Shown here: positions 1 through 64,000 of the stretch, piece by piece | Layout of the letters: every line of letters starts with the position of its first letter | Numbering within the stretch: position 1 is the first letter of the stretch | NCBI GenBank assembly: GCA_003116975.1 | Contig: BGKB01000052.1 | Coordinates: 62,001-126,000, forward strand | Source of the DNA: Aurantiochytrium sp. KH105 | Lineage: Eukaryota; Sar; Bigyra; Thraustochytrida; Thraustochytriidae | Direction: 5' to 3' | Length of the DNA: 64,000 nucleotides | The notes under the pieces: model-generated | Told to the model about the DNA's origin: nothing | Database searches by the model: none | Seen by the model: only the letters and a program-made list of their open reading frames with translations | Position numbers and translations under genes: made by a program

Positions 1-280
1 GCGCGATGACATTCGCCCGGGATACCTGGCTTCAACCCTCGACAGCTCCGAGACCACCAGGCAGGCCGAGTCGACTCGCTTGCTGCCTGCTGCTGCTCCC
101 GGGGAAGATCAATCAACACCACGTCTTCTCCATCATTCTCCTCCTTCTTTCGTTGTCGTCGTCGTCGATCACGTTGCCGTCATCTTGATCTCAATCCTGC
201 TGCCTGCGGTATGCCGCCCATGGCTGCCGCGGCTCGCGCAGGTTCGGGCCGGATCAAGACGACGCGGAAGAGGGGACCAA

Positions 281-311
281 TCGATCGATCGATCGATCGA
301 TCGATCGATCG
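281..311. repeat. (TCGA)n microsatellite
   Basis: An uninterrupted run of the tetranucleotide TCGA/GATC, nearly eight units. A shorter run of the same unit occurs at about 951-966. Confidence 0.95.
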
Positions 312-2451
312 CTCCTTGGCACGTCTAGTTTGGCACGGCCAATGGGCGTGGTATCGTGGCGTCGCCTGCTAGCCTTGTGTGCCTGGCCGGCGAGCTGGCT
401 AGCAAGAACGGCCCAAGCTTGCGCCACGCCGGCAGTTGCACTGTCCCTGCTGTTGGCCCCGGCGAAAGCTCCGCGCCGTCGACGCCGGATCCCGCGACGC
501 GAAGAGCAGCCAGCTGCAGCTGCAGAGCGCGCGGCGACTCGAAGGTCGTCGAGCTCCCAACCACGTGAGCTGCAGCTCCTCTCGCGATGTCGCTCGCTTG
601 CTCGCTCAGCAGCAGTGGCAGCTGCCAGCTGCCAGCTGCAGACTGCTGCAGACTGCCAGGGCTGCAGACTGCACGTGCGTGCGCAGGAGGAAGCTGCTGC
701 GGGCCCCGGTCGGAGCCTTCGGAGCTCTCCTTTCGGGAGCCGCGTCATTTATTCTGCGCCCCTGCTGCCACTTTCTTCACATTTCTAGCGACGACCAGCC
801 AGCTGGACTAGCAGCTGGCACGGTCGTGAACGTGCATAGCTAAAAGTAACTAACCAGACCTGGCTGACGAGGTTCAAGCCCGAGACCGAGGCCGCCAGGG
901 CAGCTGCTTCGGCAGAGCGACCTATTTCTTTCTTGAACCGAGACCTGGAGATCGATCGATCGATCGACTGCCTGGGAGAAGCCCCAGCCGGCGCGAGCCT
1001 TGAGAAGCTGCGACGCTGTCGCGTTTGGGGCTGGGTAGACGTTGTTTTATGGTAGTATATGTGTTACAGGCTGCTGGTAGCTCTTGTCTCCCCTGTGTCC
1101 GAGCAGAAGCAGAGTGCCAGAACGTGAGCGAGAAGGCAGACAAACCTTGGAAGGGGAGGGCTCGTCGGAGGGATCAACCGAGCCAACGTCGAGGAGGAAG
1201 AAGGCGGCGAGGGTTGCTTGGACCGCAGCTGCGACGGTTGCTGCAAGCGAGACCAAGCCAGGCCGCCTGCCGACTCGAGGTTTGTGCATGAATTTTGGAG
1301 TAAGCAGCGAAAGCTTCGACATTCCTGCTGCAGCTGCTTTCTTTCCGCTTTCTTTCCGCTCGAAAGCGGGGTCTTCCTGCTGCAGGGAGCTCGTTGTCAC
1401 TGTCTTCCTCGACGGGTTTGGCGCGCTTTGCTGGGCCAAGACCGCCGCTCGCTGGTGGTGCACTGGACTGTAGACGTGGCAGTGGGTGGTGTGAGGCTGG
1501 CTGCCCAGACAAAGAAAGCAAGCAAAAGCAAGAAACGACGCAAGCTCGGGCGAGAACAAGCAAACAAACACCCAAACCGTCATCCGCTCGCCAGCTCGAG
1601 GCGCCGCGCAGAGCGGAACAGACCTGCACTCACATCAGCGTCGCGCGGCCCGGCGCAGCGTCGGTCGAAGAGCGCTGCTCCGCGCTGTGCTGCGCTGCGT
1701 TGCGTGCGTGGACCAGATCAGATCGGATCGGACGAGCACGATCTCGTTCGTCTCAACTCGCGCACGAAGTGCAGGGACCCGAACGGGGCGCCGCGGCCGA
1801 CCGACCGACCAGACGGTCGGCCCGTCTGCCGGCCCTGCTGTCCGGACGCTCCCCAGCTTGCGTGCCGTGGCCGGCGAGCGAGCGGGCGAGCGAGCGGCGC
1901 ACCCTCTCCGCGACCAGAGGCTCGCTGCATTCGTCCGTCATCGTCTCCCATCAGCACTTCTGCACCGACGACGACGACGACAGCCAGCCACGATAACGAG
2001 AGACGCCCGAGAAGCCTCGCTTGGCGACGCCGGCAGAGACAAGGCCAGCGAGCCGCCCGCGGGCCCGCGAGACCCGCGTTTAACCCGGCCGCCCGCCCCT
2101 TTCATCCGGGCCGCACAAGCGCGTCTTGCGCTCGGTGCCGCGAGCCCGCTCGCTCCGCCCGCCTGCTCTGCTCCGCTCTGCGTCGTCAAGCTCGACGCTT
2201 TTTGTGTGCAAGCTGGCTCAAGCTGCTAGCTTCTGCCAGCTTCTCTTTCGGGCACCGCGCGACTGGCGGCTGGCTCGCTGTGCAGCAGCACCCTTGATTC
2301 CACGATCGAAAACCTGCGCCGACCCAGCCAGGCCAGACAGACGAAGCGAGGCCAAAGCAACTGGCTGCTGTGCTGCTGCCAGCCAGCAGCTGTTTTGGCC
2401 TGGCTGGTGATTCGCATCGATCGATTCGCATCGACCAAGCGTCAATTCCAT

Positions 2452-2519
2452 TCGATTCGAGTCCAGTCGGGTCGGGCCGGGTCCGGTCGAGTCGAGTCGA
2501 GTCGAGTCGGGTCGAGTAG
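2452..2519. repeat. (GTCGA/GTCGG)n short tandem repeat
   Basis: Degenerate 5-bp units of the type GTCGA, GTCGG and GTCCG in tandem. A short relative occurs near 58228-58250, upstream of the LRR-XKR gene. Confidence 0.8.
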
Positions 2520-2942
2520 ACCTGTTCTTTCTTTCTCTCGACAGCGACTGCGACTGCGACAACGCCCATAGGCGACAGCGCAAGCACAGCGACATAGCTA
2601 GCGACAGCGACCAGCGGCGCAGAGAAGTGGCGTGGCCCGGACGGGTTTGCACTGCGGTGCACCGTCGCACACCGTCACTCGATCGCGCGGAGGTGCGGGG
2701 ACCCACAGCGCGGAATTCTAGCTCGCGGGCCTCTCGCACTCAGTCTCACCCTCCCCTCCCCGGTCCCCCAGTGGCCACGCGGCGGCCTGGCTTCGAGTAC
2801 CCGTGGGACGCAACTGAGTGCCGCTACGCCGCACTAGGTCACACCTACCGCGCCGGGTGCCCCCAGCCCCCGGCCAGGAATTCCTGCTGCCCCGCGGCCT
2901 CCATTGGCCGGACCTCGCGCCCAGCCGGCACGCCAATAGCCT

Positions 2943-3024
2943 AGCCTTGTCAAGCCACGCCAAGCCACGCCAAACCAAACCAAGCCAAGCCAAACCAAGC
3001 CAAGCCAAGCCAAGTCAAGCCACG
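2943..3024. repeat. (CCAAG)n / CCAAGCCACG repeat
   Basis: Tandem 5-bp units CCAAG, CCAAA and CCACG over about 80 bp. It has the same flavour as the larger minisatellite at 26053-26392, which is also built from CAAGC/CCAAG words. Confidence 0.85.
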
Positions 3025-4561
3025 CCGGCCAGCGCCCTGACTGCAGCGGACGCGCGCGGCGCTGGGATCTCGGGCGATCTCTCGTAGGTTCTCACTAGCT
3101 GGGCGTAGTAGCTGGGCCTAGCTGGCTCGCGCCTTGTTTCTTTCTTTCCGAGGCAGGCGAGGGGCTCACTGCATACGCCCGAGACACTCGAGACAGACAC
3201 TCGACACTCTTTCCTGCCCGGCGCACGCGGACGTCGCGTGCAGGTTGCTCCCCGAAGCAGGCGACGGGGAAACGGCAGTCTCGTCTCGACTGGCAACTCC
3301 CGCGCGCAAAAGAGAGAAAAGAGGAGAGAGTGAGAGGAAGAGGGCGGGCGAGAGCGAGAGCAGCCCCAAAGCGCCTTCGCGGAGTTCTGTCTGACGAGAG
3401 TCAACCATAGTTGGTGCCAGCGTCGAGACCAGACCGCGCTAGAGCAGGCACGTCGCGGCCTGCAGCGCGCGGGCACCCAGCCGCCCAGGTGGACCCACTG
3501 CGTACGCAAGCAAGGCTTACTTACTTCTTTCGAGGAGCGCACGTTGCTGCAACTTCATCTTCGCAATCGTTTGACTTGCCTCCTTGCTCGCTGACTTTTA
3601 GCAAAAGCACAACCTCAAGCACGCAAGCGCAAGCGCGAGCGCAAGCGCGACTGCTCGCTCGCTCGCCTAGACCTTTGCAGCCTGCGCGACCTTAGGCTTG
3701 CTCGCTCGCACGCACGCACGCTAGGGCCGCGAAGGCTCGCGCGCAGGAAGCGCTCGCGGAAGCAAAGAGGGCGTTGCAGCCTGGGCAGCACGCGACGCAG
3801 CCCATCGCGCAGCCTGCAGCCGGCTGCTCCAGTGCTGAGAACTCTCTGCACGCACGGGACCACGTGCGGCCGTTGCTCGGGCGTACAGGACGCACCGCTC
3901 GCCCCCTGCGCGCAGGCACCAAGACCATCTAGACCGGCAGCAGCGTGAAGACGCAGGCAGGCAAAGCCCCGACGAGAGTTTTTGACGAGTTTTGCGGGAC
4001 TTGAGGCCCTGCATCTCCCACGCCGCACACGCTCCCAGAAACCGCGCAGAGTCCCCTTCCGGCTCGCGCGCACGCGTCGCGGCGAGAGCTCCGACTTTCC
4101 GCCCCGCGCCGCCAAGGAGCAAAGGCAGACCCCCACGCCAGCAAAGCAAGTCGTAAACCGAGGTCGTTCATCATCCCATCCCAGCCTGCTTTCCTGCCTG
4201 CCTGCCTAGCAAGCGAGGCGAGCGAGGCAAGACAGCTCCACCCCACGAGCACGCCTAGAGCGACGAGGCCGCAGCCGTAGTTCGAGCTCTGCTCTGCTCT
4301 GCTCTGCGCTGCTGCGCTCTGCTCTGCTGCGCTTTCTCCGCTCCGTGTCTTCGTCTCGTTGCCCTTTTTTGCCATCGTTCGTGCGAGCGACGTGCACGTG
4401 CGGCGCGGGTTTCCCGCCCGGCGCGCGCTCTGCGCAGGTCGGCGCCGCGCGCGAGGCAGGCAGCCAGGCGGCGCCCGCTCTGCGAGGCGAGGCGGCGCCC
4501 GCTCTGCGAGGCGGCGCGAGGCGGCGCGCGGCCGCCCCGCCTCGCCGCGCGCGCCGCTCGC

Positions 4562-5229
4562 ATGGCGCACAAGCGCAGCAGATCTGCGAGCGACCCGCGC
4601 GAGGAGCGGCAGCAGAAACCGAGCATCGCGGAGCTCTGGGCGAGCGCGCGCGGCGACCGCGACGAGCACGACCTGCAGCAGCGCCAGCGCCGCCCCGCCG
4701 CGCTCGAGGCCGGCGCGGACCGCGGCTGGCAGCAGCACCAGCAGGCGCCGGAGACGCGGTCGGGAACGGGCATCGGTATCCAGGGAGGCGCCGCCGGCGG
4801 CAGCTGGCCGTGGCAGAACCCCGGGACGGACAGCTGGCTCGCGCGTGCGGCCGCGGCAGCGGCAGCGGCGTCTGACCTGAGGCCCCCTCCCCCCGCGGGC
4901 GCGCAGGCGCCGCACCCCGCGCACGTACCAACGCACGGCACGGCATCGGCGTTCGGACCCGCTCCATCGGCTTCTTCTTCTTCTTCTTCTTCTTCTTCGT
5001 CCTCGTCGTCGTCCTCATCGTCGTCGGCAGCGGCCGCGACGGCCTCTTCGCCGTTCTCGCCGTCTTCTCCGTCGGGGCCCTTTGCGACGGCCGCCCCTGT
5101 ATCGCCCGTGCCCCCGCCCTGGCCTCATCCAGGGACAGCGCCAGCGACCATGACGGGACTTCAGCCGAGCTCTAGTCAACCCCACCTCGGATCCCCCTTT
5201 TTCAACAGCGCCCACGCGCAGGCACACGC

Positions 5230-5261
<32 letters not shown>

Positions 5262-6394
5262 TTCTTCTACAGCATCACCAACAGCAGCAGCAAGAACAAC
5301 AGCAACGACAGCTTGATCAGCAAACACAGGCGGCGCAACAGCATCATCACCAACAGCAACACCACCACCAGCTCCTACTTCAACAGCAACGACACGAGCA
5401 ACAGCAACAGCAACAGCATCACCACCATCACCAGCAGCAGCAGCAGCAGCAGCAACAACAACAACAATATCCAGGGTCCCGTGCAAACAACAGCGCCGCC
5501 GTAACAGCCGCAACAATGAATGCCTTGATGCCAAATCGAGCCACAACCGGAAGTGTCAGCGAAAACGACTTTCTTCGTCGAGGGTTCTTGCCCGGCCCAA
5601 ATCAGTTTCAGGACAACGACCCGTCAAATAGCGCTGTGGTCGCAGCCGCAGCGGCAGCGTCCGCAGCAGCCGCAGCAGCCGCAGCAGCCTCGGCTCAATA
5701 TCGTCACCAACCTCACGCGTTTCCAATTCAGCATCAGAATCCTCTGCAAGGCGCGAATCAGTCTGCGCAGCCTAGCGACACGAATGAGGACGATTTGCTC
5801 TCTGCTCTCGACCGCGCATGGTTCGAGAATGCCGAGCCAGAAATCAGCGCCATGGCTGAGGCCCTCGGCCAGGAGGACGCCAACGGGCTCTTGCCTCTCA
5901 AGGACGCTGCATGGTTTCTCGAGAGCCTAGAGACTTACCACATGGGCCGGGTGACCGCTGCGGAGCGCGCCGCCATCGTCGATTCGAACCTGCGCACCAA
6001 AGTCAAACACCGTGCGGCCATTCTCTTTCACGAGGACGTAGACTTCATCATACACTACCCCAAGCGATTCATGCTCGATGCTAACGACCCTTTTTGCGAG
6101 CGCGACCCGCAGCGCTGGATCATTCACGAACTCTCCAAGATTCTCGTCAACAACTATCAGGTCTCCATTCGCGCAAAGGCAAACCGTTCCTGCATCTGGT
6201 CCGCGCTCATGAGCCGCGCGCTCTTCCATCTCGAGCGCTCTGGTTTCAATCAGGTCCGCATCTCCAACAATACGCAAGCAAACAACGAGGCCACGCTCTT
6301 CGTCGGCGACTACCACATTTCTCGCTCCAATCTCACCAAGCTTCTCAAGCGTCACGCCGGCGCCCAAGATGGTCCTGACGGGGCTGATTCTTAG
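4562..6394 (+). CDS. Gln/His/Ser-rich protein with unrecognised C-terminal domain (610 aa)
   Basis: Starts at an ATG (4562). Residues 1-135 are polar and Arg/Gln/Ala-rich. A Ser run follows at about 140-155, then long Gln and His tracts at about 220-305 encoded by mixed CAG/CAA/CAC codons, then an Ala run near 360-378. From about residue 400 to 600 the composition becomes that of a folded domain: acidic start, a segment with LLPLKDAAWFLESLE, hydrophobic helices and FHEDVDFIIHYPKRF. I do not recognise the family. The Q/H tracts suggest a nuclear regulatory or condensate-forming protein, but this is inference only. An AATAAA lies at 6437-6442, about 45 bp after the stop, as a possible polyadenylation signal. 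The downstream gene is convergent. Confidence 0.8.
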
Positions 6395-6471
6395 CTTTGC
6401 TTCTAGTCTGTCTGCCCTTGCCCTGGTCGAAAACGAAATAAATTGATTGATTGAACGAATGATTGAAAGAT

Positions 6472-6500
6472 TGAATGGATGGATGGATGGATGGATGAAT
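6472..6500. repeat. (GGAT)n microsatellite
   Basis: Six or so GGAT units, preceded by imperfect ATTGA repeats, in the 3' region of the gene ending at 6394. Confidence 0.85.
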
Positions 6501-6966
6501 GACCAACCGATTCAATAAATTTATCAAGATCCGTCAATCATGAAATAAGTCACGATCACGTACGGCCAGCATATGATTCAAGTCTCAAGATCCGCTCCCT
6601 CCATGCTCCCGCGATCTTCATCACCATCCGCCTACACATCCCTTCCTCTACGAAGTAAAAGCTCTTATCCCCTTTTGCCTTGCAGGCAAACAAGCAAGCA
6701 AGCATTCGCGGCGGCGGCGGCACTTCTCTCCTCTCCTCTCCTCTCTCCTCTCTCCATCACTTCAAGCTCGTCTCTCCTTCTCCCCTTTTCTCGCCTCCCC
6801 TCTGCTCGAAATAAACCGAAAAAAAAAGGGCGTGGAAGAGGTCTGAAAAGGGAAAAAAGGTAAGAGAAAGGGGGGAGGACGTCGCGCGGCAGTTTGTGTG
6901 AGGCCGCGGCCATCCAGGCTGCGCTGCCTAGCAAGCTAGGCGGGCGCAGCAAGGGTGAAAAATACT

Positions 6967-7015
6967 ATGAAATACTTTCCCTCCATTGGAGGGAAATAGC
7001 TATTTCATTAGCTAT
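6967..7015. repeat. Nested AT-rich inverted repeat
   Basis: The inner arms TTTCCCTCC (6976-6984) and GGAGGGAAA (6988-6996) are perfect complements around a 3-base loop. Outer arms ATGAAATA (6967-6974) and TATTTCAT (7001-7008) are also perfect complements. A second overlapping possibility pairs ATAGCTA (6996-7002) with TAGCTAT (7009-7015). It lies in AT-rich DNA between convergent genes, so a structured 3' element or a transposon remnant are both possible. Confidence 0.6.
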
Positions 7016-7447
7016 AGAACAGATACTACAAAAAAATCGAAGCCAATAAGGCCTTGAAAGTGTACCCTGCCGCAGGAGGCCGCATCGACAAAATAAGGCG
7101 GCCGTGCACCTGCCGTGGGCCGGCAGGGGAACGCGGGGAAGCTGGCTTCCGGCGCACGGACAGACAAAGCAAGAGACAGGGACACAGGGAGAGGGCGGGA
7201 CACGAACTGGGAGAGAGAAGCGTGCAGAAGTGTGGACTGATAAGCTTCGCCGACTTGCAAGGTACATTTCCAGGTGGTCGGATCGCCTCTTGCTGCTTCT
7301 GCAGACCCTTCTTTTCACCTCTACTTTTTTTATTCCGTCGTTTTCATACAAAGAATGGTACAAGCCTCCGAGTTCGAGATCGTCGCGTCAAACAGCAATC
7401 AAATAATTTTCTCACATGACAAACTTCATAGCACAATGCTTCGCGGA

Positions 7448-9796
7448 TCAGCCCCGAAGTGCAGCGCGGCACTCGTCAACAAGGGCCTGCGAAGCCACTG
7501 TGTCAGCATGATCCGGTCCAAACACACCTTCAAAAATGTCAGCCGCCTGCTCAAAGGCGTCGAGAGCAGCAGCCCAATCCTCCTTGGCCCGATGCACCCA
7601 ACCTATATTGTGCCATACTGCGGCGACTTTGGGGTGTCGCGGGCCCACGCACGCAACGCACACGCTGCGCGCCTCCTCCAGCAGATCCAATGCTTCCGCA
7701 AAACGATCCTGGTCCGCGTACACCAGCGCGATCTTGGTCAGCGTCGTGGAAACCTTGAGGCTCGACTGGCCGTCGAGGTCCTTGTAAAGACGCAAAGCGT
7801 CCAGGTACAATAGAACTGCCGCGTCAAGACGACCTTGCAGACTATAGACCTCGGCAATGCTGCACATAAGATCCGCGCTCGATGAATGGTGTGCCCCGCG
7901 CACCTCCTTGCATACCTCCAACGCCGCCTGGTACGTCCGAAGTGCGGCGTCGAATCTGCCAAGCTCTCGATTCGCCAGCGCAATGTGGCTTAGCGCATCG
8001 ACGACCTTGACATGGTGAAGGCCATGCGTCTTTTCCAGCACCTTGAGAGCCTCGTCAAAGAGACGCAGCGCGTCCTCATAAAGACCTTGCGAGTCGTACA
8101 CCAGCGCAACATTCGTAAGAGTGTCTGCAACGTCTACGTGTTGTGCGCCAAGAACGCCGCGCTGGATTTCCAAAGCCTCTTCAAACAGCGCGAGCGCAGC
8201 GTCGTATTCGCCAATGGAAGAGTGAAGAAGTGCAAGGTTGTTGAGTGCACTGGCTACGTCTGGGTGCATTCGCCCCTTGGTCTCCTTTTGTGCCTCAACG
8301 GACGATGCAAATGCCACAATCCCGTCGTCGAATCGACACTGCAGCGTGTAAAGCGACCCTAGGCGATCAAGAGTGCGCACCAGCTCTGGATCGAGCGGGC
8401 TGCTTGTCTCTCTGATTATGTTCAGAGCTTCCTCGTACATGGCCACCGCTTCGTCGAGGCCGCCCGGGTCGCCCAAAAGGACCTCGGCCGTCTGCACCAG
8501 CAAGATGCCCAAGCGTTTTTTCTTGCGCGCACTTCCCGACCCAAGCGCGCTCAAACGCGTGCTCAAGCGTAGCCCCAGGCCACCCGTCGTCGGCAGCGAG
8601 TCGTTGTACGCAGCATCTCTGGCATGCGCGACTGCGTCTCGAGCAACACTCGTGAGCCACCGACGATGTTGACTTTGGGCCGCACTATTTATTTTAGCAA
8701 ACCCCTTGGGACCCAATGTCTCTGTGATGGCCTCCTGCAGCATTGTATCGTCGAGCGTGGTCCTCGCTCTTGCGCTGCGGGCATCCATCTTGGTCCCGAG
8801 GACCTTGGAGACCTTGCCCGCCTTGCTGGCGAGCACTTCAATCATTTCGCTCTTTTGGCCTGGCGCAAAGGCCGCTTCCACGATACGGTCATCGTTCCCG
8901 TCGCGACCTTCCTTGGCACCAAAGAGCTCCCATCGGCACCAGAGACGTTGCAAAACCAGAGGGGCGTCCCAGCGATCAAGGACTACAACCAAGCGCTCGA
9001 ACTTGCTCATCATATCGTGCACGCCCTCACGGATAAATGCTTCGCGAGCCATGTGGGCGTCCGCGTCTTCACGCTCCCAGAGCGGCATGTTGCCCGAGAT
9101 GAGGTCCACCCAGACAAAAGTTTCCGCAAAATCTTCGCGGGCAAAGTGCTCCTCCAAAGCGCCAACGAGATCGGCAAACTTGCACGCTCGCGCGTGGCAC
9201 ACAAAGGCGCCCCGAAAGGCTGCGCCGCGATCTTGGCGGCGACCGCCAAAGGCGCGAATCGAAGATGCAAGAAACGGCGAGGCCTCCTTGGCCATGGTCG
9301 TTGGCAAGACGAGCAAGTCTGCGACGTCCTGCGTCGTCCATGCCTGGCGAGGCACCTTTTTGGCGTCTTTACCCTCGCGAAAGTGCACCTCGATTTCACT
9401 CCTCACGACTTGGCCCGTGCACTCGCCGTTCTTCTCGCGTTGGAGCAGCTTGAGCCTCGTTCCCTCCTTGACGCCGTTGCCGAGGTCCCGCGCCGCCACG
9501 TACATCTCGGCGCCGGCCACGAGGCTGCCGTCCGCTACGCCTGCGCGCAGCTTTTGCAGGAACCGCACGCTCACGCCCCGCGCCCTGGCGGGCGCCAGCG
9601 CAGCGTCCGCGCCTGCGCCCGCGAGGTCGAGGCTGTCGTCCTCGGCGTCGTCGTCCACGTCCTCGTCATCCCCATCCTCGACAGCCTCCGCATCCTCGCT
9701 GCCGCGCTCCGCCAGCGCCTCTGCCAGCGCGCCGGCCAGGCCGTCCTTGCCCACCGCGCCCAGCGCCAGCCGCACGCTCCTGCGCACGGACCGCAT
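7448..9796 (-). CDS. TIR-like domain plus tetratricopeptide-repeat protein (782 aa)
   Basis: The first ATG in frame is at 9796; the frame stays open upstream to a GTG at 9859, so a spliced upstream exon is possible. After an acidic N-terminus, residues about 190-295 hold a TIR-like fold: a beta strand ending FVCHA, then ETFVWVDLISGN, then LVVVLDRWD and a WCRWEL segment whose Glu sits where TIR NADases carry the catalytic Glu. Residues about 420-770 are 42-residue kinesin-light-chain-type TPRs, such as ALNNLALLHSSIGEYDAALA. Proteins of this layout in algae and oomycetes are often labelled kinesin light chain only because of the TPRs. No NB-ARC ATPase is visible between the two parts. The role is unknown; signalling or immune-like sensing is inference. 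Confidence 0.82.
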   Translation of the reverse strand: MRSVRRSVRLALGAVGKDGLAGALAEALAERGSEDAEAVEDGDDEDVDDDAEDDSLDLAGAGADAALAPARARGVSVRFLQKLRAGVADGSLVAGAEMYVAARDLGNGVKEGTRLKLLQREKNGECTGQVVRSEIEVHFREGKDAKKVPRQAWTTQDVADLLVLPTTMAKEASPFLASSIRAFGGRRQDRGAAFRGAFVCHARACKFADLVGALEEHFAREDFAETFVWVDLISGNMPLWEREDADAHMAREAFIREGVHDMMSKFERLVVVLDRWDAPLVLQRLWCRWELFGAKEGRDGNDDRIVEAAFAPGQKSEMIEVLASKAGKVSKVLGTKMDARSARARTTLDDTMLQEAITETLGPKGFAKINSAAQSQHRRWLTSVARDAVAHARDAAYNDSLPTTGGLGLRLSTRLSALGSGSARKKKRLGILLVQTAEVLLGDPGGLDEAVAMYEEALNIIRETSSPLDPELVRTLDRLGSLYTLQCRFDDGIVAFASSVEAQKETKGRMHPDVASALNNLALLHSSIGEYDAALALFEEALEIQRGVLGAQHVDVADTLTNVALVYDSQGLYEDALRLFDEALKVLEKTHGLHHVKVVDALSHIALANRELGRFDAALRTYQAALEVCKEVRGAHHSSSADLMCSIAEVYSLQGRLDAAVLLYLDALRLYKDLDGQSSLKVSTTLTKIALVYADQDRFAEALDLLEEARSVCVACVGPRHPKVAAVWHNIGWVHRAKEDWAAALDAFEQAADIFEGVFGPDHADTVASQALVDECRAALRG

Positions 9797-10580
9797 CGAT
9801 CGCCGCGCGCGACGCCGCGCCTCGCCCTCGCCCACGGCCCTCAGGGTCTGCGCCGCCACCGACGCCGACCAGGAAAAAGGGAGGAAGGAAAGAAGACACG
9901 CCTCCCTGCACCTGCAGCACGTGCAGCACGTGCAGCGCGTGCAGCGCGTGCACGAGCCCGGGCTCGGGCTCGGTCCTGGGCGGGCGCGACGGCGACGGCG
10001 ACGGCGACTGCGACCGCGACTGCGAGCGAGCGAGCGAGCGAGGGAGGGCGGGACGGGAGGCCCGCGAAGGGCCGGAGCGGGCCGGGCGGAGGAGGGAGGG
10101 TGACAGAGGTCTTTTTACGGCTGTTGCTCGCTGGCGTGTCAGGCCGGGCCCGCGCGCGAGGCGCGGGGTGGCGGGATGGTCGCTGCGAGTGCTGCGCTCT
10201 GCGGCTGTTGCTGCAGTTGCGGCAGCCTGCAAGCGAGGAAGTTGTGATGGAGAGCGAGCGAGCGAGCGAACGAGCGGACGAACGCTCACCAGGGCTAGGT
10301 TAGGCCTAACTTGAGCATTCAAGGCTAGGCCTTATTGTACCTGTGAACCGATGTGAACCCACAATCATGACAATCGCGATAAAGTGGTGAGAGGTACGAC
10401 TTGCGGAGGCTTGGGTGGCCGTTGTGCAATAGAGAAGTTCACTCTAAAAACCGTCCGTCCGAGCAAACAAGAAATGAGCAGCAGCAGAAGCAGCAGCAGC
10501 AGCAGCGAGGAAAGGCAAATGTGAGACAAGTCTTTTTTTTTTTTTTAGAATTTGTTTACCCAAACCACCACAGAAAAGCA
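9797..10580. other. Upstream region of TIR-TPR gene; simple repeats
   Basis: This region holds GAGC/GCGA short repeats, a GCAGCACGTGCAGC cluster (about 9910-9950), a perfect palindrome GTTAGGCCTAAC (around 10300-10311), a CAG run near 10480-10505 and a T15 tract near 10530-10545 just past the next gene. I see no supportable gene. Confidence 0.5.
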
Positions 10581-11537
10581 TCAAAGCTTGGATTCCAAAA
10601 GCTTGGCTTGCGCTGCAGCCTCAAACACGGCTCGAGTATCTTCCTCTGGAGGCAATTCGCCATACTTTGGGTAGTTATCCACATCGCAGAGCACGTAGCT
10701 CGCATTTGACATGAGCGTGGCGCCACCGTCAATGCGTGCTGTCACGCCCGTCACGTAAGAGGCAGCAGGACTCAGCAAAAAGCACACGAGACCCGAGACC
10801 TCTTGCGTGCTACCGATCCGCTTGCAAGGGATAAAAGGCGCAGCGGCAGCAATAGGGTCGTCACCGAGAAAGTTGCCCTTGGTGCGGTAGTGCAGCTTGC
10901 TGCTTTCGCTGTAAATATTGCCTGGCGCGACGGAATTCACGCGCACACCGTACGCCGCCCATTCGAGCGCGAGTGTCTCTGTCAGGTTCGCGACCGCAGC
11001 CCGCGCTGCTCCCGTGTGCGCCATCATCGGAAATCCATTGTGATACGTGGCAATGATGTTCACGATGTTGCCGCCATGGTCGAACATGTACTGATCAAAG
11101 GCCTCCCGGCATACCGCAAAGGTCCCGTTCAAGTTGAGGTCCACCACTGTCCGGAATCCGTTGTTTGTGATCGCGGAAGCCGGCGCCGGGTACTGCCCGC
11201 CAGCGCAGTTGACGACAAAATTCAGTCTTGTAAACCGCTCAAGCACGTTCGTAATCATGGCCGCCACCTCTTTGTCATCCCGAATGTTGCACACAAAGTA
11301 CTCCACTTTGCGCTCCGGGAAGGCCTTGCGCAGGGTCGCAGCCGCCTCCGCGAGCCGTTCTTCGTTGCGCGACGTAATGAGCACGTCTGCACCCAGGGTG
11401 AGCAGCTCAAAGGCGATCGCAAAGCCGATGCCCGTACCGCCGCCCGTCACCAGCCCGGCCTGGCCCTTAAAGAGGTCTTCCCTAAACACCGACGCCCACT
11501 GCGCCCGCGCTGCACCTTCCACCGCCTGCTGCGCCAT
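10581..11537 (-). CDS. PECR: Peroxisomal trans-2-enoyl-CoA reductase, SDR family (318 aa)
   Basis: The ATG at 11537 is chosen because it sits just before the conserved N-terminus; the longer frame starts only with TTG. The NADPH-binding glycine motif TGGGTGIG is at about residues 31-38 and the NCAGG motif follows. The region where classical SDRs have the catalytic Tyr reads HTGAARAAVANLTETLALEW, without Tyr. This is as in mammalian PECR and fits that subfamily better than generic SDRs. Further PECR-like marks are VAPGNIYS and CFLLSPAASYVTG. The last three residues are SKL, a canonical PTS1 signal, so the enzyme should sit in peroxisomes. There it would reduce trans-2-enoyl-CoA in fatty-acid chain elongation. 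Confidence 0.92.
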   Translation of the reverse strand: MAQQAVEGAARAQWASVFREDLFKGQAGLVTGGGTGIGFAIAFELLTLGADVLITSRNEERLAEAAATLRKAFPERKVEYFVCNIRDDKEVAAMITNVLERFTRLNFVVNCAGGQYPAPASAITNNGFRTVVDLNLNGTFAVCREAFDQYMFDHGGNIVNIIATYHNGFPMMAHTGAARAAVANLTETLALEWAAYGVRVNSVAPGNIYSESSKLHYRTKGNFLGDDPIAAAAPFIPCKRIGSTQEVSGLVCFLLSPAASYVTGVTARIDGGATLMSNASYVLCDVDNYPKYGELPPEEDTRAVFEAAAQAKLLESKL

Positions 11538-12700
11538 CTTCGCTCGCCGCGGACGAGACCAACCTGACCTGAGCCCCGCGCACACGCTCCGCTGCCCGCC
11601 TTTAACGACACGGACGAGGCGTGCGAGCTCGCTCGACACGGACGAGGCGCGTGTACACCTCGCGCTTTTCGCGCCAAATTCGGCCGCGAGCTCGATCTCC
11701 ACGCGCAAGGCAGTCTCGCTCGCTGGCCGTGCCTCTCAAGTCCGCTTCGCTCTCTACGTTAGCGCTTTGCATCGCAGCTGTCGTCGCATCTGCTGCTGTT
11801 GCCGCTGTTGCCGCGCTGTTGCCGCCACCGCCTTCTCCATGGGCGAGCGTGCCAAGATACTCTTTACTGTTAATCCCCGTGACCTGGGACCTTGCCGGGC
11901 CAATTTTGGCGCCGCTGCGTCCGACACTCCGCCGCGTCGCGCCCGGCCCCGTCCACGCCAGGCGGCGCCGAGCGGGACGATCTTGCCGCGGCCGCGACGC
12001 GACTCGGAGCGCGAGCTGCTCCGGCGGCGCGAAGACTTGTGCAGAGGAGCCGCGAGGAGGCGAGAAAGAGACGAGGTGCAATGAACGAAGTCAGCAGTCC
12101 CAAGGGTCCAGGGTGACTAACCGCGGCCTGGCCTCTCTCGCGCGCTCGCAGCCGCCGCTGCCGCTCCCGATGCCGCAGTTGATGCCCTTCCTGATGCCGA
12201 TGTTGATGCTCTATCCGCACTGCACTGCACTGCACTGCACTGCACTGCACTAACAGTAAACTGCGCGCGGGGAATGGGCGCTCGCGGGGCGCTCGTGGGC
12301 CCGAAATGCTTTCGCTCGAGGCGCCCCGAACCATACTGCCAAAGCTACGCGGATGGCACGCGAAAAGGAGGGTTGAATACCCAACGTCCGCCGGAGAAGC
12401 GGCGCGCGCGAGAGCCGGCGAGGCGCGAAGCCAGAGCGCAGAGCGCTTTGCGGCTGCGCGAGGAGTCGCGCGCGAGGTCTCGAGGCGGTACGTCGGGCCG
12501 GCGAGGGGTCTCTCGGTCGGTCAGCTGACGAGCCTGCCCGCGAGCAGAAGCGACGTGCTGCTCGCTCGCCTCGCCGCCCCCGGAGGAAGTCCTCAGCGAA
12601 CGAGCCTTTGATCCCGGAGCGAGCTCATCTCGCCGTTGCCGCCCAGACGGACGAAGGTCAGGGAAGAGCGCGCGACGCAGCAAGCAGCGAAAGAGCAGCA
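11538..12700. other. Divergent promoter region PECR / ArfGAP
   Basis: The two flanking genes start at 11537 (-) and 12701 (+). The interval holds a (TGCAC)n repeat at 12216-12251 and GC-rich low-complexity DNA. I see no supportable gene. Confidence 0.5.
12216..12251. repeat. (TGCAC)n microsatellite
   Basis: About seven perfect TGCAC units in tandem, in the region upstream of the ArfGAP gene. Confidence 0.95.
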
Positions 12701-14137
12701 ATGTCGACGGAGAAGGTCAAGAAGGCGGTCAAGGCGCTGCTCAAGCAGAGCGACAACAAGCACTGCGCAGACTGCCCGATCAAGAGCCCGACCTGGGCGT
12801 CCATCAACCTTGGCGTTTTTCTCTGCCTCGAGTGCGCCGGTATTCATCGCAACCTGGGCGTGCACATCTCCAAGGTGCGCTCCACAGAGCTTGACACCTG
12901 GCAGCAAGAATGGTACGAAGTCATGAAGAAGATTGGCAATAAAAAGGCCAACAAGTACTGGGAGGCAAAGCTGCCCAAGGACTTTTCCGGTCGCCCGACG
13001 CAAGCAGAGGCCGAGGCACTCACGTACAAGCTGAAGAAGTTCATCACCGACAAGTACGAAAAGAAACTATGGGTCCCTAGTAGCTCCAGCGCTGGCGGGT
13101 CGAGCAGCAGCAGCAGCGCCACCTCTGGCGCCAAAACCAAGTCCAAGAAGAAGGCTGCCAAAGACGACGACAGCAGCAGCAGTGACTCTTCTGACTCGTC
13201 GTCGTCCTCTAGTGATAGCAGCGATGAAGACGAGAAGGCAGAGCAACGTCGCCGCGCTCTTGCCAAGAAGAAAAAGCAGCAAAAGAAAAAGAAGGCGGCC
13301 GCAAGCGCCAAACCACAAGCTGCAGCCGAGGAAGAGCTAGACCTCTTTGGCGATTTCGATTCTGGTCCTGCCCCGCCGCAGCAGCAGTCGTCAGTGCAGC
13401 AAGTTACGAACGGGTTCGGGGCAATGCGCGTGGGCGCACCTCCACAGGCTGCAGCGCCTGTATCGGCGCAGTCGTCGGTAGAGTTGGACTTTTTTGGAAA
13501 TCCGCAGCCTTCAGCCCCCCCCGCCCCGGCCTCGTCCGCGGCCCAAGCAAATACAGCCCCGTCTGCTCCTCCAAAGAAAGGAACCATTGACCTTGCCTCC
13601 CTCTACTCTCAGGGCAGCAGTTCTGGAAGCACCTACGGTCCTGGGCACGGCATGGCGTATGGGATGTCTGGTCAATCTAGTCAATACGGGCAACAACCTC
13701 AACAACCCCAACAACAGCAACAGCAGCAGCAACCACAACAACAGTATGGCCAGCAACAATATGGTCAACAGCAATATGCCCAGCAACAATATGGCCAACA
13801 GCAATATGGCCAACAGCAACCTGCTCACGCACAACACCATCAACAACAACAACAACAACAATATGGTCAGCAGACCCATGGTGGATACCAACACCAGCAA
13901 CATGCGACATCTCAAAGTAACCAGTTCGCCCCCTTTTCCGGGCAGCAGCAACAGCCACAGCAGCCACAGTACTACCAGCAAGCTCCCCTGCAAGGCCAGC
14001 AACAGTTCCAGCAACAGCAGCAGCAGTATCAACCGTCGCAACAGCAACAACCGCAACAGCAGTATCAGCATCAGTACCACCAGCAGGCAGCGCCAACTAG
14101 CAACGGCTCGTTTGATCCCTTTGCTGACTTTTCCTAA
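12701..14137 (+). CDS. ArfGAP, SMAP-like (478 aa)
   Basis: The ATG at 12701 opens directly into the ArfGAP domain; the frame upstream starts only at a TTG. Residues about 8-120 form the GTPase-activating domain, with the zinc finger C-x2-C-x16-C-x2-C (CADC to CLEC) and the catalytic arginine in GIHRNLG. It should stimulate GTP hydrolysis on Arf GTPases during coat-vesicle cycles. After a Lys/Ser linker come short acidic-aromatic motifs (DLFGDFD, LDFFGNP). A Gln-rich tail with repeated QYGQQ units (about 360-465) ends in FDPFADFS. DPF-type motifs are known binders of adaptor appendage domains, so clathrin-coat association is likely. It is convergent with the jouberin gene, with 131 bp between the stops. 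Confidence 0.93.
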   Translation: MSTEKVKKAVKALLKQSDNKHCADCPIKSPTWASINLGVFLCLECAGIHRNLGVHISKVRSTELDTWQQEWYEVMKKIGNKKANKYWEAKLPKDFSGRPTQAEAEALTYKLKKFITDKYEKKLWVPSSSSAGGSSSSSSATSGAKTKSKKKAAKDDDSSSSDSSDSSSSSSDSSDEDEKAEQRRRALAKKKKQQKKKKAAASAKPQAAAEEELDLFGDFDSGPAPPQQQSSVQQVTNGFGAMRVGAPPQAAAPVSAQSSVELDFFGNPQPSAPPAPASSAAQANTAPSAPPKKGTIDLASLYSQGSSSGSTYGPGHGMAYGMSGQSSQYGQQPQQPQQQQQQQQPQQQYGQQQYGQQQYAQQQYGQQQYGQQQPAHAQHHQQQQQQQYGQQTHGGYQHQQHATSQSNQFAPFSGQQQQPQQPQYYQQAPLQGQQQFQQQQQQYQPSQQQQPQQQYQHQYHQQAAPTSNGSFDPFADFS

Positions 14138-14220
14138 ATTTGCTCTTACTTTTACTGCACGATCTTGTCACACTTTTGTTTGCAATGACTTGGAAAACTT
14201 TCCCTTCCCTTCACACACCA

Positions 14221-14258
14221 TTCTTTTCTTTTCTTTTCTTTTCTTTTCTTTTCTTTTG
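14221..14258. repeat. (TTTTC)n pyrimidine tract between convergent stops
   Basis: Seven TTTTC units in the 131 bp between the ArfGAP stop (14137) and the jouberin stop (14269). It may take part in 3'-end formation of one or both transcripts. Confidence 0.9.
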
Positions 14259-14268
14259 AATTCGAAGC

Positions 14269-17200
14269 CTAGATCGAATCCGAGTCATCGGAGCTCTTGG
14301 ATTCTTCATCGTCAGAAGACGAGGATTCCTGATTACTACTTGGACCAAGCAAACCACTTCGCTCCGGAGAGCGGTGTCGCCGACCTTGACCCTGCTGTGC
14401 AAGACGCCGTTGCATAAATCGCTCGCGGAGAGCGTCAATGCCTCGCAGCTGCGACACGGCACCAGCCCCTGTTGCGCCCGCTCCCATCGCATTTGCGGAT
14501 TCACGAGTGTTCTCGTCGTCAGACAAGTCCAAAGCATCAAGCTTTGCTGAAAGTCGCCGCGTGCGCTCGTCGCGGATTGCAGACAGAACCTGCGCCGTCT
14601 CAGAAACGGACCTGCGACGGGTCGCTCCACCCTCAAACACCAAATCGCCGTCATCGTCATCCATAGGCAGCTCGCCCGCAAGTTTGATCGGCTGCGCATC
14701 CACATCGCGTGTGTCGCGAAGCGCTTCGTACATGAGCACAGGAAATCGTCCGTCAAAAGCACAAAAGGCAACAAGATGCTCGTGTGGGTGCCACGAGGCA
14801 GCGCACAACGGTTTGGGAAAGCCATAGCGCCACGTCTTGCTTGCGACCGCCATCGAGGTATTCGTATTCCAAAGATGAGGCTTTCCGTCTTCAGCTCCAG
14901 ACAAAACGTACTGGCCATCCGGCGAAAAGCAAGCCCGAACGAGACTGTGCGACACGGGTGCGCCAATAAAACCATCGTGCACACGCGTGTACCGACGGAG
15001 CTCAAAGAGTCGAATCGTATTTTGCTGTGCAGACACCAACAGCAAGCGCTCCACAGGGTGCACCTGTACCGAGGTGATGGACTTGCCTCGGAAGTCCGGA
15101 TCGTCCAGCTTGCGAGCCAAATGCCAGGCGTCCGGATTGGCGGCTTGTCGACCGGTCTCCAGTCTCCACACATTAACCACGCCGTCACCGTCACCTGAAA
15201 TGATTCGGTTGCCATCGTTCGTGAAACAAAGTGCATTAACCCGCGCTTTGTGGTGAGCTCGGCCTCGGTCCAACTTTCCCAGCAGTGTGCCTGTGCTGCA
15301 GTCCCACAGACGCACAAAACCATCGTAGCCGCCCGTGGCCAGGATTGCCGGCCGCCGTGCCGAAGGATGGAAACGCGCCGTGTACACATAAGTGGGTGGT
15401 GCATGCTGCAGGACGTGCAAGCATCTAGGTTTTGCGGGTCCGTGCGATCGATGGCGCTCCACCTTGCGTCTGCGTTCCTTTGACTTTTCCCGGCGTCGGG
15501 TTTCCGCTTTTTCCGAGCCCAGCAGCTCATCATCGGACCTGCCGCTGTCATCCTCGCCTGCCTCGCCGGCGGGTTCGTCGGGTCCGCGCAGTGCATCCCG
15601 CAGGGCGGGCACGGCCCAAAGCCGAGCCGTGCCGTCGGCAGACGCGGATGCAAGCATGAGCATGGTCGGGTCGTCCTCCTCGGCGGGTCGCTGCCACGCG
15701 AGCTCATATACCAAATTTTGGTGTCCGTGGAGCGTAAAGGCAAGCTTCATGGTCGACACTGCAAAGATGCGAATTGGAAAACCTGACGCGCCGTCCTGAC
15801 AAGCCGCTGCGAGATACTGCCCGTCTGTGGAGAACTGCACATGCAAGCATCCATTCGTCCCTGCTTCGAGGCGTGCCACGAGCGACGTTGGAATCAAGCA
15901 TGGCTCCGTCTTCATTCGATGACGCCGGGCAGACTTCAACGTTGACATCGATCCGTGCGCACCTTCTCCTTCCTTGCCGATTTCGCCCGTTCCAGAACCA
16001 ACCGTCTTGCCCGCTAGTAGCGCAGCAACAGGAAGTTCTTCTTGTGCGCGCTCCGACTCAAAGGCATGTTTAGGTCGATCCGACACCATTGTGCGGGCAG
16101 GTCGTGCACAGGCGCCCACCTCCACATCAAGGTGACCGGGCAAACGTTTTCGTTCCTTGAATCGAAAAGCGTTAAACACGCGAGGCCCCGATCCCTGCAC
16201 GAGGTCACGCTCGAAAAAAGATTCGAGCGTGCGATGGACCCAGGACTCGGGCGGAAAGTCGTACACTTGAAGCCGCGTCGCCATATGCTCCTTGCCCTGG
16301 CCTTCCATCCTTGGAATATGAATGTTTGGTGTCCCCGTCGCGCTCACCAACTTGAGAAACGCCCATGCCACCCGTCGAAAGCCGTTGCCTCGACGGAGCA
16401 GATGGCGATCGAGACCGGGACCAAATTCGAGAATCTCGAAAAATACCATGGCGTGTGGATCCAGTGCATGCTTGACGGGAATATTAAAGACAAGAGGAGA
16501 TTGCGTGTCCCATCGCAGCGACTGACTATCTGCGCCACTTTCGACAGAAATGCACACCGGTTCCGTGATCTGTTGGCACACACGTCCGCACTTGATCGTC
16601 TCCCATGAGAGATGGGTGGCTCCACTTGCGTCTCGCTTCGCTTTGGCGCGCGACGCGCGCTCATGCTCCTGAATTGCATCATCATCACGCCTTCGCTTCG
16701 TGAGGTATTCACCGCTGCTCGCATCGACAATGCTTACGCGAACTACAGCTCGAACTCGCTTCGATTCCCACGTTGGAAGGTTTTCGGCAGCAAGTACACG
16801 AATTTGTAGCACTGCGTCTGCAGGGAGCTCTGCGAGCGCTTGTTTGCGTCGCTGCAGCAGCTTTTCGTCGTCTGCTCCAATTGTTTGAGGTGCAAGCGCT
16901 TTGAAGCCTGCTCCTGTCACAGCCTCCATGAGACTTCCTGTCATGCGTGAGGTCATACATTTCCATAGCAATTCGCGCGAGAGGCTGCCGAGCGCGCTCG
17001 ACAAGCTAAAGCCGCGCAAGGCACTGCCGTGCGCAAGTCCCAACGTGCCCTTTCCCCTGAAGGCTTCTTCACCATCATCATCATCATCATCATCGTCATC
17101 ATTGTCCACGCGATCATCATCATCGCTGCTGTCAAGTCCGGTGGTGGAATTTCGTCGACTTGGCTTCCGCCCACGCTTTGAGATTTTTCTTTCGCTACTT

Positions 17201-17721
17201 GAGCCCAATGATTTTGGTGGCTTCTTCCTCTCCCTTTTCGATTTATCAGACGCCTCTAGCGTACGACCCTTGCTATGGCGGCTTTTGGCATCTTCAGCAT
17301 GATCAGCGTCTTTGTCCCTCGATTTGCTTCGACTGCGACGGCTACTCGAGTTGCGCGATCTGCGCGTGGCAGCATCATTTTCGACATCTTCGACGTCGTC
17401 CAGCTCGCGCCGACTGTGGCTGCTACGTCGATTGCGCGTCGTCCTTGACAAGGAGGACGACGATGCATCTGTCGATGCCATCGAAACATGGGCTGTCGAC
17501 CCTCTGCGGCCCCGTCGCGAGTCGCGCTCGTCACCGCTCTCACGGCGGTGTCTGCTGCTACTGCGTGAGCTGCCCGACCGCTCCGATCGCGTGTTATGAG
17601 ACGACGAGGCCATCGAGCTTGAGGCCCCTGACCCACCTCTTGAGCTGCGTCGCCGCGAGCTCGTCGCCGACGGCGACCTATGCCTTCGCTTCTCGCGTCT
17701 CTCATGCGTCTCGGCCTCCAT
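14269..17721 (-). CDS. AHI1: Jouberin (AHI1)-like WD40 protein (1150 aa)
   Basis: Starts at ATG 17721. Residues 1-250 are Arg/Ser-rich with an Asp run. A C2-like region begins at about 305 (VLQIRVLAAENLP). WD40 repeats span about 600-1000. Their order and wording match jouberin closely: HGHQNLVYELAW, SADGTARLW, PTYVYTARFHPSAR, ATGGYDGFVRLW, NALCFTNDGNRIISGDGDGVVNVW and finally HEHLVAFCAFDGR. The tail is acidic and Ser-rich; I see no SH3 domain, which animal AHI1 has. Jouberin works at the ciliary transition zone. Its presence implies a flagellated stage, consistent with zoospore-forming protists. Confidence 0.88.
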   Translation of the reverse strand: MEAETHERREKRRHRSPSATSSRRRSSRGGSGASSSMASSSHNTRSERSGSSRSSSRHRRESGDERDSRRGRRGSTAHVSMASTDASSSSLSRTTRNRRSSHSRRELDDVEDVENDAATRRSRNSSSRRSRSKSRDKDADHAEDAKSRHSKGRTLEASDKSKRERKKPPKSLGSSSERKISKRGRKPSRRNSTTGLDSSDDDDRVDNDDDDDDDDDGEEAFRGKGTLGLAHGSALRGFSLSSALGSLSRELLWKCMTSRMTGSLMEAVTGAGFKALAPQTIGADDEKLLQRRKQALAELPADAVLQIRVLAAENLPTWESKRVRAVVRVSIVDASSGEYLTKRRRDDDAIQEHERASRAKAKRDASGATHLSWETIKCGRVCQQITEPVCISVESGADSQSLRWDTQSPLVFNIPVKHALDPHAMVFFEILEFGPGLDRHLLRRGNGFRRVAWAFLKLVSATGTPNIHIPRMEGQGKEHMATRLQVYDFPPESWVHRTLESFFERDLVQGSGPRVFNAFRFKERKRLPGHLDVEVGACARPARTMVSDRPKHAFESERAQEELPVAALLAGKTVGSGTGEIGKEGEGAHGSMSTLKSARRHRMKTEPCLIPTSLVARLEAGTNGCLHVQFSTDGQYLAAACQDGASGFPIRIFAVSTMKLAFTLHGHQNLVYELAWQRPAEEDDPTMLMLASASADGTARLWAVPALRDALRGPDEPAGEAGEDDSGRSDDELLGSEKAETRRREKSKERRRKVERHRSHGPAKPRCLHVLQHAPPTYVYTARFHPSARRPAILATGGYDGFVRLWDCSTGTLLGKLDRGRAHHKARVNALCFTNDGNRIISGDGDGVVNVWRLETGRQAANPDAWHLARKLDDPDFRGKSITSVQVHPVERLLLVSAQQNTIRLFELRRYTRVHDGFIGAPVSHSLVRACFSPDGQYVLSGAEDGKPHLWNTNTSMAVASKTWRYGFPKPLCAASWHPHEHLVAFCAFDGRFPVLMYEALRDTRDVDAQPIKLAGELPMDDDDGDLVFEGGATRRRSVSETAQVLSAIRDERTRRLSAKLDALDLSDDENTRESANAMGAGATGAGAVSQLRGIDALRERFMQRRLAQQGQGRRHRSPERSGLLGPSSNQESSSSDDEESKSSDDSDSI

Positions 17722-18067
17722 CGTTGCAGAGCTGCAGAAAGAAAGCGCGTCCTTTGCCCTTCGTCCACTTGTCCGCCAATGCGAGTCTGTCTAACTGCTC
17801 GCCGCGACTGCGAATGCCCCGCCAGCCAGCAGCCCCGCGCAGTATATCGTCAATGCCGGCGTGGGCTCCCACGGGCTCGCTCCCTGAGGCGCGCTCTCAT
17901 CGCCAATGCCATTGCGATGATATGACCGTTGAGAGTTTTTTTTGTTTTGCTTTTTTCAATGTGACTCACTGTCAGTCATGAGCGACCACCGATCGAGCCT
18001 TATTTTTGCGCGCGCGTGCAAAGAGCTAGGCAGGTGCGACGAAAGGAGGCATGATAGTGGAAAAGAC
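17722..18067. other. Intergenic, jouberin promoter
   Basis: About 350 bp between the jouberin start and the PDCD2 stop. A T-rich run lies near 17936-17957. Nothing else is visible. Confidence 0.5.
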
Positions 18068-19579
18068 TTATGCATCTGCAACGAGACAATGGGCATCTGG
18101 GTGCTGCACAAAGGCGAACTCCGCGCAGAGGGAAGCCGGTGAAGCGAGCGCGCAGCTACGCGTGCAGGTGTAGATACAGATTGTTCCGAAATCCATGTCG
18201 AGGTCGCGCAGAAAGTGCAACGACTGCGGCAGAATCTGGAATTCAAAGCGACGCGGCGCGCCGCAAGCCTCACAGGCAGGTACATCCGCGCACTGGTCAC
18301 GTGCTGAAAGCCAAAGGGGCGCCTTGCGGGTCTGGGGTGCTGGCCACCGGCAGTAGCGAATACATTGCGTCGGGTCACGGCCAACACGCTCTTGAAAAGC
18401 CTCAAAGGTCTTGTCATACGATTGCATCTTCTTTCGCAGCGTTTCGTCCTTTCCAGCGACGATACCAGCCAGGTTGCGCTGTGTCAGTTTGGCATCATCT
18501 TCGCCCAAGCGCCCGTACACGTCGTCGGAGTTGGCTGTTGCATCGCCGCTATCCTTTTGACCTCCAGCGGCTGCGCTGCCTCCCTCCTCTGCGCGCAAAT
18601 GCGCAGGCATCTCTCGCAAGATCTTGCATGTGGGCTTGTGTTGCGGCCAATGTTTCTTTTGATGGTCGCGCGAACAATAGCAAACACTCTTACAAGCCAC
18701 ACACTTTGCGGTGGCCGGTCGTCCACAAAGCGCGCAGCGAGTTGCACCCTTTTTCGGCTCCGGCTCGGTCACGATGCGTCGGCGTTGCACAAAAGCTGGA
18801 CCAAGCTCGAGGCCGCCCTGATGAAGATTCGCACGGGGGAATAGCAGGTCAACTTCGGCATCCTCGTCTCCGCAATTTTCCGCATAAAAGTCGTTCACTC
18901 GCGGCAGCTGCGCACGGAGAACTTTAGCTGGTGCCTTGCACTCTGCCTTGCGACAGACAAAGACGTAGAGGGTGCGATGAAAGGCGTGCTTGAAGTCGCC
19001 GCCATCCAGAGGTGCGTAGACCTGCAAGAAAAATGACATCGGGGAGTTGCACTTGGGACATGCAACGTCATCTTTGGAAACATTCTCATGCGCTTGCTCG
19101 ACGAGCCAGACGGGACCGTCGCCACCGGCCATTCCATCGTCCCAGCGCAGCCAATTGCCCTCCTCGTGTTGAATTAGGGCGCCAGCCTCGCTGCCATCAT
19201 CATCACCCTCGTCATCGTCAGACTCAGTGTCAGACTCGAAGAAACCGAGCTCCACATCTGGCCCATCATCCTCGTTGTCATCGTCCTCATCATCTTCCTG
19301 ATCTTCTTCTTCCTCCTCGTCGTCGTCATCGTCGCCATCGTTCGCATCGTTGTCGTTGCCAATGTCCTCGTCGTCATTTCTGACATTTACGTCTATAGAA
19401 GACTCATCCTTCTTGCCTTGCGCTTGATCATCTCCGTCGCTGGAAACAGCATTGGCGGATTCGGCATCCCCAGCAAGGATCTCCGACGCCGAGTTCTGCT
19501 CGTTCTCTCCTTCGTTGACGCTGCTCTCGACTGCCTCGCGTGTGTCGGTGGTGGTGCCCTGATGCACAAAGTCCGCCAT
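18068..19579 (-). CDS. PDCD2: PDCD2-family ribosome-biogenesis protein with MYND finger (503 aa)
   Basis: The ATG at 19579 is the first in the frame. A long Asp/Glu-rich stretch (about 70-140) precedes the PDCD2 landmark VELGF. Then come RWDDG, CPKCNSPMSFFLQVYAPL, AFHRTLYVFVC and LPRVNDFY, all matching PDCD2 in order. The MYND-type finger is at about 280-318. Like PDCD2 it has His where other MYND fingers have Cys (YCSRDHQ). The C-terminal PDCD2_C domain (about 375-500) contains PTQCIRYCRW and the closing zinc-ligand Cys pairs. PDCD2/Tsr4 proteins act as dedicated chaperones for ribosomal protein uS5 in 40S assembly. The very long acidic insert before the domain is unusual. Confidence 0.92.
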   Translation of the reverse strand: MADFVHQGTTTDTREAVESSVNEGENEQNSASEILAGDAESANAVSSDGDDQAQGKKDESSIDVNVRNDDEDIGNDNDANDGDDDDDEEEEEDQEDDEDDDNEDDGPDVELGFFESDTESDDDEGDDDGSEAGALIQHEEGNWLRWDDGMAGGDGPVWLVEQAHENVSKDDVACPKCNSPMSFFLQVYAPLDGGDFKHAFHRTLYVFVCRKAECKAPAKVLRAQLPRVNDFYAENCGDEDAEVDLLFPRANLHQGGLELGPAFVQRRRIVTEPEPKKGATRCALCGRPATAKCVACKSVCYCSRDHQKKHWPQHKPTCKILREMPAHLRAEEGGSAAAGGQKDSGDATANSDDVYGRLGEDDAKLTQRNLAGIVAGKDETLRKKMQSYDKTFEAFQERVGRDPTQCIRYCRWPAPQTRKAPLWLSARDQCADVPACEACGAPRRFEFQILPQSLHFLRDLDMDFGTICIYTCTRSCALASPASLCAEFAFVQHPDAHCLVADA

Positions 19580-20111
19580 CTTGCGCCTGAACAGCTGTTT
19601 GCCAGCCCACAAAGAGTTCGAGCTGCAGCACGTGAGAACCTTCGCGTTTGCTTTCTCCAGTCGCGGGCTGCTCTCGCTGTACTCCAAACTCTGCACGACG
19701 CGAGCTCGCGGCAACTTGTGGCGAGGTCTGCTCGGCTGTTGACCACTCGCTCTGCGCAACGCAAAATCATGAGTCTTGCACAACGCAAAATGCCAGTATA
19801 GGCCTACAACTAGTTGTCTCTACATTTTGACGGAGACGGATGAAGAGTTGAAGAGTGGAAATACTTCATCAGTCTCGTCTTGCTTGGTCTTGCTTTGTCG
19901 TGTAAACAACCCGCAAGTAGGCCTATCCATTCACCGTGACACGATCTGATTTTGATAGTAAAACCAAATCGAGTAAGGGAAAATAGATTTGCAAAATTGT
20001 TGTGTGGATCTCTGAGATGCTAGTTTGGCTTTGTTTCCGATCGATTGTTTCGAAAAGTTCAAGAATGTTTATGGAAAACGCCATGTTCATCCTAATGGAA
20101 TCGTGCTATTT
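19580..20111. other. Intergenic, PDCD2 upstream
   Basis: About 530 bp with two copies of the palindrome TAGGCCTA (around 19799 and 19918). No coding region is visible beyond frame shadows. Confidence 0.5.
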
Positions 20112-23100
20112 TTACTTCTTTCGCATAAAGCCGCGAACCTGGTTGACAAAGTCCACTACATTTCTCTGAAAGCGGCGACGATTGATACGATCGAAGCGAA
20201 GCTGGACGTCGTTGTTCTGCACAAGCCCCGTGAACGCCCGCGAAAGACGCTCGCGCATGGCGGGGTCCTCCTGACTTGCGATAATTCCCTCAACCATCGG
20301 GCCAAAACTCTCTTGCTCAGAAGCGATGAGCGCGAACATTGCATTTGCCGCAGGGTTGAGCAGACTAGAATCAAATGTCTGAAAGACAATAAAGTTGAAG
20401 ACCTTCTGCAGCAGCTGCAGCAGCACCGAGGGCGTCCCCGGGCCGTTCGGACGAAGGTTGGCGCCAAGCCCTGGGCCGCCCTGAGCCGCCTGCTCGACGT
20501 GAAATTCGGCAAGACAGGTCAGAGCCTCGAACGAGTTTCGCGACACGGAGACGCGATGGTCGCTCATGCCAAATTCCAGGGCTTTCAAAATAGGGTTGAA
20601 CATTTCTCTGCTCAACGTTGCAAATTCTGACGGGTAGGCGTCAACAAGGTTCCGCAGCACGTTAAAAAACTCCTCAGCAATACCGGGAAATTGGAGCAGG
20701 TCTTCCGTCACGAGCGGGAAAACCAGCTGCACGCCCTTGATAACAACCTGCACAGGCTGCGGACCCTGCGCTTGCGCCGAGTTGACAGGATTTTCGCTAA
20801 AGTCGAGCTGGTCGCGAAAGGTGATGTGGCGAATCAAACGCATAAGGCGCAATACATCACGGCACCATGCATCCTCTTCACCCGCCTTGAACTGGCCAGG
20901 ATGGGATGCCAAGTGGCGCTGGAACTCTGCAAAAACCTGGAGGATGCGGTCTGCCGCCTCGAATGCAGGAGCAAGTTGCGTCGTTGGCGTCGATTCCAGC
21001 TGCAACTCCATGTAGGCTTCGATAAGCTCAAGAACTTCGGAAATGACTCTGCGCGCGCTCCCGCTCACCGCTGCGCCAAGCCCGTCGCGTTTAATAAAAG
21101 TCAGAGCAGCCGCGCCCACCTGAGCCCATCGCGACGAGAGTGCGCCCAGCACAAAGTCGCGACACCAGCCGGCAAGGGGCCCGAACGAAGCTGCCTGAAC
21201 CGCGCCCACGTACATGTTCATCACGCGCTCCAGATCCTGTAAAAAGTGCGGATCCGAGAGCACTGATCCAACGTTTTCCTTGCCAACACGCTGCGCATCA
21301 CTTACAAGTCTGGAGGCCAGCGAGTCGAGGCGCTGCTGCACAGGTTCCACCAGCTGAGCGAAAAGTCCTTGCAAGTGCTCGCGACGAGCTGTGGGGGCTT
21401 CCTGGCCCACTTCGAGGCTCATGAGCAGCACCTGCAAGAGTGTGCCCTGACCGCGTACCGTGAGACCATCCAAGGGTTTCCAGTTCGCATCACGAACGGA
21501 ACGCACGTGCGCTTCGCACAAGGTGCCCCAGCTCGACATTTGCTGCAGCATCCTTCTGCACGCAGAGTTGTCCACAACGGCGCGCAGCAGGTTAAGTGCT
21601 TCGGGATTCACCGAAGTTTCCGTGCCCCAGTTCGACACATAGTGTGTCGCGCACTCGACCAAAAAACTAATAAGTTCTTCGGCCTGCGCGGGCTGCGCAA
21701 AGCACAAATCGATAGAAGCGGGCAGGCCGTCCTGAATCCGCGTCGACTTGCCGTAGAGACCACGCTCCGGCAAAAGATACGTCATGGACCAGCGCGTGAC
21801 GGCTGCCAAGAGCTTGCTCGACAGCAGGGGACTAATGCGCTCGTCCTCGCCGTTACTGCCGCGCACACGCTCTGCCTCGAACTGCAGCAACTGTAACAGG
21901 CCTTGTGAAAGCTTAACACACGGGTCCTCGGAGGCCGTTTGCCGTGTCATCGGCCCCGCGCCGCTCGCTTGTGCACAAAACTGCATCGAGGACGCGATGA
22001 TACAGGCCGGAATCATAGGGCTTTCGCCATCCGCCGGGTCGGCGAGCAAACCTGAAGCGAGCAGCACAACCCAAAAGAGCTGTTCCGCGACCTGGCTACA
22101 GCGCATCGAGCTTTCCTCTGACCAGGGCTGCGAAGCGCTCGCCATCAGATCCGCGGACAGGCGCTGCAGCGCGGATATGTTCGCCATCATTGATCGCACC
22201 ACATCAGCTCTACCCAGCGATGAGATGGAGAGCAAATGGTCATCAAGGGCGCTCTCGTCTTCGGCGAATTCCTCCTCAAATGTTTCAAAGGCCTCGCGCT
22301 CCATGGAAGCGCGGGCCATGACCAGGCGCTTTTCAAGGTAAAATTGGTACAGGTCCCCTGCGGCACCGCAGACAATGCGATGCGCCTCCGTTTCAAGTGC
22401 CGATGGCGGGTCCTCGCTCGAGGTCGCTCTCGCGCCGAGTGCATCCGCCCACGTTGTGAATACGCCCCACACTTCAAGGAGGCTCCCAAACGCCTCCATG
22501 AGCCAGGAGTTGTCTACGTCGTCGTCCTCATCGTGCGTGCGCGGTCCGGCGCCAGATGGCATACCGCTCTCTGCAGCGGGTCCGGCGGCGTTGCGGGCGG
22601 CGCCTTCGAGTATGCTTTTCGAAAGCTGCGAGAGCGCCCCGAGCATGCGCGGGAAGGCCCCGGGCATTTCTGCAGAGAGAATGTCATCGACCGAAAAGTT
22701 TGACAAGAGCCGGGCAAAGAGCGCGCACATGTCAAGAAATTCGGCGCCACCAGCGGCGCACAGGGCCTCTTTGGAGCCGGCTGCTGTCGAGGCAAACGTC
22801 TGCGAGAGGCCAGCGGCAGCCTCGATAGGGACGAGAGGATCCGCGATGACTCCAAAGAGAGATCCCTGCAGCATGGTGTCCAGGTATTTTGCGCGCTGGG
22901 CGGTGTCTGCAAAGACGGCTCCGTTGACGGATGCAAGCATGATGAAGAGCTGACGAATCTGGTGAGCAATATCCTCGCCAGCCCCTGCATGGCCTGCGGA
23001 CGCGCCGCGCGAGGCTGCATACAGGCGAAAGAGGGTCTCGAGCAGGCCACCCTGCAAGAGTACGTCGCGCCATCCCGCCCCAGGCTTTATTGAGGCTGTT

Positions 23101-23960
23101 CCGCGCAGGGAAACGTGCTCGCGACCCCTGGCGAGAGCGGATTCGACCTGGAACGTACGGTTCGCCTGCGAACCGGCGTCGCCGCACTGGAAATCCCACG
23201 CCAAGCAGGATTCGAGAAGACTCAAGCTACTTCGCACAACTTCCTCGGTGTCAGGGCCCGCTTGCATCGTCCGAGTCGTGGGATTGATGCCTGCGGCGAG
23301 GCCCCGCAAGAGCGCGGCGGCCATCATAAAGGCCTCTTTGAGGCCTGCGCGCTCGAAACTCTCGTGGCATTCGCGGTGAAACGCGAGAGACAAACCGAGC
23401 TCGGACGCCTTGCTCGACGAGAATTCCTCGACGAGGGCGCCGAGCAATTGCAGGGCGACGGCGTGACGCAACGAAAGCGCTTGCGGCGACGGCGGGTGTC
23501 CGGATGATGCCTCGCCACCAGCGCCGCCACTTGCAAGCAGACTTCGAATCTGCTCAAAGAGCTCGTTCTTGGCCTGAACGAGGGCAGGGTCATTCTGGTC
23601 CTCAAGCCACCCACGCTTCCACATAACCGCAAGCGCCTGGAGGAGCTGCTTGCGCACGGTGCGGTGAAAGTCGTTGCATCGCTCGACGACCATGTGCAGG
23701 ACAGTTCTGCGCAGCTGCACGCGTTCCTGGGGGCTGAGCGCGGACCACTGGTCGAGCGCCGCGTGGCGCAGCACGAGCGCCGCCTGGAACTGCACAAAGA
23801 CGTGCTGCGAGCTGCCGACGATGGCCGTGGCGCCGTCGACGGCGCCTGCGCGTTTCCTGAAGTCCAGCAGCACCGCCTCGGCCTCGTGCTTGCGCGCGTT
23901 GTCCCCGCGCGCGAGCCACTCGCAGGCCTCCTCGAACCGCCGCAGCTCGCCGCCGTCCAT
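20112..23960 (-). CDS. XPO4: Exportin-4-like nuclear transport receptor (1282 aa)
   Basis: Starts at ATG 23960. The length and all-helical, HEAT-repeat-like composition fit the exportin branch of the importin-beta superfamily. The N-terminal pattern (helix, then EAVLLDFRKR, FVQFQAALVLRHA, VRKQLLQALAVMWKRGW) follows exportin-4, which exports cargoes such as eIF5A and Smad3 with Ran-GTP. A conserved C-terminal stretch includes LVFPLVTEDLLQFPGIAEEFF. No intron is needed across 3.8 kb. It is divergent from the TEN1 candidate with only 256 bp between start codons, so the two probably share a promoter. Exportin-7 or RanBP17-like proteins are the alternative. Confidence 0.85.
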   Translation of the reverse strand: MDGGELRRFEEACEWLARGDNARKHEAEAVLLDFRKRAGAVDGATAIVGSSQHVFVQFQAALVLRHAALDQWSALSPQERVQLRRTVLHMVVERCNDFHRTVRKQLLQALAVMWKRGWLEDQNDPALVQAKNELFEQIRSLLASGGAGGEASSGHPPSPQALSLRHAVALQLLGALVEEFSSSKASELGLSLAFHRECHESFERAGLKEAFMMAAALLRGLAAGINPTTRTMQAGPDTEEVVRSSLSLLESCLAWDFQCGDAGSQANRTFQVESALARGREHVSLRGTASIKPGAGWRDVLLQGGLLETLFRLYAASRGASAGHAGAGEDIAHQIRQLFIMLASVNGAVFADTAQRAKYLDTMLQGSLFGVIADPLVPIEAAAGLSQTFASTAAGSKEALCAAGGAEFLDMCALFARLLSNFSVDDILSAEMPGAFPRMLGALSQLSKSILEGAARNAAGPAAESGMPSGAGPRTHDEDDDVDNSWLMEAFGSLLEVWGVFTTWADALGARATSSEDPPSALETEAHRIVCGAAGDLYQFYLEKRLVMARASMEREAFETFEEEFAEDESALDDHLLSISSLGRADVVRSMMANISALQRLSADLMASASQPWSEESSMRCSQVAEQLFWVVLLASGLLADPADGESPMIPACIIASSMQFCAQASGAGPMTRQTASEDPCVKLSQGLLQLLQFEAERVRGSNGEDERISPLLSSKLLAAVTRWSMTYLLPERGLYGKSTRIQDGLPASIDLCFAQPAQAEELISFLVECATHYVSNWGTETSVNPEALNLLRAVVDNSACRRMLQQMSSWGTLCEAHVRSVRDANWKPLDGLTVRGQGTLLQVLLMSLEVGQEAPTARREHLQGLFAQLVEPVQQRLDSLASRLVSDAQRVGKENVGSVLSDPHFLQDLERVMNMYVGAVQAASFGPLAGWCRDFVLGALSSRWAQVGAAALTFIKRDGLGAAVSGSARRVISEVLELIEAYMELQLESTPTTQLAPAFEAADRILQVFAEFQRHLASHPGQFKAGEEDAWCRDVLRLMRLIRHITFRDQLDFSENPVNSAQAQGPQPVQVVIKGVQLVFPLVTEDLLQFPGIAEEFFNVLRNLVDAYPSEFATLSREMFNPILKALEFGMSDHRVSVSRNSFEALTCLAEFHVEQAAQGGPGLGANLRPNGPGTPSVLLQLLQKVFNFIVFQTFDSSLLNPAANAMFALIASEQESFGPMVEGIIASQEDPAMRERLSRAFTGLVQNNDVQLRFDRINRRRFQRNVVDFVNQVRGFMRKK

Positions 23961-24216
23961 GGTGCCGCGCCGCAGGCCCTCCTCCGCGCCGCGCCGCGCC
24001 GCGCCTCCGCGCGGGTCTCCGCGGGCTCCTGCGCGCCGCCCCTCGCTGGCCGCGCTGGCGCCGCCGCCGAGATCTCGCGAGCGAGGTTTGCTCGGCCTGG
24101 TTTGGCTCGACCTGGTTTTGGTTTTGGGCGATCTGCTTTTGCCGGTCTGCGCATGCTCGAGACCTTTTTCCCGCTCCGGCGGCGGCAGACTCGCCTCCCC
24201 GGGCTCAGAGCGCGCG
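23961..24216. promoter_or_regulatory. Shared divergent promoter XPO4 / TEN1
   Basis: 256 bp separate the start codons of two divergently transcribed genes. Repeated TGGTTTGGCTCGACCTGGTTTTGGTTTTGG words lie around 24100-24130. No TATA box is obvious. Confidence 0.5.
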
Positions 24217-25012
24217 ATGGCGGTGCCGCCGGCCGCGCTCGTGCGCGTGGCGGAGGCCGCTGCCGCGGCGGACCGCGCCTCCGTGCGCGTGCTGGGCCGG
24301 TACGTTTGCGAGAGGCGGGCGAGGCGGTTGGTTGGCCGGATGGATGGATGGACGGATGGCTGGACGACTCGCGCCAGCGTTGGCCTTCGCGAGCTGACGT
24401 GAACCCAACGACGACGACGACCTTGCGCGCGTGCGAATGCAAACTTGCATGCAAATGTGCGTCTGAATGGGGACCTTGTCCACCGCAGGATTGTATCGTA
24501 TGCACCAGAGAACGATCTTGCCGTCTTGGAGGATCCATGTCCAGGAGCCCAAGATGACCGCGTTCAGGTCGATGTGGAGCTCGTGACACCTCACGAAGCG
24601 CTACAGAAGGGATCGCTTGTTTCGGTGATTGGCGAGATCAACGTCAAGGTGAGTTTGAAGCGGTACAAATTGGGCATATTACAGAAGCAAACATCTGACA
24701 TCTTTTGCTGTCGCATTTGCGTGTTGCGTTCGAAAGGGTCCTGGTGCTCGTGCACATGAGTCGCTGATCAAAGCGCGCGCGCTTGTGCCCATGGAGGGTC
24801 TCGACGTCCGTCTCTATGCGTCTGCGCTAGAAATTCGTCGCAAGTTTCTCAAGAGCCAAAACCTAGACAGCTCCTTCGTTCTCAAGCGAGAACGCACGGA
24901 AGAAGAGGCGGGACGCGCCCGCGACAAGCGTAGGCTTACCGAGGCCGCAAGCTCGCGTGCTGCCCACGAAGACGATGCAGCGGACGCTGACGCTGTCGTC
25001 ATTTTAGACTGA
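24217..25012 (+). CDS. TEN1: TEN1-like CST complex subunit, three exons (172 aa)
   Basis: Exons are 24217-24299, 24489-24648 and 24737-25012. Intron 1 (189 nt) runs from GTACGT to CGCAG and intron 2 (88 nt) from GTGAGT to AAAG; phases 2 and 0 keep the frame. The joined product reads VRVLGR then IVSYAPENDLAVLED, later LQKGSLVSVIGEI and, after the second junction, ARALVPMEGLDVRLYASAL. This follows TEN1 along its OB fold: a GR-beta strand, a second strand, VGSLYIVLGEL-like and the closing ARVLxxxEGMxLxLxxxA helix. TEN1 joins STN1 and CTC1 in telomere capping and lagging-strand fill-in. A charged tail of about 45 residues is extra relative to animal TEN1. Each exon alone is too short to be noticed, so the gene is easily missed. 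Confidence 0.72.
24300..24488 (+). other. Intron 1 of the TEN1-like gene
   Basis: Donor GTACGT, acceptor CCGCAG. It contains a GGAT microsatellite (about 24340-24360) and in-frame stops, so it cannot be read through. Confidence 0.65.
24649..24736 (+). other. Intron 2 of the TEN1-like gene
   Basis: Donor GTGAGT, acceptor CGAAAG, 88 nt, AT-richer than the flanking exons. Removing it joins two halves of the OB-fold domain in frame. Confidence 0.7.
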
Positions 25013-25165
25013 CTCATCGACCCACAGTGAACGAATGGTGGCGCAAGGCGGGGTTCAGGAAAGCGAATAGCAAAGTCTATATCATTCCGGCTGAGACGAG
25101 CTGTAAATACTACCAACCACTACGTGTGTGAGATTATTCCGCTCCTGTTCTTGCCAATATGAATT

Positions 25166-25450
25166 TTACTTGTTTCGTGGCGGGGCTACCTGCAGTGATC
25201 CATCCTTGAGGTATTGATCGATCTTCATCTGGCGATACTCTTCCCATTGCTCGGTCGAGGTGTACTGCGACACGCACTCATTCATGGCCTTGTTCAAATG
25301 CCGGCACTTGAAAATCACCATGAGGTTGTGCTCCCTGGCACACTCGACAAAGGCCTCGGTCTCATCCTTGCAGCGCTCGCGGGCCTCCTTGAGGAAAATC
25401 GTTCGCAGTCTCTGTGTGCCATTCATCATACGGTGAATGCAAGCGAGCAT
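25166..25450 (-). CDS. CMC1: CMC1-like twin CX9C mitochondrial protein (94 aa)
   Basis: Two C-x9-C motifs are visible: CKDETEAFVEC and CRHLNKAMNEC. They are spaced to form the helix-turn-helix of the CHCH fold, with a KEARERC lead-in and a WEEYRQMKIDQYLK tail as in Cmc1. Cmc1 family proteins are imported through the Mia40 pathway into the intermembrane space and help assemble cytochrome c oxidase (Cox1 stabilisation). The start used is ATG 25450. The frame is open a little further upstream to an in-frame stop, and an ATG-led segment at 25778-25704 ending in a GTGCGT donor could be a first exon. It is convergent with the TEN1-like gene. Confidence 0.85.
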   Translation of the reverse strand: MLACIHRMMNGTQRLRTIFLKEARERCKDETEAFVECAREHNLMVIFKCRHLNKAMNECVSQYTSTEQWEEYRQMKIDQYLKDGSLQVAPPRNK

Positions 25451-26523
25451 GGCATTTTCGTCATCGTCATCGGCGGTGTCTTCGTCAGTCGTTCGTCCTC
25501 ATCATTCGCCCGTCCACCCAGCTCTCTTTGTCCTCGCTTCCTCCCTTTGGGCGCGCCGTCCCTCGCGGCGGCCGCGAGCTGCTGCAGCTGCCGCAGCAGC
25601 TGCAAATCAATTCTCCGGACGCGACATGCGACACGACCTCGGGCTCCGTCTCCGCCTGGCACGCTGCTATCGTTCATGATTCTGGCGATTGCGGCCCACG
25701 CACCTCGTCTGCGAACTTGGTCCAGCGCCGCTTCCCCTCGGGCGCCGGCGCTGGCGCTGCTGCTTGCTCGGGCTCCATTCTTGGCGTAGCGTGCTTTTGC
25801 GTTTTGGTTGCCAGTCTGATCAAGAGAGACAGAGAGAGAGAGAGAGAGGTCCACATGGTCGAGGTAAACAAAGGTCCAGGCCACGATCATGGTAGTGGTA
25901 GTCATCGACCCAAAGCTTGGGCTCCCATGATCTTGAAGAGGCAACTTGAGCAAGTATAGCTTTGCGTTGATGACGGACGTCAACGCGGGGAGATTAGATT
26001 CACCAAGCAAGTTGCTACTTTTTGATGAGGTGGAAAAAGCCTTCATTTCGCAAGGAAGCAAGCAAGCAAGCAAGCAAAGCCAAGCAAGCAAAGTCAAACA
26101 AACAAAGCCAAGCAAGCAAAGTCAAATAAACAAAGCCAAGCAAGCAAAGCCAAGCAAGCCTAGCCAAGCAAGCAAAGCCAAGCAAGCAAAGCCAAGCAAG
26201 CAAAGCCAAGCAAACAAAGCCAAGCAAACAAAGTCAAGCAAACAAAGTCAAGCAAACGAAGCCAAGCAAACAAAGCCGAGCAAACAAAGCCGAGCAAGGC
26301 CAAGCAAACAAAGCCAAGCAAACAAAGCCAAGCAAACGAAGCCAAGCAAACAAAGCCGAGCAAGGCCAAGCGAAGCCAAGCAGTGAACAAGAAGACTTGG
26401 TGGACTTACAAGCTGCCTTTGATTTCTTTTTGGCTTCCACTGATTGAACACGTGCAGGGAAAAAGAAACGAAAGAGAATGTGATCACGCAGGGTAAGGTA
26501 AGGTAAGGTAAAGGTAAGATACA
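25451..26523. other. Region between CMC1 and CorA: possible 5' exon, (GA)n, minisatellite
   Basis: This contains a possible CMC1 5' exon on the minus strand near 25778, a (GA)n run at about 25827-25849, the minisatellite at 26053-26392 and a GGTAA repeat at about 26491-26517. No separate gene is supported. Confidence 0.45.
26053..26392. repeat. 14-bp minisatellite (AAGCCAAGCAARCA)n
   Basis: About 24 degenerate copies of a 14-bp unit built from AAGCCAAGCAAGCA and AAGTCAAGCAAACA variants. All reading frames across it are open because the unit lacks stops on most frames, giving artificial SKQSQANKAKQ-like or LLGFVCL-like peptides; these are not genes. Confidence 0.92.
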
Positions 26524-28176
26524 TCAGCTAATGAGAAGCCCCTGGTTGCGAATTTTGAGGAGGATAAAGATCATGCCAAAAGGAAGGCAGACCATGGTCG
26601 CGCCAAAAACGCCCCAGAACCAATGTGGATCTTCAGTGACGCCACTGGCCAAGTTCATACCAAAAAGACCGGCAATCAAAGCGCCAATCGTCGAAGCGGC
26701 CGTGATGCCGCTCACGAGGAGGTCGACGCCCAAAAGACGGTTCTGCGCGGTTGAAAGCCGTAGCGAAGTCGTGGACCGCGCAGACTCGAGATCCTCGTCG
26801 AGATCGCGAATGCCAATCTGTACACCATCAATAATCTGGAGGTAATTTTCCAGCATGAGCTCGACCTCATCATGATCGAATGCCCAGTCATCCTCATTGC
26901 CCGTCAGATAGCGCTCGGGATGCTGATGATTCTTGGTAAGTTGCATAAGTGCCATATCAGAGTCGGAGCGAAGAAGTTCGGAGAGCGCCTTGTGCAGTGC
27001 TGCGACGCGGGCATCGAGCACGTCGAGCCGCGACTTCACCTGACGAAGTTTCTCCAGGATTGGGCCTCGCGTCGACTGCAAAATCTCCTTGATACTGCTA
27101 CGAATGGCAGGACGCAAATTGTTGTACGCCTCTTCGAGCTTGTTGCACACCGTGACGAGGACGGCCTCGTATGCCCGCATCTCGAAATTTGTATCGGGCA
27201 TCTCCTCTGTGAAGTCGCGAATCCGCATGAGAACGCTGCCCATGAGCGCGTCCGCGCCGTCCGGCACGAAAACGAAGCACTTATCGTACAACACAAGCGC
27301 CTTGAGCGGGTCAAGGTTCATGAGAACGGCATGCCGGCGCACAAGAATCTCCGGGTCGTGCGTGTTGGAAAAGGCGGGATCAAAAAGTCGAATGTCGCGC
27401 GGCTGCAAAGTACCCCGGAACGTCAGCTTTTGCGTTTCCCTCTTATCGATCCTCATGAACTGAGGCAGGGACTCGATGGCCACCGTCGATCCACTCGTGG
27501 ACGAGGTCTGTTTGTCTGTCATGTCGCTGCTGTCAGCGCGGGCGGTGGAGGACCTCGCGTCGTTGCCTCCCGCGAGGCGCAGACGGCTCTCTGCGTCATT
27601 TGCGCTCGCTGTGGCCCCGATACGAGCGCGAAGGCCGCTTCCCACGTCCTCGCCGTCGCCGTATCCATCCTCGTCGTCGTCGTCCTCATCGTCGTCCTCG
27701 TCATCGCCCAGGTCGGTGGCGACGTCGTCGGCCTCGTGTCCGTGGCCGTGTGGTGCGCTGCGGTACGAGTTTTGCGTCGCGGCCATGAGCCCCTCGTTCG
27801 ACCTCGAGTCCAGCGAGGCGAGCAGGTCCTCCTTGGTCTTGACTGGGACCGGGTCCACGCGCGGGCGCAGCTTGGGCACGACGTCTCGCGCCTCGCCGAG
27901 CAGCTCCTCGCGCTCCATCTCCGTGACCACGTGGTGTCCGTTCGTCTCGATCCTCAGCACCAGCAGCGGCGGCGCCTTGAACACGAACCCGGGCATCTTC
28001 CCGCCGCCGCCGCTGTCCTGCGTCGCGCGCACGGCCTCCAGCGCGCGCGTCGCCATGGCCCTGCGTTTCCGCAGCGCCTCATTCTCCAAGTCGCCCGCGG
28101 GGCCCGCCTCCGCCGCGCTCTGCGGCTTCGCCGCGCCCGCGCCCGCGCCGCGCCCGCCGCCGCCGCCGCGCCCCAT
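26524..28176 (-). CDS. CorA/MRS2-type Mg2+ channel (550 aa)
   Basis: The ATG at 28176 is preferred. The frame also has an upstream ATG at 28308, but that would add a His run encoded by a CAT microsatellite. After a Gly/Ala-rich, acidic N-terminus, the soluble CorA domain runs from about 210 (LPQFMRID...). Two C-terminal membrane helices follow, the first ending in the signature GMN (GLFGMNL) that forms the Mg2+ selectivity loop, the second at WFWGVFGATMVCLPFGMIFI. The family works as pentamers. Whether this one sits in the mitochondrial inner membrane (MRS2) or elsewhere cannot be told; no clear mitochondrial presequence is seen. Confidence 0.9.
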   Translation of the reverse strand: MGRGGGGGRGAGAGAAKPQSAAEAGPAGDLENEALRKRRAMATRALEAVRATQDSGGGGKMPGFVFKAPPLLVLRIETNGHHVVTEMEREELLGEARDVVPKLRPRVDPVPVKTKEDLLASLDSRSNEGLMAATQNSYRSAPHGHGHEADDVATDLGDDEDDDEDDDDEDGYGDGEDVGSGLRARIGATASANDAESRLRLAGGNDARSSTARADSSDMTDKQTSSTSGSTVAIESLPQFMRIDKRETQKLTFRGTLQPRDIRLFDPAFSNTHDPEILVRRHAVLMNLDPLKALVLYDKCFVFVPDGADALMGSVLMRIRDFTEEMPDTNFEMRAYEAVLVTVCNKLEEAYNNLRPAIRSSIKEILQSTRGPILEKLRQVKSRLDVLDARVAALHKALSELLRSDSDMALMQLTKNHQHPERYLTGNEDDWAFDHDEVELMLENYLQIIDGVQIGIRDLDEDLESARSTTSLRLSTAQNRLLGVDLLVSGITAASTIGALIAGLFGMNLASGVTEDPHWFWGVFGATMVCLPFGMIFILLKIRNQGLLIS

Positions 28177-28697
28177 GCTGCGCCCCGCCGGATTGGTGTT
28201 TGGTGACTGGCGCGGAATCGGGCGACGACGCTGAAGATGATGAAGATGATGCTCGTGATGATGATGATGATGGTGATGATGCTCGATAATGAGAAAAGCA
28301 GGGATCATGACTCGACGAAGAAGGCCAAGGACCAGCAGAAGGAGAACGACCAGCGCCTGGACGAGGCCTAGGTCTCGGAGGAGAAGAACAACGGGAAGGG
28401 AAGGGCCAGGTCGAGGACCAGCGGGAGGACCACACGGCCTAGCCTAGGAGCGACCTCGAGGAAGAAGAGACGAGACGAGGAGACGGGAGGCATCGATCCC
28501 AAGCCTTGCTTGGCACGCCGCGGCGTCCAGACACACCCAAAGACCAACCAGAGCAGACCCCGTTTCCGGGCGGCGACCCTCCGAAGACACGGCCGGCGAG
28601 CCAAGTGCCTGCGGACCAGCGGGCCAGCGAGCGAGCGGCAGGCAGGCAGCACGCGAGACCGCCCGCAGCCGCGAGATCGGGCGTGCTCGGCGCCATC
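28177..28697. promoter_or_regulatory. Divergent promoter region CorA / AAAP
   Basis: 521 bp between divergent start codons. It holds an (ATG/CAT)n run at about 28220-28280 and GGACCAGC/AGGACCAG words. Otherwise nothing recognisable. Confidence 0.5.
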
Positions 28698-30134
28698 ATG
28701 CTGGAGCAGGGTCTGCTCGAGGGCGACCAGACGGCGCAGACGCAGCAAACGCAGCAGACGGAGGGTGAGCCGCGCGACGCGAGGAGACATGGATACGTGC
28801 CGCCCCCGCGCAGGCAGGAATGGTACCATGCGGCGGCGATTCTCGTGGCAGAACTTGTAGGTACAGGCGTGCTCGCCCTCCCGCATACCTTTGCGGTCAT
28901 TGGCGTGGCGGCCGGCGTTGCCGTACTCCTCGTATTCGCGTTGCTGAGCTTGTACTCGGGCATTCTCCTGCACAGGCTGCAGTCCTGGTACCCGCAGGGG
29001 ATTACCTACGGAGACATGGCCCATCAAGTCATCGGCGTCCGCGGACGCCAAATCGTTTTTGGATTCATCTACGTCGCCTTCTTTGGGAACCTTGCCATTT
29101 ATGTGCTCACCTGCGCAGAAGCCTTGCAAAGTGCCTTTTACTGGCTGCGCTGGTGCAAATGGTGGTATACCGTCGTCACCATCATCTTCTTGCTTCCCTT
29201 TTGCCAGCTTCGGACGCTTCACAATGTGTCGTACGCCGCCGCAGCCTCCGCAGTGGCCATTTTTGTCGCGCTTGCCATCATTCTCGTTGTCACTTTTGCG
29301 GATCACTCCTCGCAAGACCAATTTAGTTCCAGTCTCGATTTGGTCAATTTCCCCGACCTGCCTCTCGATGGGCTCGACGCCAGTACTGCTACAGCGGCCC
29401 CCAGCGCCAGCCCCAGCAAGCCTACCTTTTTCCGCTTCATGTCAGCCATGACGACCGCGATCTTTGCCTTTGGAGGCCAAGGATTGTACTTTGAGACCAT
29501 GGCCGAGATGCGCCAGCCTTCCGACTTTCCTCGCGCCGTCACGCTCACCACCGTCGGCATCCTCGCTGTCTATTTGCTGGTAGCTCTCTCGTGTGTCTCT
29601 GTGTATGGAGATAAAATTGATGGCAGCGTTTTGTACGCGCTGCCGGACGGCCCCGCAAAGTCTGTTGCTGCGCTCTTGCTGTTCTTCCACGTCAGCATCT
29701 CCTACGTCCTTGCGCAGCAAGTCATCGGGAGGGCCATTCACGTACGGTGGAAGCCTCACCACGTGGACCGTGCTTCTACGTCCGAGCGTGGCCAGTGGTT
29801 TTGCATCAGCGTTAGCTTGCTACTCATGTCCTTTCTCATCGCCAATGGCATTCCCTTCTTCTCACATCTCATGGGTGTTGTCGCCGCGGTTTCCACGGCG
29901 CCACTTACTTTTGGCATTCCCGCCATCATGGTCTACGTGGCGTCCCGCACCATGCCTAAACCTGCGAATGGCGAGGCACCATACATTCGCCGCTGGGAGT
30001 ATCCCGTGCTGGTTTTTCTTGTCATTCTCACCGTCTACCTTGTCAGCGCTGGTCTCGCCAGCAACATACACGAGCTCGTGGAAAAGTGGTCTACCGTCGG
30101 CAAGCCATTCGACTGTCACTTGCCTAAAAGGTGA
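28698..30134 (+). CDS. Amino-acid transporter, AAAP/SLC36-SLC38 family (478 aa)
   Basis: The ATG at 28698 is the first in frame. After about 45 polar residues, the first membrane helix begins AAILVAELVGTGVLALP, the hallmark of the AAAP family, where the unwound glycine stretch binds substrate. About eleven hydrophobic segments follow. A second family mark lies at AIFAFGGQGLYFETMAEM in the sixth helix region. The protein should move neutral amino acids with H+ or Na+ across the plasma or vacuolar membrane; the substrate cannot be assigned. Confidence 0.9.
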   Translation: MLEQGLLEGDQTAQTQQTQQTEGEPRDARRHGYVPPPRRQEWYHAAAILVAELVGTGVLALPHTFAVIGVAAGVAVLLVFALLSLYSGILLHRLQSWYPQGITYGDMAHQVIGVRGRQIVFGFIYVAFFGNLAIYVLTCAEALQSAFYWLRWCKWWYTVVTIIFLLPFCQLRTLHNVSYAAAASAVAIFVALAIILVVTFADHSSQDQFSSSLDLVNFPDLPLDGLDASTATAAPSASPSKPTFFRFMSAMTTAIFAFGGQGLYFETMAEMRQPSDFPRAVTLTTVGILAVYLLVALSCVSVYGDKIDGSVLYALPDGPAKSVAALLLFFHVSISYVLAQQVIGRAIHVRWKPHHVDRASTSERGQWFCISVSLLLMSFLIANGIPFFSHLMGVVAAVSTAPLTFGIPAIMVYVASRTMPKPANGEAPYIRRWEYPVLVFLVILTVYLVSAGLASNIHELVEKWSTVGKPFDCHLPKR

Positions 30135-30483
30135 ACGAACAGCAGCAGCATCCACAACGCGGGGCTGCATATGGTATTATAATATCATTCGTTTTACATT
30201 ATAAAAAGTAATGAGTGAGAGCGATCGATTTTCATCACGTTTCTTTTTCAAAAGAGGTCGGGCTCGCCACAAACTCACCATGAACCTTCTATCTCTTCAT
30301 TTGCGCGCGAAAGCGCATCTCGCTCCGTTTTATCGCTCTCTCGAGGAGCTGTGAAAGAGGTCAACACTTCGCTTGCTCTTTTTCTTCTCCCTTGATTTTT
30401 TTCACTTTGCAAGCCAAGCAGAAACAATTCATTGTGCATGCATGCTCTCGATGCGTTTTTAGAAGAGGAAAAAGTAAACTTTG
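30135..30483. other. Convergent 3' region
   Basis: About 350 AT-rich bases between the transporter stop and the stop of the large minus-strand gene. ATTATAAAAAG near 30199 may serve 3'-end processing. No gene is visible. Confidence 0.5.
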
Positions 30484-33400
30484 TTACGCTTCTTCGTCCT
30501 CAAATTCTGCCTCGCTATATTCCTCATCCTCGTAGTCGTCCTCGCTGGAATTACCCTCTGCTTGATCGTCCACGCTTTTGTTCGATGCCTCGGTGGTGGT
30601 GGGCTTGTATGCTGGCGGTGGGCCAGTAATCTCCGTCGCCTGCTTCACAATGTCATCATCACCGTCGCCGCCGTTTCCGCCGCTACTGGCCAACGTCCAC
30701 GTGCTCTCTGCGCCGAGGTGGGAGCTGCCAGTCTTGCTGTTGTCAGTCGTCGCGTCGCGGAACTTGGTCTCGAGCGAGGGGTCCATGCCAGATTCGGATT
30801 CGGGATCCGACTCCGAGTCCATCATGAGATCTCGCACACTCGCAAAAGAGATCTGGCGTGCGTCGACGGTAATATGCTTTGGCGTCCGGTGCACCTTGGT
30901 CTGAGGCTGCTGCATTGAATCCGTGAGCTGGCGCATCCCATCTTTTAACGTCGGTTCGGCAAGCATACTCCGTGCTGGAGATGCCTTGGCCGACAGCGGC
31001 CGCGTCGGACCGTGAGGCTGCCACTGGATGCGAACCAATCTTGCCGGGTTGCGATCGGCAAAGTTGAGAGAGCTCGTCGCGTTCGACGCCTCGGCGCGTC
31101 GCTGTGCCGCGTCCTCGCGCGCAAGACGAACCTCCGTTTTGGCGACCATGGAACGTAATCTCTGCAAGCGAAAATCGCGGTCCTCCTCGTGAGGTCCACG
31201 ATCTGTCGATACTGCGATACCAGCCCGTCGCAAGAGTGTTGCGAAAGGGCCGTGTGCAGCCTTCTCAATAGCCGTTCCCTTGCGAAAGGCAACGTGGAGC
31301 CATGGAGAAACAAGGTCGTTCCTGGCAATGCGAGCCGCCTCTTCCGAGACTTGAGGTGCCCGATCTACCTTGGCCTCGAAATCCGATAGTGCACGCTCCG
31401 CAGTTTGCTCAGCACGACGTGCTTCGTCTTGCAGAGCTTGCAGCGTCTCGAGCGTGACGGCATTCCCTGCCAAAACCTGCTTTGCGTTGCCGCTTCTCAC
31501 GAGATCACTGTCGTGTGCGTACTTGGCACACAATCCCATAAGTCGCTTGCAGAGGCGGTCTGCATTTCCGATGGCCTCCAACACATGCATCGGGATGCTA
31601 TGCTTGAACATGCGAGCTTCGTGCAGGGAAGTTTCTTGATGCCGAAGCATGCGCTCGATACGTGCCACGTGGTAGTCGATAGCGCGTGTGCGCATAGTCC
31701 CTGAGCGCGCGGCGCGAAGGACCTGCAGATCGCGCAATCTCTCCATGTATACGGCGGACAACATGTTGCCAAAGTCGAGCCAGGAGTCCAGTTTGCGCAC
31801 GAAACCCGTGTCTACGGCGCTCAAGAGCTTGTACAAGTCTTGCTTACTCAACTGGGTGTCTAGATTTGACAGGTACCGAACAAACTCGGCTGCAGATGCA
31901 CCATTGGGGAAAAGTGTGGCTGGGCTGTGGCCCTGTCCCTCGAGTGCGTCAACGAGCTCGCCCAAGGTCTCACGGAGCCATTGGCGATCGCTTCGGGTCA
32001 CGGCTTGAAGGCTCGCGAGGGACTCGAGCGCCTCGGGCTCCGCCTTGGTGACCAACGCATCTCCTGTCGCCGCTGCGTCTCCATCCAAAACGCTGTCGGT
32101 GACGCGCATGATGCGACGCGTAAAAGCCTTGACGAAACGGTCCTTGGATACCTCTGTGGACCCGGCACCCAACAGCAAAAAGACTGCATCGAACTGAGAC
32201 CAGTTCATCTTGATCCCCAAAGTTCGACGCAAGCCTGTTGTAAGTGCTTTACGGTTGAGCGCTTTGGGGGCACCGTTCCTGCCATCTGGAGCTCCCGTTG
32301 AGCAGACTTCGGCGAGAGCATCGAAAAACTGTCCAAGCGAAGTCACTGTGTGCGTTGCCTGAATCGTTTCGGCAATTGTCTGTGCAATAATAATCATGCA
32401 TTCTTCGGTCGTAGCCCCATCAGGAATTCGATATAATGTCGGGCCCGGGCCGCCGTGAGTGCGCTTCAGACCCGTCATGTTCGGGCTTCCTGGATCGGGA
32501 AGATCCTTCGTTGGCGAGCGCAGCTTATTGTGGTGTGAACGCAGTCTCAGACTTGTGCGCACAGAAAGCCTAGGACCTTGGACATCATTGCCCTTGCCAA
32601 GATTTGCTGGGCCCGACTTGGCCAAAGCCCAGCCGTCTTGCCCTGCAATGAATGCACTCAAAAGCTCCTGGCCATTCGTCATGAAACATAAGAGCGGCTT
32701 GGAAAACACGAAGCGGTCATCCGCGAGCATCATTTCTGAAGTCTCGCGCTCCTGCACCAGCGGATCGAGCGCCTGAATCGGGACCGCGTCTGGATCCTGA
32801 TCGGAGCCATCTTGCGAGGGCTTTGCGAGGGCGCAAGCGATGCCGCAGCACGAAGACAGCTCGCAGCCAGCGACGTCGAGCGTGAATGAGGTGCTCTGTC
32901 GGGTTCCCGGCAGACCGTCAACGAGAACAAAACCAGAGTGAACATCGAGCTGGGGGAGTGTGAGCTCCACTCGGCCCGAGGCCGTTCGATGTGCGCCTTG
33001 CTGACGACAAGTGTTCCACAAAACGCGACATGTCGCAAGGAGCTCACTCGAATGAAGCCAGCTTGGCGGAACTTCCGTGACCCAGAGCGATTGAAGACTG
33101 TCTGGGCCTCGGATTCGCGCAATAATAGAGCCCATGCTCATGATTTTGTTCGCTGCGGAGTTTCGCGACGTGGCTAAAGATCGATCGAGCTTGTAGAGCG
33201 TGAGAAGATCTGCGCTCGGTCCAACACGTCCAGCGCGAATGCAAAGGCCTCGGAATCTCTTTACGGGAAGGTTGCGAATTGTCTCGCTTGCAAGATCGAC
33301 CTCTCGACGGTAGCCTTCCGGACCAACGTCGACGACTCCGCTCGCAAGATCGAGTTCGTGGGTAAAAGGGACAAAGGCTGGGAGTTCAAGGGTCACAGCC

Positions 33401-36400
33401 GAAGTTGCAGATGCAGGGAGGCCAAAGCCGCCATGTAGAGTGCCAACACTGTAGCACTGAAGAGGACCCCAGTATCTGCCGAGAGGAAGATCCACTCCAG
33501 GAGGAACATAACGCTCTCCATCACTCGCCCCAACGCTGTCTTCCGGAACGAGCAACCGAAAGTTGGACGATTCCTTGATCGCGGCACCCGCATCGACAAC
33601 TTTGCCGCCATCCATTTCGAGACCGAGACGCACGAAGGTATCTCCCGCAGGACGCGGAGGAAGGGTAAGAATCTTTGAAACTCGGTGCACCACGCCGTGC
33701 TCATCCGCCACATGCATGCCCACGAGATCCTGCGCACGGGCGAGCTGCCGTCCATGCACGCTGAGCAAGCTTGCATGAAGACGACGTTGGTCGGATGGGC
33801 GCAAATTCGGTCGCTCTTCACAAAAAGAGCTTCCATTGAGATGACTTTGCGCATGAAGCAGCGGTGGCGCGAGTGAAAGCTCGCCCGAACTGCAGATGCT
33901 TCGGTCCTCGCGCTGAAGCCACTCGTTCATGTCAAGCGGGTGGAAGGTGGCAAAGGAGTCCATGGCGTCACCAAAGGGGGCTTGATCGCACATGTGCTGC
34001 GCCCAACGCTGAGAATGCAGCAGCTCTGGTGCCAAGCGAAGATCCTCGGGCAAATTTTCGCTGCGGTACGCCGTTGTGCGTCCATGCAGCAAGCCTGGCG
34101 TATCTGCGACGCCAAGGCGAATACGCTCCCACGCTGCGTTGACAGCGAGCGTAACGGCAATCGTGTCTGTGACGACCTTGGCTTGATTGCGAATGCTCCA
34201 CTCGACAGGCTTGCATCCCGCTCCCACTTCCGTCGTGTTACTTGCAGAGACTGAGAGTGGAGACGCCGCGATGGGCTGCTGCAGGCGAAGAATTCTCGAC
34301 TCGAGGCAAGGCAAACGCCACGATTTTGCGGGGATTGCCCAACTCATTGGATCCACTGCATCCATTCTTGCTTCCGTGTAGGGCGTGGAGACAGAGAGCA
34401 GTGCTGACGGTGCAGTCTCAGACGCTGATGCCGAGGCCGAAGCCGAGGCCGAAGCCGAAGCCGAAGCCGGTACCGAGGCCGAGGCATGACTACTTTCCGT
34501 CTCGGAGGGAAGCCATTGCATATCGTCATCCTCGTAGTCGTCATCCTCGTCGTCTTCGCCTTTGTTTACTTCTTCTTCGTCCTCTTCCTCTTCTTCTTCT
34601 TTCGTTTCTTCTCCACTTTCATTCTCTTCATGACCGATGGCGTCATCGTGCAGAGCTAAGGTGGTCTTCTTGGCACCGTTATCGCGCTGGATGTGGGGAC
34701 TGTGAGAGCGTAATTTTGAAGAGGCCGTGTGCGGTCGCAGACCGGGATTGTTGACGCCTTGCGCGAGGGCATCGTGAATGATACCCATTTGCTCCTCGAC
34801 AGGAGCGTGGAGAGACTGGTTCGCAAGAAGAGGATCCACATCGAGGCCAAGGTAGTTCGCAGCGACACGAACAACGGCGACAAACCGCGGGATGGAGACA
34901 AATCCAAGGTCAACGGTGTCAAAGACGCGCCAGAGTCGAAAGCGCTCCCTTGTGCTGAGCTTATTCGCGCATCCCTGCGCCTCCTCAGCGAGGATTGCGT
35001 TGACGACTTTGCTAAAGTCACCAACGGAGACAGTGCCGTCGCCGTTTGCATCAAAAGCGGCATACGCCTCGTCGAGGGGCAAACTGGTCTTCAAAATAGC
35101 CACGATGACGCGCTTGAGAACGCGCTTGGTAGCGTCTGCCGTGGGTGATTTCTGCAATGCCCACCAGAATCCCTGAAGGGCGCCTGCAGCCCCGCCATCA
35201 CGCGAATCGGAGGCAACACCATGGCGCGGCATTTGCGTAATATGACACATCTCCTCACCTGCATCGTTGACCCAGCGGACGGTACCGTTGCCGGCGCGTG
35301 CAAGGCGTGACAAGGCCGTGTGCGCATTATCAGCAACGGGACCAACCACAGCGACGTTGACCACGATGACGCTTCCTCCCGTTTTCGGTACCACGCATGA
35401 GCGAAACCGGGGCCCAGGGCTCGTGGGTAGTTTATGGCATCCCGACTGGCGGCCACGCACCAGCTTTACAAGAGCTCGGCCCTTGAAGTCTTGCAATGCG
35501 CATGGTGCAGGATGGCCCGATGGGCCTCGCGCATCAAGGGCACAAATGACGCAGACTTCACTGACGGCGTCATTGTTGAGCATGTCCATGAAAATTGTGC
35601 GCAACACGCGAGGAGCCTGACTTTTTTGAATAGGCGTCCGCGTAATATCGTCGGGTGCATCATGTGTGTTCTGCAGCTGCTCGTGCTGCTGATGAAGAAA
35701 GGAAAATGCACGCCAGTCGTCGACTTGTCGATGTAGAAAGTTCTCAATGTCGTCCACGGCGCTGGTGGAGAGACGTTCGCAGCGATCTCGCCACTTTGCG
35801 GCCTTGACACCATCGCCAAAAACGACAAGGTTCACCTTATTGGTGCAAGCTGTCTCCGCCTTGCGACGGAGATATGAGATGATTTCTCGGGCTGCAAAGG
35901 CAATACGTGCTTCGCCAGAGGTCATTTTAGTCTCTGCCATTCCTGGGGAAAGATCGAGGATGACAACAAAGGTGCACATGTCATCAATTCTGCCCAAGAG
36001 CACGCTTGGGGACTCGGCAGCATGCGAGAGCGCGACAGGTGAGCCCCGAGACAAAGTACGAAAGTCTCTGCGAGAGGAGCCAAGCGCAGCGCGCTTACGA
36101 TTTCGTGCCGCGACGCCGCTCGTACTGCGCGCAGACTTTGCAGATTGTGGTCGTGTGGGCGCAGCAGGTCTTTGAAGAAAGTCGTTCAGTTTCGGCTCGA
36201 AATACGCGCAAAAGTCGTCGGCGCCGAGCAGACCTTCTGCGCGCGCGTCAAGACCCATGCGATGAAATATTGGGTACATGTCTTGGTTGGAGAGCTCAGG
36301 GGCAACACCTTCAAGCCTCCGTATTGTCTCTGCAAAGGAGAGAGAAGCTTGGCCTTTCCATATGTCGCGAGGCGATTCGCCCTTTTCTTGAAAGGCCCGG

Positions 36401-36795
36401 CAAAGACATTCAATCGAATAGGCTTCGCGTGCGGCTAGCGTTCCACTGGCAGGTGCTGCTCGCGGGCCTTTACCCTCGTACAGAATGGCGAAATCATGGC
36501 GAAAGTCAATTTGCCCATCATGATTGTGATCCAGACGAGCGAAGACTGCACTTCGCTTGTCGTGCGGGATGAGAATGCCAAAGCTTTTGGCAAGGTTCTC
36601 AAAGATTTCCTTTTTGCGCACGGGTCGTGCTACGCTTTTGCGATTTGGGTACTGGAGCCTTTCAAAGGCACCGCCCATGGTGCTTTCTCGACTGAGGCCA
36701 GTCTTGATTTCATCAACGTAGTCCTGAGCGGACATGTTGCCCTGCTTTTCTACAGCATCGAGGACAGCAAGGTCCGAGTCTACTCGGTGGGGCAT
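30484..36795 (-). CDS. Large EF-hand and vWA-like protein (2103 aa)
   Basis: The first ATG is at 36795; a GTG at 36852 lies further up. One intronless frame runs 6.3 kb. An EF-hand-like loop DHNHDGQID is at about residue 88. A von Willebrand factor A-like region spans about 270-510 (CTFVVILDLSPGM, a degenerate metal site, then NLVVFGDG and later VVNVAVVGP). A canonical EF loop DANGDGTVSVGDF is at about 580. A Glu/Asp-rich stretch and an (AS)n tract follow near 720-790. A further EF-like helical region is near 1550, and coiled-coil-prone segments lie at 1700-1900. The tail is acidic. I do not recognise the family. A Ca2+-responsive scaffold is an inference. The (AS)n tract is encoded by a GCCGAG/GGCCGAAGC repeat at about 34410-34490. 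Confidence 0.82.
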   Translation of the reverse strand: MPHRVDSDLAVLDAVEKQGNMSAQDYVDEIKTGLSRESTMGGAFERLQYPNRKSVARPVRKKEIFENLAKSFGILIPHDKRSAVFARLDHNHDGQIDFRHDFAILYEGKGPRAAPASGTLAAREAYSIECLCRAFQEKGESPRDIWKGQASLSFAETIRRLEGVAPELSNQDMYPIFHRMGLDARAEGLLGADDFCAYFEPKLNDFLQRPAAPTRPQSAKSARSTSGVAARNRKRAALGSSRRDFRTLSRGSPVALSHAAESPSVLLGRIDDMCTFVVILDLSPGMAETKMTSGEARIAFAAREIISYLRRKAETACTNKVNLVVFGDGVKAAKWRDRCERLSTSAVDDIENFLHRQVDDWRAFSFLHQQHEQLQNTHDAPDDITRTPIQKSQAPRVLRTIFMDMLNNDAVSEVCVICALDARGPSGHPAPCALQDFKGRALVKLVRGRQSGCHKLPTSPGPRFRSCVVPKTGGSVIVVNVAVVGPVADNAHTALSRLARAGNGTVRWVNDAGEEMCHITQMPRHGVASDSRDGGAAGALQGFWWALQKSPTADATKRVLKRVIVAILKTSLPLDEAYAAFDANGDGTVSVGDFSKVVNAILAEEAQGCANKLSTRERFRLWRVFDTVDLGFVSIPRFVAVVRVAANYLGLDVDPLLANQSLHAPVEEQMGIIHDALAQGVNNPGLRPHTASSKLRSHSPHIQRDNGAKKTTLALHDDAIGHEENESGEETKEEEEEEDEEEVNKGEDDEDDDYEDDDMQWLPSETESSHASASVPASASASASASASASASETAPSALLSVSTPYTEARMDAVDPMSWAIPAKSWRLPCLESRILRLQQPIAASPLSVSASNTTEVGAGCKPVEWSIRNQAKVVTDTIAVTLAVNAAWERIRLGVADTPGLLHGRTTAYRSENLPEDLRLAPELLHSQRWAQHMCDQAPFGDAMDSFATFHPLDMNEWLQREDRSICSSGELSLAPPLLHAQSHLNGSSFCEERPNLRPSDQRRLHASLLSVHGRQLARAQDLVGMHVADEHGVVHRVSKILTLPPRPAGDTFVRLGLEMDGGKVVDAGAAIKESSNFRLLVPEDSVGASDGERYVPPGVDLPLGRYWGPLQCYSVGTLHGGFGLPASATSAVTLELPAFVPFTHELDLASGVVDVGPEGYRREVDLASETIRNLPVKRFRGLCIRAGRVGPSADLLTLYKLDRSLATSRNSAANKIMSMGSIIARIRGPDSLQSLWVTEVPPSWLHSSELLATCRVLWNTCRQQGAHRTASGRVELTLPQLDVHSGFVLVDGLPGTRQSTSFTLDVAGCELSSCCGIACALAKPSQDGSDQDPDAVPIQALDPLVQERETSEMMLADDRFVFSKPLLCFMTNGQELLSAFIAGQDGWALAKSGPANLGKGNDVQGPRLSVRTSLRLRSHHNKLRSPTKDLPDPGSPNMTGLKRTHGGPGPTLYRIPDGATTEECMIIIAQTIAETIQATHTVTSLGQFFDALAEVCSTGAPDGRNGAPKALNRKALTTGLRRTLGIKMNWSQFDAVFLLLGAGSTEVSKDRFVKAFTRRIMRVTDSVLDGDAAATGDALVTKAEPEALESLASLQAVTRSDRQWLRETLGELVDALEGQGHSPATLFPNGASAAEFVRYLSNLDTQLSKQDLYKLLSAVDTGFVRKLDSWLDFGNMLSAVYMERLRDLQVLRAARSGTMRTRAIDYHVARIERMLRHQETSLHEARMFKHSIPMHVLEAIGNADRLCKRLMGLCAKYAHDSDLVRSGNAKQVLAGNAVTLETLQALQDEARRAEQTAERALSDFEAKVDRAPQVSEEAARIARNDLVSPWLHVAFRKGTAIEKAAHGPFATLLRRAGIAVSTDRGPHEEDRDFRLQRLRSMVAKTEVRLAREDAAQRRAEASNATSSLNFADRNPARLVRIQWQPHGPTRPLSAKASPARSMLAEPTLKDGMRQLTDSMQQPQTKVHRTPKHITVDARQISFASVRDLMMDSESDPESESGMDPSLETKFRDATTDNSKTGSSHLGAESTWTLASSGGNGGDGDDDIVKQATEITGPPPAYKPTTTEASNKSVDDQAEGNSSEDDYEDEEYSEAEFEDEEA

Positions 36796-37611
36796 TCTAT
36801 TCTCTCCTTGCGCAGGCTCCTTTTTCTCCTTGCTCTCTGCACGGGACCGCACGGACCCCGCGCAAAGCTACCAAGCACGCAGCGATGGGGAAAGGGGTGT
36901 TGAAGGATGAGAAGGAAGGATTTGTTGGTCCGTGCTCACGTCGTCGCAGCGCGCCTCTGGAAATGCTCAAACTTTGTCAACAAAGGTCGATTCTATGGTT
37001 CGCAACAACGAGCTTGCTTGCACACCCAAGACAGCAGCAAAGTAATTGGCCCCGCTAGCTAGCCAAGTAGCTAGCTGGCCAACCAGCTAGCCGACCGAGC
37101 AGCCAGCTAGCTGCAGCTCCTGTTTGCCTCTCTGGCAAGCGCTTGTCGAAAAAGAAAGCAAGCAAGCAATCAAGAAAGCAAGCAAGCAAGCTTGCGTGAG
37201 CTGTCCGATAGGAGGCCTTGCCCAAAGCTCATGGAAATCCTCCTTCCTCAGACGGACACGCCAAGCGATCTAGCTAGCTAGTCGCTAGGCGTAGCGCTAG
37301 AGCCTTTTGCGTCGCCCGTCGAGATAACGCTGCGTTTTGTTCGCCTCCCGCAGACAATCATCGCTTCTCGAGGAGCATATCGAATCGCGTCATCCAGGCA
37401 AAGAAGCATGTGTCCGTTGAGGATTATCGTGCACGATAAAAGAAGATGCGCGCGGCTTTCGCCCATCTGTAAGGACAGTGACGAGGATGGCAGCGCCTCG
37501 CGATGTAGATTGATCGGTTCGGCGCTGCCATTGCGACGGCGCGCGCGGTCGCCGCGGTAGTGTATACCGCGGCGACAGTAGCGTTCCAGTCTTGCGCTTG
37601 TGGTATAGACT
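36796..37611. other. Divergent promoter region with AGCTAGCT and GCAA repeats
   Basis: 816 bp between divergent starts. AGCTAGC words cluster at 37050-37115 and again at 37268-37295, and a GCAAGCAA run lies at 37155-37192. No gene is supported. Confidence 0.5.
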
Positions 37612-39171
37612 ATGGGTAGTAGTACTCCAAGAGGAATAAGCTGTTCTGCGGTGGTGCAGCAGCCCAGATCTCCGCAAGCCCCGCGAGCCCGGCGAACCCC
37701 GCGAGCTCCACGAGCTCCAAGAGCCCGAGCGCAACGAAGATCTGAAGGGTATAACATCAGACTCGCACTGCTAAGTCTTGTCATATTGATCTTTTGGCGA
37801 AGCTGTAGCGGCCATCTTGGCAGTGAAAATAATGAGCATCAAAAGCGGCAAGAGGCCGCAACGCTCTTGCGTGCGCTCGTATCGAACGACGAGGTGATTC
37901 CCGTCGTGGTGATTTGCCACTCGCGCGTCGAGGTATTTCGCGAGTCACTTGCTTCGCTCCTTGGAGACGTGCGTGGGGTCGATTCTCGCAAAGTTCTCGT
38001 GGCACAGGACGGGACGAACTCAGAGGTCGCAGCAGTGGCGCGCGACGAGTTTGGGCTTGCACTTGTGCAACGCAACCGCGAGCAAGATGCAATCGCGCCA
38101 CGGGGCAACTGGGGCAGAGAGCGAGGGGCTGGCGCACACATTGCTGCGCAATACCGGTTTGCCATTGATGCCGGGTTTGCGCACTTTGCAAGCGCACCGG
38201 CGCTGATTTTGGCAGAGGATGATCTAGTGTATTCCCCAGACTTTGCCGAGTTTCTAACACGTGCTGCGGCACTCGTGGCCGAGGATGAGAGCTTGTGGAT
38301 TGCAAGCGCGTGGAATGACAACGGATACCGTGGCGTGGCACGCGACTTGAGACGCGTCTTGCGCACGGATTTTTTCCCTGGGCTCGGATGGACAATGCAA
38401 CGCAGTCTGTGGCGACAGGAGCTCCGCCTTGCGTGGCCCTCTGATCACTATGACTGGCACTTACGCAAAGCTGAAGTTGCCAAGGGGCGGGAATGTCTGT
38501 ATCCCGAGGTCGCTAGGGTGGCGCATCGAGGTTGGGAAGGATCGTTTATGGATTTTACGCATCATGTACGACACTTTGCAGGCATTGTGCACGCACAGGA
38601 CGCTCGCTATCGATGGCGCGACGATGATGTATCTGTCGGACGTGAGGATGTTTACGATGCCGCGCTTGCCTTGACGCTGGCGCATCGAGCCTGGCATGTA
38701 CGACACGGCGAGGATCTTTTGAGTGCTCTGACGTGGATCCCCGGGGCTGTCCTTGTGATTTGGCACCGCTCGAGTTTGGACCCGCGAATGAACTTCCGCT
38801 TCAGACCTTTGGCACGGCGTCTGGGGATTTGGGAGGATCCTCGCCGCGGGGCGCGACGTGGTGTCCACGAGCTCTGGTTTAGAAATGCGCGAGTGATCCT
38901 CATGAACGTCTTTGATGTCCAGGAGAAGACGCAAAAGGTGCAGGACCGAAGAGGACCTCAGGGCAGACCGATGCCGCCGATGGCGTCCAGAGCGCCTCTA
39001 GCGGGGGCGCGGTGGCTGGCACGGCTCGGGCCAGACGCAGGAGTGCGCATCTTTGCTTCGGGGCGCGAGATTGCCAATGAGATGGACGAATCTAGCCTGG
39101 GACCACCTTTCCGGAATAGTGGCCAAATGTGTGAAAAACCAGAGCCGCAGAGTAAAAGACGGCGCCCATGA
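37612..39171 (+). CDS. GT13 N-acetylglucosaminyltransferase, MGAT1/POMGNT1-like (519 aa)
   Basis: Starts at ATG 37612. A Pro/Arg-rich cytosolic N-terminus is followed by a single membrane anchor at about 50-62 (LALLSLVILIFW), giving type II Golgi topology. The lumenal domain starts near 90 with IPVVVICHSR. Family 13 marks follow in order: LVAQDG, ILAEDDLVYSPDF (the EDD acts as the metal/UDP-GlcNAc-binding DxD), WIASAWNDNGY, and the signature RTDFFPGLGW. A C-terminal part matches RPEISR-like and HVRHFAGI segments. It transfers GlcNAc from UDP-GlcNAc, most likely to N-glycans (GnT-I), or to O-mannose. The last 80 bp overlap the end of the opposite-strand transporter gene. Confidence 0.88.
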   Translation: MGSSTPRGISCSAVVQQPRSPQAPRARRTPRAPRAPRARAQRRSEGYNIRLALLSLVILIFWRSCSGHLGSENNEHQKRQEAATLLRALVSNDEVIPVVVICHSRVEVFRESLASLLGDVRGVDSRKVLVAQDGTNSEVAAVARDEFGLALVQRNREQDAIAPRGNWGRERGAGAHIAAQYRFAIDAGFAHFASAPALILAEDDLVYSPDFAEFLTRAAALVAEDESLWIASAWNDNGYRGVARDLRRVLRTDFFPGLGWTMQRSLWRQELRLAWPSDHYDWHLRKAEVAKGRECLYPEVARVAHRGWEGSFMDFTHHVRHFAGIVHAQDARYRWRDDDVSVGREDVYDAALALTLAHRAWHVRHGEDLLSALTWIPGAVLVIWHRSSLDPRMNFRFRPLARRLGIWEDPRRGARRGVHELWFRNARVILMNVFDVQEKTQKVQDRRGPQGRPMPPMASRAPLAGARWLARLGPDAGVRIFASGREIANEMDESSLGPPFRNSGQMCEKPEPQSKRRRP

Positions 39172-40462
39172 CGAGAAAGACGGCCTCCCAGGACCCCGTG
39201 GCCTCTTTAATGTAGGCAACCGTGGGTACGCCAATGATGCCAGCAAATGCAGCGAGCGTGTTGCTAATAGACTGCAAACGACCGACGTATTCTGGAGCGG
39301 CAACATCGAGCTTGGCAGCTTCGTAGCCGGCCACGGGTCCTGCGCCGTTGCAGGCGAGCGCGAGGCACATGTACGTGATGGCAGAAAAGACCCATGAGGA
39401 GGTAGTAATGAGGAGCATGAAGGTTCCTGCGCCGACAAAGCCCGTGATGGTAGAAATGCGTCGCACCGTGGACAGTGGAAGCTCCCCGCGCGCGATGAAG
39501 CGATCTGCATGAGTTGACGTGAACGTGACGGCGACGCCCATGACAATGTACGGCAGACATGAAAGGGCGAGCGAGGAGCCGCCGAGATCAAAAGCCTCCT
39601 CAAAGTACGTTGGAAGCCAGCTCATGAGCACAAAGGCGGCAATGTTGTGGCAAAAGTGGGCGTAAAAGATGGCGCCAACCACTTTATGGCAAACAATAAG
39701 ACGCGCCTGCTGCAGCAAGGTGGGACCTTCGCTCGGCGCGCTGGGCTTGGCGCGCATGAGCGAAGGTGTAGCCGGAGCGCGCGGCGGCATACAGGGCAAG
39801 GCCGTGGTTCCATCGGGAACGTCAATGTAGTAGGCGAAGAGGCCCCAGCAGAGCACCCAGAGCATGCCGAGGGATCCAAAAAAGTAAAAGACAGAAGACC
39901 AGTGAAAGTGGTGCATCATGACGGGCGAGGCGGCAAACGAAAAGACGGCGCCACCAAAAACACCAAAGTTGATGGATCCCAGGGCCCGGGAGCGCTCATC
40001 CTTGGGGACCCGACTGGCAAAGAGGTGATAAATTACAGGAAAAGTGCTTCCTTCGCAGATGCCGAGCAGGATGCGCCCGTAGACGACGTAGGTGTGCGAG
40101 TAGCGAGCGAGCAGAGGCACAATGAGAGTCGAAATGCTCCACGCAAAGGCGGCGACGCCAAGGACGACGTGTCCGCCGTATTTTTGAGCGAGATAGGCGC
40201 CTGGAATCTGCGACCAAATGTAGCCCCAGAAGAATGCGGCGAGCACGGACGCGCGCTGGTGCATGTCCCACTGTAGCTCTTTGGACATTTCTGTCACAGC
40301 GACACTCATGTTGACCCTGTCGCAATAGCTGAGCGCTGTGCAAAAGCTGCACAGAATCACGAGCAGGCGTCTTCGCTCAATGGAGAGCGGGTCTTCCTGT
40401 TCTCGCTTCGCCTCCGACTTGGCGGCAATGCCAGCTTCGAGCGAGGCTGCGCTCGCTTTCAT
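39092..40462 (-). CDS. MFS anion transporter, SLC17-like (456 aa)
   Basis: The ATG at 40462 is the first in frame. Twelve hydrophobic segments are expected. The N-terminal half has the SLC17/ANTR pattern: SYCDRVNMSVAV in the first helix, then FFWGYIWSQIPGAYLAQKYG and GRILLGICEGSTFP. The second half continues with FVLMSWLPTYFEEAFDL. Family members carry phosphate, organic anions, glutamate or sialic acid driven by Na+ or H+; the substrate here is unknown. Its final 27 codons (stop at 39092-39094) lie within the end of the GT13 gene on the other strand. Confidence 0.9.
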   Translation of the reverse strand: MKASAASLEAGIAAKSEAKREQEDPLSIERRRLLVILCSFCTALSYCDRVNMSVAVTEMSKELQWDMHQRASVLAAFFWGYIWSQIPGAYLAQKYGGHVVLGVAAFAWSISTLIVPLLARYSHTYVVYGRILLGICEGSTFPVIYHLFASRVPKDERSRALGSINFGVFGGAVFSFAASPVMMHHFHWSSVFYFFGSLGMLWVLCWGLFAYYIDVPDGTTALPCMPPRAPATPSLMRAKPSAPSEGPTLLQQARLIVCHKVVGAIFYAHFCHNIAAFVLMSWLPTYFEEAFDLGGSSLALSCLPYIVMGVAVTFTSTHADRFIARGELPLSTVRRISTITGFVGAGTFMLLITTSSWVFSAITYMCLALACNGAGPVAGYEAAKLDVAAPEYVGRLQSISNTLAAFAGIIGVPTVAYIKEATGSWEAVFLVMGAVFYSAALVFHTFGHYSGKVVPG

Positions 40463-41163
40463 CGTGATTCCCTCGTTGCGCCTCCCTATCGACAACCCCG
40501 GTCAGTCTCTGTGAGCGGCTCCTTGCTTGCCTCGCCCGCTGTCGCTTGCTTCCCGACAATGCCTGCCTGCCGTCCGCCGTTTGAGCTCGCACCTGGAGCC
40601 AAGTCGCGTCGGCGCGCTTGGCGTGCGCGTGCGCGTGCGCGTGCGCAGCAGCACGAGACTCTGCTGCCTCGGGCGGGCGCGCCCCAAAGGCCGATCGTCG
40701 CAAGGGTTTTGTGAGGGAGGGTTTGCAAAGGTGTTTTTGCTCGAAAAAGCAACGGCGTCATCAGCACAGATCACGATGAGAAAGCAATGGAGTAAGATGT
40801 GGTAAATGATGAAAGAATTTTCTGCTGATCGAAAGTTTGCTGACACGTCGAGGCCTGATCGCGGCTCTTTCATCTTGCTTGAGGGTGCCCTGGGGCCAAG
40901 AAGCGCGGAGGATCAATCTCTTATTTTTTTTTGGAGGTGAGGTAAATCCAGCCCAATTGCAATGCAGCGGAGAACCTAGAGGATCGAGCTCTCTTTGACA
41001 CATTGTGAATCCCAGAGCGGCAAAAGGTGTATTGTTTCCTTTTGATCTTTCTCTTGCTGTTCACGCTTGCAAAGTCGCTCTGTCGCGATGCGTTACGCTC
41101 GGGAGACTGACATTCCGAGAACGAATTTGCCAACCTAGGGTTTTAGAAGTTACAATTTTTCTT
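40463..41163. other. Intergenic, SLC17 promoter
   Basis: About 700 bp. A (GC-GTGC)n stretch at 40619-40645 and a T-rich run at 40921-40932 are visible. No supportable gene. Confidence 0.5.
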
Positions 41164-42210
41164 TCACGGATTAGCACTTTCTGGTCGTAAAAGTTTGCGA
41201 AGCTCCATGGCACCTTCGGCTTGATTGGCTCGCGTCGGTCGAGGCGCAATTTCGTGCGGGATGTCTCCCCAGCGATCCATCACACGACGACTCGCGCCAC
41301 TGGCGATGAGAAGCTCGGCGACATCATAGGCATCGCGCGAGCCTGCTACGGCCGCGAGATGTAAGGGAGTCCAGCCGTTTGTATTTTCTCGGGCATGAAG
41401 CTGCGCACCGTGCTGCAATAGGAACTCACAAAACTTGGCGTGACAACGCGCTGCTGCCCAGTGCAGTGACGTCCAGCCGTGACGATCGGTTCCATTGACG
41501 CTGAGGTCTTCAACTCCCATATCGCCAGCCTCTTGCTGAAGCAAGGTCTCGGCACGGCGCACATCGCCATGGAATGCGCAGCGAAGAAGAGTTTTGTTTC
41601 CATCTTCACTAAGCATGGGTCGTGTGTCTTCGGGATCGTGTGGTTCTCTTGGGTCAAGATCGGGATCTTCGGTCTCTTTGTCGTTTTGCAGATGATCATC
41701 TTCGTCACCCGTTGGCCCAGCATTTTCGGGTCTGTGCGATTCTTCCTTGCCGATTTGCTCTGCGGCTTCGCGAAGTGTCGCAGCTTGCTTTGACCCGGTA
41801 GTGTCGTCGAAGTCATCGTCGGCATAGGCATCATTGTTGTCGTCCTCGTCTCCTTGAGTGTTGTCAGAATTTTCGTCGTCGGGGTGATTTTTCGCCAAGG
41901 TTTCTTTGGCAGCCTCTTGAAGTTTAGCGGACGTCGCGTCTCTCTCTTCTTGCACGTCTTGCGCGGCAGCGCGGAGTGCCTTTGCAGTCGGCGAGTCATC
42001 CTCGGGCGTGTCTCCGGCGGCGCGGCCGCTATCGCGATCGCGGGCTGAGTCTTTTTCAACTAATGTCTTGGGTTGGCCGTGTGGGTTGGAGGTGGCGGTG
42101 GCGGTGGCGGCGGCGGCGGCGGCGACGGGTATGGGCCTCGTGCCTCGCGGAGGTCGACCTGCGGCGCCCTCTTCCGGGCGCCGCGGAGTTGTTGCCGATG
42201 GAGGCGCCAT
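41164..42210 (-). CDS. Ankyrin-repeat protein with acidic N-terminus (348 aa)
   Basis: Starts at ATG 42210. The first about 205 residues are low-complexity (Ala/Thr, then Asp/Glu/Asn-rich). From about 210, three to four ankyrin repeats follow: KTLLRCAFHGDVRRAETLL, HGWTSLHWAAARCHAKFCEFLLQHGA, GWTPLHLAAVAGSRDAYDVAELLIASGA and a last partial unit DRWGDIPHEIA. Ankyrin repeats bind other proteins; no enzymatic domain is present, so the function is unknown. A (CCACCG)n tract encodes the Ala/Thr run near residues 30-40. Confidence 0.88.
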   Translation of the reverse strand: MAPPSATTPRRPEEGAAGRPPRGTRPIPVAAAAAATATATSNPHGQPKTLVEKDSARDRDSGRAAGDTPEDDSPTAKALRAAAQDVQEERDATSAKLQEAAKETLAKNHPDDENSDNTQGDEDDNNDAYADDDFDDTTGSKQAATLREAAEQIGKEESHRPENAGPTGDEDDHLQNDKETEDPDLDPREPHDPEDTRPMLSEDGNKTLLRCAFHGDVRRAETLLQQEAGDMGVEDLSVNGTDRHGWTSLHWAAARCHAKFCEFLLQHGAQLHARENTNGWTPLHLAAVAGSRDAYDVAELLIASGASRRVMDRWGDIPHEIAPRPTRANQAEGAMELRKLLRPESANP

Positions 42211-42532
42211 TTCTTTTTTCCGCGAATGCGGCCAGGTTGGTTGTCAACGTTCTGGCGGGCTCGCGGGCTAGCGTAAAACGTAACGCACATGACATTACCG
42301 TGTGGCATACAAATGCCTTGGATGGGCACATGAAGCCTTGTGATCATAGCGGGCGCGATTGCGTTTGGGGCGATGATGATAGATGGCAGGAGCTCTGCTC
42401 CTAGGGGCCAACGGGGAGGGAAGCCAACAAAAAATGCGAGACATCAAGACACGGAGCGCGATGTTAGCCGGGACGACAAGAGTCCTGATAATTGCATCCA
42501 ACATTTTTACCAAGTGAGACAAATGATTGTAT
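42211..42532. other. Short intergenic region
   Basis: About 320 bp between the ankyrin gene start and the first MAPEG stop. Nothing recognisable. Confidence 0.5.
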
Positions 42533-43009
42533 TTAGCGCGAGAAAAGCTCGTACGCGAGGTACAAGTTGCTGCCGAGGAGGCCGAGGACACCAATGTATT
42601 TGCAGAGAGCGAGCTTGCTGTTGCGGTTCTCCGGGCCGGCGGAGCGGTATTGGCGCGCATACTGGAGGAAGCCAACCGAGGCGACGACGAGGCTGCCCGC
42701 CGCGACAACGGGGGCAGCGAGACCTCCGGTGAGTGTGAGCACGAGGTAGTAGTAGTGCGTCTCAAGGGCGTTCTGATGAGCCCGCTGTGCGCAGTTGAAG
42801 AGCTTGGCGCTCTTGGCATCCTTGGCGTTCGTGTATTCCTTTCCGTCCACCTCGATGACCGTCGCGTACATTTCCGGGTACGGCACCTTGTACTGCTCGC
42901 GAGCCTCCATGACCTTGCCGCCCTGGGACGCCACCGTCAGCGTCGAGGCGATGAGGGCGAGAGGCACGAGGCCAAAGTTGGCCGGGAAGAGGTCTAGTAC
43001 GGTCGCCAT
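42533..43009 (-). CDS. MAPEG protein, microsomal glutathione S-transferase 3-like, copy 1 (158 aa)
   Basis: Starts at ATG 43009. Four hydrophobic segments are spaced as in MAPEG enzymes. The family motif FNCAQRAHQNALE (about residues 70-82) matches the MGST3 FNC-x-QRAHQN-x-LE signature that binds glutathione. YKVPYPEMYA and the ARQYRSAGPENRN loop are further marks. The expected role is glutathione transferase/peroxidase or leukotriene C4 synthase-type activity in the ER or outer mitochondrial membrane. A tandem paralogue lies at 44203-44688. A (CAG)n tract abuts the start codon on the transcribed strand. Confidence 0.93.
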   Translation of the reverse strand: MATVLDLFPANFGLVPLALIASTLTVASQGGKVMEAREQYKVPYPEMYATVIEVDGKEYTNAKDAKSAKLFNCAQRAHQNALETHYYYLVLTLTGGLAAPVVAAGSLVVASVGFLQYARQYRSAGPENRNSKLALCKYIGVLGLLGSNLYLAYELFSR

Positions 43010-43010
43010 C

Positions 43011-43042
<32 letters not shown>

Positions 43043-44202
43043 ACTCTTTTACGATCCTCGTTGCGGTTCTGCTTGCACCGTTTGCCTTTGCTGGTAGTGC
43101 TGCGGTCTTGGAGCCTCTCGCGCCGTGGCTGCAGCGTCGAGAAAGGTCGGTTTGGGTGGTCGGCGCTGGATTCGGATTTCCCGGCAGCTCTGGCTCTGCA
43201 GCTGGCTGCTGCAACGCTGCAGGCAGTTTTCTCTCGACTTACATTAGTTAGACCTGGGCAGCTAGATCCTCTTGCGCGCGTTCGCTCATTCCTACATGCC
43301 TCCATTCCTTCCTTCCCTCGTTCCTCCACTCGCAGCGGCCCGACCGTCCCTGCCGCAGTCCCTGTCGCAGCCAGGAGCAAAGGGGAGTAAAGAGCGCGTG
43401 CCGCGCCCCGGCCACGGGAGAAGACGCAGGCGGGGCCTCGCTCGCGCCCGGGAAGCCCGGAGAGCCCAGCCTCGGCGCGCCGGGCCTGGACCGCGCGGGG
43501 AGGTGAGCGCGCGAGCGGGAAGCGGGGGCGCGGGGTCCACGCTGGAGCCAAGGCCGGGAGGGAGCGCGTGGACCGGCGGATTCGCGAGGGTGAGGAGATG
43601 ACGCCGGCCGCGAACCGCCCGCGTCTTTCATTCAGTCAAGGTTGCAGAGGCTGCAGCGTCGCTTTCTTTCTTTTTTAGACGCAGCGGCAGCTTGAGGGTG
43701 ACGATGGCGCGCTCGGACGGGAGTCGCATGGCGGAGCGGCCTCGATCTGCCAAGCAGCTGCAGCCAGAGGCCAGCTTTGGGTTGGTCAGGATCAGAAATG
43801 GATGACTGACTGACATGAGTGATTTTGCAGCCGAGTGTAGCTAGCTAGCTAGCTTGGAAGGTCAGGGACGACGAGGACGTCTGAACTTGAGCCAAGATGC
43901 AAGACCCGTGAAGATGAAGTGATTTGATCTGGGTAGTAGTACTCCAGGCAGATTTTAATAAAAGCAGCAGATCCCTGCAGAGGCAGCAATAACAAGCAAA
44001 AGAGCTGCAGCGTCAAAGTATAAAACTCGATCAAAGCAAACGGGCAACTGTAAAAACAATACCAGCAGAAACAGCAACAGCAACAGCAGTAGCAGCGCCA
44101 GCAACAGCAGCACCGGCGGCAGCAGCAGATTATAAGAGGTAAATGCAACCAAGATAGGCCTAACGTGCGTCAAGATCGTTTTTGATTCTTCTATCGTTAT
44201 TA
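43010..44202. other. Spacer between tandem MAPEG genes
   Basis: About 1.2 kb. It holds a (GCT)10 run at 43012-43042, GC-rich low-complexity DNA (43380-43600), a GCTAGCTA run near 43838-43853 and a degenerate CAGCAACAG stretch at about 44060-44130. No gene is supported. Confidence 0.5.
43012..43042. repeat. (GCT)10 microsatellite next to the MAPEG start codon
   Basis: Ten perfect trinucleotide units. On the transcribed strand it is a CAG/GCA tract ending 3 bases before the ATG of the gene at 43009, so it lies in the 5' UTR. Confidence 0.93.
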
Positions 44203-44688
44203 TCAGTGCAGCTTGGACGCAAGAAGGACGTAAGCAAGGTAGAAGTTGCTTCCGAGGAGACCAAGAAGGCCAACATACTTGCAGAGAGCAAGCTTGTTGT
44301 TACGGTTCTCCGGGCCGGCACAGCGGTACTGGCGCGCGTACTCGCGGAAACCAATCGTGGCAACGATGAGGCTGCCGGCGGCAGCGACGGGGGCGGCGAG
44401 ACCGCCAGTGACCGCGAGCACAAGGTTGTAGTAGTGCGACTCGAGGGCGTTCTGGTGACCGCGCTGGGCGCAGTTGAAGAGTTTGGCGCTCTCAGGATCC
44501 TTGGCGTTGGTGTACTTTTTGCCATCCACCTCGATCACTGTCGCGTACATGTCCGGGTACGGGACCTTGTACAGCTTGCGAGCTTCCATCACGCTGCCTC
44601 CCTGCAAGACAACGGTCACGGTGGACGCGATCACGGCAAGCGCCACAAAGCCGTACTCCGCTGGCAGGAGGTCGAGGACCGTCGTCAT
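44203..44688 (-). CDS. MAPEG protein, microsomal glutathione S-transferase 3-like, copy 2 (161 aa)
   Basis: Starts at ATG 44688. It is co-linear with the copy at 42533-43009 without gaps: MTTVLDLLPAEYG, YKVPYPDMYATVIEVDGK, FNCAQRGHQNALE and ARQYRCAGPENRN. One change in the signature is Ala to Gly (QRGHQN). The final residues differ (LLASKLH instead of ELFSR). It is a tandem duplicate in the same orientation. SKL is not at the extreme C-terminus, so no PTS1 signal is claimed. Confidence 0.93.
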   Translation of the reverse strand: MTTVLDLLPAEYGFVALAVIASTVTVVLQGGSVMEARKLYKVPYPDMYATVIEVDGKKYTNAKDPESAKLFNCAQRGHQNALESHYYNLVLAVTGGLAAPVAAAGSLIVATIGFREYARQYRCAGPENRNNKLALCKYVGLLGLLGSNFYLAYVLLASKLH

Positions 44689-47423
44689 GGTTGCAGGCAG
44701 TCTCTACGCTCTAGCTCTAGCTCTAACCGACTGACAGTGGCGAATGAATCGCAGACGGGCTCGTCGGCGCGTCGGTGCGATGGGGATGGATTACAGGCCG
44801 TCAATCGGTCCTTGCTTCTCTGCCGCGGCCTTTGGATTGCAGTTCTGCCGCTCGCCGTCGAGAGCGTCGGTGTCTCCCTCTCCGTTTCCTTGCTCGGGAA
44901 GCTTCGCTGTTCGACCAGCAGGCAGCAGGGAGCGTCCTCGGGCCTTCGGGTCTCGGCGCAATGGTGCCGGGGTCTATTTCGCCCGAGTGAGAGGCCAGAC
45001 ACAGCCAGGACTTCTAGCGGCTCTCCCTCGCTCCTCGGCCCCGACCCGGCTCTGCTCTACCTCGGTCTAGCTTGGCTTGCATTGTCTTGTCTTGCCTTGC
45101 CCTGCCTTGCCTTGCTCTGCTCTTCTCGCTTGGCCTCGGCGCAAGGCAAGCCTGATCTTGATCAAAGCGGGCGGGGGGTGCGCGTGAGGGTCCGGTGCGC
45201 GTGAGGGTCCTCGAGGACATTCACACACCCGGTCCTCGCTTGTGGAGCACACCTCTATTTAGTGTGTACCCTGCGCACCTCTCCCCCATTTCCAGCCGTA
45301 TCATCATCATTAGGCGCTGTCGTCGCCTATCGGGTTTCCCGCACCAGACGCGGCGTAATGTCTTGTCTGAAAACGCCGTGAACGAGTCCGCATCCGGTGC
45401 GACCTGCGCGGGCGCGAACGTCTTGGTCCTGCAGCATGCAACTTGCGAGCGCACGAAGCCAAAAAAAAAAAAAGCCAAAATCCGGCATCGCGCAAGCTGT
45501 CTGGAAAAGGCGAGCGCCCGCTGGCCGTCTGCTGTTGCTGCTGTTGCTGCTGCTGCTGCTGCTGCAGCTGCTGCTAGCGACCTGGCTGGCGACTTGGTCC
45601 ATCTATGAACTTGGCGAGCGAGGACGAGCGCTGATTCGGGAGACGCCGCGCTCCAGTTTTGCACCGGTGGCGCACTGCAAGGCTGCTGCTGATCGCAGCC
45701 CTCGGTCTTCATGCATGCGACTGCATCGCGAGGTGCCTCACTCATTCACAGGCTGGACCTGCCTGCAGAAGTCGTCGAAGGCGGTGCGCGGATGTGTGCG
45801 GCATTCTAGCAGAAAAATGCGGAGGTAAGACGTAACCAGAGCGATTCAAGGAAAAGCAGCAGCAGCGACAGGGCTCTGCTCGCCTCCTCGAGCATGCACC
45901 ACATGTAGTCCGTCCACATGGCCCAAGAACGAGCTGCCATCATGATGGCCATTATGGCGAGTGCATGCATGCACGCACGCCCTCCTCCGCCTTTCTGCTG
46001 CGGCTCGTCGGTTTCCTTCTCGTTCTTGCCCGTCTTCACGCGTCTCGCCTTGTTCGTAAAAAGACCTTTGGCTTCCTCTCCATTTTGTTTGCTTCGTCTT
46101 GTCTCATTTCCAGTTATGGCTTGCGGTTGGCTTATTTTGTACTATACTATTGTCGGTTCTTGCGAATTGTCTTGTCTTCCTTCCACCTGACTTCGTTTGC
46201 TTTTCTTGTCTTGCGAATCGTCTTCTCTTGGCGCACATCTGCACCCTCGTCTTGACATCTGCCTCGCCTCGCGTCGTCTTGTCTCGTCTCGTCTCGTCTC
46301 GTCTCCTCCCCTCTATCTCCGTCGCCTGCCTGTCTTCCACCCCTCCGCCTTCACCTCTCTTCCCCGCCGCCCCCCACTCCACCTTTCCCCGCCCGCAACT
46401 GCCCCTCCCCGCTTTCCCCACTTGCGCCGCGCCCCTTTCTCCACTTGCTCCCCTTAATCACCGCCGCGCTCCGGCGCTCTTTTCGCCTTCGCCGCGCGAG
46501 GCCGCCGCGGGCCTGTCCCCGGCCGCCCGGCTGCCTGCGCGGCCGCCTGCCCGGCTGCCTGCCTTCGCGGCCGCCTGCCGTGCGGGGTCCGCGCGGCCGC
46601 CCTGGCCTGGCGCGGCGGCGGGGCGGCGGCGGCGGCGGTGAAGTTGGCGTGAAGTCAAGCCGCGCGGGCAGGGCGGCGCCGCGGGGTCCGGTGGCGCCGC
46701 GCCCCCGCCGCGCGGCCCGGGTCTGGTTTTTTGCGCGGGCCCCGGCAGACAGGCCACGCCGCGGCGCCGGCAGACCTGTTTCTGCCGCCCAAGCCCGCAC
46801 GCTCGCACGCCCGCGCGAGGAGGGACCAGGTACGTGCGGCCTTTCTTGCGGGCTCGCTTGCTCTCCTCTTCGCCCGCCCTCCCTCTCGCGTCGCCTCGCA
46901 GCTCGCCGGGCGAGGCGAGTGGCGAGGCGCCGGAAGGTTGCGGAGATTGATTGGATGGGGACGATGGACGGAGGGATATGGACGGAGGCCGCGGATATTC
47001 AGAATTTCTGCGTCGGGTGTGGCGCGGAGCCGACGGCGGCGAGCCGAGGCGAGGGCGGGTCTGCGTGCTCTACTCGAGCAGGGCGGATGTCAAGCTCGCG
47101 CCGGCTGTCCGCCAGTCTTGGCCGCAGTGGGGTCATGTTCGTTGAAAACAATGATCAGGAAAGAGACCGAGAGACAGACAAGATCTGAATTCTTTCTCAT
47201 TGTTTTGGGGGCGAGATGGAGGGTGAGGAAGGGGAGGGGGAGACGCATTCTTTTCTACTCGCATGAAGAATGGAAAGGAGAACAGCAAGCGCGCGCCAAA
47301 AAATGACTGAGAGGACAAGACAGAGAAACTAACTCAAACCTAATCTTTTGGCAAACGGCTATTCTTCATCGCGAAACAAACGCAGATCCTACAGCAATAA
47401 CAGCACTCACACCAACCACAACG
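44689..47423. other. Long divergent intergenic region MAPEG / SHMT
   Basis: About 2.7 kb. It holds CTTGC repeats (45083-45120), an A13 tract near 45461, (CTG)n near 45528-45575, TCGTC repeats near 46270-46308, a C/T-rich strand up to about 46480 and very GC-rich sequence to 46760. Open frames here have no recognisable protein and mirror the base composition. The SHMT promoter and 5' UTR must lie at the right end. Confidence 0.5.
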
Positions 47424-48917
47424 ATGATGCGTGCCACCTCGATGCGCATGGCTAGCCTGGCCGGCCAGAAGCGCGCCATGAGCGCCGCCGCCGCCGGAGG
47501 CCTTCGCGCTGAGGCCGCCAAGCTCAACGCGCCTCTCAGCGAGACCGACCCGGAGCTCCTTGACATCATGGAGCTGGAGAAGCGCCGCCAGCGCAACTCG
47601 CTCGTGCTCATTGCCAGCGAAAACTTCACCTCCCGCTCGGTCTACGACGCCCTCGGCTCGCACATGTCCAACAAGTACAGTGAGGGCTACCCGGGCGCCC
47701 GCTACTACGGTGGCAACGACTACATTGACATGGTTGAGCGCCTCTGCCAAGAGCGCGCCCTCGCCGCCTTCAACCTCGACCCTGCCGAGTGGGGCGTCAA
47801 CGTGCAGTCTCTCAGTGGCTCCCCCGCCAACTTCCAGGTCTACTCGGCTCTCCTCCAGCCCCACGACCGCATTATGGCCCTCGACCTGCCCCATGGCGGC
47901 CATCTGAGCCACGGCTACGCCACCCCCAACAAGAAGATTTCGGCCACCAGCATCTTCTTTGAGAGCCTCCCGTACCGCCTTGATGAGGAGACTGGCCTCA
48001 TCGACTACGACAACATGGAGAAGCTCGCCGAGGCCTACCGTCCCAAGCTCGTCGTCGCCGGTACCTCGGCGTACTCGCGTCTGCTCGACTACAAGCGCTT
48101 CCGCGAGGTCTGCGACCAGCACAAGGCCATCATGCTTGCCGACATGGCCCACATTTCGGGTCTCGTCGCCGCCAAGGTCGTCCCCTCTCCCTTTGAGTAC
48201 GCGGATGTCGTCACCACCACCACCCACAAGTCGCTCCGCGGCCCCCGCGGTGCCATGATCTTTTACCGCCACGAGACCGCCCAGCACAAGGACATTGGCG
48301 AGAAGATCAACTTTAGCGTCTTCCCCGGCCTCCAGGGCGGCCCCCACAACCACACCATCACTGCCCTCGCCACGGCTCTCAAGCAGGCCGCCTCCCCCGA
48401 GTTCAAGGAGTACCAGGAGCAGGTCATCCGTAACGCCAAGACCCTCGCTGACACCCTCACCGAGCGCGGCTACGCCCTCGTCTCGGGCGGCACCGATAAC
48501 CACCTCGTCAACGTCAACCTCAAGAAGAGCCATGGCATTGACGGTGCCCGCGTCGAGCGCATCCTCGAGCTCGTCAGCATCGCCACGAACAAGAACACCG
48601 TCCCTGGCGACAAGTCTGCGCTTATCCCCGGTGGCATCCGCCTCGGCACCCCCGCGCTCACCTCGCGTGGCTTTGACGAAAACGACATGCGCAAGGTCGC
48701 TGACTTTATTGACCGCGGTGTCCAGATTGCGCGCAACGTCAAGTCCGAGGTCAAGGGCAAGAAGGTCAAGGACTTCCGCGACTACCTCGACAGCATCGAG
48801 GGCGGCCACAAGGATGTCAACGCTCTTCGCGCCGACGTCGAGGCCTTCGCCAGCTCCTTCCCCACCATTGGCTTTGAGGAGTCCTCCATGCGCTACTCGG
48901 ACACCTACAAGGCATGA
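47424..48917 (+). CDS. SHMT2: Serine hydroxymethyltransferase, mitochondrial type (497 aa)
   Basis: Starts at ATG 47424. The N-terminal 30 residues (Met/Arg/Ala/Ser-rich, no acids) look like a mitochondrial presequence. The enzyme then has every landmark: [52 protein letters not shown] and the PLP-lysine motif [13 protein letters not shown]. It interconverts serine and glycine with tetrahydrofolate and PLP, feeding one-carbon units. Length is normal for the family. Codon use is strikingly C-ending, suggesting high expression, and this leaves a long antisense open frame that is an artefact. Confidence 0.97.
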
Positions 48918-49330
48918 GTTTTTGCTTTTCTGAGTTGATTTTAATTCATGTTCTAGCCTGTGATATCTTTCCATCTTGTGCCTCCGGGTCGTCTTTGACC
49001 ACTTTGTCCTGAATGTCGCTCTTGGCTTCTACTTGGACGCAAGTTTATTCCCGTTGTCGCTTCAAGTGGATCTCGTAACTCTAACTAAGGTGATTTTCCC
49101 GGTTGCGCTTTCGAAGGCAAGTCGAACTGCTTCTGTTTGGATGCAGCCCTTTGAGAGGCTATTGTTGAGGCAAGAATCATCTCATCAAAGAAGAGTAGTA
49201 TACCTGGATTCCAAGCCTTGGACTGACTGTGAATGTATAGACCTATTACTCAAAACGAGGCATTCGGCTGAAATGTGGCATACGTCTCCGCAAACAAATG
49301 AACGAAAGAGATGGATATTATACTAGTTTT
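48918..49330. other. Convergent 3' region
   Basis: About 410 AT-richer bases between the SHMT stop and the TIR gene stop. Nothing recognisable. Confidence 0.5.
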
Positions 49331-50230
49331 TCAGTGCTCAAAACATCGGCGCACCAGCTCGTTGTAAAAGGCCTCCTCCTCGTACCACTTGCGTCGCACA
49401 GGCAGCGACTCATCCTCGAGAAAGAAACCGTCGCAGAAATCAGGCGTTGATGCAATGTACTCGCCGAAGCTCGCGTAGCTCGCGCGATGTGTGTCAGCCT
49501 CATGAACCAGAACAATGTGCTTTTCCGAATCGCGCGCGCGTCGGAGCTCCTCGAGGACAGTGCTGCTCGAGAAAATCCCCCTGGTCAACACTAACACATA
49601 TGTATGTGTGCGGCGCACGCCGTCTAGCATTACCTGCTGGTTGAGCTCGGCGCGATAGCCATGATCAATCCAAACATTGAGGCCGCGATTCTCGAGTTTT
49701 AGGCGTAGAACATCGGCCAGTTCGCCGCCCATCGACTGCACGTGGCTCAAAAACACGTGCGCGTCCTCGTTCGGACCAAGGGACGGAACGCCAGGCACCC
49801 GAGCAACATCCGCACCGTCTTCGTCCATATCAAGGGCGCCGATTTGCTCCGCGAGAAAAGGATAATCAAAGTCTGCGACATCGGCCACATTGTCTTCCTC
49901 ATCCCAGAGCTCTTCGCACCCATTGTCGCGCGCACTCTTCAGCTCATGGTATGACACACGAGCACCCGTCGTTGGGCTGTGAAGCAGCAGCCGCCACTCA
50001 AGTCCGCAAAAGACGGTCTTGGCTTGCTCGCGGAACACCATAAGAAAGGAATCGCGACCAAAAAAAAACTTGGCCGTTTGCGCATCGAGCTTGAGGGGTC
50101 TTGGAGCCAAGCTGCGTGATGTAGCAGCATCTGGTTGCGTCGCATAGGTGGCACATTGGGCTACGAGTCGGTGAAAGACACCATTCGGCAGGAAAAATGA
50201 ACAGAAATCGAGCTTGCATGTCAGCGTCGC
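49331..50230 (-). CDS. TIR-domain protein with COR-like upstream segment; 5' end unresolved
   Basis: The frame is open from just below an in-frame TAA at 50231-50233 down to the stop at 49331. The first ATG is only at 50041, inside conserved-looking sequence. The segment before it reads FFLPNGVFHRLVAQC and later AKFFFGRDSF, which resembles the end of the COR domain of Roco proteins (inference). An intron acceptor ATAAG at 50230 would fit a missing 5' exon. The C-terminal half is a good TIR domain: DAHVFLSH, RGLNVWID, THTYVLVLTRGIFSSS and VLEELRRA, with the Glu at 49547-49549 in the NADase catalytic position. TIR domains signal or cleave NAD+. This may be a truncated relic or the last exon of a longer gene. 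Confidence 0.65.
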   Translation of the reverse strand, partial: ATLTCKLDFCSFFLPNGVFHRLVAQCATYATQPDAATSRSLAPRPLKLDAQTAKFFFGRDSFLMVFREQAKTVFCGLEWRLLLHSPTTGARVSYHELKSARDNGCEELWDEEDNVADVADFDYPFLAEQIGALDMDEDGADVARVPGVPSLGPNEDAHVFLSHVQSMGGELADVLRLKLENRGLNVWIDHGYRAELNQQVMLDGVRRTHTYVLVLTRGIFSSSTVLEELRRARDSEKHIVLVHEADTHRASYASFGEYIASTPDFCDGFFLEDESLPVRRKWYEEEAFYNELVRRCFEH

Positions 50231-50712
50231 TTATATCTGACAGACAGCTTCTACAATGAGCACATCAGTCGCATTGATGCCAGCTGATTTCTTGAAATCA
50301 TAAATTTGCGTTTTTCTTCTTTTCGTTGCACCTGCACATCTCCCTCCCTCACACGACCAATTATACTATCTGAAAGTTAATTGAAATTTTACAGCGGCAT
50401 TTTAGACACAGTGGTTAGACCTTCTTTCTCGCTTCTTGGAAAGCGAATTTAACTCTACTTTTATCTCCTGGTGAAGGTAGACAAGGTTCGCCAGCAGAAA
50501 TACATCTCTAATGAGCAGTAGTCTTGGGCCGTTTGATGACGGTCTCAACAAATGAATGTGTCATCTGATGTGAAGCAGGCGCAGAACAGATATAGATTCT
50601 ACCGGCACGGAGTCCTGCTTCTTCACGGATAGAAAACCCTTTCTTCATGGGACGGTACTGAATTGTGAGTTCTTGGCGCTGTCTCATAACGCATAAAAAA
50701 GAACACAACAAC
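50231..50712. other. AT-richer region between TIR gene and PIG-T
   Basis: About 480 bp in which upstream exons of the TIR gene would be expected if it is intact. One short minus-strand frame (50508 to about 50690) without any recognisable feature is the only candidate. Confidence 0.4.
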
Positions 50713-52489
50713 CTAAACCGGGATCGCTACGTGCTGCAACAACTCTTGGAGGGTGTCACGATCGTTCTCATACATCCACGCGAGCCCAACGAGGGCCACA
50801 AAGAAAAAGTTCTTGAGCATTCGCTTGCGCCTCTTCCATGTCTCTTGGCTCGCTTCATCGGGGTCGGGACGCACGCGAACTTCTTGCAAAAGTATACTGA
50901 TGGTAGTTCCCACAAGATAGGCAAACACCGTTGAGGAGAGCGTAATAACATTGTACGGCATGCTAAAGTCTGGAAGAGGCATGCTCACGAGAAGCGGAGC
51001 AGCGTATTCGCGCATGCGGCGCCCTGCAACGGGACCGTGTGTGCCACGCCCAAGTAAAGGCGAGGCAAGAGGTAAATCGCCTGCGACGACGCCTTGGACA
51101 CAGAGGCCCGGCTGATGCGGGATTGAGTAGCTAGCGACCGCCGCAGGGATGTCAAAGCCGCGGTTCGGGTCCGGAGGAAAGTCCCACAATGGCAAAAAGG
51201 CTTGTTCAAACGCGTATGAAATGAGCACTGACGAGCCAGGGGCGACATCAAAGGTGAGCTCCAACTGTGTGGGCGATCCATAGAATGAAGAGAGGGATAT
51301 CACGGAGGCTGCTCCAGGACCCCAAAGATCCTGCGCGGGAACCTGCTCCCCATTGACTTCAAGACGAACAGAGCTTGGTCGCACGCGAAGATAAGCAGGC
51401 ACCATCTCGAAGTATTGTAATCGAATTGGGTCCACGAAGTCGGAGGAAGTCGACAACCTTGTTACAACGCCGCCCTCGGTACGACCGACGCCACTCGCAA
51501 AGCGCTCCGTGACGCGAACCAAGGGTTGGGGAGGAATCACAGGCTTTGTCACTGCGTCGTGCGGAGTGAGGTCTCGCAGGGCAAGTTCCCGCAATCTCGT
51601 CGCATGAGGTCCTATAAAAGGTGTGCACGTCATCTCGGTGGTTGCGTTTGAAGAAGACTCTTCAACAAACACGCGCGAGGCGGCTGCCAAAGGACACTCT
51701 TGAACAGCCGTGCGCATTGGCGCCAGAGTCGCGAGCTCCGCGTGAGCAGGAGCCAAGCGTCCGTGAGCAAGAACTACGCTCAGGACCAGTTCGACGCCCG
51801 GTGTTTTGCACGGTGCGCTCCAGCCCCGTCTGCCGTCACACACGCGACGAAAGTGAAGTCTGATCGCATGGTGGTCCGCACGAAAGATTTCCGTAGGTAC
51901 CAAAACTTGCGCCAAGCCCGCGTTGCCACGACACGGGAGTAGTTTAAGCAAGGGCGCGAGATTTTCCGTGCACGACGCCTCGGACGAAAGCTGTCCGTAC
52001 TGAAGGAAGAGTGTTTCATTCGTCACAGTCTCGCTGGTGTTCAAGGGAGGCATCCCAAAGGTGTGGCGCGGCCGGGCGATCCGAGAGTCAACGATCGTGT
52101 CCAGCGACGCGCACGAGAGACCCGCCAGTGCAGCCGCAAGTGCATGCCATGCTTCGTCTGCAGACGGGGCATCCTGTGCTCGCAGGAGCGCCCAAACTTC
52201 GACGCCCTGCGCGGCCGGGACGGGCGAGGCCCCCCATCGCTCTCGCCAACGGCCTTTGGAAAAAGTCATCTCCAGCTCCTCCACGTCGAAGCGGTCCATC
52301 GTCTGGCCGAACTGCATGGGGAACAGGTTGAAGTGTTCCCACGCAAAGGCGCCCCCCGCCGCGCTGGCCTGCTCCCAGCGCACCGTGAACTGCACGTGCG
52401 TCACGAGGTCCTCCCAGCCGCGGCCCCCGCCGCGGGGCGACGCGTCCCGGACCCTCCTGAACGCAGCCTCCTCCTCGAAGCTCTCGGAG

Positions 52490-52521
<32 letters not shown>

Positions 52522-52581
52522 GACCACGCACCACGCAGCCACCGCGCCCGCCGCCGCGCGGGCCCTCGCGCGCGCGCGCAT
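50713..52581 (-). CDS. PIGT: GPI transamidase component PIG-T (622 aa)
   Basis: The ATG at 52581 opens into a signal peptide (Arg, then an Ala/Val-rich core at about 10-30). The frame is open far upstream but only through promoter sequence. The lumenal domain has PIG-T marks: FAWEHFNLFPMQFGQ and ELEMTFSKGRWRERWG. A C-terminal membrane helix (VITLSSTVFAYLVGTTISIL) and a second hydrophobic segment (FFFVALVGLAW) follow. PIG-T/Gpi16 is a core subunit of the ER complex that attaches GPI anchors to proteins. Length is slightly above the human protein. It is divergent from mL46. Confidence 0.93.
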
Positions 52582-52637
52582 GGTCCTGTCCTGTCCTGTC
52601 CCGCGCGATCCGCTTCTGCTCGCCGCTCTTCTATCTT

Positions 52638-52698
52638 TCGATCGGGGCCCCCAATAGATTTTAATTTTCAATTTTGATCTATTGGGGGCCCCGGTCGA
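52638..52698. repeat. Long inverted repeat with AT-rich loop
   Basis: Arms 52643-52659 and 52677-52693 are 17-bp perfect complements (CGGGGCCCCCAATAGAT and its reverse complement). They extend to 22 bp (52638-52659 / 52677-52698) with a single G-T mismatch. The 17-base loop is nearly all A/T. It stands out from its GC-rich surroundings, in the shared PIG-T / mL46 promoter. Confidence 0.92.
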
Positions 52699-52784
52699 CG
52701 CGGGGCGTCCCGGGCCCGTTCTCCGGCGGACGCACGGCGAAGTCCCTGGTGGCCACGAAATAGCGCGGAGACGCGGCGCGGCGC

Positions 52785-52883
52785 GCGCAAGTGGGCTATG
52801 GCGGCGGCGCAAGTGGGCTATGGCGCGGCGCAAGTGGGCTATGGCGGCGCGGCGCTGTTGCGCTGTTGCGCTGTTGCGCTGTT
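52785..52883. repeat. 19-bp triplication and (GCGCTGTT)4
   Basis: Three copies of a 19-bp unit spaced by 2-3 bp are followed by four tandem 8-bp units, in the 5' region of mL46. Confidence 0.9.
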
Positions 52884-53017
52884 GCGCAGAGAGACGAGAC
52901 AGACAGACTGCCTTCGCGGAGTCGCGGCGGCGCGGAGACCAGCAGAGCGCGCGGCGAGGCGGGCGGGGCGCGGCGCGGCGCGGCGAGGCCGGCGGAGGAG
53001 CAGCGCGGACACGGACC

Positions 53018-54331
53018 ATGCGTCTGGCGCGCGCGCTGGGCGGCGGCGCCGCGGCGGCATGGCGGCATGGCGGCATGGCGCCGCGGCTGCGGCATGGCGC
53101 CGCCCGCGGCCTCGCGACGGCGCCGTACCCGAAGGCGGACGCGCCCGGCGCCGCCGTCGACGAGGAGCACTGGCGCGACCAGTACAAGGTGGAGAAGCTC
53201 ATGCGCGACACGCCCGTCGAGAGCGAGCGGAGCCTCCGCGCCAAGGAGCGACTGCGGTTCATGGAGTTCGAGGCCTTCAAGAAGGACGCCGAGGCCGCTG
53301 GCCTCAAGATTGATGTCATGTGCGGCGCCGTCGTGGAGCGACTGCCCGTGATCATGCCCGACCTCGAAGACTGGGAGGTCGACATGTTCGAGCTCAAGGA
53401 GGAGGCGGAGCTGTACGAGAAGAAGGAGTACCCCCGGGAGTTTTGGACGCACCGCGAGAGGCCCATCCAGAAACAAAACCTCTGGGCGTACGACCTGCTC
53501 GACTACGGCACCAAAGGCCGACTCGGCAGGATCGAGATTGACGATGAGCTCCGAAAGGAGCTCGAACCCATGCTCGAAGAGTATCGCGCCGAGGAGGAAC
53601 AGCGCATCGCCGACCTTGAGGCCGCACAACTCAAGGAGCGCGAGGTCAAGGCGTCGTCCGATAAGGCGGTCAACACCGTCGTGGAAGAGGAAGACTCCTC
53701 GAGCCTTGATATTGATGAAAATCTCGACCTCAGCAGTGAACTGGACCTCGACATTAGCAACATTGAAATCGAAATTGATGAGGATACCACGCAAGAGATC
53801 GAATACGACCTGAACATGGACGATGTCGACGCGGCCGGCCAGGGCTCGCAGCAGGACTTTCGCCCCGAACCGCGCATCACGCTCGAGGACAAGATTCACG
53901 ACACGCGTTCGCTGAGGAGGAGACTCCAGCGCCGTCTGCACTTGTTAGTCAAGGTCAGGGACCCGGCGGATCCCAACGGCGAGCCCGTGTGGAGATTTCC
54001 CTATGGGCTTCGCGACGACGGCGAGGAGCTCTATGCTGCGGCCAAGCGGCATACTCTTGCACAGTGTGGCGAGGACATTGACCTGTACATGCTTGGCCGC
54101 CTTCCCGCCGGCTACCACTGGGTCAAGTACGCAGAGGCAGAGCAAAAGGAGCGCCAGGCTTACGGCGCACTCGTCTTATTTTATCGCGGCCAGCGCATTG
54201 AGGGCCATGTTGCCGCCAGCGATGACATTTTGGACCATGTCTGGATCTCGAGCGACGAGCTTGAGCAGATTGTTCCCAAAGCTGCCTCCGACCCCTACTG
54301 GTCGTACGGCCGCCACTTTATGGATGCCTAA
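53018..54331 (+). CDS. MRPL46: Mitochondrial large ribosomal subunit protein mL46 (437 aa)
   Basis: The ATG at 53018 begins an Arg/Ala/His-rich presequence without acids, typical for mitochondria, ending near the RGLATAPYPK segment. The middle part (about 60-190) matches the first half of mL46 (KQNLWAYDLLDYG). An acidic insert of about 50 residues (about 220-275, Asp/Glu/Leu) is unusual. The C-terminal part (about 290-437) is the Nudix-like domain of mL46, with WRFPYGLRDDGEELYAAAKR in the place of the Nudix box and GALVLFYRGQ. Normally a structural protein, with no hydrolase activity expected. Confidence 0.85.
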   Translation: MRLARALGGGAAAAWRHGGMAPRLRHGAARGLATAPYPKADAPGAAVDEEHWRDQYKVEKLMRDTPVESERSLRAKERLRFMEFEAFKKDAEAAGLKIDVMCGAVVERLPVIMPDLEDWEVDMFELKEEAELYEKKEYPREFWTHRERPIQKQNLWAYDLLDYGTKGRLGRIEIDDELRKELEPMLEEYRAEEEQRIADLEAAQLKEREVKASSDKAVNTVVEEEDSSSLDIDENLDLSSELDLDISNIEIEIDEDTTQEIEYDLNMDDVDAAGQGSQQDFRPEPRITLEDKIHDTRSLRRRLQRRLHLLVKVRDPADPNGEPVWRFPYGLRDDGEELYAAAKRHTLAQCGEDIDLYMLGRLPAGYHWVKYAEAEQKERQAYGALVLFYRGQRIEGHVAASDDILDHVWISSDELEQIVPKAASDPYWSYGRHFMDA

Positions 54332-54842
54332 AGTAAGTGTTGGACAACGATGATGTTCTTTCCTTTTGGCGCTCGCCGCGTGCGAAGCTGCTCGGTGGTC
54401 GGCCTTGCGAGTGAGGGCTCCGAGGGTGCCATTGCTGCAGAGCAGCAAATAAATAAGCAAATAGTTTGAAATGCGTCTCGGCAAATTCTACACTCCTTTT
54501 CCCCTCTTTTCTTCTCGCTATGACTGCTAGTTTTTTTTTTTTAACCACGAATAAAACTGAGTGTCGTTGATGCAATCGATTGCAATTGATTGTCATCGAT
54601 CGAGAGTTCGTTCGAGTGCTATCAACAGCAAAAAAACAAGAAAAGAAGGCAAAATGGCCCAAAGAGGACCCTCTGACTTGCATTCTCTGTGTTTTGCGGC
54701 TCGCGTATCTTGTCCAACGGCGTGTAATCCTGTCATGCTATTTATTTTTATTATTATTTTTAAAGATAAAGGAAGGTGCTGGGATGAAGTCGAGCGGTGG
54801 CATGATGAGAGAACAAAACAAATTTATCTTTGAGTAGAGAAT
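54332..54842. other. Convergent 3' region
   Basis: About 510 bp with a T14 run near 54529-54542, several CGATTG words and an AT-rich stretch at 54738-54775. No gene is visible. Confidence 0.5.
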
Positions 54843-57800
54843 CTAATCATCTTGGGGATTACGACGACCCTCAATGTCCTGCACCACTGCGTTGAAAACC
54901 TGCGCCGTTTTAATGGCCTCGAGGCCATCCTTGTTTCCAGTCCGAAAGTGCATGTCCGTGTATTGGTGCATCGGGTAGATGTAGACGATAAAGATGAGGT
55001 TGTAGGTGAAGAAAATCGCAGACATGAGGGAAGTCATTGCCACTGGATCAATGTTCTGGAAATTGACGTTCTGGCCATACGGAATATGCATATCATCTCC
55101 CGTAAGAACGTGATCCGGACGAAACCAAACCGCTACCGTCACACCAGCCGCCTCGAGTGTAGAGACGATGATACCTGCAATCACGGCGGCTCGCTTGTCC
55201 CAGGCGGAATTGGCCATAAACGTGACGAGAATCGCAAAAAAACCACTGCGCTTCGATCGCGACGCCCACCAAATGATAACGCGCAAAAGAATCATACCAA
55301 AGATCATGGGGACCGAAAATCGCAGATCAAACATTGAGGTGATGAGCCCAATCGTCATGGCTCGAAAGCTGAATTGCAAAATGTGAAAAATCCAGCAGGG
55401 AATGAGTCGCTTGAAGAGGGCCCAGCCTTCGAGGTTGACCGAGGACCGACGCATGATAAACTCCTTATCAAAGAGATCCGCAAAGGTATTTCCCAAAACC
55501 ACGAGCGAGAGCGCCACAGAGAGAAGCACAGCTCCGTTTGCAACATCCGAGTCGCCGCCCGGACGGCTGATCTCGTGCACAAGGAAGATGATTTGCAGAA
55601 ACGCCTGCGGACCTGACTCGCCAGCCACCTCCACGACGCGAATGCTACCAAAGCGGACAGTCGTCTCGTTTAGCTCCCATGAACGGTATGCCTCGGCAGC
55701 GACGCGAAGCTGACAGAGCGAGAGAAGTGCATTTTTGACGCGCGACCACAGACTCCTGTCCTCCACCTTCCAAGGAGTAGACATGAACACCATCATGTAC
55801 AGCGTGGGCAAAACCAAGAATGTCAGAGCAAAGGCAAACCACACAAAGGACAGCTCATCCTGATACGCCTCCGTAAACATTTGCTCAACGACCAAAATAT
55901 CTGTAGCCAGATCAAACCAGTTCATGACGACCGCAAAGACGAGCATGACGATGGAAAAGCTCGTCACAGTTTCGGAAATGGCAATCTTGACGCCAAAGGA
56001 ATCGAGGGATCCCTTGGCAATCTGCGTGCCACCCGTGGAGATGAGCAGCTCCACCTGGGACTTGCCTGTCGCGCCGCGCCTGTTAGCCCGCTTGAGCCAG
56101 CCATCGGTGGCGGTCTTGTCTCCGATCGGGTTCTCATCGAGTTCCAGCGTCTTGAGAGACGTGTTCTTTTCTGAGGCCAACACAAAGCCCAAGAGCTCAG
56201 CACCGCGATCGCCAATCGCGTTACGGGACAGATTGAGGCGCACCAGCGTCGAATTGCTCTTGAGCCCCTCGCTGACGTCCACGGCGCCAACATCGCCAAT
56301 GTTGTTGCCGTCAAGCGACAGCGTCTCCAGCGAGGTGTTGGTGGCAAGCATCTGACCAATGGCAGCCCCGCATGCATCGTCGAGTTTATTGCGCGCCACG
56401 TCCAGCTCAAAGAGAGTCTCTGACCCAGCGATTGCTTCCACAAAGGGAACAAAGCCACGGGCGTCAAAGATGTTGTCCTGCAGATGCAACTTTTGCAAGG
56501 GCAGCTCCTTTTCCGCAATACTCTGGCCCAATGCCTCGAGACCCGGGTTTCCAATGTTGTTCATGTTCAGACGCAACCTTCGCAGGGCCGTGTCATTGTG
56601 CATTCCAGCAGCCAGCGCTTCCACGCCCGTGTTCCCAAGACGGTTGCGCTGAATCCAGAGCGTCTTGAGCGTATGGTTCTGCGCAAGTGCAGCGCCCAGC
56701 ACTTCGCCTCCTTGCGCGGTGATCTCATTGTCGCCCACCATAAGTTCCTCGAGAACGATGTTCCGCTTGAGGGCCTCTGCCAAACACTCGAGTCCCGCAG
56801 TGCCAATGTGATTGTTGTGCAAATCGAGATGCAGCAGACAAAAGTTCTCGGCCAGAGCTGGACCCAGCGAGCTGCACATTTCATGCGACAATTTGTTGCC
56901 GGAGAGGTCAAGTTTGACCAGCGCAGCGTTGGCCTGGATCATGTGTTTTCCAAGGTAGCCGTGCGTATCGTTGAACCCGCAATCCTGGGCGATAAAGGTT
57001 GTCACCGTGCCGCACTCCTGAACGCCAACGCACAGCGCCGCGAGGCCCATGTGCCGAATTCTTTTGTTGCCATCCAAGTTGACAACCTTGAGTGCTGTGC
57101 AGCTACGAATGGCGTAGCCAAGAGCGATGGCGTGATCGTCGGTGAGCTGGCAATCTTGAATCAAAATAGCTCGAACCGTCGGTTCATACTTTTCAATGTA
57201 CCATACAAGGACATGAAAGGCAGGCAGCGGGATGCGTTGCCCAAAAATGTACACCTGCCCAAGTTCGGTTTTGGCGTCGGGGTCGTCATCGAGAAAGTCA
57301 TTGAAAACCTCAACGCGGACTTCCCGTAGCTCGACGCCATCGAGCTCTGCATCGCCGTTGTCGTCGTCACTATTATCGTCATCGTCTGTCGGTCTATTCA
57401 CATTGTCGAAGCGTGTGGAAACCTCATTGCTATCGTCGTAGTCGGCATAGTCTTCGTCGTTGTCACCATCGTCTCCATCGTCGGTATCGTCCGGACCGAG
57501 ATCATCGAGCTCCTCGGCCGTGGCGCCTTCCTCATGCTCAACGCCTTTACTGTGCAGATACTCTAGAACAGGCAGCAGCGACTTGCGCAGCTTGTGATCA
57601 GCGCGAAGCTTCTTCAAGCGCTTGATGGCATGGTGCAGAGTGAGGTCCTTGATGACGGACGCGTCGAACTGCGTATCCTCAAACTCGAACGGCTTGCCGC
57701 CGCCGTCTGCGCCATCGCCCTGCGCTCTGCGAAGCTGCGTCCGTCCTCCCTCTCGTACGTCAGCACAGCACGCGGTGTTTCGTGGTCTTTTCCCTCTCTC

Positions 57801-57885
57801 TGACAGGACAGCCGCCAGAACTTACCAGCGGGTCGACGACCAGCTCGGCGGCGCTCACCACCACCTCCGCAAGGTCAGACGCCAT
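54843..57885 (-). CDS. Leucine-rich-repeat protein fused to an XK-related membrane domain (983 aa, two exons)
   Basis: Exon 1 is 57826-57885 (ATG at 57885, 20 codons) and exon 2 is 57734-54843. The 91-nt intron has a perfect GTAAGT donor and a CGCAG acceptor, phase 0; an alternative acceptor 15 bases further also keeps frame. The large exon has no ATG near its start, so the first exon is required. After an acidic region, residues about 200-580 are ribonuclease-inhibitor-type LRRs (LHLDLHNNHIGTAGLECLAEAL is the type). From about 600 to 940 lie eight or so membrane helices with XK-related marks: WFDLATDILVV, and ESGPQAFLQIIF where XKR proteins have ESxPQLxLQ. XKR proteins include phospholipid scramblases. 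The fusion is not a layout I know from animals. Confidence 0.82.
57735..57825 (-). other. Intron of the LRR-XKR gene
   Basis: On the minus strand it starts GTAAGT at 57825 and ends GACGCAG at 57735, 91 nt, with a CTCTCC/GAGAG-rich middle. Removing it joins a 20-codon first exon to the long exon in phase 0. Confidence 0.75.
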
Positions 57886-59585
57886 GACTCCTCCTCGACC
57901 TCCTCCCCCTCGGCCTCCTCAGCGCGGACGCGCAGCGCGCCTTCTCGCCGCGTCTCCCGCCGCGCGTCTTCGCGCAGCGATGCGAGCGCCGTCCCCCTCG
58001 CCCCAACGCGGTCTGCCTTGCCCTTTCGCGATGCCGTTCTGCGTCGCGGCCTCGCCGGCCTCGACGGCCAGCGCGTGCACGCGCGTCCAGTTCGGGCCGC
58101 CGCCGCACCGGACCCGGCGCCGCCCCGGGGTCCCTGCAGCTGTACGCGCCGTGTCCGGTGCACGCAGCACGCGCACGTGCGCGCTGGGAGCTACGCAAAA
58201 GCGTGCACAAGGTTTCGCGAGACGAGTCGGGTCGAGTCGAGCCGCGTCGAGGCGAGCGGAGCCCAGCTCGAGGCCGGGCGCGAGGCAGGCCGTGCGCGCG
58301 GCGGCGGCAGGCGCTTCTGCGCTCTCTGGCTGGCGGGCTGGAGCGCGGGGCGCCGGAGGACGCGGCGGCGGCGGCGGCGGCTTCGGCCGCGTCGTTTTGG
58401 TGCGAGGGCTTTACCTTCTAACTGTAAATAAGAGCGAGTAAAAGAGACAATAAAAGAAAGAGGTGAAAGAGGTGAAAGAGGTGAAAGAGGCAAAGGTGAG
58501 CGTGCGGGAGGGAGAACGAGCCGCCGAGGGAAGGCCGGCACGTCGGGCGATGTCGTCGGGCGATGTCGTCGAGCGAGCAGCTTGCCAGATCGATATGCGG
58601 GATGATGCCGCGAGGTGGCTGAGAGAGAACTTGTGAACGAAAAGTTTTCGTGTATGTAAAATCCGCAAATTTCAACATCGACAAATACGTATACAGCGTC
58701 ATCATGTCATGATGGCGAAGGAAGTTGAATGCAAGCCAGTGAAAGTAGAATAATGATTTTTGAGGCACATGCTCTTCGCTTTCTGGTTTTGTTGAGCTGT
58801 TTTTCCCAGGCACATGGTCGCGAAGAAAAACAAAACAAAACAAAGCAAAACAAAACGAAGCACTGGTTGATCGCATATCCAAGCTCTACAAGGACTGCTA
58901 TACACCAACAAAGAACACGTATAGTTGAATGCAAGAACAAGAACAAATGCAACCTGTGCCTCCTTCACTCCAATGACGTTCTCGATTCGATGCAAGCAAC
59001 GCCACTGCAAATGGCAAAAAAAAACTCAAATCCCGCACCCGTGTCACCAAAGATATAGTACACGGGATAATTTGGACAAACGGATTTAGGTTTTTGTCTC
59101 CGAGGCACCTCTCTAGTTTTTTTTGCAAGGCAGCTTTATTTATCCCCGTGCAAGAAAGGCAACTCCCTCAAGATCGTCATTGATGATCCTGCACAAGCCG
59201 AGTCGCACGCATCCCCTAGCTCCACGAAGTAAACCTTACCAAAAAAAAAACCAACGAAGAGCACGTCCTCCCCCTCGGCCTCCTCTCCGTCATCTCTCCG
59301 TAGCCCTCCCCGCGCGCCTCCATCCCCGCCCTCCACCCCGCGCATCCGCCTCCTCCCGCGAGATTTTTCCCTCGCCGTCCTTGCGTGCTCGCTCGCCCCG
59401 CTCGCTCGTTAGCTCTGCCGCTGGCCGGGGCTCTCCTCCTCTCGCAGCGGCGCCTCGCGTCCGCGCCGGGCAGGAGGGCCGCGCCCGGCCCCGCCTGCGC
59501 TCGCGCTCGGCCTGCGCGCCGCCGCGCCGGGCGTCGCGGCGCGGCCGTTGGGCCTCAGGTCGATCGATGCGGAAAAAGTTGACCA

Positions 59586-59627
59586 AGATGATGATGATGA
59601 TGTTGATGATGATGATGATGATGATGG
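59586..59627. repeat. (ATG)n microsatellite
   Basis: About 13 ATG/TTG trinucleotides. Read in one frame it would code a Met run just upstream of the gap. Confidence 0.9.
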
Positions 59628-59755
59628 TGCTGACGACGGGGCCCTCCTCCGCCCCCGCCTCCGCGCGCGGCGCGGCCGGGCCCGCGGGGCCGCCCGTGCC
59701 GCGGCGCCGCGCTCCTCTCTCGCGGCGGGGGGGGCCGGGGAGGGTGGCTGTGGGG

Positions 59756-59839
59756 NNNNNNNNNNNNNNNNNNNNNNNNNNNNNNNNNNNNNNNNNNNNN
59801 NNNNNNNNNNNNNNNNNNNNNNNNNNNNNNNNNNNNNNN
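59756..59839. other. Assembly gap (84 N)
   Basis: 84 undetermined bases inside very GC-rich sequence. The reading frame of the downstream kinase is open right up to the gap, so part of its coding sequence may be missing. Confidence 0.99.
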
Positions 59840-59848
59840 CGCGGCGGC

Positions 59849-59899
59849 CTCGACCTCGACCTCGACCTCGACCTCGACCTCGACCCCGACCTCGACCTC
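59849..59899. repeat. (CTCGAC)n repeat at the gap edge
   Basis: Eight or so 6-bp units next to the N run. In the kinase frame it reads as a Thr-Ser repeat. It is the likely reason the assembly broke here. Confidence 0.9.
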
Positions 59900-60026
59900 G
59901 GCCGGGACCCCGACGACGACCTCGAGCGCCGCGCGCGCCGGGGCCGCCGCGGACGGCCTGCCGCGCGCGGAGCAGCGCTCGCGCGCCCTGCGGTCGGCGC
60001 TGCGCAGGCCGGCGGCGGACCACCGC

Positions 60027-61164
60027 ATGGACGTCGAGGACGGCGGCCTCCTGCCCGAGACCGGCGCCGAGGAGCCCGCCAGGGTGACCTGGGCTGCCGC
60101 CGCGGCTCCGGGCGGGCCCGCGGCCCGAGCCGCGGCCGCTGCCGCTCGCCGCAGGGGCGGCGAGCAAGGCGCCAAGAGACCCACTTCCGCGTCGGGCCCG
60201 CGCTGCGGACCGGCGTCGCGCCGCAGACGCAGAAGCGGCAACGCCAAGGAGTTCTCGCAGCCCATGGACCGCAGCAGCAAGAAGGCCGCCTTGTCGTCCT
60301 CGGCATCCACGACATCCTCATCGAGCGAAATGGACGTTTCTTCGGACACCGTGCCGCCCATCGAGGTCGCCGACGACGGCCCGCGAGACGCGGCCTTCAT
60401 CACACGAGCAGGCGCGCATCTCCAGCCGTTTACGACGCCGGCTTTCACGCCCGATTCCACCTCGCCGACCTTGGCGAGCCTCGGCAGCGCAAGCGCCGTC
60501 GCTGACCACCGCATTAGGCGCTCGCAGAGTGAACATCGACCCACGCCAGAGCCGAGAGCCTTTCAAAGACCCGGCGAACTTCGGCGGAAATGCCACACCG
60601 TCCCTCGCGGACACGTCGGTTACACGCCACGACCGCCACCTCCCCCGACCCCGCACCGCATGGCGTTCACCATCGGACGCACGCTGCGTAGCTCAACAAC
60701 AGCACGCCGTGATTTGCGACGCATGTCGCCGCACACGGGTCTTGGGAGCGAATCCCCCATCTCTCCGCTTGTGACGGATGACACATGTATCATTCTTGTG
60801 CCCAAACATGCCTTGCCGGCAACGGCCAGTCAACAAACGAAAAGATCTTGTCAACGATTGCCGGGATCTGCTTCTGCCACCGCTTCCTCATCACGAGTCC
60901 CACAACTTCGATTTTTGCGCAACATTGGCGCCGGAAATTTCGCGTCCGTGTCCCTGGTGGAAGAGGTCTTTGACGATGCAGAAGAGGACCAGGACAAGAA
61001 CCAAGACCAGGACCAGGACCGGGAGGTGACTGATGCCGCCCCCAAGACGCAACAACGCTCCCGAAGACGTGGTGGTATGCCCCCGCGATCATCCTTCAAG
61101 GTAAGACCTGCCTCAGAACGGTCTTTGCGCGGACAGCAGCAGAAGCAGCAGCAGCAGCAGCAGC

Positions 61165-61196
<32 letters not shown>

Positions 61197-62663
61197 CGGA
61201 TGGTCTCGCCAGGTCCTGGCCATCGGACGAACCTGTACGCGCTCAAGGAAAACCTCGATCCCTTCGAATCAGAACAAACAAAGTCTTACAAGCAAATGCT
61301 GCGGTCCACAAGGGCGTGGGCGGATCTCCCACCGCACGAAAACGTCGTCTCCATCGTTTGTGCCTGGCAGTCGCAAGGACGAATCAAAATTCAAATGGAA
61401 TTTTGCCAGGGCGGCAACCTTCTCGACTACACCGAAGCGTGTATGCAATCATCCGTGATCGAATGGGGCGAAACGCAAGTGTGGCGCGCTATGGGCGACG
61501 CACTTGGGGGCCTGGCCCACATCCATGCGCACGGACTGTGCCACAACGACATCAAGCCAGGAAACCTCTTTCTTGGCGGCCAGCCGCTTCGACTCATGCT
61601 CGGCGATTTTGGCCATCTGCGAAGACCGAATGATGACGAGGCTGATGGCGAGGAGGGCGACGAGCGATACATTCCCCGCGAAGCCCTTAGCGGAGACTTT
61701 AGTTTCGCTGGCGACATCTTCATGCTCGGCATCTCCTTTTTCGAAGTTGTCGCTGACGTGGAACTCCCGACCACGGGAGCCTGGCACAATCTCAGAGAAG
61801 GCAAAATCCCACCCTTGCCACAAGGCTACTCGGACGAGCTGCATGCAACACTGCGTAGAATGATGCATCCAGATCCCTCTAAACGGCCCACTGCCGAGGG
61901 CCTTTTGTCCCACGCTCCCATTGTCTCGGCCAAGACTTCGGCACTTCCGGAAGTGGACTTTTTCCAAACTTCTCCCTTGGCATCCTCGCCTTCATGGTCC
62001 CCTCAACATGGCAATCGAGTCGAGAGCGAAGGCGGTGAGGACAGAGGCATGCGCACACCCGAGCAAACAATTAGTCCGGTGCCCATGTTTGCTGGATCAC
62101 CACTCAACACGCCTGGGCCGTCGGCGCGAATGGCCGGTCGATCAGCGTCGACAGTTTCCCGCGTCACGGTCATGCCCGGGCGTGTTAACTTCTCTCCCAT
62201 GGTGGACTCAACGCCCAGTCGGGACTCACCCTTGGCCGAGGGCGAAGAGGGGGGTCCTCGAGACTCCTCGTCGCTGAGCTTTTTTGCCCCGCTTGCGACC
62301 GGCGACAGCGGGAACCATAGTACCTTTGGCGGCACGCCTGATGCCTCACGCAAGCCATCAGTATCGTCGTACAAGGGCAATTCGTTCGAATCGCCCGTCA
62401 CACCCGAAAACTCTGGCTTGCGCAACCAGCGGACTACGCGACGCGCATGGAGCCGCGCGACGAGTCGTCGCTTTGCGGAAAACTGCGAGAGCAACCAAGA
62501 TGGCGGTGAATGTACGTCCACAGTCGCCTCATCGACGAGAAAAACGAGAAGTGGCAGCAAAAATCTCTTTAACGACGGCGCTGGCCCAGACGACGATGAC
62601 GACGGACGGTCGAGTCCGCGCAAGTGCCTGCTGGACGACTTCGAGGGCATGGACTTTCAGTAG
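60027..62663 (+). CDS. WEE1/MYT1-family protein kinase (at least 878 aa; N-terminus may be missing)
   Basis: The ATG at 60027 is the first after the N gap, but the frame is open upstream into the gap, so the true start may lie earlier. Residues 1-295 are Ser/Pro/Arg-rich. The kinase domain starts near 298 with the glycine loop IGAGNFASV and ends near 640. Wee1-type marks: catalytic loop HNDIKPGNLFL, GDFGH in place of DFG (Wee1/Myt1 carry GDLGH), and EEGDERYIP. A roughly 85-residue insert with a Gln run of about 20 splits the glycine loop from the catalytic Lys in YALKEN. No membrane helix is evident after the kinase, which favours WEE1 over MYT1. It should inhibit CDK1 by Tyr phosphorylation. 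Confidence 0.88.
61137..61197 (+). repeat. CAG/CAA tract inside the kinase domain
   Basis: CAG codons followed by about twelve CAA codons encode a Gln run within the N-lobe insert of the WEE1-like kinase. Confidence 0.95.
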
Positions 62664-62994
62664 TGTGGCCTCGCAGCCAGCTGTGTGTGTATCGTAGATT
62701 CAAGCCATGCTCCATTCTTTTTATATCCGAAACCATTTTTCCTTCTTTTTATCGAAAATTGTTGCAGATCTTCTCGCCTCCCGCTCCCACTTCCCATCAA
62801 CGAAAAAGGTTGACGGACGCGCGAGACTGCACGTTTCCCTGTTGTGCAACAAGTCAGCGTCGAGGAGCTCAAACGGAGTAAAGAAAGGGCATCAGATGCG
62901 AAAGAATCGCCGAGGCCGCAACTGAAATTATTCTAATTTGTTCTTCATAACCCCAGCAAACAACCTTGGTTTTCTGTAAATCTATAAATGCATA
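62664..62994. other. Convergent 3' region
   Basis: About 330 bp between two stops; AT-rich at the ends. Nothing recognisable. Confidence 0.5.
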
Positions 62995-64000
62995 TCAATC
63001 GGAGAAGACGTAAGCGACCTTTTCCCAGAATGTCCGCTCGCGCAGGCCCAAGAGCAGACCAAAATCTGGAACTGGCAACTTTGGGAAACGAAAAGGCAGA
63101 ACCTCTCGCAGCTTGGCCACGTTGAGTCGAGGAATGCGCAGCCGGGGCAAGCGCAGACGGCCCATCATGTTGCTGACATGTTGCGCAAAAAGCGCCATGC
63201 CTTGCAAGACATTTCGCAAAAGAGGCAAAAAGAGACCAGAGATGACCATGCCGAGCACAACGAGAAAAGTCAGCGCAATGATGACGTCGAGAACGTCCTG
63301 ACGATTGTCCTTGACGAAACGAACGGCGCGCTTGGCAGAGCGGCCGAAGAGAAAAGGCGAGTTCACAACAAAGGTCCCGACGCGAACTGGAATACTCAAA
63401 ATCGTACCGAGCGTGCTGCTGCTAGCCCAAGCAAACGACAGCAACGCGTGGTAGGCAACGCGGACGGGTAAGAAAACGAGGTAAACGAGCCGACCGAGCG
63501 CTTGCAAGCCATCTGTCACAGAGCGCCACAAACGTGCTAGCGTCCGCTTGATGGCCCGCTGCAAGTGATGGCGCCGACGGCGTTGCCGCTTTCGCACAAA
63601 GGCGAGCTTGACGCGTTCCACAATGAGCACACCAAGGTCCTTTAGTGCGTCACCCATGTGATGCAATCGATCTTTTGTGCGTTGCAGGTACGCACGGCCG
63701 CGACGCGCAAACGATTCAGCGTGCAAGAGCACACTGACAGCGAGGCGCTGCGGGAAAAAAAGTGCGGATCCACACAAGTTGACAAGCATGGGCCAAACAC
63801 GTACGGCGACCTTGCGAGCAAACGAAGCCACGCGCATTGCGAAAAAGAGGGGCCAAAGCACAAAGAGACGCACAAGGAGCATTGCAGGGAGGTAGACGAC
63901 CGGTGGCACAAAGAAACTAACAATGTGACCGGCATGTGCCTGGAGCTCAGCCATGGTCATGACGTCCCAGATAATTTCCACATCTTTGTCGTCTGCGATA
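62995..64000 (-). CDS. Multi-pass or membrane-associated protein, 5' end outside the window
   Basis: The frame is open to the right edge of the window, so the protein is cut at its N-terminus; about 335 residues are visible. Hydrophobic segments occur in the first part (HIVSFFVPPVVYLPAMLLVRLFVLWPLFF), in the middle (LGRLVYLVFLPVRVAYHALLSF) and later (VLDVIIALTFLVVLGMVISGLFLPLL). Basic stretches lie between them, including a run RKRQRRRRHH. The basic, Leu/Val/Arg-rich helices suggest amphipathic membrane-binding segments. I do not recognise a family. It is convergent with the WEE1 gene. Confidence 0.75.
   Translation of the reverse strand, partial: IADDKDVEIIWDVMTMAELQAHAGHIVSFFVPPVVYLPAMLLVRLFVLWPLFFAMRVASFARKVAVRVWPMLVNLCGSALFFPQRLAVSVLLHAESFARRGRAYLQRTKDRLHHMGDALKDLGVLIVERVKLAFVRKRQRRRRHHLQRAIKRTLARLWRSVTDGLQALGRLVYLVFLPVRVAYHALLSFAWASSSTLGTILSIPVRVGTFVVNSPFLFGRSAKRAVRFVKDNRQDVLDVIIALTFLVVLGMVISGLFLPLLRNVLQGMALFAQHVSNMMGRLRLPRLRIPRLNVAKLREVLPFRFPKLPVPDFGLLLGLRERTFWEKVAYVFSD

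Follow-up and report, generated by a model that had tools for sequence, protein, structure and literature searches.

The window, a stretch of 64,000 nucleotides, very probably (about 94%) holds a functional three-exon gene for TEN1, the smallest part of the CST chromosome-end protection complex. Joining positions 24217-24299, 24489-24648 and 24737-25012 gives an open protein of 172 residues followed by a stop codon. The exons measure 83, 160 and 276 nt (2, 1 and 0 modulo 3) and the join keeps the frame. The preliminary description had proposed two GT-AG introns with fitting phases and a 172-residue product in a gene adjoining exportin-4; the in-frame join bears out this observation, and the neighbour is indeed recognised as exportin-4 by its match to PDB 5dlq. 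The features of the locus are as follows.

20112..23960, minus strand: exportin-4, single open frame, divergent neighbour (PDB 5dlq, E=2.9e-53)
23961..24216, no strand assigned: 256 bp separating the divergently oriented start codons of exportin-4 and TEN1
24217..24299, plus strand: TEN1 exon 1, residues 1-27 and two bases of codon 28
24300..24488, plus strand: intron 1, GT-AG, phase 2, 189 nt, starts GTACGTTTG, ends CACCGCAG
24489..24648, plus strand: TEN1 exon 2, last base of codon 28 to residue 81
24649..24736, plus strand: intron 2, GT-AG, phase 0, 88 nt, starts GTGAGTTTG, ends TCGAAAG
24737..25012, plus strand: TEN1 exon 3, residues 82-172 and the stop, presumably including the expected C-terminal STN1-binding helix
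24857..25009, plus strand: TEN1 tail beyond the domain, residues 122-172, ending DADAVVILD
25166-25498, strand opposite to TEN1: Cmc1-like frame, downstream of TEN1

Judged from its sequence, the protein is a TEN1 orthologue within the known family and is ordinary apart from its tail. Pfam, the TEN1 chains of the PDB and the way in which two genomic copies of the gene differ all support the TEN1 assignment of the preliminary description. The profile search of the joined protein that it had suggested gave a match to Ten1_2 (PF15490) at E=2.7e-19 and 69.4 bits, against a curated cut-off of 27 bits. This match covers the whole domain (profile positions 4-116 of 117) and stops at residue 121 of the protein. 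When the parts are scored separately, exons 1 and 2 together (36.1 bits) and exon 3 alone (28.2 bits) each lie above the Ten1_2 cut-off and exon 2 alone reaches 16.7 bits, while neither exon 1 by itself nor the reversed protein has a Ten1_2 match at E<=1. The Ten1 profile PF12658, which we take to be the fungal-type family, is matched near its cut-off of 25 bits only: the window copy scores 24.0 bits, slightly below it, over residues 5-83, a match that is weaker than that to Ten1_2 and does not reach the closing helix. The second copy scores 27.5 bits, above this cut-off, and matches Ten1_2 at E=2.1e-19. In a search of the PDB the four distinct TEN1 sequences listed lead with E values of 6e-4 to 1.2e-3, and the next matches follow at E>=1.4. 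The TEN1 chains 4joi_D and 7u5c_G are presumably human. The alignment with the PDB TEN1 chain spans its residues 17-116, with 31 identities among 100 aligned positions, and includes the arginine of codon 28, the codon split by intron 1, which is shared with human R31. The protein thus has the whole domain length in common with Ten1_2 and with the PDB TEN1 chains. However, chain 7u5c_G has 123 residues against 172 here, and a charged tail of 51 residues follows the domain here.

The residues named in the available part of PMC3691326 match the letters of the PDB chain, whose residue numbering is shared with that paper. In that text, the human residues facing STN1 are R27, M100, L104, L105, A108, I109, Y115, R119 and Y9. 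Three of these nine are identical in the protein described here (R27 as R24, L104 as L107, A108 as A111) and three are replaced conservatively (M100 by L103, I109 by L112, Y115 by F118), so that both sets are common to the two proteins; L105 is changed to Y108, and Y9 and R119 lie beyond the ends of the alignment.

When all six frames of the 76-Mb genome were scanned with Ten1_2, two places passed E<=0.001: the window and a homologous copy on another contig (C62). At both, the match comes from exon 3 only and reaches about 27 bits. Over 10 kb, the regions around the two copies align collinearly in two blocks with ~95% identity, and at the very start of the two contigs 89 of 90 bases agree with an offset of one, as expected of two haplotypes or of a recent large duplication. 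The start codon, the stop codon, the reading frame and all four splice sites are kept between the copies. Across the exons there are 12 substitutions in 519 positions and no indel; they fall 2, 2 and 8 on the three codon positions (dN 0.0105, dS 0.0624), and under a uniform share of one third at least eight of 12 would fall on third positions with a chance of about 0.02 (computed by hand). Exon 1 differs at 1 of 83 positions, exon 2 carries five substitutions and exon 3 six, the latter two without an indel. Intron 1 shows 11 substitutions and 18 gap columns in 195 columns, intron 2 two substitutions in 88, the stretch 3' of the stop three substitutions, and the region upstream of the ATG 43 substitutions and 14 gap columns in 124 columns. 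In total, the exons have diverged at least as much as intron 2 and as the sequence that follows the stop. Since the overall rate fails to mark the exons, the coding signal lies in codon position and indels, and is drawn from 12 changes only; in these respects the change between the copies looks coding-like.

The same comparison bears on whether the locus could be a decayed or unexpressed copy of TEN1. The assembly does contain two copies, and constraint was judged from 12 substitutions only. However, both copies are open, their splice sites are intact and their substitutions are biased to third positions, and the Ten1_2 scan of the genome showed no further copy at E<=0.001, so that we regard decay as very improbable. 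It is somewhat easier to imagine that the gene is TEN1 and that its true mRNA departs in detail from our model, through another start codon or splice site. Among 1,666 GT-AG combinations enumerated within chosen ranges around each junction, 168 are open, the proposed join among them, and five of these were scored against Ten1_2. At 69.4 bits, the proposed join outscores the four alternatives, which were picked by hand and not at random and reached 55.7, 54.7, 54.5 and 62.9 bits; some of the other 163 open combinations lie only a few residues away from the proposed join. The reading frame also continues open 5' of the ATG, which itself lies in GCGATGG, a favourable start context. Against another start stands the similarity of the two genomic copies, which climbs sharply at about the ATG. 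A differing mRNA is therefore unlikely in our view. The gene is short, is spread over three exons and has only 27 whole codons in the first of them, features that may let it escape gene finders.

In principle, a different small subunit with an OB fold, for instance RPA3 or RMI2, could be mistaken for TEN1. The OB fold is common to TEN1 and RPA3, and RMI2 has it as well. In the Pfam search of the window copy at E<=10, RMI2 was the sole family listed besides the TEN1 profiles, with a weak match at E=0.19; the second copy matches RMI2 at E=0.027. However, its 11.9 bits for the window copy stand against 69.4 bits for Ten1_2. For RPA3 (PF08661) no match was among those listed for the joined protein at E<=10, in a search where the HMMER filters drop most matches above about E 0.1. 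Moreover, the genome has its own RPA3, found on two contigs by a profile search (7.2e-14). RPA3 is likewise a small OB subunit, in an RPA-like trimer, but it is a separate gene here. Taken together, a mistaken identity of this kind is extremely unlikely. RPA1 and RPA2 are also encoded separately from TEN1, TERT is present with its RNA-binding and reverse-transcriptase domains, and a POT1-like protein is found on two contigs (L031 1201-2937, L032 298-1890). The latter is borderline: as frames in the genome search the two scored 31.6 and 31.0 bits, above the cut-off of 29, but as whole proteins 28.8 and 28.5 bits, slightly below it, and the sole PDB match at E<=1 was an unrelated one at E=0.19. 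The separate RPA3, the TERT and the borderline POT1-like protein argue that TEN1 here is the small subunit of a CST-type rather than an RPA-type complex. That TEN1 occurs beside TERT, POT1-like and RPA genes speaks for the existence of a CST-type complex in this lineage.

The preliminary description had concluded that the lineage has at least part of CST. This holds for TEN1, which is found alongside TERT and a POT1-like protein, but STN1 and CTC1 were not found. In the genome, no match at E<=0.001 came up for the profiles of STN1 (PF10451) and CTC1 (PF15489), and none at E<=1 for the CTC1 profile PF15491. For these three profiles the control genomes, 14 in the case of PF10451, were equally silent and so offered no usable positive control. 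STN1_2 (PF09170) gave two sub-threshold matches in the genome and one in a bacterial control. The match on contig C22 (E 0.137) lies antisense inside a long frame that by eye, without a profile, we take to be serine carboxypeptidase-like. Its counterpart on contig C12 (E 0.169) falls in a region collinear with C22 at 93-95% identity and was likewise judged an antisense artefact. The general OB domain PF01336 has 19 matches in the genome, and ten of these were scanned, one for each apparent pair (by score and frame length) plus the single one. They comprise seven class II tRNA synthetases, RPA1, RPA2 and one RADX-like protein, and none of the ten matches an STN1 profile at E<=0.01. The RADX-like protein, a 915-codon open frame (L041 448-3192; the same stretch is on L042), scores 35.3 bits against PF17659 with a cut-off of 33.4. 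TEN1 itself was seen through one exon at about the cut-off, and an STN1 split by introns could thus escape such a search. The STN1 and CTC1 partners may be strongly diverged here. As for the chromosome ends themselves, neither (TTAGGG)4 nor three TTAGGG with spacers of 0-2 was found in the assembly, and no TTAGGG-type array was seen in the 90 bases on each side of 18 contig-start and two contig-end stretches, some of which contain N.

A role of TEN1 in STN1 binding and at telomeres may be inferred here by analogy with human TEN1, as treated in the available part of PMC3691326, and from what is known of CST. The TEN1 product would adopt the fold of one OB barrel closed by a C-terminal helix, and this helix would pack against STN1 in the way that RPA3 packs on RPA2. 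Most likely, TEN1 and STN1 would then form a small OB dimer inside a CST-type complex on the telomeric 3' overhang. The complex, stabilised by TEN1, would bind single-stranded telomeric DNA, limit telomerase and recruit DNA polymerase alpha to fill in the C-strand. The accessible text of PMC9498494 already describes CST as largely conserved among eukaryotes, and to that extent the TEN1 described here leaves the general picture unchanged. Among the literature matches listed, titles and abstract openings contained nothing on TEN1 in protists of this kind. TEN1 here offers a starting point for retrieving STN1 and CTC1.

The tail differs between the two copies by two substitutions, both in third positions. 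Its acidic end, DADAVVILD or DDAADADAVVILD, is what we take to be similar to a SUMO-interacting motif (SIM). In 200,000 shuffles of the tail, four consecutive V, I or L in the last eight residues, combined with three or more acidic residues among the last fourteen, arose in 0.06%, a value that overstates the rarity because the rule was fixed after the motif had been seen. On the letters of the protein, this acidic tail, resembling a SIM, appears as the one unusual feature of TEN1 here. In fission yeast, the SIM sits in Stn1 (ILAL, 226-229) and recognises SUMOylated Tpz1, as far as the available part of PMC6686008 goes, and Tpz1 SUMOylation recruits Stn1-Ten1 according to the accessible text of PMC5440461. 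Stn1 bears the SIM in fission yeast, as described in that part of PMC6686008, whereas the candidate SIM here is on TEN1 instead. That DDAADADAVVILD is a C-terminal SIM tethering a Stn1-Ten1 module to a SUMOylated telomere protein is a conjecture that we consider unlikely.

On the 5' side of TEN1, the exportin-4 frame matches CRM1_C and IBN_N slightly below their cut-offs. The 256-bp stretch between the two genes, whose 116 bases nearest to TEN1 have diverged strongly in the second copy, is possibly a shared promoter of exportin-4 and TEN1. On the 3' side, the second copy of the Cmc1-like frame has two bases missing near its 5' part, and the frame is not continued there upstream of ...QRLRTIFLKEA; the true start may lie elsewhere or in a 5' exon. 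Further downstream, at 26050-26400 of the window, lies a degenerate AAGCAAGC-type tandem repeat that is longer here than on C62. At this AAGCAAGC-type repeat, L003 and L004 cease to align at 6295/6099, and their alignment picks up again at 6256/6340.

Elsewhere in the genome, pieces like the polyunsaturated fatty acid synthase PfaA were seen on contigs C72, C155, C290 and C61. These matches are below the family cut-off and 11 of 14 control genomes give such a match as well; on C72 and C155 a further match on the opposite strand adjoins, and this arrangement may hint at a thraustochytrid. Open frames of 5,708 and 5,831 codons were found at about 303609-314666 of contig C27 and about 295285-306354 of contig C56. 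Both show several matches to PfaA positions of about 180-480, presumably the ketosynthase part, and by these matches they look like large polyketide-synthase-like genes.
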